A stretch of 46,415 bases of DNA from Candidatus Iainarchaeum sp. (GTDB lineage: Archaea; Iainarchaeota; Iainarchaeia; JAADDC01), in NCBI GenBank assembly GCA_015521515.1, contig WANZ01000027.1:1-46415 (forward strand), in the 5' to 3' direction. This document shows positions 1-46,415 of this stretch, one piece after another. A program made the position numbers and the translations under genes. Within the stretch, counting starts at the first letter, position 1, and each line of letters opens with the position of its first letter. The notes beneath the pieces are model-generated. The model made no database searches. It had not been told where the DNA came from and saw nothing but the letters and a program-made list of their open reading frames with translations.

Positions 1-123
1 TGAAAGACCCAGAGGGGGACTTCTTTCCTTTAGAAGATAACTATTAATACTATTTATTTTTATACATAACGAAGTTAGTCTTAACTAGTACATCTATGTT
101 TACCGGAAGTAAGGGGGTATGCC

Positions 124-678
124 ATGAAAGGATATCTGATAAGATATAAGTATCAGGGTGAAAGACCATCTCCAAAGTATGAATATCAACGATTCTTCCG
201 TGCACTTTATGGATATACTCAGGTAGTAAAGAAATCTAACGGAAAAATGTATGTATATTATAGAGAGGGCGTTCTTACCCTATATCCCTACATAAAACAA
301 GGAAGAAATTCCGTAATAATCCCAGACAATGCTTTGAAACCTCTTGTAGACTTCTTCAAGGAAGGTAAGAATCCAGCCCATGAATTTCAGGATATTAAGG
401 ATTGGAAAGTAACTTATTATGTAGAAGAAACAGATGTAAGTGAAAACATGGCACATAAAGCGATAGAAGATGCATTAAAGCGCATCTTCATACGTACGGA
501 TACAGGCTTAAGGAGCATTAAGGAGGTAATAGATAGCCTCTATGTGTCTTTGGATGAGCTGGCTGAGATAAAGCTTAAGACAAGACATATTATCCAGTCA
601 AATTGGTTTTCCTCACTAAAGGAAAAATTCAAAAAGCTCCTTGAACTTATTGACCGATCGGAGCGTATGGTTGGATAA
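124..678 (+). CDS. Hypothetical protein, 184 aa
   Basis: I do not recognise the family. The protein is basic and rich in Lys and Tyr, with no signal peptide or membrane segment. The N-terminal half reads as beta-rich (YKYQG, MYVYYREG) and the C-terminal half as amphipathic helices. The ATG follows a GGGGG tract by a few bases, which could serve as a weak ribosome binding site, and an AT-rich stretch at 40-65 could hold a promoter. The 3' end overlaps the convergent gene at 647-1078 by 32 bp. It is probably a soluble cytoplasmic protein; the function is unknown. Confidence 0.6.
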   Translation: MKGYLIRYKYQGERPSPKYEYQRFFRALYGYTQVVKKSNGKMYVYYREGVLTLYPYIKQGRNSVIIPDNALKPLVDFFKEGKNPAHEFQDIKDWKVTYYVEETDVSENMAHKAIEDALKRIFIRTDTGLRSIKEVIDSLYVSLDELAEIKLKTRHIIQSNWFSSLKEKFKKLLELIDRSERMVG

Positions 679-1078
679 AGCCTTTCCCTAGAAATACACA
701 GCTAAGGTTATTTACCTCTGATAGCCCCCCTCCACCCAGCAGAGGAGTGGAATTGTAATCCAACAAATTATAATCAGCTGTCTTATAACCTGGTACGGGA
801 GCGTAATCTATGACAGCCCCCCTATCAGAGTTTATGAGATACACATCTGTTGGATTGTTTGCGTTCCAGCAAATGAATCTTACCTTTAGGATATTTGTAG
901 TAGTTACTAGGGTGGTGTGGATGACACCATTAATCTCTGTTATGTATAATTCACCCTTCAGCTTGGGTCTCCACACATCCAGCAACATCAACGTTCTCTG
1001 ATCTATAGCTGTGAATATAGAGAAAGCCATGGTAATCAAGATCCACATGAGTACAATGAATATTACAAGGTTTTCCAT
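647..1078 (-). CDS. Membrane-anchored pilin-like or FlaF/FlaG-like protein, 143 aa
   Basis: There is one hydrophobic N-terminal segment (residues about 4-24, MENLVIFIVLMWILITMAFS), followed by a beta-rich extracytoplasmic domain with two cysteines (FICWN, LSCVF) and a GGGG stretch near the end. This architecture, a short N-terminus then a helix then a beta domain, is that of archaeal type IV pilin-like and archaellum stator-like proteins, but no clear prepilin peptidase site is visible. Its start codon abuts the stop codon of the upstream gene at 1078-1530, so the two are an operon. The exact role is not known; a surface filament subunit or accessory protein is the best guess. Confidence 0.55.
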   Translation of the reverse strand: MENLVIFIVLMWILITMAFSIFTAIDQRTLMLLDVWRPKLKGELYITEINGVIHTTLVTTTNILKVRFICWNANNPTDVYLINSDRGAVIDYAPVPGYKTADYNLLDYNSTPLLGGGGLSEVNNLSCVFLGKGFIQPYAPIGQ

Positions 1079-1530
1079 TATCCCACCTTCTCACTTTCGG
1101 TGTATTCTCTACTAATGAACAGGAATGTATAGCCTATATAAGAGGGCTTTGATGGTACTGTTGCGATAATAGCTTCTCCAGGGTTTATATCATTTTTTGA
1201 AATGAAAGATCCGTTCTCTCCTAGTATAACAAAATTCAAATCGGTACTATTGCCGTTAACGTCTATCATAATAACTCTTGCTTGTGTGAGCACTGTAGAG
1301 CCCATGTTATGTATAATGAGTGTTTGGTTTACATTAAGTGGATTGTGTGCAGGTGGCGGAACTATTACTACGTCAGATTTTGCATATGTGGATAGATTTC
1401 TCGTCCCTACCCCTATAGCGTCTGCCAAGCCTGTAACAGCAGAGTGTAGGGTAGGATATATGGCAGCTAGTAGTGCTAATCCCATGAGAACCAGCGCAGA
1501 TGTTGTAACAATCCTTGAAACGCCACGCAT
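1078..1530 (-). CDS. FlaG/FlaF-like membrane-anchored surface protein, 150 aa
   Basis: The N-terminus MRGVSRIVTTSALVLMGL is a basic residue pair followed by a long hydrophobic helix. The rest is a beta-sandwich-like domain with the alternating pattern seen in archaeal FlaF/FlaG and pilin-like proteins (LIIHNMGSTVLTQARVIMID). I chose the ATG at 1530 because a TATA box (GTTATATAC on the minus strand, 1551-1560) lies about 26 bp upstream, giving a leaderless mRNA; starts further upstream would put coding sequence over that box. It is the first gene of a two-gene operon with 647-1078. A stator or anchor role on the outer face of the membrane is an inference. Confidence 0.55.
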   Translation of the reverse strand: MRGVSRIVTTSALVLMGLALLAAIYPTLHSAVTGLADAIGVGTRNLSTYAKSDVVIVPPPAHNPLNVNQTLIIHNMGSTVLTQARVIMIDVNGNSTDLNFVILGENGSFISKNDINPGEAIIATVPSKPSYIGYTFLFISREYTESEKVG

Positions 1531-1550
1531 AAAAAGATGTAATGGAAGGG

Positions 1551-1562
1551 GGTATATAACCC
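1551..1562 (-). promoter_or_regulatory. TATA box of the 1078-1530 operon
   Basis: On the minus strand GGGTTATATACC sits between G and C tracts, centred about 26 bp upstream of the ATG at 1530. That is the spacing expected for a leaderless archaeal transcript. Confidence 0.55.
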
Positions 1563-1639
1563 CCAACCACAAGGTTTAAATACCACCTACTGTTCTATAT
1601 ATTTTTAGCCCCCATCATCCGTGCGCAGCGTCTTCTGGG

Positions 1640-1669
1640 TTCTGGGTGTTTGGCGCCAAACACCCAGAA
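1640..1669. repeat. Perfect 30-bp palindrome
   Basis: The two 15-bp halves are exact reverse complements centred on GGCGCC between 1654 and 1655. The next flanking base pair (1639/1670) does not pair. Such a sequence can form an uninterrupted hairpin in RNA, or act as a terminator-like or protein-binding dyad in DNA. Confidence 0.8.
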
Positions 1670-1772
1670 ACTTTTTCCCTTTTCCCTCCCCCACCGGGTC
1701 AGTCCCACTTTTTGGGGACCTCATCCCCGGTTGTTACAGAAATATGGATGTGTGCTTTCTGCATACTATGGA

Positions 1773-1811
1773 CTCCCATCCATAATACAGTCCATTGTTA
1801 TTGGATGGGAG
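1773..1811. repeat. Inverted repeat, 10-bp arms
   Basis: CTCCCATCCA (1773-1782) and TGGATGGGAG (1802-1811) are exact reverse complements around a 19-nt loop that itself has partial complementarity. It lies within the same structured intergenic region as the 30-bp palindrome. Confidence 0.7.
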
Positions 1812-1915
1812 CCCACTTTTCATCCCTGGAAGATGGTAATAGGTATTTATAAAGGTTGTTAACCGTGTGAGTTACAACAACATCGTTAAAACCTTCATTA
1901 TACCTTCTCTCTTTG

Positions 1916-2302
1916 ATGGACCCACACCTTAAAAGATCTATAGCCTCAGCCCTTCTCTTTAATGCGCTCCTATCTATGGTACTATTTATTACCTTTATAA
2001 AAGTGGGTATGGATGTATTTGAGGCATCTATTTATGTTATTTGGGCAGTAATACAAACAGTAGCAGCCTATATACTTGCAAAACCAAGAGAACTTATAGA
2101 CTTTATAAAAAATTATACTTTACCCAAACATGTAGACATGAGCGCCACCCAATTCTCCTCAGGCTTGCTTCTAATAACACTTACTCCCCTCATTTATAAA
2201 CTCCAGGGACCTATATATGCACAACTATCCCTCTTCATGGGGGGCGTGCTCATAGTGTTGGCGGTGGTAGGATATGTACTCCTTGAGGAACAGAGCATAT
2301 GA
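1916..2302 (+). CDS. Small multi-pass membrane protein, 128 aa
   Basis: There are about four hydrophobic segments: near residues 8-30 (ALLFNALLSMVLFITFI), 37-55, 80-95 and 103-122. A basic loop (AKPRELIDFIKNYTLPKH) lies between the second and third. It has no recognised family. The ATG at 1916 is preferred to the in-frame TTG just before it. Its 3' end overlaps the next gene (2274) by 29 bp, implying translational coupling. Possibly a membrane partner of the downstream pilin-like protein. Confidence 0.5.
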   Translation: MDPHLKRSIASALLFNALLSMVLFITFIKVGMDVFEASIYVIWAVIQTVAAYILAKPRELIDFIKNYTLPKHVDMSATQFSSGLLLITLTPLIYKLQGPIYAQLSLFMGGVLIVLAVVGYVLLEEQSI

Positions 2303-2648
2303 GCTGGTTGCAGCTATATTAATTCTATTTATCCTTTTCCAGCTTTACCTAAAGATTCAACCATCGGAAGGAGCGGAAGGATTCTACATTATACGCCCTA
2401 CCAGCTGGAAAGCAGACCCAACAGGTATAACTGTATATTTCACATCCTTCCACCCATCCACATTGTTATGTACAGTGAACACAGATGGTAGTACGGTCTC
2501 TATCGCCTTCGAGCCGAGAACGCCAGTAATGTTAAGAATACCAAAACAGCTAACTCCGAATACTATGATAACCCTTCCCGTAGAAATAAATTGTACAGGT
2601 GTATATGAGAAAGGGTATATACGCATGATGGTGTTTACACATCCTTAA
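2274..2648 (+). CDS. Pilin-like single-pass surface protein, 124 aa
   Basis: The N-terminus carries basic residues, then a 20-residue hydrophobic helix containing a Glu (RAYELVAAILILFILFQLY), then a beta-rich domain with two cysteines (LLCTV, INCTG). The pattern of positive charge, x-E and helix recalls archaeal class III (type IV pilin-like) leaders, though the canonical G/Q before the helix is absent. It overlaps the upstream membrane protein and converges on the TFE gene, sharing 14 bp at the 3' ends. A role in a surface filament is an inference. Confidence 0.5.
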   Translation: MYSLRNRAYELVAAILILFILFQLYLKIQPSEGAEGFYIIRPTSWKADPTGITVYFTSFHPSTLLCTVNTDGSTVSIAFEPRTPVMLRIPKQLTPNTMITLPVEINCTGVYEKGYIRMMVFTHP

Positions 2649-3171
2649 GTAGGGATCTGATATTTGCTATCTGGGAAAGCCTCTTTCTGAGTTCTTCCTT
2701 CTCCTCCTCCACGTTTACCTCCACAAGAGGTTTGCCGCATATGGGGCATTGGAAATTGTACTCTACAGCCACCTCAAATACTACCCTTTCATGACCTTCT
2801 GGGCATGAAAAGAACATATAAGAAGATAGTTCATCAAGCTTTTGAGACACTTCTCTTCGTTGTTCCTCAATATCTTCAATCAGAGCCTCTTTAAGTCGTC
2901 CCTTTCTTATGAACCATGTATATGTATACCATCCTGTATCCGGATCCTTCTCTCTGTGATAGTCTACAATACCCCAAAAATGAAGCCTGTTTAACACAGT
3001 TCTCACAACGGTTACCTTTACACCCAACAAACCGGCAATATACTCATCGGTTACAGGCTCTCCAGCCTCTAACATAATCTTCATAACATCAACAGCAAGA
3101 TCCCCACCAACCCTAGTAATATAGTTCTTTACCATGTCTATTTCTAATAACCCAAGCAGGTTATCCACCAT
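2635..3171 (-). CDS. tfe: Transcription initiation factor TFE, alpha subunit
   Basis: The N-terminal winged helix (residues about 10-90; VTDEYIAGLLGVKVTVVRTVLNRL) is followed by a linker and a C-terminal zinc ribbon (FSCPEGHERV ... FQCPICGKPLVE), the TFIIE-alpha layout at the usual archaeal length of about 180 aa. It stabilises the open complex with TBP and TFB during RNA polymerase initiation. I chose the ATG giving MVDNLL at 3171 because the TATA box GGGTAAAAACC lies about 23 bp upstream; the in-frame ATG at 3183 would be too close. It appears to share that box with the divergent rqcH. Confidence 0.93.
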   Translation of the reverse strand: MVDNLLGLLEIDMVKNYITRVGGDLAVDVMKIMLEAGEPVTDEYIAGLLGVKVTVVRTVLNRLHFWGIVDYHREKDPDTGWYTYTWFIRKGRLKEALIEDIEEQRREVSQKLDELSSYMFFSCPEGHERVVFEVAVEYNFQCPICGKPLVEVNVEEEKEELRKRLSQIANIRSLLKDV

Positions 3172-3188
3172 ATAAACACACACCCAAA

Positions 3189-3199
3189 GGTTTTTACCC
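3189..3199. promoter_or_regulatory. Shared TATA box, tfe / rqcH
   Basis: GGTTTTTACCC (GGGTAAAAACC on the minus strand) is the only TATA-like sequence between the divergent starts at 3171 and 3220. It lies 23-26 bp from each, so one box may serve both leaderless genes. Confidence 0.5.
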
Positions 3200-3219
3200 T
3201 TTCAATACCCCTTCAATGT

Positions 3220-4185
3220 GTGAGGGAACTTACAGCCTTTGACTTCATTGCTGTGGTAGAAGAGCTAAAGAGCCTAAAAGGTAAATACTTTCAGAAATTT
3301 ACTACCATTCCAAATGGCTACAAACTAAAACTGAGGGGAGCAGACCTACTAATAAAACCCCCGAATCTGTTCTTCAGAACGACTCATTCCATCCCTTCTT
3401 TAAAGCCTGATAACTTTTCTCTCTTTCTTAGAAAAAGGTTAGAAGGAAAAAAACTGGACAACATAGAAGTGCTAAACCTTGATAGGGTAGTATCTCTTTC
3501 CTTTGGAGAATATACTCTCGTTCTTGAATTGTTTAGAGAGGGTAATATTATACTTCTAGAAGAGGGAAAGGTTATTACAGCTCTAAGGTATGGAAAGTGG
3601 AGGCACAGGGAAATTGAGAGGGGAGTTATGTATAAAACTCCCCCACCCCCTCCTATAGCCTCCTTCACTTTGCTCGATGATTCTACAGTGGAGAGAGATA
3701 TGGTGCGTTCCGGCATCCCAAAGGAGTACACAAAGGAAATATTGTATAGGCTTAGCTTGGATCCAAAGGCTCCTACAAAAGATCATAAAAATCAAATTCT
3801 AGATGAACTAAATAATATTTTGGAAGAACTTAGACACCCCTCCGGGTTTTTATGCAGGGACGAGCCCTTCCCTATAAACTTAAGCCACCTCCCCTGTAAC
3901 AAGGTTTCTAACTCGTTTAATGAGCTCCTTGACACCTTTACCCCCACTCTCTTTCAGAGGGAGAAGGAAGAGGACAAAACCCTGCTCTATATGAAAGCCT
4001 CTCTAAGAAACATAGAGGAAGAAATAGAGGCCTTAGAAGGTATTTTATCTAAAATTTATGAACATTGGAACGAGTTTGAACGACTTTTGAAGGGAGAAAA
4101 TGTTAGTATTGAGGGTGTAAGTGTAGAATTTACCAACAATTCTGTTGTGGTGAAGTTTACTCCCTCACAGCACCCTCATCAATAA
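3220..4185 (+). CDS. rqcH: RqcH/NEMF-like protein, NFACT-N half only (321 aa)
   Basis: The N-terminus matches the NFACT-N (FbpA) domain of the ribosome quality-control factor RqcH/Rqc2. It includes the tRNA-contacting Asp-Arg pair (NLDRVVSLSF, D88-R89), then a small helix-hairpin-helix-like stretch (IPKEYTKEILYRLSLDP) and the start of a coiled coil (residues about 255-290). Archaeal RqcH is normally around 600-700 aa; here the long coiled coil, NFACT-R and NFACT-C are absent. The stop falls just before the convergent PRC-barrel gene (29-bp overlap), and no continuation appears in another frame. The start is GTG, supported by the TATA box about 26 bp upstream. It may bind stalled 60S-type complexes or tRNA with altered output. 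Confidence 0.82.
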   Translation: MRELTAFDFIAVVEELKSLKGKYFQKFTTIPNGYKLKLRGADLLIKPPNLFFRTTHSIPSLKPDNFSLFLRKRLEGKKLDNIEVLNLDRVVSLSFGEYTLVLELFREGNIILLEEGKVITALRYGKWRHREIERGVMYKTPPPPPIASFTLLDDSTVERDMVRSGIPKEYTKEILYRLSLDPKAPTKDHKNQILDELNNILEELRHPSGFLCRDEPFPINLSHLPCNKVSNSFNELLDTFTPTLFQREKEEDKTLLYMKASLRNIEEEIEALEGILSKIYEHWNEFERLLKGENVSIEGVSVEFTNNSVVVKFTPSQHPHQ

Positions 4186-4414
4186 TTACATAGTCGCTTA
4201 CTGCTATCACAGCTTTATAAGGAATTTCTGCCACTCTCCTTTCAAATCCTAGTTTTTTTGCAATCTTGGAATCCGGTGCTATTTCAACTACAAGGTATTC
4301 TAGTGTTCCTTCCTTTTCATCCACCAATAGATCCAATAACTTTCCTAATACTTCGCCTCTGTTTGTGATGACCCTCTTTCCTGATAGCCTTCTTGCTATC
4401 TCATACTTGGCCAT
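4157..4414 (-). CDS. PRC-barrel domain protein, 85 aa
   Basis: The whole protein is a single PRC barrel: SGKRVITNRGEVLGKLLDL begins the fold (the GKRV...G..lG...Dl pattern) and AEIPYKAVIAVSDYVIID ends it. Archaeal one-domain PRC-barrel proteins are common and have been linked to RNA processing and to cell-division control (CdpB family), but the function here cannot be read from sequence. The start has a GAGGTG Shine-Dalgarno motif about 10 nt upstream and a TATA-like CTTAAAAAGG near 4450, so this mRNA probably has a short leader. Confidence 0.85.
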   Translation of the reverse strand: MAKYEIARRLSGKRVITNRGEVLGKLLDLLVDEKEGTLEYLVVEIAPDSKIAKKLGFERRVAEIPYKAVIAVSDYVIIDEGAVRE

Positions 4415-4520
4415 CCCTCACACCTCGCTAACTATCAAAACAAACCCCTTTTTAAGTGTTACCTTTCCACCCACACTAACAAAAACCCTTGTCTCTTCAA
4501 TCAGTTAGATAGCTGTATAT

Positions 4521-4594
4521 GGGCCCGTAGCTCAGCCAGGTAGAGCACCCGGCTCTTAACCGGGGTGTCGGGGGTTCGAATCCCCCCGGGCCCG
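4521..4594 (+). tRNA. tRNA-Lys (CUU)
   Basis: A 74-nt cloverleaf with a 7-bp acceptor (GGGCCCG/CGGGCCC), a GCTC/GAGC D-stem, an anticodon stem CCCGG/CCGGG with loop CTCTTAA (anticodon CUU), a T-stem GGGGG/CCCCC with loop TTCGAAT, and discriminator G. No intron. CCA is not encoded. It marks the left border of the surface-fibre island. Confidence 0.97.
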
Positions 4595-4630
4595 TAACCC
4601 ATAAAATATAGCTCTACCATCTATTTTCTC

Positions 4631-5911
4631 ATGCGATTTCAAACAGACATAATAACAGTACTCCTTGTCCTCTCCTTTTCGTTAGTGGTGCTGTATCAGC
4701 TTTATCTTGCCCTATCTTCCTATCTATCCGAGCAAACAGAAGAGCTTGATATATACGTAAAGAAGTTTTCCGAACAAACCAAACAATATCTTATCCCTCT
4801 CGGAGGAAGCTATAGCATAAGAAGGGATACAAACACTCTGCTATACGTAGATATAATCATAGAAAACGTGGGAACACTCCCTCTTTACTATAGATACCCC
4901 ATACAAGGAGTCATTCTATACAGGGAAGGAAATGCTACAAAGGTGATGGAGGCGGAGTTTGCGGTGGATAATGCGTCCTCAGCCTTTCTGCCTAAGATAA
5001 ACTATAGATTGTACACTATAGTTCCCATACCTGATGAAAACATTCTTCCATATAGAGTAACTGTTTTCATAAACGGTGTGGAGCTTTGGACGGATCTAAA
5101 GCCTATTAGCTGGCCTCTAGGAGAGATATACTTTTGTTATACATGCGGACAGTGCCAAGCCACACTCGATTCATACGCTGGGCCTGACAGAAGAGTTCTT
5201 ATGTTTACAGATATTGTAATAGATAGAGATCCGTGCATTAACCTCTGGAAGGATTACAACGGAATAACGTTAGATTGTATGCTTCATACACTGAGGGGTT
5301 CCGGGTCTGAAACAACTTTCCTCTTTGACGGGGGATCGAATATATCCATAGAAAGATGCAGGATAAGGAATGTGGACACCTCCTTCCTTGTGAACAATCT
5401 TACTAATGTGGTTATTACATCTGTTGAGAACAATGAGGTGAACCATGTTATGTATATTTCTGACCCCTTCACCTTCAGCTTCTCACTTTCCATTGGAGAT
5501 ATAGTATATGGTGATAGGAAGATGTATCTCTTCCGCCCGTCTTCCCTCTCCTCCATATCACCTTTCCTCCCCCTTTCCATCTGGGTAAAGGATTATACAG
5601 GAGGAGTTTCCATAGATGCGGGAGGATCCACAATGGAGAGGGTATATCCTATTATAGCAATCCTTGAATCTTCAAATGTAGGAATTTCTAACTTCTATCT
5701 TGAAACTAATGATCCTTACGGTGTTATAATAAGAAATTCCTCCAATGTATCTATCTCCTCAGCTTCTCTTCGTTTAAATACCTCAACTACAGGTATATAC
5801 TCGCTAAACAGCGATTATACACTATCCGACATTAACATAGTAAGTACATCCCCCCTTGACATGCACATTATCGACTCAAACCTTTTGTTGGGTAATGTGA
5901 CAATCCGATAA
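4631..5911 (+). CDS. Membrane-anchored right-handed beta-helix surface protein, 426 aa
   Basis: An N-terminal hydrophobic helix (residues about 8-30, ITVLLVLSFSLVVLYQLYL) anchors a predicted extracellular region. Residues 35-170 look like an immunoglobulin-like or CARDB-like beta domain (DIIIENVGTLPLYYRYP). From about 215 onward there are pectate-lyase/NosD-type rungs rich in Asn and Ser (GSNISIERCRIRNV, NLTNVVITSVENN, NSSNVSISSASL). A cysteine cluster (FCYTCGQCQ) lies between the two. The ATG lies about 26 bp downstream of ATAAAATAT, suggesting a leaderless message. It opens the island and precedes the tail-fibre-like gene by 31 bp. Likely role: adhesin or stalk base on the cell surface. Confidence 0.65.
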   Translation: MRFQTDIITVLLVLSFSLVVLYQLYLALSSYLSEQTEELDIYVKKFSEQTKQYLIPLGGSYSIRRDTNTLLYVDIIIENVGTLPLYYRYPIQGVILYREGNATKVMEAEFAVDNASSAFLPKINYRLYTIVPIPDENILPYRVTVFINGVELWTDLKPISWPLGEIYFCYTCGQCQATLDSYAGPDRRVLMFTDIVIDRDPCINLWKDYNGITLDCMLHTLRGSGSETTFLFDGGSNISIERCRIRNVDTSFLVNNLTNVVITSVENNEVNHVMYISDPFTFSFSLSIGDIVYGDRKMYLFRPSSLSSISPFLPLSIWVKDYTGGVSIDAGGSTMERVYPIIAILESSNVGISNFYLETNDPYGVIIRNSSNVSISSASLRLNTSTTGIYSLNSDYTLSDINIVSTSPLDMHIIDSNLLLGNVTIR

Positions 5912-5942
5912 CATTATAATCCACAAAAACATCAATAGAACG

Positions 5943-8612
5943 ATGCGACACATCCTCGCACTCCTCTTACTACCTATAGCAATGGCAGCAGGTGTTCTTA
6001 TAGAGAACAGGGACCTTAACGTTGTAAACGGTAGTATTTATGTAAACGGTGGTAGTGTTTTCATAAACAATATAGAGGTTCTAAAACGATCCGACATATT
6101 CTCCAACGCAGGAACGTCAGACGCCAGTGTAACAGGAACATATAGCACTTTAGACATCCAACTGAGGGAAAATGTAGTAGGATCCTACGAATTTAACGAA
6201 TTCCAGAATTACAGTATGATGTCCACCCTTACCATTAACACCAGACCAGATGATACAACAACTACCAACATAAACGAGGCAACTGACGCCATCTACATCC
6301 AATCTACCCAACCATTTACCCACGTAGGTATTGTTACAAACAAGGACTATGTGGTGTTCTGGAATAACACAACTAACCAGCATGCTAATATCTCTGCCAA
6401 TACAGTGTTAGCAGAAAGGTTAGAAGATATGTCAAACTCCTCCTATTATATAGACCCTGCAGGCACTTCCGTCCTAGGTCCGATGACCGTAGGATTTCCA
6501 ACAGCCTGGGACTCTCTCCATTTGAAGAGCTCTCTCCTAATAGATACTAATGTACATTCTACAAGAACGTCAGAGGGTATAAGGATGAACGTTTCCTCTA
6601 TTCCAAACAAATTCTTTGATGTAGCTTACGACGAAGGTTTTGGGTCCTTTACGGTTAGATCTTGGGCAAATACTGGTACTCCAATTCCTCTCTATGTGGG
6701 AGCAGGCGGTGCATACTTCTGGCTGGATAGTACCTCTGGAAATATAGGTGTGGGGAATCTATCACCTTCTTATAAGTTACATGTCTCTGGAGACATAGGA
6801 GCAAACAATGTGTATGCAACCTCCTTTGTGGAGGGAGGTACGCCCCTCTCAAGCAAGTATGTCCCCCAGACAAGAACCATATCAGTTTTGTCACCTCTAA
6901 CAGGTGGAGGAGCACTTTCCTCAGATATAACCATAGGTTTAAGTGTTGGGAGAGGCTTGAAGGTAAATGCAGGATCCTTAGAGATGAATATAACCTCCAC
7001 CCTTTCTTGTCCATCAGGGCAGGCACTTACAGCAGTAAACCCATCTGACGGTACCATTTCATGTACAGTGGTGGATACCACACCCTCCAACGATATTACA
7101 GGCTCCGGCACCACGAACTACATACCCTACTTTACATCCCCCTCCACAGTATCAGCCTCTAACCTATACTGGGATAACACGAACAAACGCCTCGGTATAA
7201 ACATTTCTACGCCCCAGTATACTCTTGATGTAAATGGTACTACTTATGTTAGGGGAGATCTAGTATCTACGGGCCTCATATATACCACTAGAGATGCTGG
7301 CTATCTTCCTCCCACCTATCTGAGAACCTGGGGTATAGACAAATCCGATGGGCATTTGTACATAGAGTGGGGCAACGACTCTGCAGACTACCTCTATATA
7401 ACAGATCATTGGAGGTACCAGAGCCCTGTTTATATTAAGGCAGGCCCGGTTTACATCCAACCCTCTAACACAAGTACCCTTTCCGTTCTTGCAAACAAGG
7501 TAGGTATAAACAACACAAACCCAACAGCCAACCTTGAGGTAAACGGAAGCCTTAAAGTTACAGACGCCTCCGGAAATGAAAGGTTTGGTGCGTATCAGTC
7601 TGGGGAAGTGAGAGTAGGATTCGATTTTAAGATGGCCAGAACTGTTGTGGGAGATTATAATTGGAAAAGAGCCCTTGTACCCTATCCCACAAAATTGATA
7701 ATAAACTATGCAGGAGACTTCAACGCCGGTGTGGAAGTTCACGGACCAGGTATTTCAGCCTCCCAGTTCAAGGACAGAGACAACACCTCTTTCTATGTAG
7801 ACCCTGCAGGCACTTCCGTCCTTTCTAATCTGCGTCTAACCACAAAAACAAACTGCTCAAAACTATACACAGACGCTTCAGGTAATGTTTTGTGTGGAGT
7901 TGACAATGGTATAACCACCATAACTTCCACAGATCCTATCTCTGTATCTGTTACGGGAACCTCTGCATCCATCTCTCTCAAGTACAACCCAACATATTTC
8001 TCTACAGATATAGATGGAAACCTTGTACTTACCAATCAATACGCTACAGGATCGGCCTTTGATGGTAGGTTTGTAAACGAGGGTCAATCTGCAGGAGGAG
8101 ACCTATCTGGTACGTATCCCAACCCCACAGTTGCAAAAATACAGGGAAGACCTGTATCCCCTACCGCTCCGTCTGCAGGTCAAGCTTTGGTGTGGAATGG
8201 AACCCAATACGTTCCAACTACAGTAGATACAAACCCCACGGACGATGCCCTTGGATCCGGAACCACTGGAAAGATACCAATCTGGGTTGGTACGCGTACC
8301 CTAGGAGATTCAGCACTTTCAGAAACTACCACAGAGGTGGTATCTTCAAAGGTGGTAAAGGCCCCGCGGTATAATGATAGTGATAACACCTCCTTCTACT
8401 TAGATCCTTCAAATGTGTCAGAGGTGAACGAACTAAATGCCAATGTTGTGAGGGCTAGTATTCTTCAATCTGGAGATCTTGTCTTCAAGAACGGTTTTAG
8501 GTTTGTTGAGGATGGGAATAGTATTGTGCTATTAAACCAAAGGGGAGAACCTGTTCTTAGAATAGATGATAAAGGAAACTTGTGGATAAGGGGAGAAATT
8601 AGAAGGGGGTGA
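5943..8612 (+). CDS. Secreted trimeric tail-fibre-like adhesin, 889 aa
   Basis: A Sec-type signal peptide (residues 1-16, LALLLLPIAMAAG) is followed by a mosaic of motifs typical of phage tail fibres and bacterial trimeric surface fibres. The NTSFY-DP-AGTSVL motif occurs three times (near residues 165, 612 and 815). The G(I/V)G...P...L.V.G head-type motif occurs three times (near 267, 418 and 520; e.g. SPSYKLHVSGDI). There is an LTGGGALSSDITIGLS segment (near 320) and a GGDLSGTYPNPTVAKIQG segment (near 718). No C-terminal anchor is seen. The family usually folds as an extended homotrimer, so a long fibre is inferred. The resemblance to bacterial and phage fibres suggests lateral transfer. Downstream genes follow within 4-10 bp, implying one operon. 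Confidence 0.7.
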   Translation: MRHILALLLLPIAMAAGVLIENRDLNVVNGSIYVNGGSVFINNIEVLKRSDIFSNAGTSDASVTGTYSTLDIQLRENVVGSYEFNEFQNYSMMSTLTINTRPDDTTTTNINEATDAIYIQSTQPFTHVGIVTNKDYVVFWNNTTNQHANISANTVLAERLEDMSNSSYYIDPAGTSVLGPMTVGFPTAWDSLHLKSSLLIDTNVHSTRTSEGIRMNVSSIPNKFFDVAYDEGFGSFTVRSWANTGTPIPLYVGAGGAYFWLDSTSGNIGVGNLSPSYKLHVSGDIGANNVYATSFVEGGTPLSSKYVPQTRTISVLSPLTGGGALSSDITIGLSVGRGLKVNAGSLEMNITSTLSCPSGQALTAVNPSDGTISCTVVDTTPSNDITGSGTTNYIPYFTSPSTVSASNLYWDNTNKRLGINISTPQYTLDVNGTTYVRGDLVSTGLIYTTRDAGYLPPTYLRTWGIDKSDGHLYIEWGNDSADYLYITDHWRYQSPVYIKAGPVYIQPSNTSTLSVLANKVGINNTNPTANLEVNGSLKVTDASGNERFGAYQSGEVRVGFDFKMARTVVGDYNWKRALVPYPTKLIINYAGDFNAGVEVHGPGISASQFKDRDNTSFYVDPAGTSVLSNLRLTTKTNCSKLYTDASGNVLCGVDNGITTITSTDPISVSVTGTSASISLKYNPTYFSTDIDGNLVLTNQYATGSAFDGRFVNEGQSAGGDLSGTYPNPTVAKIQGRPVSPTAPSAGQALVWNGTQYVPTTVDTNPTDDALGSGTTGKIPIWVGTRTLGDSALSETTTEVVSSKVVKAPRYNDSDNTSFYLDPSNVSEVNELNANVVRASILQSGDLVFKNGFRFVEDGNSIVLLNQRGEPVLRIDDKGNLWIRGEIRRG

Positions 8613-8616
8613 TAGG

Positions 8617-8856
8617 GTGTTGAAGAGACTAAAACAAATGTTGGTTAACTGGTTGCTTTCCGATGTTACTGTGGAGGAATTAAGGGTAATAAACCTTAGG
8701 ATTGGCCAGCATAGTGTAAGGATCTATCCGGACCACATAGATGTTAACGGCGGTATTCTGATATATGCAAATTACATCGATGGTAGGGGAACAGCTGTCA
8801 TAAAGAATATCAACGGCTTGCAGGTACCGGTAGGCACTAATAAGTATGTGCCCTAA
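8617..8856 (+). CDS. Small fibre-associated protein, 79 aa
   Basis: The N-terminus is a basic amphipathic helix (MLKRLKQMLVNWLL) followed by a short beta-rich domain (LRIGQHSVRIYPDHIDVNGG). The start is GTG, 4 bp after the stop of the fibre gene. Residues 1-45 clearly resemble the N-terminus of the protein at 12780-13673 (MLRWLKRRFAEWLL ... KIGENTVYIKPDSI), so the two are paralogous modules. There is no signal peptide in the usual sense. Possibly a connector that joins fibre parts to the envelope; this is an inference from context. Confidence 0.6.
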   Translation: MLKRLKQMLVNWLLSDVTVEELRVINLRIGQHSVRIYPDHIDVNGGILIYANYIDGRGTAVIKNINGLQVPVGTNKYVP

Positions 8857-8865
8857 TAATATACG

Positions 8866-9753
8866 ATGCCACTGCCAGGATCCATCTGGGTAGAAGGAAC
8901 AAGACTGAAATACGTAGATGCTAATGGAAACATTCGTTCCCAGGAAGGCGAATTAGTGTCTTCATCCTCTTCTGGCCAGCCAGGCTCCCTCTGGATAGAC
9001 GGAAACTACCTGTACTATATTGATCAATACGGAGCCATAAGAAGGCTGCCAACCGTCTCTCTTGGCACTTCATCTGGCCAACCAGGATCTCTTTGGTTGG
9101 AAGGGAACTACATAAAGTTTGTTACAGGCACAGGAAACCTTAGAGAATGGCACACAGATACTCACTCCGACTGGGCCAACCACTCCAACTGGTCTGACTG
9201 GCCAAACTCCCACTCAGACTCCCACTCAGACTCTCACTCAGATTCACATGCAAACTGGTCTGACTGGAACGATACCCACTCCGACACTCACTATAATTGG
9301 TCCGACTATAGCGACTTTTTACATTGGGATTGGACAGACCATGGAGATACACCTCATGGAGATCATAGTGATCATGCTGACTTTCATACGGACTCTCACG
9401 GAGATTGGTCAGACTATAGCGATTCGTCACAACATTTAGATTGGATCCATAATGATGCTATACACACAGATTGGGGCGATCATAGTAATACAATACATGC
9501 TGATAGTCCGCACTACGATCATACTAACCACAGTGACCAGCCACATGCTAATGCAACCCCTCATGATGATGTACCACATTCAAATCATTCGGACCATCTA
9601 GATTCACATTATGACTGGTCTGACTGGCCAAACTCCCACTCAGACTCCCACTCAGACTCTCACTCAGATTCACATGCAAACTGGTCTGACTGGAACGATA
9701 CACACTCTGACACATCTTCACATAACGACGTGCACAACGATCAGCCCATATAA
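8866..9753 (+). CDS. His/Trp/Tyr-X-Asp/Asn repeat protein, candidate radical SAM substrate, 295 aa
   Basis: Residues 1-95 hold three copies of a roughly 22-residue beta module starting PGS(I/L)W (PGSIWVEGTRLKYVD, PGSLWIDGNYLYYID, PGSLWLEGNYIKFV). Residues 97-295 are low complexity but highly patterned: almost entirely H-, W- or Y-X-D/N triads such as HSD, WSD, WPN, WND, YSD, HTD, HGD and HND. An 88-bp DNA segment is duplicated exactly (9188-9275 and 9614-9701). There is no signal peptide or Cys. It lies directly upstream of a SPASM radical SAM gene whose own tail has H-X-D repeats. Triads of the form aromatic/His-X-Asp/Asn/Ser are the substrate pattern of cyclophane-forming (triceptide) enzymes, so I infer a cross-linked repeat fibre. 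Metal binding by His/Asp is the alternative. Confidence 0.7.
   Translation: MPLPGSIWVEGTRLKYVDANGNIRSQEGELVSSSSSGQPGSLWIDGNYLYYIDQYGAIRRLPTVSLGTSSGQPGSLWLEGNYIKFVTGTGNLREWHTDTHSDWANHSNWSDWPNSHSDSHSDSHSDSHANWSDWNDTHSDTHYNWSDYSDFLHWDWTDHGDTPHGDHSDHADFHTDSHGDWSDYSDSSQHLDWIHNDAIHTDWGDHSNTIHADSPHYDHTNHSDQPHANATPHDDVPHSNHSDHLDSHYDWSDWPNSHSDSHSDSHSDSHANWSDWNDTHSDTSSHNDVHNDQPI
9188..9275 (+). repeat. 88-bp direct repeat, copy 1
   Basis: Base-for-base identical to 9614-9701 by eye, in the same reading frame. It encodes the WSDWPN-(SHSD)n-HANWSDWND block. Identity at synonymous positions shows a recent duplication or ongoing repeat homogenisation. Confidence 0.9.
9614..9701 (+). repeat. 88-bp direct repeat, copy 2
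   Basis: Second exact copy of 9188-9275, 426 bp downstream and in frame. The sequence between the two copies encodes similar but more diverged triads. Confidence 0.9.
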
Positions 9754-9774
9754 ACATTTCATAGGAGGTGTTGA

Positions 9775-11076
9775 ATGGTGACAGTACTCATAAAACCTAC
9801 CCTGGCATGCAACCTTTCTTGTGCATACTGTTATCAGAACAGATTGTTGAGGGAAAAGGACTATGATCTGGAATGGATTTTGAATACCATTGAAGAAACG
9901 GCAAAATTGCCGGAATATAGTAATGGATATGGAGGGGTGTTCACTTTACACGGAGGAGAGCCTCTAACCCTTCCTAAAGAGGATATAGAGGCCATATTTA
10001 AGAAAATTGTAGAGGTAGGACAGCGCCCTTCAATACAAACAAACGGTGTAAACATAGACGATGACATCATAGAGATTTTCAAAAAGTATAGAGTTAGTGT
10101 GGGAGTGAGCATAGACGGACCAGAAGAATTGAATGTTCTAAGAGCTCCACCATCCCAAACAAGAAAGGTACTGGAGAATCTTCAAAGATTGGTGGAGGAA
10201 AAGATACCAACCAGTGTTATTATTGTGGTACATAAGTTTAACGCCGGTGATGATGAGCGCTTTGAAAAACTAAAGAAGTTCATACACTGGCTTTCAGGAG
10301 AGCTAAGGATAACAGGAAGATTAAATCCTCTTGGCTACCCTGCGCCAAAGCAGTACTTCCTTGAGCCAGGTAGGTTAGCATATGTATACAGAGAGCTTGC
10401 AAAGTTTATGCTGGATACCGGCTATCAATGGTCTCCCTTCAGAGATATCATGAACGCCCTCCTGGGAAGACAAGAAGTGGTATGTGTTTTTAGACCGTGT
10501 GATCCGTTTAACACAGCTGCTGCCCATGTTATAAAGGGAGATAGGATGGTTACAAACTGCCAAAGACATGTACCTCTGCTAAGAACACAGGAGAGAATGT
10601 ATATCAGGGAAGAAGTATTGTATAATACACCATTTGAGTATGGGGGATGTAGGGGATGTAAGTACTTCCCTATCTGCTATGGTGGATGTTCCGCAACCAC
10701 CATAAACGGTGACTGGAGAAACAGGGATGCAAACTGTCCTGCTTGGAAGGCAGTTTTCAGCTACTATGACAACGTTCTAAGGTTTATGGGTATAGAACCG
10801 GCCTATGTAAAAGCTACACTTCCCTTTGAGACAAGCCGTTCATTAAGCACTAACCATACCGACGGAATAGAGCACGTTGATGGAGGTTTAAGACACCTAG
10901 ATGGAATAGCGGAGGGATCCTGCGGGGGTGGACACAACGATGGTGTGGAGCATACAGATGGAAGTGTAAGACACCTAGACAGTGACAATCCTCCGAGGGG
11001 AGGTTCCTGCTTTGGAGGCAATCATACTGATGGTGTAGAACACATAGATGGAAGCTTAAGGCACCTTGACGGGTGA
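9775..11076 (+). CDS. Radical SAM/SPASM peptide-modifying enzyme with H-x-D repeat tail, 433 aa
   Basis: The radical SAM cluster motif is CNLSCAYC (C12, C16, C19), with the GGEP SAM-binding motif near residue 61 and a TIM-barrel core to about 215. The SPASM domain supplies auxiliary-cluster cysteines (TNC, then GGCRGCKYFPICYGGC, i.e. CxxCx5CxxxC, then NC) at about 265-320. After about residue 350 a non-catalytic tail carries three copies of HxDGxEHxDGxxRHxD (e.g. HTDGVEHIDGSLRHLDG) separated by GSC-GG linkers. SPASM enzymes of this size usually modify ribosomal peptides. The tail echoes the H-X-D triads of the adjacent repeat protein. Start: a strong GGAGGTG site 6-7 nt upstream of the ATG. 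Same operon as its presumed substrate. Confidence 0.88.
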   Translation: MVTVLIKPTLACNLSCAYCYQNRLLREKDYDLEWILNTIEETAKLPEYSNGYGGVFTLHGGEPLTLPKEDIEAIFKKIVEVGQRPSIQTNGVNIDDDIIEIFKKYRVSVGVSIDGPEELNVLRAPPSQTRKVLENLQRLVEEKIPTSVIIVVHKFNAGDDERFEKLKKFIHWLSGELRITGRLNPLGYPAPKQYFLEPGRLAYVYRELAKFMLDTGYQWSPFRDIMNALLGRQEVVCVFRPCDPFNTAAAHVIKGDRMVTNCQRHVPLLRTQERMYIREEVLYNTPFEYGGCRGCKYFPICYGGCSATTINGDWRNRDANCPAWKAVFSYYDNVLRFMGIEPAYVKATLPFETSRSLSTNHTDGIEHVDGGLRHLDGIAEGSCGGGHNDGVEHTDGSVRHLDSDNPPRGGSCFGGNHTDGVEHIDGSLRHLDG

Positions 11077-11082
11077 ATATGT

Positions 11083-11973
11083 ATGTTTAAGAGCAAAACA
11101 CCGGTAATAAAACCAGACTTTGAGATAAAACACTTTACAAGGATTGTGTGGAGAAGACCCGAGTACAAGGCAGTATGGGAACCAAGGTTAGGTAGAATCT
11201 CTCGTATGGCAAACAGAGCAGAATACGAAATGGTAAAGAGAGGTTATAGAAGGGCAGCTACATGGCATGTGGATGTAAACAATTTTGCAGAGTTCATAGA
11301 GCAAATTCAAAGGGATGGGCTATACTTCTTCCCCATAGCAAAAAGCGCATACTATCAAGGCTTTTCTCACTATCATGTTCCTCCCAAACCAGGGGAGCCG
11401 TTCTTCTGGTATGGGGCTCTTGTGAGGGATCCAAAGGACGGAGAAAGATTTAGAGAGGCATCCAAGAGAAAGGATGGACACATAGAGATAGGTGAGATGT
11501 TGGGTTATCCAAAGTGTTGTGTAGAATTCTTCATGGATACATGGAGCCAGGGGTTCTACGATCCCCTATGGCAGGCAGCAGAAAATGATGGAGACCCTGT
11601 CCTTGAGAAGGACAGATGGACATTAGAAGAAGATAAATATGTAATATACATTCCGGATCCCTACCCTGAAGCCATCCAAGAGTTAAGATATTTTGGCATA
11701 CGTATGACGACTCATTTACCCCACTCCCATAGATGTAAGGGAACAAAGAGGGTGGGGAAGAAGTGGAGGAAGGTGATGGAGGATATAGACCCAGAAGCCT
11801 TTGAGTGGTTGGAAGAGATACTCACCTCTCCCATAGTGTGGGATAGTTACCATGGGGTGGCTCAGGTTCACACACCCTGGTTCGTGGGACTAGCCCATAC
11901 CTACCCATATCTTGATAAAAGAAGGGTGATAGTGCTGAATAGTGAAAGAATACCGTGGGATCTCAACCTTTAG
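11083..11973 (+). CDS. GYPxCC-motif (DUF483-like) protein, 296 aa
   Basis: The hallmark is IGEMLGYPKCCVEFF near residues 137-151, which I recall from the archaeal DUF483 family; a second His/Cys cluster (THLPHSHRCKG) lies near 220. It has no signal peptide or membrane segment and many Trp and Tyr. It starts 6 bp after the radical SAM gene, so it is very probably a partner in the same pathway: a second tailoring or substrate-recognition protein is plausible, but no activity is established that I can cite. The 3' end overlaps the opposite-strand gene at 11963 by 11 bp. Confidence 0.6.
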   Translation: MFKSKTPVIKPDFEIKHFTRIVWRRPEYKAVWEPRLGRISRMANRAEYEMVKRGYRRAATWHVDVNNFAEFIEQIQRDGLYFFPIAKSAYYQGFSHYHVPPKPGEPFFWYGALVRDPKDGERFREASKRKDGHIEIGEMLGYPKCCVEFFMDTWSQGFYDPLWQAAENDGDPVLEKDRWTLEEDKYVIYIPDPYPEAIQELRYFGIRMTTHLPHSHRCKGTKRVGKKWRKVMEDIDPEAFEWLEEILTSPIVWDSYHGVAQVHTPWFVGLAHTYPYLDKRRVIVLNSERIPWDLNL

Positions 11974-12340
11974 GACATTTGCCCGAAGAAACATCTATTA
12001 CCTTTGGCGAATCCCTTGCAGTTACCGTTATACAGAGATAATAATTGTTTTCCACCACGGTAAACCTGTATACAGGGCTACCATCTGTCCAGGCAGTCAA
12101 ATAGGTAGCCCTCACATCGGTAAAGGGAACCTTGTTGAAAGCAGTCTTTACAGCTTCTTCACAGCTGATAAACGACGGAGATCCTGGAAACCCTTCCGGA
12201 CAAGCGGTTCTTATGATGTCTTCAGAAAGGATGGGAATATTCTTCTCTGAAGAGGTGGAACCCCTTTGGGAGAAGAGGACAATACCCATAATGATGGATA
12301 CGAGGATCACACCACCGATGATGAGGTGGAGCCTGTCCAT
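11963..12340 (-). CDS. Membrane-anchored small extracytoplasmic protein, 125 aa
   Basis: The N-terminal hydrophobic helix (residues 5-24, HLIIGGVILVSIIMGIVLFS) anchors a small domain with four cysteines (TACPEG, ISCEEA, YLCITV, GKCPKG), consistent with one or two disulfides outside the cell. The repeating beta pattern and size (about 95 residues) suggest a cystatin/NTF2-like fold such as a PepSY-type domain, but I cannot assign it. A TATA-like CTTAAAC (12362-12369, minus strand) lies about 25 bp upstream of the ATG. It is encoded against the direction of the island genes. Confidence 0.55.
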   Translation of the reverse strand: MDRLHLIIGGVILVSIIMGIVLFSQRGSTSSEKNIPILSEDIIRTACPEGFPGSPSFISCEEAVKTAFNKVPFTDVRATYLTAWTDGSPVYRFTVVENNYYLCITVTARDSPKVIDVSSGKCPKG

Positions 12341-12375
12341 ATTTTTAACATATTCTCATGTGTTTAAGTGTTTGT

Positions 12376-12747
12376 ATGGTAAAAGGAGATGAAGGTATTA
12401 GATGGTTTTTCTATATTTTGGAGATAACAACAGGTAAGAAGTATGATATGAAACCCTTTCTGAACCTTCTTGAGGAGTTGGAGAAGATCGTAGGGGATAT
12501 TGCAGGTGTAATAATGTATTATGTGCTTAGTTTTTATGTAAACAGACAAGATCCTGAAAAGGATCTTGAGTATGTATATGAGAGAGTCTCCAAGGCTATA
12601 AAAGGCGGATTGGTGGAACGTTTGAAGGAGTGTGGGGAGTTTGGAGATAGAGAGAAGTGGGGACGGGCTATGGGGGAGGCAATCCTATCATACACGGGAG
12701 AAGATCCTTGTGAATTATTAACAAAGCTCTACAATGGTTTAGGGTAA
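12376..12747 (+). CDS. Hypothetical cytoplasmic protein, 123 aa
   Basis: Predicted to be mostly helical and without a membrane anchor (LNLLEELEKIVGDIAG, DLEYVYERVSKAIKGG). I do not recognise the family. The ATG giving MVKGDE at 12376 is preferred to the in-frame ATG at 12358 because a TTTTTAACAT box (12341-12350) lies about 29 bp upstream. The promoter is interlocked with that of the divergent gene at 11963-12340. Sits between the radical SAM block and the second fibre-like gene. Confidence 0.55.
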   Translation: MVKGDEGIRWFFYILEITTGKKYDMKPFLNLLEELEKIVGDIAGVIMYYVLSFYVNRQDPEKDLEYVYERVSKAIKGGLVERLKECGEFGDREKWGRAMGEAILSYTGEDPCELLTKLYNGLG

Positions 12748-12779
12748 GAATTATATAGAAGGTTAGGTTATTCTTAACG

Positions 12780-13673
12780 ATGCTAAGATGGCTTAAGCGG
12801 AGGTTTGCAGAGTGGTTGTTGGAAGATCTGCTAAAGGAAGGCCTGAAGATAGGTGAAAACACTGTTTATATAAAGCCGGATAGTATAGTTTTTCAACCTT
12901 TGACGTCGGATCCGGCTCTTGAGCCAGGAAAACTGTGGTACAGACAGGATATCGATGAATGGAGATATAGCCCCGATGGAAGCCAAACGAAGACACTGAC
13001 CCAGAACGTAACCACTGAAAGTGCACCGTGTTTCTCTCCAGCCAGCTATTGGATATCTACCCCAACAAATACGAACTATACACCCACTATAAGCACCAAC
13101 ATATGCTACAAAGGTTATGACAGAAAACTTAGGATAGCTATAAATAAGTCCCTAGCCTATGGAATGGAAGATCTTACGGTTAGATTGTATAGCCAGCGTA
13201 TACCACTAAATGATATAAATAGCTGGAATCTTCCAAATAGCTTAAGAGTTACAATAGAAAGCCCAAGCAGTATTTCCTACACAAATGCAGGTGTGTTAGA
13301 AACAGCTAATGGGCTGTCAATAGGGTTCGCTGTTATATACTATGATAGTTCTAATAGTGTTGTCAGAATAGATGCTTATGCTATTATAGATCTTATGCAG
13401 AACTCGGACATACCATTTATTTTAGATCCTGTATCCAACACAAGATCCCAGGCCAATACTTATGACAGAACCACTAAACTAGCGGGATGGTCACCTGCTA
13501 CCGATAGTGCAAACTGGAGCACAACTACAGATATAGATGGGAATTTCTCTTTCGCGTCTATGGTAGATACAACGGTTCCAGCTAGCACGGTAGATATAGT
13601 GTTCTACTACCATTGGTATTCAAGTCAATCAAACGGAAGTGGTAATGTTGATGTAAAAATAATTGTTGGGTGA
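12780..13673 (+). CDS. Fibre- or base-plate-like surface protein, 297 aa
   Basis: Residues 1-42 resemble the 79-aa protein at 8617 (amphipathic helix MLRWLKRRFAEWLL, then KIGENTVYIKPDSIVF). Residues 47-72 resemble the PGS-W module of the 8866 protein (LEPGKLWYRQDIDEWRYSPD). So two separate upstream genes are represented here as one fused polypeptide. The remaining 220 residues are Ser/Thr/Asn-rich beta sequence with two Cys (APCFS, NICYK), like a receptor-binding or lectin-type tip. The ATG is about 28 bp downstream of TTATATAG. No signal peptide; the RR in the helix is not followed by a Tat-type hydrophobic region. Confidence 0.6.
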   Translation: MLRWLKRRFAEWLLEDLLKEGLKIGENTVYIKPDSIVFQPLTSDPALEPGKLWYRQDIDEWRYSPDGSQTKTLTQNVTTESAPCFSPASYWISTPTNTNYTPTISTNICYKGYDRKLRIAINKSLAYGMEDLTVRLYSQRIPLNDINSWNLPNSLRVTIESPSSISYTNAGVLETANGLSIGFAVIYYDSSNSVVRIDAYAIIDLMQNSDIPFILDPVSNTRSQANTYDRTTKLAGWSPATDSANWSTTTDIDGNFSFASMVDTTVPASTVDIVFYYHWYSSQSNGSGNVDVKIIVG

Positions 13674-13682
13674 AATGTTGTT

Positions 13683-14321
13683 GTGAGGAGATATATTGAG
13701 GAGTTAAGGGGATTGGTGCTGAAAGGAGTATTTATGTATATCTTAGTGTACGTTGTGTTGGTAGCCTCCTTTACTCTGGTGGGAAAGGGATTGTACTTCC
13801 TTGGTGTGAGGGATGTGATGGCCTTTTACCTTGACGCTGTGGCAAAGCTGGCACTCATTCTTGTGATACCACCTTTTCTGCTTATGTTTTATGGGTGGTT
13901 GAGAGATGCCCTCACAAAGGAGGAATCACGTACACTAAAGAAGTATATCATATATTCCTTTGTTGCGGCCATCCTTTCTGTAATTGTATCTTTCTATCTA
14001 TCAGGACAGGTAGTGTTCTACCTTGCGAGAACACTATCCTCCCTGGTGGGGGCAGAGCTATTGATTACCCCAACGGATGTGATCGGATTCCTAACCTATT
14101 TTACTATTATCTTTTACATTCTCTTTCACCTCCCCCTTATACTCAAGCTTCTTATAAGGTATAAGCTCCTACCAAGGGAATCTATAGAGAAAAACCGGCC
14201 GATTATCTACACATTTATCTTTATATTCTCAGCCATATTAAGTCCTGGTGATCTTCTTGTAGCAGATGTCATAATAACCCTTGTTGCTATCCTTCTCATA
14301 GAGGGAGCAATAAGGATATAA
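13683..14321 (+). CDS. tatC: TatC, twin-arginine translocase subunit, 212 aa
   Basis: Six hydrophobic segments and the TatC end signature (ENRP equivalent: IEKNRPIIYTFIFIFSAILSPGD, recognised as the family pattern of a basic residue, a long helix, then a TP/SPGD turn) in a protein at the short end of the family's usual range of about 220-260 aa. TatC is the membrane receptor for folded precursors that carry RR-type signals. The start is GTG, 10 bp after the stop of the fibre-like gene. tatA follows after 22 bp with its own TATA box overlapping the tatC stop. The location inside a surface-protein island suggests that some cargo is encoded nearby. Confidence 0.85.
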   Translation: MRRYIEELRGLVLKGVFMYILVYVVLVASFTLVGKGLYFLGVRDVMAFYLDAVAKLALILVIPPFLLMFYGWLRDALTKEESRTLKKYIIYSFVAAILSVIVSFYLSGQVVFYLARTLSSLVGAELLITPTDVIGFLTYFTIIFYILFHLPLILKLLIRYKLLPRESIEKNRPIIYTFIFIFSAILSPGDLLVADVIITLVAILLIEGAIRI

Positions 14322-14343
14322 AGGAGCTCTTCCATCTTCTAAC

Positions 14344-14523
14344 ATGCTAAACATAGGAATAACAGAAATCATCCTAATAATCATAGTGTTGGTGGTGCTC
14401 TTCTTCCCCTACAAGGCAAAGGACTTCATAAGAAATATAGGTGTTGCCATAAGAGCGTTTCAGGAGGGTGCCAGAGAGGTTGAGAAGGAGCTAAGAGGAG
14501 GGGAAAAGAAGCGCAAAAGATAA
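14344..14523 (+). CDS. tatA: TatA, twin-arginine translocase pore subunit, 59 aa
   Basis: Short N-terminal hydrophobic helix (IGITEIILIIIVLVVLFF), a hinge (PYKAKDF), then a basic amphipathic helix (IRNIGVAIRAFQEGAREVE): the TatA/TatE layout with the conserved Glu in the membrane segment and LGKAIREF-like motif. The usual Phe-Gly at the hinge is Phe-Phe-Pro here. A TATA box (GATATAAAGG, 14314-14323) sits about 26 bp upstream of the ATG and overlaps the end of tatC, so tatA can also be transcribed alone as a leaderless mRNA. Confidence 0.85.
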   Translation: MLNIGITEIILIIIVLVVLFFPYKAKDFIRNIGVAIRAFQEGAREVEKELRGGEKKRKR

Positions 14524-14547
14524 AAACCACCCCACCCTTAATGTGCT

Positions 14548-14706
14548 GTGAACATAGAGAAGAGGAACTTCCTGAAGGCTATCCTGACAGGAGGGGCTAT
14601 GATAGCTCTTCTCTTTCTGGGCATTGATATAAAGAAAAATACCTTGGAGTCTTCCGAGGTGGAGGTGAGGGTGGAGGGAGATAGTTTGGTGATAGATAGG
14701 AAATAA
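14548..14706 (+). CDS. Small protein with Tat-like (Lys-Arg) leader, 52 aa
   Basis: The sequence begins MNIEKRNFLKAILTGGAMIA, then LLFLG: a KRxFLK motif, a moderately hydrophobic segment, then a charged tail of about 27 residues. This fits a twin-arginine signal in which the first Arg is replaced by Lys, a variant known from a few genuine Tat substrates. The GTG start is supported by a TATA box (GATAAAAACC, 14519-14528) centred about 25 bp upstream, overlapping the tatA stop. It sits directly after tatC and tatA. It may be a membrane-tethered Tat substrate or a TatB-like helper; it ends 2 bp before the convergent cdc48 stop. Confidence 0.6.
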   Translation: MNIEKRNFLKAILTGGAMIALLFLGIDIKKNTLESSEVEVRVEGDSLVIDRK

Positions 14707-14708
14707 CC

Positions 14709-17404
<2,696 letters not shown>

Positions 17405-17405
17405 C

Positions 17406-17424
17406 TGTCAAATATTTTTTGACA
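17406..17424. promoter_or_regulatory. Inverted-repeat operator TGTCAAA-N5-TTTGACA
   Basis: Perfect 7-bp arms (17406-17412 and 17418-17424) with an AT spacer. It lies between the regulator's TATA box (17427-17436) and its start codon (17404), where a bound dimer would block polymerase recruitment. Likely target of the adjacent wHTH protein. Confidence 0.6.
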
Positions 17425-17426
17425 AA

Positions 17427-17436
17427 GTTTAAAAAT
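17427..17436. promoter_or_regulatory. TATA box of the HTH-cdc48 operon, possibly shared with hsp20
   Basis: GTTTAAAAAT is centred about 27 bp upstream of the HTH start (17404) on the minus strand. On the plus strand it would place a start site near 17458, exactly at the base of the hsp20 leader hairpin. A second plus-strand box, TTATATAG at 17446-17453, would start transcription near 17477. Confidence 0.5.
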
Positions 17437-17457
17437 CTTTGGCTATTATATAGTAGT

Positions 17458-17525
17458 GGAGAAAGGGGGTGAGAGCATGAGGAGGTGGGCTATGATCTAG
17501 TCTGCCTCCTCTGCCCCCTTTCTCC
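17458..17525 (+). promoter_or_regulatory. hsp20 leader hairpin, candidate RNA switch
   Basis: Outer stem of 12 bp (17458-17469 with 17514-17525), inner stem of 7 bp (GAGGAGG 17479-17485 with CCTCCTC 17505-17511). The inner 3' arm contains CCTCCT (17505-17510), complementary to the hsp20 Shine-Dalgarno AGGAGG (17531-17536), so the leader could switch between a closed hairpin with the SD free and an SD-blocking pair. A 7-codon reading frame lies inside. The outer stem is only transcribed if the upstream TATA is used. Confidence 0.5.
17477..17500 (+). CDS. Putative 7-codon leader ORF (MRRWAMI) before hsp20
   Basis: An ATG at 17477 followed by six codons and TAG, located about 27 bp downstream of TTATATAG, the right distance to be the first codon of a leaderless transcript. 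It covers the 5' arm of the inner hairpin stem, so a ribosome on it would disrupt that stem and release the CCTCCT arm. This is a candidate regulatory mini-ORF; it may equally be chance. Confidence 0.3.
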   Translation: MRRWAMI

Positions 17526-17543
17526 CTTATAGGAGGTGATAAC

Positions 17544-17975
17544 ATGTATGATCCATTTGAAGAGATGAGAAGGATACATAGAGAACTTGATAGAATGTTC
17601 TCATCTTTGTTTGGAAGGGTAGGGGAGCCTCAATATATAAGAGAGCCCGCTATAGATCTGATAGACGAGGGCGATCACTTCCTGCTGGTAGTGGAACTGC
17701 CAGGGGTAAACAAGGAGGATGTAGAGCTTTATGTCAACAGGGATAGCGTTACCATAAAGGCTACGAGGAAGGCGAGGGAAGAAAGGAAGGGTAAGAGCTA
17801 CTACTTGAGGGAGATAGGAGTATCCTCCTTTTACAGGACAATAACCCTACCAGAACCTGTTATCCCAGAGGAAACAAAGGCCTCCTTCAGGAACGGTGTG
17901 TTGGAGGTAAGGTTAAAGAAGGAAAAGCCAAAGCTGGAAGGGGAGGAACAGGGCTTTAAGGTGAAAATAGAATAA
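17544..17975 (+). CDS. hsp20: Small heat-shock protein Hsp20, 143 aa
   Basis: The alpha-crystallin domain spans residues about 33-130 with the classic ELPGVNKEDVELYV and FRNGVLEVRLKK (A-x-x-x-n-GVL) motifs. The C-terminus has an IxI-like GFKVKIE anchor. It is an ATP-independent holdase that keeps unfolding proteins soluble. The start has a near-perfect Shine-Dalgarno (AGGAGGTGAT, 17531-17540), unusual beside the many leaderless genes here, which points to translational control through its long leader. Divergent from the HTH-cdc48 operon. Confidence 0.95.
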   Translation: MYDPFEEMRRIHRELDRMFSSLFGRVGEPQYIREPAIDLIDEGDHFLLVVELPGVNKEDVELYVNRDSVTIKATRKAREERKGKSYYLREIGVSSFYRTITLPEPVIPEETKASFRNGVLEVRLKKEKPKLEGEEQGFKVKIE

Positions 17976-17986
17976 TATAATATGTG

Positions 17987-18358
17987 ATGGCTTCCATTCT
18001 TTTTACCCTGCTCCTTATCCCCCTTCTTCAAACCCTCCAGTCCCATACCTACTATCTACCCGTGGGTGAAATTGCTTCCTCTATGAGGGATGTGTACATA
18101 CGAAGCGATTTTGAGAGAGGTGTGTATATGTATATGAAGTATTTGGAGGAGTTGTGCAATTCTATGACGGTAGAACAGTGCTATTCTACTTCTAATTCTC
18201 TTTTTAAGGCATTTCTGAAGAAATGGGAGAGGGTAGTAGATATTACCTATTGTGAGGATCCTATTGCAGTGGGAGAGGATGAAATATACCTATCCTGCCC
18301 CATAGAAGGCAGGATAGGGAATGCAATCATCTACATACCAGGAGGGGGAAGTCCATGA
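17987..18358 (+). CDS. Secreted small protein of a pilin-like cluster, 123 aa
   Basis: The N-terminal hydrophobic segment (ASILFTLLLIPLLQTLQS) looks like a signal peptide or anchor. The mature part has four Cys (EELCNS, EQCYST, TYCEDP, LSCPIE), probably disulfide-bonded outside. It is the first of four tightly overlapping small genes (17987-19146), each with one N-terminal hydrophobic helix. A GTG lies immediately before the ATG. I do not recognise the family. It may be cotranscribed with hsp20, 11 bp upstream. Confidence 0.5.
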   Translation: MASILFTLLLIPLLQTLQSHTYYLPVGEIASSMRDVYIRSDFERGVYMYMKYLEELCNSMTVEQCYSTSNSLFKAFLKKWERVVDITYCEDPIAVGEDEIYLSCPIEGRIGNAIIYIPGGGSP

Positions 18359-18612
18359 GAATAGATTTCGTAATGTACATGCTTTTCCTTCTTGGTATGA
18401 TGGCAGTTGTGAGCGAAATAAGTATTCCCAAGATGGACGTTCAGATGGTAAACCTTTGTAAGGATATGATATACTTTTCCCAGGAAAGAGCAGTATCTCT
18501 ATCTCTTCCCTGTAAAACAGAAGAGGGAGGTATCTACTTTGGGGGTGCAAGTCTTTCTCTTCCTATAACCTATGGAGTGGTGGTGTACAATGGTCACCTA
18601 TCAACCCCTTGA
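18355..18612 (+). CDS. Pilin/pseudopilin-like small protein, 85 aa
   Basis: N-terminal MRIDFVMYMLFLLGMMAVVS is an anchor helix followed by a short beta domain with a Cys pair (VNLCKD, SLPCKT). It overlaps the preceding gene by 4 bp (ATGA) and the next gene by about 23 bp, so the cluster is translationally coupled. Likely a minor subunit of a filament or secretion pseudopilus; the function is inferred from layout only. Confidence 0.5.
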   Translation: MRIDFVMYMLFLLGMMAVVSEISIPKMDVQMVNLCKDMIYFSQERAVSLSLPCKTEEGGIYFGGASLSLPITYGVVVYNGHLSTP

Positions 18613-18937
18613 GGTGCTCATTACAATCCTTGTAGTGAGCTTCCTATTTTCCTTGGGATTTATACATCTATACTCGATGGATGTTTTGTTGATGAACAAA
18701 AAAGTAGATAGGGAAATCATATCCCTTCTTCTTACGTCTGAGAAGGTTATGAATAGCATAGAGGTTGACAGGTTGGGAGTAAAGGCAATGAATGTGGTTG
18801 ACTGCTCTAGAATTCTATGCAATGAAGTATCCTACATAAGGTGCGGTGAGTTTAGGTGTGGAAAGAGGGATGGGATGGTGGTGAAGAGGGTTGTTATGTA
18901 TAATGGAAGGGTGGTGGAGCTGGAGGTGGGTCAATGA
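18590..18937 (+). CDS. Pilin/pseudopilin-like protein, 115 aa
   Basis: I prefer the ATG at 18590 (MVTYQPLEVLITILVVSFLF) because it puts a Glu at the start of the hydrophobic helix, as in type IV pilin-like proteins. The upstream in-frame ATG (18572) would overlap the previous gene further. After the helix comes an amphipathic alpha spine (DREIISLLLTSEKVMNSIE) and a C-terminal domain with four Cys (VDCSRILCN, YIRCGEFRCG). Overlaps its downstream neighbour by 4 bp. Confidence 0.5.
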   Translation: MVTYQPLEVLITILVVSFLFSLGFIHLYSMDVLLMNKKVDREIISLLLTSEKVMNSIEVDRLGVKAMNVVDCSRILCNEVSYIRCGEFRCGKRDGMVVKRVVMYNGRVVELEVGQ

Positions 18938-19146
18938 GAGGGTATATGTTGTTATTAGAGGCGATAGTGGCAGGTCTCATCTTCCTCTCTCTTCTTATCC
19001 TTCTTCAACCTGTACATGAGGATATATCACCTCTTGTTTTGTTTGTTTACGAAAATGATAGGGTGAGTGTAGGGTTAGAGAAAGGAGAACACGTCTATTG
19101 TAAAGGAGAAAGATATGATATCTTTGCTAGTCTAGTGTGTAAATAG
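18934..19146 (+). CDS. Type IV pseudopilin-like small protein, 70 aa
   Basis: The N-terminus RGYMLLLEAIVAGLIFLSL closely resembles prepilin leaders (G followed by an aromatic, Leu run and Glu, then a helix), and the mature part is only about 45 residues with two Cys (VYCKG, LVCK). Start overlaps the previous stop (ATGA). Its 3' end overlaps the convergent gene at 19127 by 20 bp. Probably a minor pilin. Confidence 0.55.
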   Translation: MRGYMLLLEAIVAGLIFLSLLILLQPVHEDISPLVLFVYENDRVSVGLEKGEHVYCKGERYDIFASLVCK

Positions 19147-19453
19147 TACAATCTCTGAGGATAAATGTAGTGCCCTCCCCTCCACCGTTACAGGAAACAG
19201 GGTAGCAGATATCCTTCCAGCATATTCTTCCCTCCCCACAGTCTATAGAAACCCTGTAGGGTGCGTATATCTTTATGTTGTCTACCACTTGACACATCTT
19301 CATCCTGTCCTCTATTACTTGGGACAAGTACCTTAGATGAGTTTTCCTTATGCCTTCCTCTGCTGATGTGTAGGTGGTGTAAAAGATGCTAAGGAAGGCA
19401 AACACAAAGAAGGCAGTAACGGCGGTGTTTATAAGGTAATCTACTGTTATCAT
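19127..19453 (-). CDS. Membrane-anchored pilin-like protein, 108 aa
   Basis: A short N-terminus and a hydrophobic helix (YLINTAVTAFFVFAFLSIFY) precede a helical spine and a Cys-rich small domain (MKMCQV, IDCGEGRICWKDICYPVSC, RDCTIY). The 4-bp overlap with the stop of the upstream gene makes a two-gene operon with the class III signal protein. Faces the plus-strand pilin-like cluster. Confidence 0.5.
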   Translation of the reverse strand: MITVDYLINTAVTAFFVFAFLSIFYTTYTSAEEGIRKTHLRYLSQVIEDRMKMCQVVDNIKIYAPYRVSIDCGEGRICWKDICYPVSCNGGGEGTTFILRDCTIYTLD

Positions 19454-19626
19454 GGGGAAGCCCCACTCTCCATCTCTGAAATGATCTCTTCTATACCTTG
19501 GGAGGCACTCCTGTACTTTGACATGAGGCTCTCTGAGGAGGATTGCATGTTGCTAAAGAGGTAGAAGGCCAGCGCTGCAAGAACTGCAATTACAATGAGA
19601 AGCTCAGCGGATACCTGGCTTCTCAT
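19450..19626 (-). CDS. Class III signal peptide (pilin-type) protein, 58 aa
   Basis: MRSQVSAELLIVIAVLAALA is the archaeal class III leader pattern: a basic residue, Q, S/A, E, then a continuous hydrophobic helix, as in EppA/PibD-processed pilins. The mature protein is about 55 residues and ends in a helical, Ser/Glu-rich tail. The ATG at 19626 was chosen because the TATA box at 19648-19655 is about 25 bp upstream and because it starts exactly at the leader; in-frame ATGs farther upstream would run into the promoter. Confidence 0.6.
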   Translation of the reverse strand: MRSQVSAELLIVIAVLAALAFYLFSNMQSSSESLMSKYRSASQGIEEIISEMESGASP

Positions 19627-19647
19627 GTAATTAATGGGCATTCTCAC

Positions 19648-19655
19648 ATTTAATA
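19648..19655. promoter_or_regulatory. Bidirectional TATA box
   Basis: ATTTAATA (TATTAAAT on the other strand) is the only TATA-like element between the divergent starts at 19626 and 19677. It lies 25-26 bp from each, so both genes would be leaderless from one box. Confidence 0.55.
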
Positions 19656-19676
19656 CTTTTCCCACCCATTCCAAAC

Positions 19677-20225
19677 ATGGATAGAGGTGAAGCAACAGAG
19701 ATGATTATATCGTGGTTGACCCTCTCTATTGCTTTCTCATGGAACCTAAACCCCTATCAATTTCTATATACTCTCCCCCTATCCCTTGTAGCTGTAGGTA
19801 CGGCGTTTCTTTTCCACGAACTCGCCCATAGGTATGCAGCTAACATGTTTGGATATCCTGCAAGGTTTATTATGTGGAGCGAAGGACTACTGCTTGCTAT
19901 AGGTTTAGCAGTACTTACCAATGGTAGATTCGTATTTGCAGCTCCTGGGGCTGTTTATGTGTTTGGAAACCCTACAATAAGGGAAAATGGCATAATTTCA
20001 GCTGTGGGACCGCTTGCAAACCTTATAATGGCAATAATATTTTATTTACTAGCCTTTCTAACAGGATTTCCTATATTCTACTATGTAGCAAAGGTAAATG
20101 CATTTATAGGTACATTTAACATGTTGCCCATCTATCCCCTTGATGGATCCAAGGTATTTGCATGGAATTTGGGCGCCTATCTCCTGCTGCTTATTCCTTT
20201 GGCAGTGCTGGCATTTTATATATAA
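19677..20225 (+). CDS. Site-2-protease family (M50) membrane metalloprotease, 182 aa
   Basis: The zinc motif HExxH is present in a transmembrane segment (FHELAHRYAAN, residues about 46-56) and the third ligand region is NMLPIYPLDGSKVF near 150-163 (the N-P-x-x-P-L-D-G pattern). About five or six hydrophobic segments; no PDZ domain. S2P enzymes cut within membrane helices of anchored regulators or signal peptides. Divergent from the class III signal peptide gene, with which it shares a promoter region, so a link to processing of small membrane proteins is conceivable. Confidence 0.85.
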   Translation: MDRGEATEMIISWLTLSIAFSWNLNPYQFLYTLPLSLVAVGTAFLFHELAHRYAANMFGYPARFIMWSEGLLLAIGLAVLTNGRFVFAAPGAVYVFGNPTIRENGIISAVGPLANLIMAIIFYLLAFLTGFPIFYYVAKVNAFIGTFNMLPIYPLDGSKVFAWNLGAYLLLLIPLAVLAFYI

Positions 20226-20439
20226 ACCTGTCACCACTATAGTGAATGCACACCTATATAAGGTGGAATACTATCTTACATACGCGCACGGATGAGGGGG
20301 GTGTTAGCCAAGTAGAGGGGCATAAAAAGTGGGAGAGGCCAAGAGCAAGGCCCAACGGCCAAAGGGAAATGGGAGAAGTGTTAAGGCTCTTGGCCTCTCC
20401 CCCCGGAACATATTAAAATAATAATCACCTATTTCTACC
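20226..20439 (+). ncRNA. Candidate structured non-coding RNA
   Basis: There are no reading frames of note. A strong TATA box (CCTATATAAGG, 20253-20263) would start an RNA near 20283. Within the next 125 nt there is a perfect 16-bp inverted repeat (20331-20346 with 20386-20401) enclosing a small GGCC-CAAC-GGCC hairpin and a purine-rich stretch, followed by ACA near 20407. The layout could fit an H/ACA-type guide, but I cannot place the required pseudouridylation pocket. It lacks the SRP, RNase P and 5S conserved cores. The next gene has its own box (ATTAAAATAA) about 26 bp upstream of its start. Confidence 0.45.
20331..20401 (+). repeat. 16-bp perfect inverted repeat inside the candidate ncRNA
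   Basis: The arms GGGAGAGGCCAAGAGC (20331-20346) and its exact reverse complement (20386-20401) are separated by 39 nt. It would be a very stable GC-rich stem at high temperature. Confidence 0.85.
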
Positions 20440-20994
20440 ATGCAAAACCTTATTTCCGTTGTTAGATCCATGCTTGATTCTGGAGCTACGGTAACGGAGA
20501 TAGTAAATACCCTTAAGGAGATGGGTGTATCAGAGGAGGATGCAAAAAAGCTTATTTTGCTTGCAAACAGAGAGATACTCCTTACACTGAGGAATGAACT
20601 AAAGGATGTGGTAAGATCTGTGTTGGAAGAGGAAAGGGAAACTTTTGTATCCGATGTAAAGGAGGATCTAAGGTCTTATCTGGATGCTCAGCTGAGGATG
20701 ATAAACAGGAATCTCTTCAAACTTACAAGAGATGAGATGAATAAATATATCTCTGAGCTCTCTAGGGTGGAAGAGAAGGTGGATGTATTGGAGAGAAAAG
20801 TGTTAAGATTAGAGGAGGAACAGAGCAGTTCTCCCATAAAAACCAGAAAGCTTTTACACCCTAAAATAATCCTGTCTGCTATAGGTGTAGCCCTTCTCAT
20901 TGTAGGGGCGGTAGTTGAGCTGGAACAGCTGTGGAAGATAGCGGTTATGGTTATTGGAGCTATTATGGTGCTGGGGGGATTGTTGATTGGTTAG
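20440..20994 (+). CDS. Coiled-coil membrane protein, 184 aa
   Basis: An N-terminal helical region (residues 1-50, with a UBA-like pattern, TVTEIVNTLKEMGVSEEDAKKLI) is followed by a long charged coiled coil (50-130) and two C-terminal transmembrane helices (IILSAIGVALLIVGAVVEL and IAVMVIGAIMVLGGLLIG). The coiled coil would face the cytoplasm. Not a family I can name. The ATG is leaderless-compatible with ATTAAAATAA upstream. The ATP-grasp gene follows with a start in or just after its stop. Confidence 0.6.
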   Translation: MQNLISVVRSMLDSGATVTEIVNTLKEMGVSEEDAKKLILLANREILLTLRNELKDVVRSVLEEERETFVSDVKEDLRSYLDAQLRMINRNLFKLTRDEMNKYISELSRVEEKVDVLERKVLRLEEEQSSSPIKTRKLLHPKIILSAIGVALLIVGAVVELEQLWKIAVMVIGAIMVLGGLLIG

Positions 20995-21559
20995 TGTGGA
21001 AGAGGCCTTTGAGATGGTGTCAGAGTATGTAAAAATTCCTAGAATGGTGATTACAGATAGAGAAGAGGTGGAGTGGAATATCTTTCCTGCTGTAGTAAAA
21101 CCTGCCACCTTTGAACACAAAACAGAGAAGGGACTGGTGTATACTAACATTCTTGATAAAGATGGACTTCGGAAAGCGCTGAAAAGAGTGCTTTCCCTCT
21201 ATGAAAAGGCTATAGTGCAGGAACAAATAAGGGGATTAGAACTCATCCTTGGTATGAAGAGGGAGAAAGGCTATGGGGATGTTCTTATGTTGGGATATGG
21301 AGGTGTTATGGCAGAGGTAATGAACCGCTTTGAGGTTAGACTAGTTCCTTTAAATGGGATCGATGTGTGGGAGATGATAGAGGATTTAAACATTCCAAGA
21401 GTGTTTAGAGGGATGAAACTGAACATAGAGGACCTGGTTTCATCGGTGGTTGCCTTTTCCCGTTTTGTGGAACACTATAAACCATCATCAGCAGAGATAA
21501 ATCCCCTAATGCTTAATGAAAAGGGTGCTTTTGCTGTGGATGTAAGAATTATGGTTTGA
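20987..21559 (+). CDS. ATP-grasp protein like the ADP-forming acyl-CoA synthetase beta subunit, 190 aa
   Basis: Residues about 25-190 follow the ATP-grasp fold of NDP-forming acyl-CoA synthetases: FPAVVKPA (lysine-containing nucleotide strand), GLELILGMKREKGYGDVLMLGYGG, and the end signature SAEINPLMLNEKGAFAVDVRI (Mg-binding ExNP). Family beta subunits are around 230 aa, so the N-terminus is shortened, and no alpha (CoA-binding) subunit is encoded beside it. Start is TTG (20987) overlapping the previous gene, or GTG at 20996. It may act with an alpha subunit elsewhere in substrate-level ATP formation, or be a derived ATP-grasp ligase. Confidence 0.72.
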   Translation: MVSVEEAFEMVSEYVKIPRMVITDREEVEWNIFPAVVKPATFEHKTEKGLVYTNILDKDGLRKALKRVLSLYEKAIVQEQIRGLELILGMKREKGYGDVLMLGYGGVMAEVMNRFEVRLVPLNGIDVWEMIEDLNIPRVFRGMKLNIEDLVSSVVAFSRFVEHYKPSSAEINPLMLNEKGAFAVDVRIMV

Positions 21560-23636
21560 CGTAGGTGTATAAGCCTTTCCGAGGTTCTATGATGTCTCCC
21601 CTCTTTAATAGCTCATGCAGCAACTCTTCAAGCTCATCCCTGTTAATGTCGTACACATTCACCTCGTTATATATATCCTCAAAGGATACTACATCTTGAA
21701 TCTGAGTCTTTTCCCGTATAGTGTTTAACACAAGCTTTAGCTTCTGTATCTTACCCTTGGGCATTCCAGTATATAGTACATCTATATCTATTTCCTGTGT
21801 TTTTGGATCCATGAGTACTTCCTCCATGGAGCTTAAAAGAAGGTTCTTTGCCCTTTCTGCATCCTCCTTTGTAATATAGGGGGATAGTCTAACCCTTGCA
21901 GACGCTTCAGCCAGCCTTATGAGCGCTTCCATCTGCCTTGCATTTATGGGAACCACTCTTTTTTCTCTACCTTTCTCTCTCAAACCCACATAGAAGTTTA
22001 AAAGTGTTTCTTCTGCCTCGGGTGTGAGAGTAGGAACCACATGGGTTCTCGCATAGGCAATGTACTTCCTTAGTAGCTCTAGGTCAATAGCCGGCCTTAC
22101 CACATCCTCAGCCTCCTTTACCTCCTCTGCAGTTATACTTGTGGATCCTTTCTCATACTGTGCTCTCATCTGACCCGCTTTGTGTGTTTTTAAGATGTGA
22201 GAGGCTATTTCCTTGTCCTCTGACGATGTCTTAACCTCTCTAATAACAAACATAAGGTCGAATCTATTTAGTATGGTAGGTTCTATGCTTATCTGGTTTA
22301 TAATAGGCTCGTCCTCGTCGAATCTTCCAAACTTGGGGTTTGCAGCCGCCAAAATGGAGGTTTCTGCCTTAAATCGTGTTACTATGCCAGCTTTTGCCAC
22401 GGAAATATGCTGTTGCTCCATGGCCTCATGAAGTGCTTGTCTCTCCTTGGCCTCTATCTTGTCAAACTCGTCTACCGCTGCCAATCCACCCGATGCCAAC
22501 ACCAATACTCCAGCTCTAATAACCCATCCACCTTCTCCAAACTCATCCCTATCAGCGGAAGCTGTTAGACCAGCTCCCGTAACAGTCTTTCCAGCCACAT
22601 AGAAACTTTTTGGAGCAAGCCTGGCTGCATATTCAAGTATTTGAGACTTTCCGGTACCGGGATCTCCGAGGAGCAAAATATGGATATTACCTCTAATCCT
22701 TGTACCGTCCGGTAATTCCTTCTTAACACCTCCAAATAGCTGAAGGGCAATAGCCTCTTTCACCTTTTCATGACCCTTTATAGCAGGCGCTATGGATGCT
22801 ACGAGTTTATCGTATATGTTAGGATCTGAAGCCAATTCCCTAATCTTCTGCAGTTCCTCGGGAGTGGGTTCGAGCTCCTCAAATTCCTTCTGGACGTGCT
22901 CCACAGAAAGGGCTTCTATGTATTTGTCATGTACCGCACTTTTGCCCTGCCCTTTCTTTATACGCAAGACCCCTGTTACAAGGATTCTCTCACCAGGGGT
23001 GGTGGTGTTTACAAGGTCATCCTCCAAGTAGATAGCGGCGTGTCTACTCTGCTCCCCACCTCTTAGATATTCAAGAGGTTCTTGGATACGTATTTTTTGA
23101 AAATCTGTGTAGCTAGATTTTTCCTCCACAAGGTCAAACTCTCTCTTGCCGCAAAAGGGACAGTAGGGCGGCTTCTTAAGGGTGGGACCTTCCTGTACCA
23201 CAGGTATCATGGCGTTGCACTCCTTATTTTTGCATAGCCAGACAGCTACCTTAATCTTTGGCATTACATCGGTCATCTCTCTTACAATACCCTCTACCAC
23301 GATAACCTTTCCTATATAATCTGATGATAGATCTCTTATGAGGACCTTTCTTACAGAGGGAACGTTCTTCAATCCTACACGGATAACAAGATCCTTTCCG
23401 CTACCTACTTCCATCTTCTCTATAGCCTGCTCAAAGGCTGATATGAGGGTATCTGGGTCTTCAAGGAAGAGATCCGCTAGATTATAGTCGAATTTTGCTA
23501 GTTTTTCATAATCTATAATAAGTCTTCTCCTTCTTGGGTAATGTTCGGCAATGTTTCTTAGTTCCTTTAGATAGTACAGATGGAGGAACTGTTCAACCTT
23601 CTTGAGTAGCTCCTCGTCTACTAGGGTGGTGAGCAC
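21549..23636 (-). CDS. mcm: MCM replicative helicase
   Basis: N-terminal domain with zinc motif (WLCKNKECN ... PPYCPFCGK, residues about 145-180), OB-fold, then the AAA+ domain: Walker A GDPGTGKSQI, Walker B LAAVDEFDK, sensor AAANPKFGRF and arginine finger ILNRFDLMF. A C-terminal winged helix ends the protein (DRDELEELLHELLKRGDI). It unwinds DNA at the fork as a hexamer. I place the start at GTG 23636 (695 aa) because TTTTAAT lies about 27 bp upstream; an in-frame TTG at 23657 would give 702 aa. Downstream of the RNase P gene by about 70 bp; its 3' end overlaps the ATP-grasp gene by 11 bp. Confidence 0.96.
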   Translation of the reverse strand: MLTTLVDEELLKKVEQFLHLYYLKELRNIAEHYPRRRRLIIDYEKLAKFDYNLADLFLEDPDTLISAFEQAIEKMEVGSGKDLVIRVGLKNVPSVRKVLIRDLSSDYIGKVIVVEGIVREMTDVMPKIKVAVWLCKNKECNAMIPVVQEGPTLKKPPYCPFCGKREFDLVEEKSSYTDFQKIRIQEPLEYLRGGEQSRHAAIYLEDDLVNTTTPGERILVTGVLRIKKGQGKSAVHDKYIEALSVEHVQKEFEELEPTPEELQKIRELASDPNIYDKLVASIAPAIKGHEKVKEAIALQLFGGVKKELPDGTRIRGNIHILLLGDPGTGKSQILEYAARLAPKSFYVAGKTVTGAGLTASADRDEFGEGGWVIRAGVLVLASGGLAAVDEFDKIEAKERQALHEAMEQQHISVAKAGIVTRFKAETSILAAANPKFGRFDEDEPIINQISIEPTILNRFDLMFVIREVKTSSEDKEIASHILKTHKAGQMRAQYEKGSTSITAEEVKEAEDVVRPAIDLELLRKYIAYARTHVVPTLTPEAEETLLNFYVGLREKGREKRVVPINARQMEALIRLAEASARVRLSPYITKEDAERAKNLLLSSMEEVLMDPKTQEIDIDVLYTGMPKGKIQKLKLVLNTIREKTQIQDVVSFEDIYNEVNVYDINRDELEELLHELLKRGDIIEPRKGLYTYVKP

Positions 23637-23707
23637 AGGAAAAGTTAGAGGGACCAAGATTAAAAGGAGCCCTGGTTAGTTTTTCTAAGTAGATAGTGCA
23701 GACTATT

Positions 23708-24001
23708 CTACTTCTTAACCAAGGGGAATCTATATGTGGTTCCACAAATACGGCATTTGTATCTTACAGAGGGAGAAGGTCTGCTTACAATCCTTACTTC
23801 AAGGGTTTCTGGCGTCCACCAGGTGAAACATCTTCTGCAAAATCTGTATTTTAGCCTACCTAGCTTTACCCTATGCTTTTTTGCAATATTCCAGATTAGC
23901 CAGGCATATCTATTTCTATAGTGAGGGAATTTCTCCGCCATACGGAAGAGGATGTCTATTCTTTCCTTGGCAATACGTCGTTGATGTGTTTTTATGTGCA
24001 T
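23708..24001 (-). CDS. rnp4: RNase P protein component 4 (Rpp21/Rpr2), 97 aa
   Basis: Matches the archaeal Rpp21 pattern: N-terminal helices (AKERIDILFRMAEKFP ... YRNRYAWLIWNIAKKHRV) then a zinc ribbon with two Cys pairs (RFCRRCFTW, YKCRICGTT), ending in basic FPLVKK. It binds Rpp29 and the specificity domain of RNase P RNA for tRNA 5' processing. Its presence implies that the organism keeps a canonical RNase P, whose RNA I did not find in this window. Divergent from the Bud32 gene by 18 bp. Confidence 0.92.
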   Translation of the reverse strand: MHIKTHQRRIAKERIDILFRMAEKFPHYRNRYAWLIWNIAKKHRVKLGRLKYRFCRRCFTWWTPETLEVRIVSRPSPSVRYKCRICGTTYRFPLVKK

Positions 24002-24019
24002 TGCTGAAGTATATGGATT

Positions 24020-24613
24020 GTGGAACTAATAAAGTTAGGTGCAGAAGCAGCCCTCTACAGAGATAAGGATAGAGTGATAAAGCAGAGGTTAGAAAAGCGA
24101 TACAGACACCCAGAGCTTGATAAGTTCCTTAGAAGGTATAGAACACGGAGGGAAGCCAAACTTCTCCAAAAGTTAAGGGAGATAGGGGTAAACACACCGA
24201 AACTTATTGAGGTGAAGGAGGAAGACTATACAATTATCATGCAGTACGTGGATGGGGTTACCCTGAAGAGGTACCTATCTCCTGAAAAAATAGATATAAT
24301 GGAGGATGTGGGCAATGTGGTAGCTAAGATACACAAAGCTGGCATCATTCATGGCGATCTAACAACCTCAAACTTCATTGTAAAAGATAGTGAAATATAC
24401 GTTATAGATTTAGGACTTGGATTCTTCTCTCGCTCTGTAGAGGACAGGGCTGTGGATCTTCTCTCCTTTAGGAGAAGTTATATAGCCACACACCCACAAC
24501 TCTATGAGGGGTGGGAGAGGTTTTTGGAGCGTTATGTAGAATATATGGACGGAGATGGGGAAGATGTGCTTAAGCGCATGGAAGAGGTGGCAAAGAGGGC
24601 ACGCTATTTATAA
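24020..24613 (+). CDS. bud32: Bud32 kinase/ATPase, KEOPS subunit, 197 aa
   Basis: A minimal protein-kinase-like fold: GAEAALYRDKDRVIKQR (N-lobe with Lys), AGIIHGDLTTSNFIV (catalytic HGDxTxxN loop) and VIDLGLGFFS (DLG instead of DFG), with the RIO/Bud32 ending FLERYVEYM. It acts in the KEOPS complex that makes t6A37 on tRNAs with Kae1, Cgi121 and Pcc1. Stand-alone here, not fused with Kae1. The GTG start leaves an 18-bp gap to the divergent rnp4 gene. Confidence 0.94.
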   Translation: MELIKLGAEAALYRDKDRVIKQRLEKRYRHPELDKFLRRYRTRREAKLLQKLREIGVNTPKLIEVKEEDYTIIMQYVDGVTLKRYLSPEKIDIMEDVGNVVAKIHKAGIIHGDLTTSNFIVKDSEIYVIDLGLGFFSRSVEDRAVDLLSFRRSYIATHPQLYEGWERFLERYVEYMDGDGEDVLKRMEEVAKRARYL

Positions 24614-24643
24614 AATATTATCCCCCCTTTCACCTAAGGGAGC

Positions 24644-25102
24644 ATGGCACGCATCCATGCAAGAAGGAAGGGACGTTCAGGCTCTAAGAAGCCAGCATCC
24701 AGGGTACCACCCAAATGGGTGGAAGTAGACCCAAAAAAGGTAGAGGAGCTTGTGGTCGAGCTGGCAAAGAAGGGTTATTCCTCTGCTATGATAGGAACCA
24801 TCCTTAGAGATAATTATGGCATTCCAGATGTGAGAGCCATTACAGGAAAGAAGATTATGCGTATTCTAAAAGAGCACAACCTTGCTCCTCCAATACCTGA
24901 AGACTTGTCAAATCTTATAGAAAAGGCCGTGAGGGTAAGAAGACACTTGGAAAGAAACAAGAAAGATATGCATAATAAGGTAGCCCTCATGAGGATAGAG
25001 TCCAAGATCAAAAGACTTGTAAAATACTACAAAAGAGAGGGGGTACTACCTCAAGACTGGAGATACGACCCCGAAACAGCTGCAGTGTTGGTGAAACGAT
25101 GA
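24644..25102 (+). CDS. rps15: Ribosomal protein uS15, 152 aa
   Basis: Archaeal/eukaryotic-type S15 (S13e-like): N-terminal basic [17 protein letters not shown], then [22 protein letters not shown] and the conserved C-terminal [21 protein letters not shown] helix-turn. Full length for the family. A TATA box (TTTATAAAATA, about 24608-24618) sits 26-30 bp upstream of the ATG. Its stop overlaps the start of a 43-codon gene (ATGA). Confidence 0.97.
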
Positions 25103-25230
25103 AGATAACACTCATCTTGGAGGGAAAGGAAAGAGTAATCCTTCAAGGATCCCCTGAAGAGGTGTTAAAGGAGGCAGATGAGATAATAGTTAAGTGGAAG
25201 GGTGATACAAATGGTGAAAAAGAGGGTTAG
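25099..25230 (+). CDS. Short unrecognised protein between uS15 and eS1, 43 aa
   Basis: The ATG overlaps the rps15 stop (ATGA) and the frame runs to TAG inside the start of the eS1 gene (20-bp overlap). The product begins [16 protein letters not shown], followed by [19 protein letters not shown]: one beta hairpin and one helix. The position matches where many archaea carry the KEOPS subunit gene pcc1 between these ribosomal genes, and the beta-beta-alpha start is vaguely Pcc1-like, but it is only half the usual length. Treat as a coupled small gene of unknown function. Confidence 0.45.
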
Positions 25231-25792
25231 GGCAGCTGATACATGGAAAACAAAACAGTGGTTTACAGTTCTGGCTCCTAAAATATTTAATGAAAAGGAG
25301 GTAGGACAAACAGCAGCCCAGGAACCAGAGATGGTAATAGGGAGAAGGGTAGAAGTGCTGGGAACAGAGGTTACAGGCTCACTCTCACACCTACAATATC
25401 TCTTAACCTTTAGAATTACCAGTGTAACGGGATCCAAGGCATTTACGGAGTTTGAGGGGTATGAGTTGGAGAGATCCTTTGTAAAGAGGCTCACAAGAAG
25501 GCATACGTCCAAGATAGAAACAGTTTTTGATGTTAATACGCGAGATGGAAAAACTCTGCATATAAAAGTATTTGTGTGGACTGCTGTAAAGGTTTCAAGA
25601 GGTAAGATGACGGATATAAGAAAGAAAGTGGAGTCTTTCATAAGGGATATAGCTTCAAAGACGGATAAAGACGTCCTTCTTAAGGAATTCTTTGCAGGAG
25701 ATATAATGAAACGCCTCTCAGAACAGCTAAAAAAGATAGCACCTATAAAGAGGGCAGAGGTTGCAAAGGTAAGGGTGGTATCCTCTTCATGA
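25211..25792 (+). CDS. rps3ae: Ribosomal protein eS1 (S3Ae), 193 aa
   Basis: Recognisable from DTWKTKQWFTVLAPKIFNE (the family's KKWYxVxAPxxF start), EVTGSLSHLQYLL (GR...E.sl.dl) and RHTSKIETVFDV. It binds near the platform of the 30S subunit. Start at ATG 25211 ([10 protein letters not shown]) matches the family; an in-frame TTG upstream is not needed. Its stop overlaps the start of carS by 4 bp, so these form one operon with rps15. Confidence 0.96.
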   Translation: MVKKRVRAADTWKTKQWFTVLAPKIFNEKEVGQTAAQEPEMVIGRRVEVLGTEVTGSLSHLQYLLTFRITSVTGSKAFTEFEGYELERSFVKRLTRRHTSKIETVFDVNTRDGKTLHIKVFVWTAVKVSRGKMTDIRKKVESFIRDIASKTDKDVLLKEFFAGDIMKRLSEQLKKIAPIKRAEVAKVRVVSSS

Positions 25793-26241
25793 ACCCCATC
25801 ATATGGTTCCTTCCAGCCTATGTTGCCAATGCATCAGCAAGCTTGGCAAGGCATATGAAAACACATCCTATAGATATGGGATTGATGTTTTTTGACGGAA
25901 GGAGAATTTTAGGTGATGGGAAAACGTGGGAAGGCTTTTTTATAGGTATCTTGGCGGGAGGAGTAATGGCTATCCTTATAGGAAACCCTGTTGAGGGACT
26001 TCTTATGTCTGTAGGAGCTATGGTGGGGGATATAATAGGATCTTTCATAAAGAGGAGGGGAGGGCTGGAACGTGGAGAGGAAGCTCCCTTACTGGATCAA
26101 CTGGACTTTGTAGCTGGTGCCTTTCTGTTTGCAAAACCAGACTCGTACACAGCTACTGTAATATTGTGGACCACACCTATTATTCACAGGATAGCAAACA
26201 TAATAGGGCATAGACTGGGTGTTAAACGTGAACCTTGGTAG
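25789..26241 (+). CDS. carS: CDP-archaeol synthase CarS, 150 aa
   Basis: An integral membrane CTP transferase of archaeal lipid synthesis: CTP + unsaturated archaetidic acid (DGGGP) gives CDP-archaeol. The family hallmarks are LGDGKTWEGFFIGILAG, VGDIIGSFIKRRGGLERG and APLLDQLDFVAGA, which hold the catalytic Asp and Lys residues, with about four to five membrane helices. Cotranscribed with eS1. Full length for the family. Its 3' end overlaps the next small membrane gene by 23 bp. Confidence 0.95.
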   Translation: MNPIIWFLPAYVANASASLARHMKTHPIDMGLMFFDGRRILGDGKTWEGFFIGILAGGVMAILIGNPVEGLLMSVGAMVGDIIGSFIKRRGGLERGEEAPLLDQLDFVAGAFLFAKPDSYTATVILWTTPIIHRIANIIGHRLGVKREPW

Positions 26242-26461
26242 ACTTTTTGTGATATTTGTGGTACATTTGCCCTTTTTGGTTCTGTTATGGAAGTACTTTG
26301 GGTTGTTATCCCTTATTACTATACTAGTATCCTCATTTGGGGTGGAGTATAATCTCTCAAGGGGAAAGGAGCGGTGGATATACCTTGCACTACCTCCCCT
26401 AATAGGATTTGTCCTTTCCCTTTTCCTTCTATACCTAATAAAAATCTTTTACCCACCATAA
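26219..26461 (+). CDS. Small membrane protein downstream of carS, 80 aa
   Basis: Three hydrophobic stretches (LFVIFVVHLPFLVLLW, GLLSLITILVSSFGV, LALPPLIGFVLSLFLLYLI) with a basic loop (NLSRGKERW). Start GTG at 26219, or the in-frame GTG at 26228. Overlap with carS suggests coupling, so a role in lipid or envelope synthesis is possible. No family recognised. The stop lies 9 bp before tRNA-Gln. Confidence 0.5.
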   Translation: MLNVNLGRLFVIFVVHLPFLVLLWKYFGLLSLITILVSSFGVEYNLSRGKERWIYLALPPLIGFVLSLFLLYLIKIFYPP

Positions 26462-26469
26462 CACATAGA

Positions 26470-26542
26470 AGCCCCGTGGTGTAGCGGCCAAGCATGCGGG
26501 ACTCTGGCTCCCGCGACCGGGGTTCGAATCCCCGCGGGGCTA
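26470..26542 (+). tRNA. tRNA-Gln (CUG)
   Basis: A 73-nt cloverleaf: acceptor AGCCCCG/CGGGGCT, anticodon stem CGGGA/TCCCG with loop CTCTGGC (anticodon CUG), T-stem CGGGG/CCCCG with loop TTCGAAT, discriminator A. No intron, no encoded CCA. Its last bases overlap the stop codon of the convergent ureohydrolase gene. Confidence 0.96.
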
Positions 26543-27277
26543 TCCAAAAAATCTGCTACCTATTTCCTTTATGATGTTAGCAGCAAGCCTTATCGTATTT
26601 TGAGAATAATCCTTTGAGGGTGAGACCTCTACAATGTCAAAGGCTATAAGGGGGAAGGAAGATTCTCTGAGCCATTTTAGAAACATCCTAAAGGATATTC
26701 CTCCTGGCTCTGGGGTTCCGGTACCTGGGGCCTCAGAGGGATCAAATACATCGATATCTATAGATAAGTATACGGGTGTGTCTGTATACAGCGGCGTGAG
26801 CTTGTATGGAACAAAGCGGATCTTCTCCTTTGCCTCTAAAACCTCCCCCCTTGAAACATTCCTCACACCCATAACTGTGACATCTCCAATTTCTTCATAT
26901 ATCCTCCTCGTAACTGTCCCATGATTCAACCTACTACCCATAAATACATCTCGGAAATCAAGATGCGCATCCAGTATTACCACCCTAAATCTATCCCAAT
27001 ATCTCTTCAACCCTCTTATAACTCCGAGGGAGATAGAATGATCCCCACCTATGTACCCTCCTATGTCCTGTGTAACGGCACTCTCAATTTCATTTATCGC
27101 ATCCTCCTCATATCCCTCTATTTGAAGCGTTCCTATTACCTCAAAGTCTATATCCCTCTCAAATAAGAGAGAGTAACCTTCCAGATCTTTTAGTGCTGTA
27201 AAAATATGATAAGGAGCCTCTCTTGATCCTCCAGAACCCCAGTGAACACCCTCATAAGATAGTCCCAGCAATCGCAT
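26540..27277 (-). CDS. speB: Agmatinase/arginase family ureohydrolase, 245 aa
   Basis: The binuclear Mn ligands are all in place: GGDHS (YIGGDHSISLG), DAHLD (VVILDAHLDFRD) and SIDIDVFDP, plus the family turn GTGTPEPGG. It is somewhat short (agmatinases are about 290 aa), missing part of the N-terminus. Hydrolyses a guanidino group to urea; agmatine is the likeliest substrate given archaeal polyamine synthesis, but specificity cannot be read from sequence. The TAG stop overlaps tRNA-Gln. The start is 26 bp from a TATA box shared with the divergent CDF-like gene. Confidence 0.85.
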   Translation of the reverse strand: MRLLGLSYEGVHWGSGGSREAPYHIFTALKDLEGYSLLFERDIDFEVIGTLQIEGYEEDAINEIESAVTQDIGGYIGGDHSISLGVIRGLKRYWDRFRVVILDAHLDFRDVFMGSRLNHGTVTRRIYEEIGDVTVMGVRNVSRGEVLEAKEKIRFVPYKLTPLYTDTPVYLSIDIDVFDPSEAPGTGTPEPGGISFRMFLKWLRESSFPLIAFDIVEVSPSKDYSQNTIRLAANIIKEIGSRFFG

Positions 27278-27297
27278 AATGGAATTTAGGGTATGAT

Positions 27298-27308
27298 GGT
27301 TTTTATGG
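27298..27308. promoter_or_regulatory. Bidirectional TATA box, speB / CDF-like gene
   Basis: GGTTTTTATGG (CCATAAAAACC on the minus strand) lies midway between starts at 27277 and 27331, about 26-27 bp from each, and is the main TATA-like element in the 53-bp gap. Confidence 0.55.
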
Positions 27309-27330
27309 CCTTGCTGACACTATTTTATAT

Positions 27331-28143
27331 ATGGCAAAAGGACTGTTAAAGAAGACGTTTGTGTTGATTCTTCTCTCAATACTGCTCTTTGCCACCTTTA
27401 TGTACACTAATTCTCTTGCAGTACTGTCAGATGCCCTATATGCCATAGTGGATGCCGCCTACGTATTCTCTCTCTGGGCGGTATTAACTCTGTTGGACAA
27501 TATGTGGCATAACAAGTTTATGAGGAAGGTTACAGCTATAGGAATCTTTCTTATGTCCCTTATGTTGGTACTAGCCTCCTCTCTTATGGTTTATACCTCA
27601 TTTCTATCCCTTATAGTCTCTTATACCGTTCAGAATCCCCTATTTATTATAGCTGCAGAGCTTCTATACATCTTTGTGCTCCTCTACATCTATGCTTCCT
27701 TGAGGGAAGGAAGCCTGAGAGAAGACGTGAGAGCTATGGCTTTTATATCCAGGGATGTGGAAACAAACATTATAGCATCCATAGGGGTGATTATAGCGGC
27801 TCTATTTGTGATGGTAGGGATGCCGTCCATGGATGCTATAGTAGCATCGTTGATATCAGTTTATTTACTTTACAAGGCTCTTAGATTTTCATTCCTAAGC
27901 TTTAGAACACTCTTTGGGTCCTCTGACCCCCTTGTGGAGGAGGCTATAAAGTTTAGGGCCAAATCTATGGGAGTAAGATTAAACGAGTGGGAGGTATTTG
28001 GTATAGGACCCTTCTACATTGTGGATATATCTATTGATGTTTCCCATCTGCCGGATTCCTTTGAAAGGGTAGAAATGTTATTGAGAAGGAGAATAGAGGA
28101 GCTACTTCCTTCTACAGCTAAGGTTATCATAAGGGAAGGATAG
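27331..28143 (+). CDS. Cation diffusion facilitator-like membrane protein, 270 aa
   Basis: Six membrane segments with CDF-type landmarks: NSLAVLSDALYAIVDA in TM2 and SRDVETNIIASIGVIIA in TM5, then a C-terminal cytoplasmic ferredoxin-like domain (residues about 195-268, VRLNEWEVFGIGPFYIVDISIDV). The usual site-A ligands (D/HxxxD in TM2, HxxxD in TM5) appear as YxxxD and DxxxN, so metal choice, or transport itself, may differ. Stop is 3 bp before the 3' end of the opposite-strand tRNA-Tyr. Confidence 0.7.
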   Translation: MAKGLLKKTFVLILLSILLFATFMYTNSLAVLSDALYAIVDAAYVFSLWAVLTLLDNMWHNKFMRKVTAIGIFLMSLMLVLASSLMVYTSFLSLIVSYTVQNPLFIIAAELLYIFVLLYIYASLREGSLREDVRAMAFISRDVETNIIASIGVIIAALFVMVGMPSMDAIVASLISVYLLYKALRFSFLSFRTLFGSSDPLVEEAIKFRAKSMGVRLNEWEVFGIGPFYIVDISIDVSHLPDSFERVEMLLRRRIEELLPSTAKVIIREG

Positions 28144-28146
28144 CAG

Positions 28147-28250
28147 TCCGGGGGGAGGGATTTGAACCCCCGACCTGCCGGTTTCTGACGGACTGTCCGG
28201 CAGATCGCCCGACTACAGCCGGCCGCTCTACCAGGCTGAGCTACCCCCGG
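28147..28250 (-). tRNA. tRNA-Tyr (GUA) with 30-nt intron
   Basis: Acceptor CCGGGGG/CCCCCGG with the C1-G72 pair typical of archaeal tRNA-Tyr and discriminator A. D-stem GCTC/GAGC, anticodon stem GCCGG/CCGGC with anticodon GTA, T-stem GGGGG/CCCTC with one G-U pair and loop TTCAAAT. A 30-nt intron (genomic 28183-28212) sits at the canonical 37/38 position, so the mature tRNA is 74 nt. The intron should be removed by the splicing endonuclease at a bulge-helix-bulge. Confidence 0.92.
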
Positions 28251-28276
28251 AACCTTTGAGAATTTGGGAGAGAAGG

Positions 28277-28284
28277 TTTAAATA
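28277..28284. promoter_or_regulatory. TATA box between tRNA-Tyr and the 54-aa gene
   Basis: TTTAAATA is centred about 24 bp upstream of the ATG at 28304 and about 30 bp upstream of the tRNA-Tyr 5' end at 28250, and could drive both. Confidence 0.5.
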
Positions 28285-28303
28285 ACTCATCCTAAATATG
28301 TTC

Positions 28304-28468
28304 ATGGACGAGCGGTTAATATCAGGCGTAATTTTGTTGATTGGTGGAGTACTGATTCTTCTCTCCCGATGGGATTTGCTACCCCCAATTTTGTTAATGG
28401 ATATATGGCCCTATTTTATGGTTGGGGTGGGAATCTTATACATCTATCTCTACTTCTTAAAGGGATAA
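28304..28468 (+). CDS. Small two-helix membrane protein, 54 aa
   Basis: The product starts MDERLISGVILLIGGVLILL and has a second helix MVGVGILYIYLYFL after a short loop (SRWDLLPPILLMDIWPYF). The central W-D-L...W-P motif resembles the small LiaF/DUF5668-type two-helix unit (PLLLIWPxxLI...G). The ATG is leaderless-compatible with the TTTAAATA box. It ends 15 bp before the PRTase gene. Confidence 0.55.
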   Translation: MDERLISGVILLIGGVLILLSRWDLLPPILLMDIWPYFMVGVGILYIYLYFLKG

Positions 28469-28483
28469 GTACCATTTAATCTT

Positions 28484-29407
28484 ATGCAGGCAGAGTGGTA
28501 TGAAAAGATAACAGCACCAGAAAAGGTGCGCGGAAGAACTTTTTATAACATTGTTTACACATCGGTAGCAGATATTTTGAGGAATAGTGAAAGGATAAGG
28601 GAGCTTGCTGAAGACAGAAGTGTAGTGGTAAATGAAATATTAATGGGAAGTAGGTTTTATGGTGTGCTGCCAGCATTTCAAGAGGTATTCGGATACACCC
28701 CAATAACAGGGTATGTAAAAATTGAGTCAAGGCTGAAGCCGGGCAGTACGGAGGCCCGTGTTATGTATAATAAATTGGTGGACGGAGAATATATGCTTAT
28801 AGGAGATACGGTTGCATCCGGAGCTACTATGGAGGCCTTCCTGGAGGTGGCACAGCCAGAGGAATTGCATCTCATTACCATAGGAGCTAAGGTGGGTGTT
28901 GAGAGGATAAAATCGTTCTTCGATGGGGATCTTTATGTTTATTACGTTACGTCTTTTCCTACAAACCTAAACCCAAAGAATGAAACAGATATGCCTGTAA
29001 ACCTTGAGTGGATAGGAGAAGAGGATAGAAAAAAGCTCCTCGAGAGGACTACAGAAAATATACTAAGGGTTCAGTGTATAATAGGAGATTTCTCTGATTC
29101 TATGGCAAATGAACCCTCTTTTCTAGGAGAGTGGATGGGAATATTAACTCAGATGTGGAAGTATCTGGACTATCTGGAAGATGAAGAGAGCAAACGAATA
29201 GTGGAGGAGCGATTCTATGGAATCATAGAGGAGCTTAGAAAATGGCCTGTTCACATTGAGCATTTATATGCTCATGCCTTAACGGCCCGTCAGCGTTTAA
29301 AGGGGTATGAGAGAGTGTTTAAACCTTCTGAGATAAGTCTTAGCCTTGAAAAGACGGCGTCTAGTTTAAAAGATGAAGACTGGGATGAATTCTTAGTATT
29401 CGACTAG
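28484..29407 (+). CDS. Phosphoribosyltransferase-domain protein, 307 aa
   Basis: A type I PRTase core is recognisable from the PRPP-binding strand-loop YMLIGDTVASGAT (residues about 102-114; two acidic or hydroxyl residues then SGAT) preceded by VNEILMGSRFYG. The C-terminal 100 residues are helical and not part of the standard fold. The nucleobase or other acceptor is not evident. Convergent with the E1-like gene (15-bp overlap), so a functional link is not implied by operon structure. Confidence 0.68.
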   Translation: MQAEWYEKITAPEKVRGRTFYNIVYTSVADILRNSERIRELAEDRSVVVNEILMGSRFYGVLPAFQEVFGYTPITGYVKIESRLKPGSTEARVMYNKLVDGEYMLIGDTVASGATMEAFLEVAQPEELHLITIGAKVGVERIKSFFDGDLYVYYVTSFPTNLNPKNETDMPVNLEWIGEEDRKKLLERTTENILRVQCIIGDFSDSMANEPSFLGEWMGILTQMWKYLDYLEDEESKRIVEERFYGIIEELRKWPVHIEHLYAHALTARQRLKGYERVFKPSEISLSLEKTASSLKDEDWDEFLVFD

Positions 29408-30046
29408 TTGAAAGTCGTAGGTGTTTAAATCAAATACGAGTAACTTATTAACCAGTCTTGGATTGCCAGTTAATGTATTTATAACTTCATTAGACCCTAT
29501 ACCGGCTGCCACTGAAAGTTCCGGAGTGGATACAATACATTCATCCTTTGGAGTGAAGGGAATCCTTTTCCTAGGGGATGTAACCATCCCCTTTCCTCTT
29601 CCTGCCGAAATACTAACAATGGGAATATCACTATCTATAGCCCTATCTATGAGGGCAGATTTCTCCTTCCACCTATCTAAACAGTCTACTACCACGTTAA
29701 AGCGGGTTATATCTACCTCCTTTATGTCAGTTCTCTTAAAGGAGATGTTTTCATGTCTATAGGATAACCTTTCCTTGAGAATCTCAACCTTCCACCGTCC
29801 AACGTCTTCTAACCCATAGAAGAACTGTCTGTTGAGGTTATGAGGTTCTACTTTGTCTCTGTCAACTACAACAATTTCTCCTATACCCGATCCAAGTAAA
29901 TTAGCTAGTACAAAGGTACCTAACCCCCCAGCCCCAGCTATAAGTAATCTCTTATCTCTTAGCTTCCACCATGCGTGTCTGCTCCTTTGGTATAGCTCAG
30001 CTGCGTGCCTATTCATCACCCCTTCAGAGTAATACCTCTTCATCAT
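29393..30046 (-). CDS. E1-like (ThiF/MoeB family) adenylyltransferase, 217 aa
   Basis: Nucleotide-binding motif AGAGGLGTFVLANLLGSGIG, then VVVDRDKVEPHNLNRQFF (Asp and the NLNRQ Arg/Gln that hold ATP-Mg) and VVVDCLDRW. The candidate nucleophile region is DECIVSTPEL. The structural CxxC...CxxC zinc site of MoeB/ThiF is absent. Such enzymes adenylate the C-terminal Gly of ubiquitin-like sulfur carriers (SAMP, MoaD, ThiS). The ATG-ATG at 30046 is preferred because a CTATTAAG box lies about 26 bp upstream; a GTG-initiated longer form is possible but runs through the promoter. Confidence 0.85.
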   Translation of the reverse strand: MMKRYYSEGVMNRHAAELYQRSRHAWWKLRDKRLLIAGAGGLGTFVLANLLGSGIGEIVVVDRDKVEPHNLNRQFFYGLEDVGRWKVEILKERLSYRHENISFKRTDIKEVDITRFNVVVDCLDRWKEKSALIDRAIDSDIPIVSISAGRGKGMVTSPRKRIPFTPKDECIVSTPELSVAAGIGSNEVINTLTGNPRLVNKLLVFDLNTYDFQLVEY

Positions 30047-30079
30047 CGCATTTTTAAATGGTGGAAGGATACTTAATAG

Positions 30080-31681
30080 GTGTACGGTCAAACCAATGTG
30101 GAGTACCTCCTCTTATTGGGAGCATCCATCATACTGGTAACTGTGACAGGTACCGCCCTTCTCAATACCTTAGAAGCTATATCTCAAGAAGTGTCGACTC
30201 CTAGTACTACAGAGGTAAATTTTGATGTTTTAAGAGATTATACAGTAGATATAAACTTTACCATACCGAAAAGCATGTTATTTAGTTATATCTATGTAAT
30301 AGTGGAATCTCCAGAATACGTTTCTACCGAATCCTTCCCTGTTTCAATAGATTACAATGTTGTTATTCTTTCTGATGGAGAGGAGGTAAACTACTCCATA
30401 TACGTTAATGATCAGCTCATAGAGAACGGTACCATCGCTCCCCAAACGTTAAGTAGAAGCTACACTGTGAATAATGAAGGGGAGTACAACATTTGTGCTG
30501 TGGTTCATATAGGGTCTAGGGAAGTTGGCAGCTGCTCTGCTGCCACAGTTTATAAAACTGCCGTATCTGGGTGGAAATACAGGAAGGCCTTGTTGGTTTA
30601 TAGTAATAAAGGTGGAGATGTAGTGTTCTACATCGACCTTAACACTAGAGCCCTCTATAATGAGAGGAAGATACGGAGCGACTGTGGAGATCTAAGAGTC
30701 CTCGACGAAAGAGGACAGGAAGTACCCATGTGGATATTACCTGGAACGTGTCTCTCAAACACGAGAATATTTCTCAGATCAACCTTAAAGAAGGGAGGTA
30801 CCACCTTCTTCTACGTATACTATGGAAATCCATCCGCTACCTCCATATCAAACCCAAAAAATGTTTTTGATGTGTATGAGGATTTCAGCGGAAGAACCAT
30901 TAATGGTTTCACCTTGGAACTCAACGAATCCAATATAGAGGAGCTTGGGGAAGGGAGTGCCTCCTATTATATTAGAAACGGAAGGTTATACTTTGATGTT
31001 ACGTTGTATAGAAGCAGGGATACTTACAGTTATGTATACAATGGAGTTCAGTTTACCAACACGTATCCGACGTGGAGATATTACATTATGAAGCCAACCG
31101 TTCCCATAAGAAATCCCCTCATTGTATACTCCGGAAGGGTAGAGAGCGGACGTGGAGATTATAGAACTGTCAGAAGCTACGGTACGTACATCCATACTTA
31201 CAAAGCTACTGCCCTCTTTGCAAATAAGAGTATAGGATATGGAGCGAAGGGGGCTTCATATAGCTCATCCACATGCAGGATAAGAAACGTCAAGATAGAT
31301 TGGTGGAGTATGGATGTGTGTAATGTAGTAATGGGTATAGGTGGGAGCTTTCCTAGAGACCTTGTAACTAGCGAGGTCTTCAATATAACAAACAGCTCAT
31401 CTGGAGAAGAGCTTACGAGGGCAGTGTGCTATAGATACTACGTAGATACCAAGAATTGTAGATATAGAACAGCCAGCGATGTAAAGGAGTATATTACTAC
31501 CTCCAACTCAAACCTTAGATTTGGTGTTATACTGCCCACCCAGCAAAAGTATACAGTGTTTGGTAGTGCAGTGCTAGACTACCAAAACTACTTTACGGTT
31601 AGGATGTACCTTGATTATATAGGCATGGGTCCGTCCACAGACTTCTCATATGGATTTGGACCGGAAGAGAGAGTAGCCTAA
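30080..31681 (+). CDS. Pilin-anchored DUF2341 surface protein, 533 aa
   Basis: The class III-type leader GQTNVEYLLLLGASIILVTV (G-Q-x-x-x-E, then a helix) would be processed like a pilin. A beta-sandwich domain (residues about 55-165) is followed by a DUF2341 domain, identifiable from GWKYRKALLVYSNKGG, then RVLDERGQEVPMWI and TTFFYVYYGNPSA (about 170-270). The last 260 residues form a further concanavalin/LamG-like beta domain with paired Cys. DUF2341 occurs in carbohydrate-binding surface proteins. Start GTG at 30080, with TTTTTAAA about 26 bp upstream. Tail-to-tail with rad50 (4-bp overlap). Confidence 0.75.
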   Translation: MYGQTNVEYLLLLGASIILVTVTGTALLNTLEAISQEVSTPSTTEVNFDVLRDYTVDINFTIPKSMLFSYIYVIVESPEYVSTESFPVSIDYNVVILSDGEEVNYSIYVNDQLIENGTIAPQTLSRSYTVNNEGEYNICAVVHIGSREVGSCSAATVYKTAVSGWKYRKALLVYSNKGGDVVFYIDLNTRALYNERKIRSDCGDLRVLDERGQEVPMWILPGTCLSNTRIFLRSTLKKGGTTFFYVYYGNPSATSISNPKNVFDVYEDFSGRTINGFTLELNESNIEELGEGSASYYIRNGRLYFDVTLYRSRDTYSYVYNGVQFTNTYPTWRYYIMKPTVPIRNPLIVYSGRVESGRGDYRTVRSYGTYIHTYKATALFANKSIGYGAKGASYSSSTCRIRNVKIDWWSMDVCNVVMGIGGSFPRDLVTSEVFNITNSSSGEELTRAVCYRYYVDTKNCRYRTASDVKEYITTSNSNLRFGVILPTQQKYTVFGSAVLDYQNYFTVRMYLDYIGMGPSTDFSYGFGPEERVA

Positions 31682-34239
31682 CGTTCTCTAACAACTGTGG
31701 TGGGATCGTTGCCGGTTTTGGCTCTCTCCATACGATATACAACGTCTGCATACTCAGAGAATACAGGATCATGGGTAATAAGAATGATTTGATCAAAGAG
31801 ACCCTCTTGGGTTGTGTTGTGAAGAAATTCAGCCAACTTTCTACTAATGTTTTCGTCAAGGTTGTGGGTAGGTTCGTCAAGGATGAGGAAACCGCTCTTT
31901 TTGCTGAGAAGATAAGCCATGGCTATCCGAAGAGCTAGTAAGGCTAGCATACGTTCTCCACCAGACAACACATCTACATCGTACCACTCATCCCCTTTTA
32001 CCTTGAGGGAGTAGGTATATCCAGACCGTGCACTTTCCATGGAGAAAGATATGTCCTTATAGTCGGAATACTGAGATCTGTAGACGGCATTCCACACCAG
32101 TTTTACGGTTTTATTAATGAGGTCCACCCTCCTCTTCCTAACCTCTTTTATACTTTCTTCCCACGCCCTTCTTACAAGTTCAAGACTGTCCCTTATAGTT
32201 TTTAGCCTTTCATAATCTCTTAACTCATCTTCCAAAATGGCTAACCGTCTTTTCATCTCCTCTAGCAATTTTTCCTTTTCTCTTAATGTTTCCTGAAGGC
32301 CCTTTAGGGTTCCTTCCAGCTCCTTCTTCTTGGAAACCAACTCTAAAAATTCCTTTCTAACCGCTTCCACCCTACTTTTCATATTGTTATATTCTCTTTC
32401 ATCCCATTGTAGGGATGATAATTGTTTCTCTAGAGCTTCTAGCTGAAGCTTTTTCCTGTAACTCTCCACCCTTTCCCTGTATCTCTCTATTGTTTGTGCG
32501 TCTATGTCTCCCAACTCTTTTAATGAATGTTCCGTTTTCTCTATTTCTTTCTCAACCTCTAGCAGCTCTTGCTGAAGGGAGCGTTTCCTGTTTATAATAT
32601 TGAGTGTGTTTATGGCGTCGGAAAGCCGTTTTCTTAATGCTTCTACCAAGGACGATATACGGCTCTTTTCCTCTTCGATACGTGAGAGCATTTCCCCCAA
32701 TTCTTTCAATCTTCTATCACTTTCTTCTATTTTTCTTTTTATGTCCTCTTTATTTGACAGCTGGTCTTTTAAATCCTTTAATCTGTCCTGCTTAACCTCT
32801 AAGGCCAAAACTCTTCGATGGACATCGTTGTATTCCCTCTCCATAACCTTTCTTTTTGCGAGGACAGCTTCCAACTCATTTTGTAACTTCTTCAGCTCCT
32901 CTTCTCTATGTGCTATTATCTCCTCTGCATGTACTTTGTCGATACTCCTTCCACAGAGGGGGCACCGGCCTTCTTTCAGTAGGTGAGACTGCTTAAGTAC
33001 CGATATACGACTTTTTAACTCCTCCTCAACCGATCTTAACTCTTCAAGGTTTTCTGTGAGGCTTTCCAGCCTATCTTTCAGGAAAGGAAGCTCATTAACT
33101 TCAGAGGACAGTCGCTTATACTCTTCTTCCTTCATTAGTAGGTGCTTTAGCTCCTCCTTCAGGGAAGAGATGTTTATCTCCAAAGAATAAAGCTCCTTCC
33201 TTATACCATTATGTTTATCCTCTATCTCTCTTAGTATATACTCCTTTTCTTCCAATTCTTTTTTTAATCTCTCCATATCAACCTCTTCTGCCTCTGGGAT
33301 GCTTTCCAATTCTTTGAGAATCCTTTCTCTCCTGCTTTTTAGGTGGTTTATAGTTCCCTCCAGAGACTTTTTCTTCTCCATCTTAGAGAGAAGTTCCTGA
33401 AGCATATCTTCATCCTTTTCAGACGCGTCAGGCCACTTTATCTCTTCCTTTAACCGTTTTACCTGGGCAGATAGTGTGATATACTTTTCTCTCTTCTCTT
33501 CAAGGGATCTAAGATTTACTTCAAGTTCTGAGAGCTCCTTCTTTAGCTTTTCCTCTGAGGAGGATAACGATTCAACCATAGAAGTTAATTCCATTACTCT
33601 TTCCCTAAGCGAGGACACCTTCTCCTCCTCTTTGGAAATGGATGTCTTTAGTTCCTCCTCTTCCTTTTTGTAGTCTGTTAATTTATCACCCTTCTGGCGT
33701 ATCTCATCCAAAAGCCTGTTATATATTCTAGTTATTACCTCCTTTGCCTCAAAAAACTCTTTCATACCCATAATGTCGTCTATCATCTTGGCCCTCTCCT
33801 TGGGAGAACTTTCATAGAACTCCAACATCTTGTTTTGTTCCCCGTATACAGCCTTCTCAAACAGCTTTGCATTAACGCCTAAGATGTCCTCTACCGTCTT
33901 ATTAGCATCCCTTTGCTTAGAAACAGAAAGAAGCTTACCATCCTCAGTCATTACGACAACGTCATCGCTCCCCCCTCGACCCAAACTCCTCTTTATAATG
34001 TATACATTATCCGTTTCAAGAACTACTTTTACCTCCGCCTTCTTAGCACCTCTTCTGATAACATCGTCTCCCCTTTTCCCAAAAAGAGCGAAGTGTATGG
34101 CTTCGGCTATAGAACTTTTCCCGCTACCGTTAACACCATATATAACGTTCAGTCCCCTTTCAAATGACAGAGAACTGCCGTAATTTCCATTTATTTCTCC
34201 ATGGGACTTCCAGTTTTTAATGTGGACTTCACGGATCAT
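31678..34239 (-). CDS. rad50: Rad50 ATPase, 853 aa
   Basis: ABC-type head split by a long coiled coil. Walker A GVNGSGKSSIAEA near residue 37; zinc hook GRCPLCGRS near 430; signature motif VLSGGERMLALLALR and Walker B GFLILDEPTHNLDE near the C-terminus. Works with Mre11 in double-strand break processing. In thermophilic archaea rad50 usually sits beside mre11, herA and nurA, none of which is in this window. Start ATG at 34239; a TATA-like AAAATAAAT lies about 28 bp upstream and faces the Mut7-C gene too. Confidence 0.95.
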   Translation of the reverse strand: MIREVHIKNWKSHGEINGNYGSSLSFERGLNVIYGVNGSGKSSIAEAIHFALFGKRGDDVIRRGAKKAEVKVVLETDNVYIIKRSLGRGGSDDVVVMTEDGKLLSVSKQRDANKTVEDILGVNAKLFEKAVYGEQNKMLEFYESSPKERAKMIDDIMGMKEFFEAKEVITRIYNRLLDEIRQKGDKLTDYKKEEEELKTSISKEEEKVSSLRERVMELTSMVESLSSSEEKLKKELSELEVNLRSLEEKREKYITLSAQVKRLKEEIKWPDASEKDEDMLQELLSKMEKKKSLEGTINHLKSRRERILKELESIPEAEEVDMERLKKELEEKEYILREIEDKHNGIRKELYSLEINISSLKEELKHLLMKEEEYKRLSSEVNELPFLKDRLESLTENLEELRSVEEELKSRISVLKQSHLLKEGRCPLCGRSIDKVHAEEIIAHREEELKKLQNELEAVLAKRKVMEREYNDVHRRVLALEVKQDRLKDLKDQLSNKEDIKRKIEESDRRLKELGEMLSRIEEEKSRISSLVEALRKRLSDAINTLNIINRKRSLQQELLEVEKEIEKTEHSLKELGDIDAQTIERYRERVESYRKKLQLEALEKQLSSLQWDEREYNNMKSRVEAVRKEFLELVSKKKELEGTLKGLQETLREKEKLLEEMKRRLAILEDELRDYERLKTIRDSLELVRRAWEESIKEVRKRRVDLINKTVKLVWNAVYRSQYSDYKDISFSMESARSGYTYSLKVKGDEWYDVDVLSGGERMLALLALRIAMAYLLSKKSGFLILDEPTHNLDENISRKLAEFLHNTTQEGLFDQIILITHDPVFSEYADVVYRMERAKTGNDPTTVVRER

Positions 34240-34263
34240 CAAGGTTATATTCTAAACGTACAC

Positions 34264-34274
34264 CATTTATTTTG
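34264..34274. promoter_or_regulatory. Bidirectional TATA box, rad50 / Mut7-C
   Basis: CATTTATTTTG (CAAAATAAATG on the minus strand) is about 28-30 bp from the rad50 ATG (34239) and 27-28 bp from the ATG at 34297. Confidence 0.45.
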
Positions 34275-34296
34275 ATGGAGGTGGAGCGTGGAATCG

Positions 34297-34782
34297 ATGA
34301 GGTTCCTTGTGGATGCCATGTTGGAAAAGCTGGCAGAATGGTTGAGAATATTGGGATATGATACAGTATCAGCATCTGATTTATCCATACTGGATGATGA
34401 CTACCTTTTGGATATAGCAGAATATGAGGATAGGATTCTTTTAACGAAGGACAGAGAATTATACGAACGTGCAAGGAAGGAGGGTGTGTCTACTCTTTTA
34501 GTGGAGGGTAATGATGTGGAGGAACAGCTTGCCTTTCTTGTAAGGAAGGGTACAATAGAATTAAAGGATGCACCATCCCTTGAGAGATGTCCAAGGTGCA
34601 ACGGAATCCTAAGAAAAGCTAATCGATCTGAGGTAAAAGGGCAGGTACCCATGGGTGTATATATGAGCAGGGAGGAGTTTTGGATATGCACAAGCTGTGG
34701 ACAAGTATACTGGAAAGGGTCTCACTGGACAAGGATAAAAGAGTTTGTAGAAAGGATAAGGGAGAAACTAGATAAGGGTTGA
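34297..34782 (+). CDS. Mut7-C RNase-domain protein, 161 aa
   Basis: PIN-like N-terminal half: MRFLVDAMLEKLAEWLRILG with catalytic-type Asp residues (FLVDAML, ILDDDYLL, LLTKDREL), then a zinc ribbon (LERCPRCNGIL ... WICTSCGQVYW). This is the PF01927/Mut7-C arrangement; bacterial and archaeal members are predicted RNases. The ATG at 34297 starts exactly at the conserved domain and agrees with the TATA spacing; an in-frame GTG three codons upstream is less likely. Overlaps aEF1B at the 3' end by 15 bp. Confidence 0.85.
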   Translation: MRFLVDAMLEKLAEWLRILGYDTVSASDLSILDDDYLLDIAEYEDRILLTKDRELYERARKEGVSTLLVEGNDVEEQLAFLVRKGTIELKDAPSLERCPRCNGILRKANRSEVKGQVPMGVYMSREEFWICTSCGQVYWKGSHWTRIKEFVERIREKLDKG

Positions 34783-35034
34783 GAGTTCCACCTCGAAGGA
34801 ATCGATCTCTTCAATACCCCTTAAAGCCTCTTCTACCCTTTCCTGTGCTCCCTCCTCATCGGGCACAATTACACTTAGCTTAAGAATCTTGTATCCAAAG
34901 GCAAGAGGTTCTTCCTCCATGCTCTTTAGTTTGGCCACGTTGGGAATAGATGTTCCTATCTTTTCCCTTATTTTAGGAAGATCTTCCACCTCCTTAGGAT
35001 GTATGCGATAGACCAGCAGTACATCTCCCATCAT
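34768..35034 (-). CDS. ef1b: Elongation factor 1-beta (aEF1B), 88 aa
   Basis: The complete archaeal EF-1beta fold: VLLVYRIHPKEVEDLPKIRE at the start, AKLKSMEEEPLAFGYKILKL in the middle (the E..p.AFGl motif) and EALRGIEEIDSFEVELST at the end. It is the nucleotide exchange factor for aEF1A. A GGGGTGAT Shine-Dalgarno lies just upstream of paired ATGs. Cotranscribed with the zinc-ribbon gene 8 bp upstream, a pairing seen in many archaea. Confidence 0.94.
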   Translation of the reverse strand: MMGDVLLVYRIHPKEVEDLPKIREKIGTSIPNVAKLKSMEEEPLAFGYKILKLSVIVPDEEGAQERVEEALRGIEEIDSFEVELSTLI

Positions 35035-35042
35035 ATCACCCC

Positions 35043-35207
35043 TTAGGGACCTTCAAATCCGCAGCTGTTGCACATGTATCTTGAGGCTCTGCTTCTGCAT
35101 TCCAAACATCTTACAATTTCTGCCTCACCGCACGAGGGACACTTGAAGGATACATACTCTCCGGGTCCTACCTCCCTACCACAAGAGGTGCAACGTTTGG
35201 TGATCAT
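35043..35207 (-). CDS. Small zinc-ribbon protein (DUF1610-like), 54 aa
   Basis: Four CxxC knuckles: RCTSCGR, FKCPSCGE, VRCLECRS and YMCNSCGF, ending FEGP. This is the archaeal HVO_2753/DUF1610-type double zinc-finger protein that normally precedes the EF-1beta gene. TTATATAG (35229-35237) is about 26 bp upstream of the ATG, so the two-gene message is leaderless. The TATA box lies over the last codons of reverse gyrase. Binding to RNA or ribosomes is presumed. Confidence 0.85.
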   Translation of the reverse strand: MITKRCTSCGREVGPGEYVSFKCPSCGEAEIVRCLECRSRASRYMCNSCGFEGP

Positions 35208-35229
35208 GTTGTGAGGTTAGAGGGGAAAT

Positions 35230-38200
35230 CTATATAATCCCCCTTGTTGATACTATCTCCCTGTAGAGTTCCTTAAGTACATCCATATAATGTAACCTTC
35301 CTTCCTCAATCTCCTCCATGAGCATTTCTAACATCTTTGTTCTTTCCTCGGAAACAAGATCGTAGAACTTCGAGTTGAGGTAGTTAAACACTTCTATACC
35401 CCTTCTTGTAGGATACAATCTGCGCTTACTTTTAGTTTCTATTATGTATCTTCTTTCTAGTAGCTTTTGTAGGATGGTGGCGTATGTAGACGGCCTGCCT
35501 ATGCCCCTCTCCTTCATGAGGGCCACTACATCACTTTGGGTATATAGTGGTATCTTAGATGCCTTGTAGGATAAAACAGAAAGAGGTTTATACGCTCCCT
35601 CCTTTAGGGGTGATGGTTCGATGTTCTCCAGAACCATCCACCCCCTTTCCACTATATCTGATATCCTCTCTTCTTCTGTGGATAGTGCCTCTAGTGTAAC
35701 TCTGTACTTTGAAACAATTACCTTCGCCTCCTTCATCTGGCTTTCCATAAATCTCCTAAAGATAAGATCGTATAGCCTTAGGTGCTGCTTGCTGATACCC
35801 TCCACCACTATTTCTCCCTCCCTTATGTATCTAATTAACGTCTCTGTATCAAGGGACCGTGTAGGCCTTATACATTCGTGAGCTCCTTCTCTGCCCCATG
35901 ATCTGCCCCTAAAGTAATCTTCTCCCCATTTGGAGGATATATACTCCTTTGCAATGGCTATTCCGGTAGAGGATACGTGAGTAGAATCGGTTCTATGGTA
36001 TGTTATAAGACCTGCCTCGAAGAGATCTTGGGCAAGATCCATAATCTCCTTGGCCCCGAGACGTAGAACATTACCCCCATCCCTTATAAGGGTGTCTGTA
36101 GTAAAGGGTGGAGGTGGGTGTTTGATCTCCTCTCTACTTTCCAATAGTTCTATCCGTATAATACCACTGTTACCATAAGCTTTTGCTTGGTTTATATTTC
36201 TGAAAGGTGTTTCAAATACGAATCTGCCAACCTCTGTATCTACAGAAAGGAACACCGCTACCTGTTTCTTGTGCTCCATATATCTCTCAATGATCCATCC
36301 AAGTACAGGTGTTTGAACCCTTCCAGCGGAGAGCCCTCTGTTGCCAAAAACAGTCCACAGCTTTTGGGATAGCTCAAAACCTATCCACCGATCTTCAACC
36401 CTTCTTACAATCTGGGCATCTACCCTGTTTATATTAAAGGATCTGGGCTCCCTTATAGCCTTTAGGAGGGCGTTCTTTGTAACCTCGTGGAACTCAGATC
36501 TTTTAATGGATGGATTATAGGGAGATATAGCTAGCATTACATCCCATGCAATCTTTTCACCTTCCGTATCTGGATCTGTACCTATGAGGACCTCATCCAT
36601 CTCAAGAGCAAACAATCTCAACGCATTAACCCTCTCTATGGCATCTTCTAGGTCTGTACTTCCACATTTTGGGCACACATTATCTGTAGTTTGTGTACCA
36701 CATTGATTGCATCGTTTGATGGTAGTATAAACGGGTATTATCCTATCGTTTACCAGCACACCATGAAATCCTCTATCTGTTACCAGGTCAAACATGTGCC
36801 CTCTCGTTGCCACCACGTTTACAATTGTATCTCCTGTGGTAACCTCATAGCCTCTAATACTTCCTATTCTGTACACAGACGGCCTCCCAAAGAATCTTGC
36901 TATTGTTCTTGCTTTGTTGGGGGATTCTACCACGAATAATATTGTTCTTACAGGATCCTTCCAGGATCTTTCCCTAATCCTCCTTCGTTCTTCGTCAATC
37001 TTTCTTAGGATATCCTCAAGGTTTACTTCTTTCACAGGGGAGAACGATTCTCCATACACGTTGAACAGAATACGTCTTAACAGCTCAAACACCTTTTCAT
37101 TGTCCACTATTAGCAGCGATAACCCCGTGGTTACTCCACCTGCATACATTCTTGAGGCTCTTCCAGAGCCTTGGATATATGTTTTGTAATCGGGGATAAT
37201 GATGTATAACTTATCTCCCTCTTCTATTACTATATCTGGATGCTCCTTTAGCTTGTCAAGGATTTCCCTCTTAGATATAAGCTCCCTTAGCATCTTCTTT
37301 GCCTCCTCCAGATCCTCCTCCCTTGCGTATCTTCTAAGCCTGTTTGCCAAGGTTCTCAGAGAGGAATCAGATGTTATGTCATATAGTATATCCAGAAGAA
37401 AGGCAGCTCTCCCAGGATTTATTCCTTCGAAGTCCATACCAAACCTAAACTTGGGGACACCCACAAATACGGTATACCTTACTCTTTCCGGCAGGTCGAT
37501 GCCCCTTACAAGGGTTCCATAGTAGTAGGCAGATCCTACAAGTATATCAACTTCCCCCTTTGCGAATGACTCAAGTGCACTTACGGCTTTTTCTCCCCCT
37601 GCGAAGGCAGCTCTTATTCCAATATTGTTTAACTCATCGGTAATCCGTTTTGCTTCGTCTTCTCCGTGGGATACGAATATGATTCCTCCACCACCTAACC
37701 TTCTTATCCAGTAGGATATGTCATCTTCTTTTGTATAAACGTTAATCACATTCCTTAGCTGAGCCCTAGAGGAGCCCACCTCAAAATCAAGCAACTCTCT
37801 AAACAACCTTGATCTTAACCCTCTAGATCTACCTGTAGCTGATGCAACAACAAGAGATCCTTTTATATCTTTTTTCCTTTTCTTTAGGATCTTTTCGAGG
37901 TGTTCAACCTTTTTTCTGTCCCCTTTTCCTCTAGCCAGGAGTATCTTTTCCCTTATAAGGGAAAGGGCAGTTTCTATGTCCTTTTCTTGAAATCCTAGTA
38001 ATAAAAGCACCCTATCTATATTCTTAGAGGATTTAAGGAGCGCATCTACGTCATCTACAAAGATGAAGTCGAACTTTACAGGAATGTCTTCAAAGCGACG
38101 AGCCAGAAACTGCGAGGTGGTAACCAAAATACGGAAATCCCCACTCCTTAAACGTTCCATTATTTCCTCCTTTCTCTTCTGAGTCATGGCAGAGTAGAAT

Positions 38201-38655
38201 CCAATCGCATCTTCCCTGAAGGACAGTCTATCCAGTGTTTGTTTTACCAGTGTGGAGGTAGGAACGATAATGTAAGATCTTTTGCCCTTTTCTGCTAAAA
38301 AGGCTGCATACATGGTTCCAAAGAGCGATTTTCCCACACCAGTTGGCGCCACAATAGAAAATGATTTGTTTAGTAGCAAGCGCTTTGTCCATGAGCGCTG
38401 AGCACTCCACAAAGGATAACCGGTGTACTTCTTAAAGAATGCTTCGAATTCCTCTAATCCATTTACAGTATTGTATATGAGTGTATACCCATCTTTATTC
38501 TTTAAATGAGAGAACACCGTCTTTACTAATGTGTTATAATTCCCTTCTTCCACCTCATCGGTCAAACATCTTTTACATGGAAGGTGTTTTTCCAGTCTTG
38601 AGTCGTCTATTTCCCCTCTACAGTTGGGGCAGAGGTTGGTGAAGAGGGCCTTCAT
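35230..38655 (-). CDS. rgy: Reverse gyrase, 1141 aa
   Basis: N-terminal zinc finger (LCPNCRGEI ... PCKRC, C9-C30), SF2 helicase-like domain (PTGVGKSLFGT; FVDDVDALL in place of DEAD), then a type IA topoisomerase with toprim (VVESPNKARTIARFFG; GTDPDTEGEKIAWD), an internal zinc finger (RCNQCGTQTTDNVCPKC) and the active-site Tyr in AGLITYHRTDSTH. It introduces positive supercoils using ATP and is a marker of hyperthermophiles. A longer frame exists upstream but the true start is ATG 38655: the first zinc finger follows at once and TTTTAAGT lies about 28 bp upstream. Confidence 0.97.
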   Translation of the reverse strand: MKALFTNLCPNCRGEIDDSRLEKHLPCKRCLTDEVEEGNYNTLVKTVFSHLKNKDGYTLIYNTVNGLEEFEAFFKKYTGYPLWSAQRSWTKRLLLNKSFSIVAPTGVGKSLFGTMYAAFLAEKGKRSYIIVPTSTLVKQTLDRLSFREDAIGFYSAMTQKRKEEIMERLRSGDFRILVTTSQFLARRFEDIPVKFDFIFVDDVDALLKSSKNIDRVLLLLGFQEKDIETALSLIREKILLARGKGDRKKVEHLEKILKKRKKDIKGSLVVASATGRSRGLRSRLFRELLDFEVGSSRAQLRNVINVYTKEDDISYWIRRLGGGGIIFVSHGEDEAKRITDELNNIGIRAAFAGGEKAVSALESFAKGEVDILVGSAYYYGTLVRGIDLPERVRYTVFVGVPKFRFGMDFEGINPGRAAFLLDILYDITSDSSLRTLANRLRRYAREEDLEEAKKMLRELISKREILDKLKEHPDIVIEEGDKLYIIIPDYKTYIQGSGRASRMYAGGVTTGLSLLIVDNEKVFELLRRILFNVYGESFSPVKEVNLEDILRKIDEERRRIRERSWKDPVRTILFVVESPNKARTIARFFGRPSVYRIGSIRGYEVTTGDTIVNVVATRGHMFDLVTDRGFHGVLVNDRIIPVYTTIKRCNQCGTQTTDNVCPKCGSTDLEDAIERVNALRLFALEMDEVLIGTDPDTEGEKIAWDVMLAISPYNPSIKRSEFHEVTKNALLKAIREPRSFNINRVDAQIVRRVEDRWIGFELSQKLWTVFGNRGLSAGRVQTPVLGWIIERYMEHKKQVAVFLSVDTEVGRFVFETPFRNINQAKAYGNSGIIRIELLESREEIKHPPPPFTTDTLIRDGGNVLRLGAKEIMDLAQDLFEAGLITYHRTDSTHVSSTGIAIAKEYISSKWGEDYFRGRSWGREGAHECIRPTRSLDTETLIRYIREGEIVVEGISKQHLRLYDLIFRRFMESQMKEAKVIVSKYRVTLEALSTEEERISDIVERGWMVLENIEPSPLKEGAYKPLSVLSYKASKIPLYTQSDVVALMKERGIGRPSTYATILQKLLERRYIIETKSKRRLYPTRRGIEVFNYLNSKFYDLVSEERTKMLEMLMEEIEEGRLHYMDVLKELYREIVSTRGII

Positions 38656-38678
38656 CCCACATAGTTTGCTGGGAGAGT

Positions 38679-38688
38679 ACTTAAAACC
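38679..38688. promoter_or_regulatory. Bidirectional TATA box, rgy / zpr1
   Basis: ACTTAAAACC (GGTTTTAAGT on the minus strand) lies 25-29 bp from both the reverse gyrase ATG (38655) and the GTG at 38709. Confidence 0.5.
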
Positions 38689-38708
38689 CTGTGGATATAT
38701 GCCTCTAT

Positions 38709-39131
38709 GTGGTGAAAAAACTATATGAGGGAAAGGGGAAGTGCCCTGTGTGCGGATCAGAAACAAAGATAGAGGCGTTCTTATATCCTTTGCAATATTT
38801 GGAAGGTAGTGTCGTAATGTTTGTGGAGAAGTGTAGTAATTGTGGATTTGTTGATAGAACTGTATTCTCGGTCGATGAAAAACTAGAAGAAAAAAGATTC
38901 GTTTATGATGAAAAAACATCAAATACACTGATATACATCCCTCCATATGCAAGGATAGAAGTTCCAGATATGGGTATAGTACTGGAGATGAGGGAAGGTT
39001 TTGGGGGCAGGATAACCACCTTGGAAGGTATTATAAGGATGATAGAGGAGGATGCAAAGGTTGCTATTGAGGATAAGGTTAAGGGCAAGGAAATCATTCT
39101 TAAGAATGTGAAAGTTTTGAGCCATGTCTGA
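38709..39131 (+). CDS. ZPR1-type zinc finger protein, 140 aa
   Basis: One ZPR1 module: zinc ribbon GKCPVCGSETKI ... EKCSNCGFVDR, then the beta domain with EVPDMGIVLEMREGFGGRITTLEG, the ZPR1 signature. Eukaryotic ZPR1 binds and helps fold eEF1A; archaeal single-module versions are poorly characterised. I favour the GTG at 38709 from TATA spacing; a GTG at 38691 would add six residues. The 3' end overlaps the convergent TGT gene by 32 bp. Confidence 0.85.
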   Translation: MVKKLYEGKGKCPVCGSETKIEAFLYPLQYLEGSVVMFVEKCSNCGFVDRTVFSVDEKLEEKRFVYDEKTSNTLIYIPPYARIEVPDMGIVLEMREGFGGRITTLEGIIRMIEEDAKVAIEDKVKGKEIILKNVKVLSHV

Positions 39132-40746
39132 CTTTTACTGCTACGTGGGAGGAAAACTCTGTAATCTCTTTAGGTGATAGCACCAACTTCCCCACTGCTA
39201 GCACTTCATCGCTTTCATTTACTACGATAACCTCTTGGTTTGGTCTAAGATCAGGGTCTACATCCAGAACAAACTTTGAAAATACGGACCTACCCTCCGA
39301 TACGGGACCTTCTGCAACACTATCTACCACTATTCTGCCTTTTGGATGGGGAAGAAGAGATACCAAAAGTTTGGCACCCTCTATGGAGGGAACAAAAAGC
39401 CCATCAGACGGTCTGATCATGCCAATGTATGTTTCATCTTTGTATACCATTCTAGCCCTCCCTTTTCTCTCAGTAACGTACAAATGCTCTATCTCTACAC
39501 CCCATTGATATTTTATGATATCTCTTGCTTGAGATGTAGGATCGATGGATGGAGGAGACCCCTCGTGTACAATGTGCCCAAAAGGATATGTATAGAAAAG
39601 GGTGGAGGGTATTTCTATACCTAAAATCTTCGCATCTTTTTCCCACATTTTTATTCTATCAAGAGCTCTTTTTATCTCTGGTCTATAGACAAATTCTTCG
39701 CCTACTGGGAATAACCCATGTTTCTTTGTGAAAGGGGTATATTGCTCCAAAAACCCATAATGTTCTTTTAGCAGCTTTACAAATGCCCTGAATAATCCTG
39801 GGTGTGATCTAACCCTTTCCTGTACAAGCTCGAAGAGATACTCACCTCTAAGAGCCTCTCTAATAGCCTTTATCTCGTTTATCATGACCCACAGATTGTG
39901 TTTTGCAAGTATACGTACCCTTTCGTGTTTATCCATAGATAGAAGCTCTTTAACCGTAAATTTTTCACACTCTTTGCATGTATAGGGGAATTCTTCCATG
40001 TTTTCCAGTCTCTCTGTGCCCCAAGGAAACATAACTCTGTTATCTTTTGCATAAAGGGCGTAGGAAGCGGAATCAAAGGTATCAAATCCCATTAGTACAA
40101 AGATGGAAAATACTGCAGGATGCCCAACACCCCAAAGATGAACAGGCTTGCTCCTTGGTAGAATATTCAGAGCCCACACGCTATGATCTATCTGAGGCTC
40201 AAACATCCACTTCTGTGTAGACTTTTTAAGACTGCCAATGGCATAGTATGGAAAATCCAATTCCCTAAGCCTTTCTGCAGCTATTTCAACAAGATCTTTA
40301 TGCAATGCTCCCTGTACTGTGGCCATCCATGCTATTTTATCATCTCCTATTGCTCTACAAACCTCTGCGTTTGTTAGGGTTTCCTTTACACCAATTTCGG
40401 CAGACTTTCTGTCTATATCGTACTCCATCACCGTATCGAGAAAGGTTCCTATATCGGGTAGAATACGGTTCTGGTACTCTATGATGTCTTCGTTTGTAAC
40501 ATCAAGGTCTCCATACTCCCACAATTGGTAAGCTCCAGAATCCATCATAACTACCCCATCAAATCCCAGAAATTCATGCACCCTCCTTTCTATCCCTTTT
40601 TTATAGAGTATGTACGCGTTTGTAATAAGCGTCTCCACACCCATAGATCTCATTTCGTTTGGAGATATAATGGGAATGTTAGGATTGTATACGGGAAAGA
40701 AGGACGGGGTTGTAAACTTTCTTCCACTGGGAAGTTTCACCTCCAT
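39100..40746 (-). CDS. tgtA: Archaeosine tRNA-guanine(15) transglycosylase, 548+ aa
   Basis: Inserts preQ0 into position 15 of tRNAs, the first step to archaeosine. The catalytic domain has the nucleophile/base Asp residues (VVMMDSGAYQL; GFDTFDSASYALY) and the zinc site (TCKECEKF ... LAKHNLW). C-terminal C2/C3 and PUA domains follow (MVYKDETYIGMIRPSDG onward). ATG 40746 is the first standard start codon, but the frame continues upstream and there encodes KIKARDGAGRL, which matches the conserved N-terminus of archaeal TGTs; translation must therefore begin upstream, perhaps at ATT 40797 inside the end of prf1. Confidence 0.95.
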   Translation of the reverse strand: MEVKLPSGRKFTTPSFFPVYNPNIPIISPNEMRSMGVETLITNAYILYKKGIERRVHEFLGFDGVVMMDSGAYQLWEYGDLDVTNEDIIEYQNRILPDIGTFLDTVMEYDIDRKSAEIGVKETLTNAEVCRAIGDDKIAWMATVQGALHKDLVEIAAERLRELDFPYYAIGSLKKSTQKWMFEPQIDHSVWALNILPRSKPVHLWGVGHPAVFSIFVLMGFDTFDSASYALYAKDNRVMFPWGTERLENMEEFPYTCKECEKFTVKELLSMDKHERVRILAKHNLWVMINEIKAIREALRGEYLFELVQERVRSHPGLFRAFVKLLKEHYGFLEQYTPFTKKHGLFPVGEEFVYRPEIKRALDRIKMWEKDAKILGIEIPSTLFYTYPFGHIVHEGSPPSIDPTSQARDIIKYQWGVEIEHLYVTERKGRARMVYKDETYIGMIRPSDGLFVPSIEGAKLLVSLLPHPKGRIVVDSVAEGPVSEGRSVFSKFVLDVDPDLRPNQEVIVVNESDEVLAVGKLVLSPKEITEFSSHVAVKVRHGSKLSHS

Positions 40747-40778
40747 TAATCTTCCTGCACCATCCCTGGCCTTTATTT

Positions 40779-41975
40779 TTACCTGTACCTCAGAAATGCC
40801 CCAACACCTCCAAAGCCCTTCTTTAGCTTCATTCCCTCCTCTGTGTCTGGAGATACGAATAAGATATTTGCCCCTGTATCCTCTGCAAGCCTAATCATAT
40901 GCTCCACAACGTTTTCCTTCTCCAATATCTTTACATCCGAGCCACATTTTGGACATTTGACATCTCCCGAGGTGATGGTTTCTCCCTCGTATCCACAGCG
41001 CTCACACTGGTATCGTACCTTCCATCCCTCCAGATCTTCCGATACCAGCAACTCCTCCACTTTTCCTGCCTCTAAATCCTTGAGAACGTTCTTCAGTCCA
41101 TAGCTTACTAGTCCGCCCTTCACTACTTCTCCTATAAATCTTTCAACCTCTCTCTTCTGCTGAAGTATCTCCGCATCCCTAAGGATATCTTTGGCAGCCT
41201 CCATAGCCTCTCTAACGCCATACTCATCTGTATACCCAGTATCTACTACTCCCAAGATCTTTTTCTTCAGCTCTGTAGGTATGTAGTCCCCATTTATGAA
41301 TTCATTCTTATGAGGGCCAGGTCCTCCTACAATAATACCTTTTAGCTCGTTTCTTATATCCCAGAATGCCTGTTTTATGAGCTCTCCGAGCTTTTTGTGG
41401 TATTCGTGCTCTGCCTCCTCTATGAGTCTCTCGAATCTTCTGGCGGACTGGCCTCCCTTGTGGTGCTTGCCTGGGGCTAAACTTCTTACTCTTCCTATAA
41501 TCTCAAATGTATTGCCCTTTACAAGGGCTACTGTACCTTCTCTACCATCCATTACTACGATACCGTATACCTGAGAGGGTTTTACCATCTCCTTTAGGGG
41601 ATCTAGGTAAAAAGTGGAATCACATCGATATATCTTTGGGGCTGGTTCCGGAGGCACCACACTATATAATCTTATATCACTTTTTCCGGGATCCTCGGAT
41701 ACGTTTCCACAGAATATTATGAGTCCTGTATCTGGGATCTTGTAGTCTATGGATTTTAGATATACCATGATCTTCTGAAGAGCTGCTTGCACGTTTTTTC
41801 TTGTTTGCTTGCTCTTTATGTTACCAGCTTTTGAATACTCGTCTGTAAGCATGGATGAAAGCTCCCCTCTTGGATAGTTTGGTGGTATATAGAGTGAAAT
41901 AAGCTGAGTACCACTCCCTCTAAGCGATTCCAACTCCCTTATAAGCCTTTTTAATTTCTGCAGCTCCTCACTCAT
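40779..41975 (-). CDS. prf1: Peptide chain release factor aRF1, 398 aa
   Basis: All three functional motifs are present: NIKS stop-codon loop (AGNIKSKQTRKNV), GGQ peptidyl-release loop (HHKGGQSARRFERL), and a domain 3 mini zinc ribbon (YQCERCGYEGE ... VKCPKCGSDV). It ends with the family's AFLRYR. The ATG at 41975 (MSEELQKLKRLI) matches the usual start; the longer upstream frame crosses the divergent pyrH gene and is not used. A TATA box GCTTAAAAAG lies about 28 bp upstream. Confidence 0.96.
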   Translation of the reverse strand: MSEELQKLKRLIRELESLRGSGTQLISLYIPPNYPRGELSSMLTDEYSKAGNIKSKQTRKNVQAALQKIMVYLKSIDYKIPDTGLIIFCGNVSEDPGKSDIRLYSVVPPEPAPKIYRCDSTFYLDPLKEMVKPSQVYGIVVMDGREGTVALVKGNTFEIIGRVRSLAPGKHHKGGQSARRFERLIEEAEHEYHKKLGELIKQAFWDIRNELKGIIVGGPGPHKNEFINGDYIPTELKKKILGVVDTGYTDEYGVREAMEAAKDILRDAEILQQKREVERFIGEVVKGGLVSYGLKNVLKDLEAGKVEELLVSEDLEGWKVRYQCERCGYEGETITSGDVKCPKCGSDVKILEKENVVEHMIRLAEDTGANILFVSPDTEEGMKLKKGFGGVGAFLRYR

Positions 41976-42012
41976 AGCATAACCTTTTAGTCTACAAACG
42001 CTTTTTAAGCAC

Positions 42013-42669
42013 ATGAAGGCCGTACTCTCAATAGGAGGATCCACCATAGGATACCCCCCAGATACTGAATGGGTAAGTAAACTGTCATCCCTTATCCGGG
42101 AGGAAAGGGACAAGATCCCCGCCATTGTGGTGGGCGGAGGACCCTTGGCTAGAAATATGATAGGAGCGGTGTCAAAACTTTCGGATAATAACCAAGTAAA
42201 GGATATGGTAGGGATAGGAGCAACCCTGCTTAATGCGTGGTTGTTTAAAGCTGCTCTTGGAGAGATGGCTACAGAGCCAAAACTCTATGAGGGCCCCTTC
42301 CTTGAAAAAGGCAGAATAAACATCTTTGGGGGTAGCATACTACCTGGATTAACCACAGATTTTGTCGCACTATCCGTAGCAGAGTATGTGGGAGGAGTTG
42401 TGATTAACATAACAAACGTGGAGGGTATATATGACGAAAATGGGAAGGTGATGCCTTCTATAGACTACGATGAACTGTTAAAGATGGCCATAGAAAAGGA
42501 TATAGGAAGTCCTGGATCCCATTTTCCCCTCGATATACCATCTATTTTGTTGGCAAAACGATCCTCTATCCCTATTGTTGTGGTGGGGAAGCGAATAGAG
42601 GTTGTGAGAGATGCCCTTAAAGGTAGGGTAAGAGGAACAGTAGTGGGACAATCTGAGCTGTTAATGTGA
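42013..42669 (+). CDS. pyrH: UMP kinase (archaeal PyrH), 218 aa
   Basis: Amino-acid-kinase fold: LSIGGSTIGYP at the N-terminus, VVGGGPLARNMIG, FGGSILPGLTTDFVALSVAEY and the nucleotide segment ITNVEGIYDENGKV. It phosphorylates UMP to UDP for pyrimidine nucleotide synthesis. Length agrees with archaeal enzymes (about 225 aa). Its last 53 bp overlap the end of the convergent presenilin-like gene, a long overlap for two conserved genes. Confidence 0.93.
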   Translation: MKAVLSIGGSTIGYPPDTEWVSKLSSLIREERDKIPAIVVGGGPLARNMIGAVSKLSDNNQVKDMVGIGATLLNAWLFKAALGEMATEPKLYEGPFLEKGRINIFGGSILPGLTTDFVALSVAEYVGGVVINITNVEGIYDENGKVMPSIDYDELLKMAIEKDIGSPGSHFPLDIPSILLAKRSSIPIVVVGKRIEVVRDALKGRVRGTVVGQSELLM

Positions 42670-43303
42670 AGGGAAGTGCCGGAAGTGCCACTTTTTCTCT
42701 TTTTACATACCATAGAAGGAGTAATATTGCTATTAGATGTCCAAAGAAGGATAACAAAAAGGGAATAATACCAAAATCTAGTAATTTTAGTGAGAAGGAT
42801 AGAGGAATAATGATATCCCCACCTCCAAGGAGTGGTTTATCTCCACCCGCTCTGTATCCCAGCTTATGCACAAGGTCTACCATGTGTTTTGTGACGAAGA
42901 CTGCAATGAGATCGTAAATAGAGAGCAGCGTGTAGAGCAGCAGCACAGCCTTTACATCCATCATGGATGCAATAAGTGCGGAGGAGAATGCGGCTGCAAT
43001 AGAATAGGTGAGGTTTTTGTGTAGAAGGAGGAGGAAAGGGAGGAGGCTGCCCAAGGGATGATTGGTTATGTATAATCCTAGAAGGGAGAGAATGAAGTAT
43101 TCCAATCCTTTCAAAAGAAGGGGATAGCGATGAAGCACCCACAAAAGGAAGAGGGTAAACAGTATTATGAATAACAGAATAAGAATGGGTAGTTCACTAG
43201 GAGCTTCATACTCCATAGAGGGAAGGGATACGTAGATCACAGAGGCAAGGATAGTGGAGAATACGAGCCATATCGGGATAAATCTTCCTTCAAAGATAAT
43301 CAT
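42617..43303 (-). CDS. Presenilin/signal-peptide-peptidase-like intramembrane protease, 228 aa
   Basis: About seven membrane segments with the three marks of GxGD aspartyl proteases: LLSIYDLIAVFV (YD), KPLLGGGDIIIPLSF (GxGD) and ALPALPFTL (PAL-like). It is short but matches the archaeal DUF1119/SPP-like family. Such enzymes cut membrane helices, for example remnant signal peptides. Start ATG overlaps the DUF373 stop (4 bp). With the S2P gene, the window has two intramembrane proteases amid many pilin-type leaders, though archaeal prepilin peptidase is a separate GxGD family. Confidence 0.85.
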   Translation of the reverse strand: MIIFEGRFIPIWLVFSTILASVIYVSLPSMEYEAPSELPILILLFIILFTLFLLWVLHRYPLLLKGLEYFILSLLGLYITNHPLGSLLPFLLLLHKNLTYSIAAAFSSALIASMMDVKAVLLLYTLLSIYDLIAVFVTKHMVDLVHKLGYRAGGDKPLLGGGDIIIPLSFSLKLLDFGIIPFLLSFFGHLIAILLLLWYVKREKVALPALPFTLTAQIVPLLFLLPYL

Positions 43304-44472
43304 ATCACAATCCTCCCCTCCACGATCCTTACTTGGGATAGTGGAACTCTTGTATATCTTCTACCCCTTTCTATGATGAGAACATCTTCGTCAACACCCT
43401 TTACCCTTCCTAAGAGGGAGCCAACCCTGTCATATACAGGTTTTCCCTTTATCTTCTCTGAAAGTAATGGAGCCCTTTTTATTACAGTAGATATCTTGTA
43501 AACAATGTAGTAAGCCATTACAGTAACAAGAAAGATGAAAACCATATGAAGAGGACCAAAAACACCACTTACAATGTTTAGCAGCCCATCTCCAATTACA
43601 TATCCGGCTGTAATAGCCCCTCCAATGGCAAGATAATCTCCAATTTTGTATGCTCTTTTCTGGGAGATGGCTTCCGCAGATTTTCCTAAGAGGAATACAG
43701 TAAAGGCTCCCCAGAAGAAAAATAACAGCAACCTAGCAGCCTCTACTATACTTCCATAGGTAGATGTGTGGATAGACAAAAATACTCCTATTATGATAAG
43801 GGCAAAGGACGCTAGGTGAAAGGGAAGGGATATAGAGTGAGGATCTACTCTCAGAAAAGATTGTACCATGCTCATAACTGTATCTTCCAGCCCAAATCCC
43901 CTTATAATAAGGTAGATGCTTAAGATACCTATTATGATTCTTAGAGCATTTTCCTGGAGCAAAAACCAGAGAAGGAGGATGATACCAGGTATACCAAGGA
44001 ACATACGGGCGAAAGACGGATCTTCAAGGGCTGTTTTTACGGTGTAGAAAGTTTTTTCTAACTCTTTTGCCTGTCTAACTACTACAGTCTTTTTTGATAC
44101 TATGGGAGCAAAGGAGGATATGATGGGGATTACTTGGTCATCTTCAGCTCCATCTGTTACAAATACAATCCCATCAAACTGATACTTGGAAAAAATCTCC
44201 TTCATCTGTTCCCTAATAGTTTTATCTGCCCTTATGCCAACATCCCTATCTCCAGTAACGACTGCTATCTGAACTATTTCTCCCTCCTTTTTCAGCTCAT
44301 CAGCTATCTTTATAGCAGCAAAAATGGTGTTTCCATCCGAATCCTCAGGATCAGATAATAGAAGTGCATTAGCTGCCTTCAAAGCCTCTTCTCTACCCAG
44401 TATAGGCCCTTTTATACCGGTCTTTACTCCAAGGTCGTCATCTCTGTCTACTACCAATACCAGCAGTGCCAC
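43300..44472 (-). CDS. DUF373 membrane protein with C-terminal PRC-barrel-like domain, 390 aa
   Basis: N-terminal soluble domain (residues 1-140) with the DUF373 start LLVLVVDRDDDLGVKTGIKGPILG and FVTDGAEDDQVIPIISSFAPI. A multi-helix membrane region (150-330) follows. The last 50 residues (KGKPVYDRVGSLLGRVKGVDEDVLI...) look like a PRC barrel. Archaea-specific family of unknown function. Start GTG 44472 with TTATATTAG about 26 bp upstream; the promoter interlocks with the stomatin gene's. Confidence 0.82.
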   Translation of the reverse strand: MALLVLVVDRDDDLGVKTGIKGPILGREEALKAANALLLSDPEDSDGNTIFAAIKIADELKKEGEIVQIAVVTGDRDVGIRADKTIREQMKEIFSKYQFDGIVFVTDGAEDDQVIPIISSFAPIVSKKTVVVRQAKELEKTFYTVKTALEDPSFARMFLGIPGIILLLWFLLQENALRIIIGILSIYLIIRGFGLEDTVMSMVQSFLRVDPHSISLPFHLASFALIIIGVFLSIHTSTYGSIVEAARLLLFFFWGAFTVFLLGKSAEAISQKRAYKIGDYLAIGGAITAGYVIGDGLLNIVSGVFGPLHMVFIFLVTVMAYYIVYKISTVIKRAPLLSEKIKGKPVYDRVGSLLGRVKGVDEDVLIIERGRRYTRVPLSQVRIVEGRIVI

Positions 44473-44502
44473 CTTATAAAAAGAGGGAACCCTAATATAA
44501 GG

Positions 44503-45429
44503 GTGGCGAAGGACGTCCTCGTGTTCGGTGCAATACTTCTGTTGGTGTTTGGGATTGTGGGGCTATTAGCCTATGCAGTAATAGTAAAAGATGTAATCCT
44601 CGGAGCAATAGCTATCCTGGTAGGATTATTTTTGCTCATTATCTGGACTACAGATATTCTTATACAGCTAAAGGAGTATGAGAGAGCAGTTGTGTTTAGG
44701 TTTGGAAGATATGTGGGGGTTAGAGGTCCTGGATGGATTGTTGTGCTACCGTACATTGAAACGTACAGAGTGGTGGATCTTAGAACCCAGACGGTGGATG
44801 TCCCAAAGCAGGAAGTAATGACAAAGGATAATATAGTGCTTATGATAGATGCTGTCATCTATCTTAGGGTGGTGGATCCGGCTAAGGCAGTACTCAAGGT
44901 GGATGACTATAAGAAAGCATCACGACTGTTTATTCAGTCCATGATAAGGGATCTTGTTGGTTCTATGGAGATAGAGGAGCTAGTAGCTAATGTGGACGAG
45001 TTGAACCAAAAGCTAAAGGAGGAGCTCTCAAAAACAGCCATTGACTGGGGTATTGAGGTGGTTTCTGTGCAAATAAAGGATATAGATATTCCTCCAGCCA
45101 TAAAACAGGCCATGCATTCTATGACAATTGCGGAAAAGGAAAGGGTAGCGAGAGCCCAAAGAGCAGAAGCCACCAAAATAGAGCTGGAGGCTATTAAGGA
45201 GGCTACAAAGGATATGAATGAGAGAGTGCTCCTATACTTCTATCTGGAGGCATTAAAGAAACTTGCAGAAGGTCGAGCAACGAAGATTATATACCCCCTA
45301 GACCTATCCTCTCTGGCACAAGCAATCTCATCCTACATGGGTGGTGTGGTATCCCCCAAAAAGGTTGAGGCGGATCTGAAACGTTACGAGGATATTATAA
45401 GGAAAGTGATAAAAGAAGGGACTCAATGA
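44503..45429 (+). CDS. Stomatin/SPFH-family protein (slipin), 308 aa
   Basis: Two N-terminal hydrophobic segments (residues 5-55) then the SPFH domain: YERAVVFRFGRYVGVRGPGW, DLRTQTVDVPKQEVMTKDNI, and VVSVQIKDIDIPPAIKQAM, followed by an Ala/Glu/Arg-rich coiled coil. Archaeal slipins form membrane oligomers and often pair with an NfeD protease, which is not adjacent here. Start GTG with TTATAAAA about 25 bp upstream. The 3' end overlaps the SpoIIM-like gene by 35 bp. Confidence 0.92.
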   Translation: MAKDVLVFGAILLLVFGIVGLLAYAVIVKDVILGAIAILVGLFLLIIWTTDILIQLKEYERAVVFRFGRYVGVRGPGWIVVLPYIETYRVVDLRTQTVDVPKQEVMTKDNIVLMIDAVIYLRVVDPAKAVLKVDDYKKASRLFIQSMIRDLVGSMEIEELVANVDELNQKLKEELSKTAIDWGIEVVSVQIKDIDIPPAIKQAMHSMTIAEKERVARAQRAEATKIELEAIKEATKDMNERVLLYFYLEALKKLAEGRATKIIYPLDLSSLAQAISSYMGGVVSPKKVEADLKRYEDIIRKVIKEGTQ

Positions 45430-46132
45430 AGGCTCCTATAACAATAAATATAATGCCGGTTCCGAAGAAAATAATGGTATCCCTGATAAGGGGAGCGCTC
45501 CAACCCCTTTGAATGATAGAAACCCCAATCATAACACCAGAGATACCCCCCATAAAGTATCCAAGAAATTCAAATATTCCATGGGGAAGAATACCTAACA
45601 ACAGCCCTATAGGATTCCCGCTGTGCATCTCAAGGTAGAGCATATACCCTATAAGGGATCCGTTCCAGTTAATGAGTAGCACCCCTCCAGTACCATATAT
45701 GAAGGATAGAAGTGTTCCAATAAGATATACAGTTAGATTGTTGGATAGTATTTTATCTCCGCCTGCAAAAGCACCTCTAATGGCGTTTATTTCGTCCTTT
45801 TGTATGTAAAATAACTTCTCTCCCCATATGAAGTAGGAAGTAAGGTATCCCACAATTGTTCCAATAAGGAAGTACACATACACCACAATGAGGGATAGCT
45901 GCACGTACCCCACCCTGTCTGGATAACTACTCAAAATTTTTGCACCCCTGGATACTGCTCTAAACATGAGGGGAGCTGTTGCTAGGGAGGAAAGAAGTAC
46001 ATGAGACACACTTGCATGGGCGGGGAAAAGGATGAGTGATATTGCTCCCGAAATTATGGTATAGAAAACTCCGCTAAGGAAGAACAGGAAGGGACGGAGT
46101 CGCTCCTTCCTGTATATAATGTATTCCAGCAT
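45395..46132 (-). CDS. SpoIIM/DUF95-like membrane protein, 245 aa
   Basis: About six membrane segments with the family motif GILPHGIFEFLGYFMGGISG (H-G-x-x-E in a helix) near residue 185. Archaeal members of this stage II sporulation M-like family are of unknown function, and sporulation is not implied. A TATA-like AGTTAAACCC lies about 25 bp upstream of the ATG. Convergent with the stomatin gene. Confidence 0.82.
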   Translation of the reverse strand: MLEYIIYRKERLRPFLFFLSGVFYTIISGAISLILFPAHASVSHVLLSSLATAPLMFRAVSRGAKILSSYPDRVGYVQLSLIVVYVYFLIGTIVGYLTSYFIWGEKLFYIQKDEINAIRGAFAGGDKILSNNLTVYLIGTLLSFIYGTGGVLLINWNGSLIGYMLYLEMHSGNPIGLLLGILPHGIFEFLGYFMGGISGVMIGVSIIQRGWSAPLIRDTIIFFGTGIIFIVIGAFIESLLLSLSL

Positions 46133-46176
46133 TATGCGTATATTTTAAAAGAGGGTTTAACTATGTTGTGTATGAC

Positions 46177-46415
46177 ATGAAGAGTGAAGACTATGTAAGG
46201 GGAAGGTTGGAGGGGTTATTCCAGCTGGTCTCCCTTTTAAAGGAGGTTGTATCTGAGGAGGAATCAAAATCACCTATAGTGCAGCGACTTGTGGACCACA
46301 TATATTCTGAGGTGGAACAAATTTTGGATTATTTGGGAGAAGAAGCTCCTAAGAGAGTAATAGTTGAAGCGAAGAAGAAGAATGATGTAAAAGAGAAAGT
46401 AACTACCTCTTACGA
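46177..46415 (+). CDS. Hypothetical helical protein, truncated by the window edge
   Basis: The ATG opens a frame with no stop before the window ends: MKSEDYVRGRLEGLFQLVSL, followed by an acidic helix (YSEVEQILDYLGEEAPKR) and a Lys-rich stretch. About 79 residues are visible, all predicted helical. No family can be named. TATA-like TATTTTAAAA and GGGTTTAAC lie 20-32 bp upstream, partly shared with the divergent SpoIIM-like gene. Confidence 0.5.
   Translation, partial: MKSEDYVRGRLEGLFQLVSLLKEVVSEEESKSPIVQRLVDHIYSEVEQILDYLGEEAPKRVIVEAKKKNDVKEKVTTSY

Follow-up and report, generated by a model that had tools for sequence, protein, structure and literature searches.

SPASM radical SAM enzymes link the ring of a Trp, Phe, Tyr, or His residue to the Cβ of an Asn, Asp, Arg, Ser, or Ala at position i+2 (reviewed in PMC11002830). 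The triceptide systems (XncB, OscB, MscB, YxdB, HaaB, and YhhB) combine an aromatic residue at i, an acceptor at i+2, and a free middle residue with an adjoining SPASM enzyme, and their precursors are small peptides. In the His-Xaa-Ser systems, a His-x-X repeat protein (HxsA) is encoded beside the radical SAM maturases HxsB and HxsC; the third residue of the repeat is Ser, and several HxsC-like enzymes occur per locus. In Thermus phages, a trio of genes for an rSAM protein, a DUF483 protein, and an unknown protein has been published as an "rSAM module" with a possible role in DNA modification (PMC11437467). The passages of that report covered here present the module without HxD repeats, a substrate role, or archaeal members.

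Here, a window of 46,415 nucleotides (the whole stretch of DNA analyzed) from a small archaeal assembly (587 kb, 91% completeness) was examined. It encodes a triad-repeat protein, a SPASM enzyme, and a DUF483-like protein, homologous to the three genes of the "rSAM module" of phages Cumys and phiMa and in the same order. By its substrate rule, the unit appears to work like a triceptide system, with a putative bond. It differs from the triceptides in its tens of triads, its large tail or surface protein, its DUF483 partner, and an enzyme that lies outside the named NCBIfam families. The repeat protein, at 295 aa, is not a short precursor with a leader, and no protease gene was recognized beside the unit in the window. 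Unlike the His-Xaa-Ser repeats, its triads carry Asp or Asn as the third residue. No report linking HxD repeats to radical SAM enzymes was found in the literature covered, which includes little of the subscription literature; searches on HxD repeats with radical SAM enzymes, phage cyclophanes, and DUF483 returned PMC11437467 as the sole relevant report.

Gene layout and genomic setting of the archaeal unit

The features of the unit and its surroundings, with the evidence for each, are as follows.

4520 to 4595, plus strand: tRNA-Lys(CTT), edge of the island holding the unit (empty site in the congener G003)
5943 to 8612, plus strand: fibre-like gene, 889 aa (open reading frame list; a homologous 1209-aa gene at the same place in G005)
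8617 to 8856, plus strand: unit gene, 79 aa, GTG start (G005 homologue, 69% identical, directly 5' of the repeat gene)
8866 to 9753, plus strand: triad-repeat protein, 295 aa, proposed substrate (homologues in phages and archaea; N-terminal alignment)
9764 to 9771, plus strand: ribosome-binding site AGGAGGTG of the radical SAM gene (sequence)
9775 to 11076, plus strand: SPASM radical SAM enzyme, 433 aa, proposed triad cross-linker (Pfam, PHROG 1802, Cys residues, fold, and tree)
10846 to 11073, plus strand: enzyme tail of HxDG triads, with nine HxD (family comparison of tails)
11083 to 11973, plus strand: DUF483-like GYPKCC protein, 296 aa, proposed accessory factor (Pfam, 22.4 bits; 26/28 family loci)

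The three open reading frames of the preliminary description were recovered at these positions, separated by 21 and 6 bp, as were the ribosome-binding site just 5' of the radical SAM ATG and the GYPxCC motif of the third frame. Positions 8617 to 11973 hold four codirectional genes, since the 79-aa gene, previously overlooked, is part of the unit. The C-terminal PVGTxxxxP of its product weakly resembles gene 14 of Cumys, which occupies the same place. Also overlooked was the fibre-like gene directly 5' of the unit, which ends 4 bp before the 79-aa gene. By inspection, its 889-aa product appears to have a signal peptide and carries tail-fibre-like repeats of the form NxxYYxDPxxTS; it gave no match in Pfam or in the phage tblastn search and, on inspection of its sequence, is probably a fibre component.

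The island that contains the unit lies between tRNA-Lys and cdc48. These two genes are adjacent in the congener G003, where the unit is absent, and in G006 the neighbors of cdc48 include TatC and two further radical SAM genes. The recognized neighbors of the archaeal unit are cellular (NFACT, TatC, Cdc48, MCM, Rad50, and reverse gyrase); no capsid, terminase, or other viral gene was recognized among the open reading frames scanned around it, which were a part of the total. Because the window holds reverse gyrase, the archaeon is most likely a hyperthermophile.

In a second genus of the same family (G005), the whole unit recurs with a fibre-like gene 5' and TatC and Cdc48 3', and the enzyme and the DUF483-like protein are 61 to 67% identical to their counterparts there. 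A phage tblastn search matched the Thermus phages phiMa and Cumys, which have the three genes in identical order and whose enzyme and DUF483 proteins are 37 to 40% and 36 to 38% identical, respectively, to the archaeal ones. The phiLo locus is rearranged, with three large HxD proteins on the opposite strand a few kilobases from the enzyme. Scanning viral contigs with the archaeal enzyme as a single protein gave no confirmed match; alignment-based scans succeeded, placing the unit in dozens of viral contigs and some bacterial ones (Chengkuizengella axinellae, Acidobacteriota, Fulvivirga marina, Frankia nepalensis, and Anaerolineales). Treating the layout as an archaeal speciality is not supported: it recurs widely among tailed viruses, and the Thermus phage locus was already published (PMC11437467). 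A heat-specific role is unlikely, given that the family also has members in C. axinellae, Acidobacteriota, and Frankia and in numerous viral contigs from other sources.

The unit could in principle reflect chance, an unrelated radical SAM gene having come to lie beside a low-complexity protein in one archaeon. Low-complexity repeat proteins arise easily, and the repeat gene was recently duplicated in part; the gene order is nevertheless kept in the second archaeal genus and in many viruses, and the association data below refute this explanation, whose probability we put close to nil.

The triad rule in the repeat proteins

The C-terminal domain of the repeat protein (residues 95 to 295) contains 52 [HWYF]-x-[DN] triads, compared to 17.2 ± 2.9 (maximum, 28) in 5,000 composition-preserving shuffles of the same residues. 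In this 201-aa domain, Asp or Asn stands at +2 from 37/37 His, 13/16 Trp, and 2/5 Tyr residues. The excess lies at offset 2 (87%, versus 5 to 17% at offsets 1, 3, and 4), and the 42% at offset 5 comes from neighboring triads. The domain had been described as nearly all triads; triads do dominate it, and with 156/201 residues covered the wording was a slight overstatement. The N-terminal part (about residues 1 to 94) consists of three PGSxWxEG units, and no obvious signal peptide was seen. The gene also carries a 100-bp in-frame duplication (98% identical), a feature that had escaped notice.

The rule was then assessed in 48 pooled triad domains. Asp or Asn occurred at +2 from 97.3% of His residues, with lower shares for Trp (63%), Phe (50%), and Tyr (47%), compared to 2 to 14% after every other residue; the domains were delimited by triad density, which somewhat inflates the absolute percentages, and the nonaromatic residues of the same domains serve as the control. 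About half of the Tyr and Phe residues and a third of the Trp residues in the domains thus have neither Asp nor Asn at +2. The middle residue of the triad is free, triad spacing is mostly 3 to 9, and there is almost no Cys. Comparison of phiMa with Cumys shows only His-to-Tyr and Asn-to-Asp replacements at triad positions 1 and 3. Many relatives of the 295-aa protein have 200 to 1,300 aa. The N-terminal parts fused to the triad domains vary (a Laminin_G_3 domain in L172) and contain no conserved stretch suited to a scan. These results support the earlier assignment of the repeats to aromatic-x-acidic triads of the triceptide kind.

Iron-bearing HxH needles occur in known phage tail fibres. The triads might similarly build a fibre that binds metal through its His and Asp residues, the radical SAM gene serving something else. 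The setting of the unit among tail genes would agree with this, and metal binding is possible for the 97% of position 1 residues that are His. Trp, Tyr, and Phe also replace His at position 1, however, with Trp in 13/52 of the window triads, and neither the strict pairing of the triads with a single radical SAM clade nor their presence in the enzyme's own tail (see below) fits a ligand role; we regard a metal-binding fibre as improbable. Since Trp and Phe at position 1 are predicted by the triceptide rule and not by metal binding, the composition of the triads favors cross-linking.

The enzyme family and its association with triad proteins

The radical SAM protein matched Pfam PF04055 with 75 bits and also matched PHROG 1802. 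Its assignment to the SPASM class was borne out by a seven-Cys pattern (C242..G257xxxxC262, C292xxC295x5C301x3C305, and C321) that varies little or not at all across the family. In a maximum likelihood tree, the family enzymes form one clade (100/99), within which the two archaeal sequences group together (100/99), with the viral contig L079 as their nearest relative (97/90). About 75 C-terminal residues of the archaeal enzyme carry HxDG triads, a feature overlooked in the preliminary description. Tails with at least two HxD were found in 32/48 family enzymes and in 2/91 other enzymes. The predicted structure leaves this tail unplaced (pLDDT below 50); it may serve as a substrate, a docking element, or an inhibitor.

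The enzyme scored far below the cutoffs of every named cyclophane family (best, AmcB, with 81.5 bits versus 425 in NCBIfam), as well as those of the YhhB, GrrM/OscB, FxsB, and XyeB models. HxsB and HxsC were absent from its 25 best models, and no Hxs model was found for the repeat protein. In fold comparisons with the PDB, the best match of the enzyme model was anSME, which forms formylglycine, followed by the RiPP enzyme ChlB. The same two proteins (4k39 and 9gm3) were also the top PDB matches by sequence profile; they share the radical SAM and SPASM architecture with the archaeal enzyme at about 20% identity, and their substrates differ.

These comparisons bear on the kind of change that the enzyme would make. 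SPASM enzymes are chemically diverse, anSME is the nearest solved fold, and no NCBIfam cyclophane model reaches its cutoff, so the triads might instead be altered by epimerization, dehydrogenation, or another bond, and no three-residue ring would form. The joint requirement for an aromatic residue at i and Asp or Asn at i+2, with a free middle residue, is difficult to account for without involvement of both side chains, and we consider such other changes unlikely, if a real contender. Thioethers as the main product are excluded by the near absence of Cys from the domains.

The linkage between enzyme and triads was examined from both sides. A triad ORF lies directly 5' of the enzyme with a median gap of 9 bp (34 loci). 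Of 28 nonredundant family loci, 22 passed an automatic triad-ORF filter. Among the loci that did not pass, the enzyme sits close to or at a contig end in L024, L026, and L088, and L080 is a short contig resembling phiLo. The upstream protein ends in HxD triads in L091; in the bacterial locus L090, that protein has HxK in place of HxD. In the reverse test, viral contigs were searched by two DNA-pattern scans for four HxD units, blind to the enzyme. The first set of hits was filtered with thresholds chosen by hand (12 or more triads, 6 or more of them different, and no more than 40% K/R/L/P in the middle position). In all, the scans yielded 30 nonduplicate complex triad ORFs, 23 of which had a family enzyme in the stretch; another 5/30 without the enzyme lie at a stretch or contig edge (L192, L204, L401, and two in L250). 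Inspection of the remaining two (L266 and L376) suggested low-complexity artefacts, and both were discarded. The complexity filter removed many ORFs with tandem HKD/HRD. A pattern of repeat proteins consistently lacking a radical SAM gene, which had been named beforehand as contrary evidence, was looked for and did not appear. Together with the triad rule, this association supports the earlier proposal that the repeat protein is the substrate of a peptide-modifying SPASM enzyme.

The third gene of the trio was also characterized. Its product is homologous to the Cumys protein annotated as DUF483 domain; against DUF483 (PF04467) it reached 22.4 bits, under the cutoff of 25, over residues 132 to 157 only. 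DUF483-like genes were present in 26/28 family loci and 0/125 other radical SAM loci; 8 of the 28 were gathered by a DUF483 query or known beforehand, so the first count is not wholly independent, and the second is. The structure was predicted with a pLDDT of 88 and gave no PDB fold match at an E value of ≤0.001. In another archaeon of the same phylum (G025), a DUF483-like gene occurs in an Hxs-type locus with an HxsA4-like repeat protein (44 bits; cutoff, 55) and three HxsC-like enzymes. This arrangement points to a general role for the DUF483-like protein as a partner in the maturation of His-x-X repeats.

The role in DNA modification proposed for the Thermus phage "rSAM module" draws on cyanobacterial homologues of the enzyme and DUF483 protein that lie near deazapurine DNA modification genes, as reported in PMC11437467; the repeats are not described in the passages covered. 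A DNA substrate would leave no role for the triad proteins or the triads of the enzyme tail, and the relatives of the enzyme are peptide-modifying SPASM enzymes. We judge this role to be very improbable here.

A model for triad cross-linking and its implications

In the model that we favor, the SPASM enzyme would act on the aromatic-x-Asp/Asn triads of the adjoining repeat protein, joining the ring of residue i (His in most cases, otherwise Trp, Tyr, or Phe) to the β-carbon of i+2. Each triad would become a three-residue ring with a loss of 2 Da, up to 52 times per archaeal repeat protein. The three PGSxWxEG units are probably a recognition and/or attachment module, and the DUF483-like protein may be an accessory factor. 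The enzyme very probably acts on the triads, and an i,i+2 cyclophane is the likely product; the chances are good that both hold together. Counting against cross-linking are the large-protein substrates, the scores below the cyclophane cutoffs, a formylglycine-forming enzyme as the best fold, the Tyr, Phe, and Trp residues of the domains with neither Asp nor Asn at +2, and the HxK motifs of L090.

The product would be a stiff, protease-resistant rod and, in viruses, a part of the tail. In Cumys, the unit comes after the baseplate and tail-collar-fibre genes, and in L079 a tape measure gene is found three genes upstream of the triad gene. That the product is a structural fibre is, on balance, probable. 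The fibre role proposed earlier is supported, more weakly than the substrate role, and its rationale in heat is not. In the archaeon, the rod would probably belong to a cell surface fibre made by the same gene cluster, which is a natural guess, although the repeat protein shows no obvious signal peptide. Both phiMa and Cumys can be grown on the laboratory host Thermus thermophilus HB8, and mass spectrometry of their virions would allow a direct test of the model.

There is perhaps an even chance that these proteins represent a new class of covalently stiffened structural proteins, viral and archaeal rods with tens of enzyme-made aromatic-to-Asp/Asn rings. If the model is true, RiPP-type radical chemistry would extend from small peptides to large structural proteins, and radical SAM peptide chemistry would make parts of virions and cell surfaces rather than small metabolites. 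A function would be assigned to a viral gene trio that is widespread but has been classed as unknown. The naturally poly-stapled polypeptides would be stiff rods resistant to heat and protease, and, with each triplet stapled, the archaeon and many tailed viruses of bacteria would possess covalently stiffened fibres of a previously undescribed kind.

Triad position 3 and tandem enzymes

Large proteins encoded upstream of family enzymes, which belong to the SPASM radical SAM clade found beside aromatic-x-D/N triad proteins, have repeats at their ends, and one locus was found to carry two such enzymes.

L090 (Fulvivirga marina), 6814-9948: large protein upstream of a family enzyme, with HIK/HVK repeats at its end
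L091 (Frankia nepalensis), 5759-9850: large protein upstream of a family enzyme, with HxD triads at its end
L200, 10403-13318: a single triad protein, followed by a tandem pair of family radical SAM genes

The ends of the L090 and L091 proteins suggest that Lys can replace the usual residue at position 3. The tails of the tandem L200 enzymes differ, with 14 HxD motifs in the first gene product and none in the second.

DUF483-like proteins and other archaeal loci

In several viral members, the DUF483-like part, proposed as an accessory factor, has a methyltransferase-like C-terminal domain; other members have it fused to the radical SAM enzyme (these observations cover L023, L025, L027, L028, L029, L030, and L032; L086, L088, and L091).

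L021 (G005:C33, another genus of the same family), 1080-2586, minus strand: ~81-aa ORF, then a SPASM gene
L092 (Woesearchaeota WJJS01000014), 9995-12272: radical SAM gene, then two short ORFs
L407 (G025:C44, same phylum), 6939-12772: archaeal His-Xaa-Ser-like locus

The ~81-aa ORF of L021 ends in about ten C-terminal Tyr-Ser-Asp repeats; its product is a candidate small Tyr-x-Asp cyclophane peptide. The SPASM gene, which starts 58 bp downstream, is a second, unrelated archaeal one. The L092 radical SAM gene is of the DynA/sulfatase-maturase kind; the two short ORFs 3' of it overlap, and their ends carry HxD/YxD motifs. In L407, a protein with HAS/HSS repeats is encoded together with radical SAM proteins (three HxsC-like and one PapB-like) and a DUF483-like GYPECC protein.

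The tRNA-Lys/cdc48 island

Window 4520-14708: island flanked by tRNA-Lys(CTT) and cdc48
Window 12780-13673: 297-aa protein

The island is occupied in the window's archaeon and in G005 and is empty in the congener G003; in another genome (G006), cdc48 has TatC and a further pair of radical SAM genes next to it. Residues 1-36 of the 297-aa protein are similar to the N-terminus of the 79-aa protein encoded at 8617; this common start is perhaps a motif that surface proteins share for anchoring or assembly. The island itself is possibly a hot spot for modified surface proteins.
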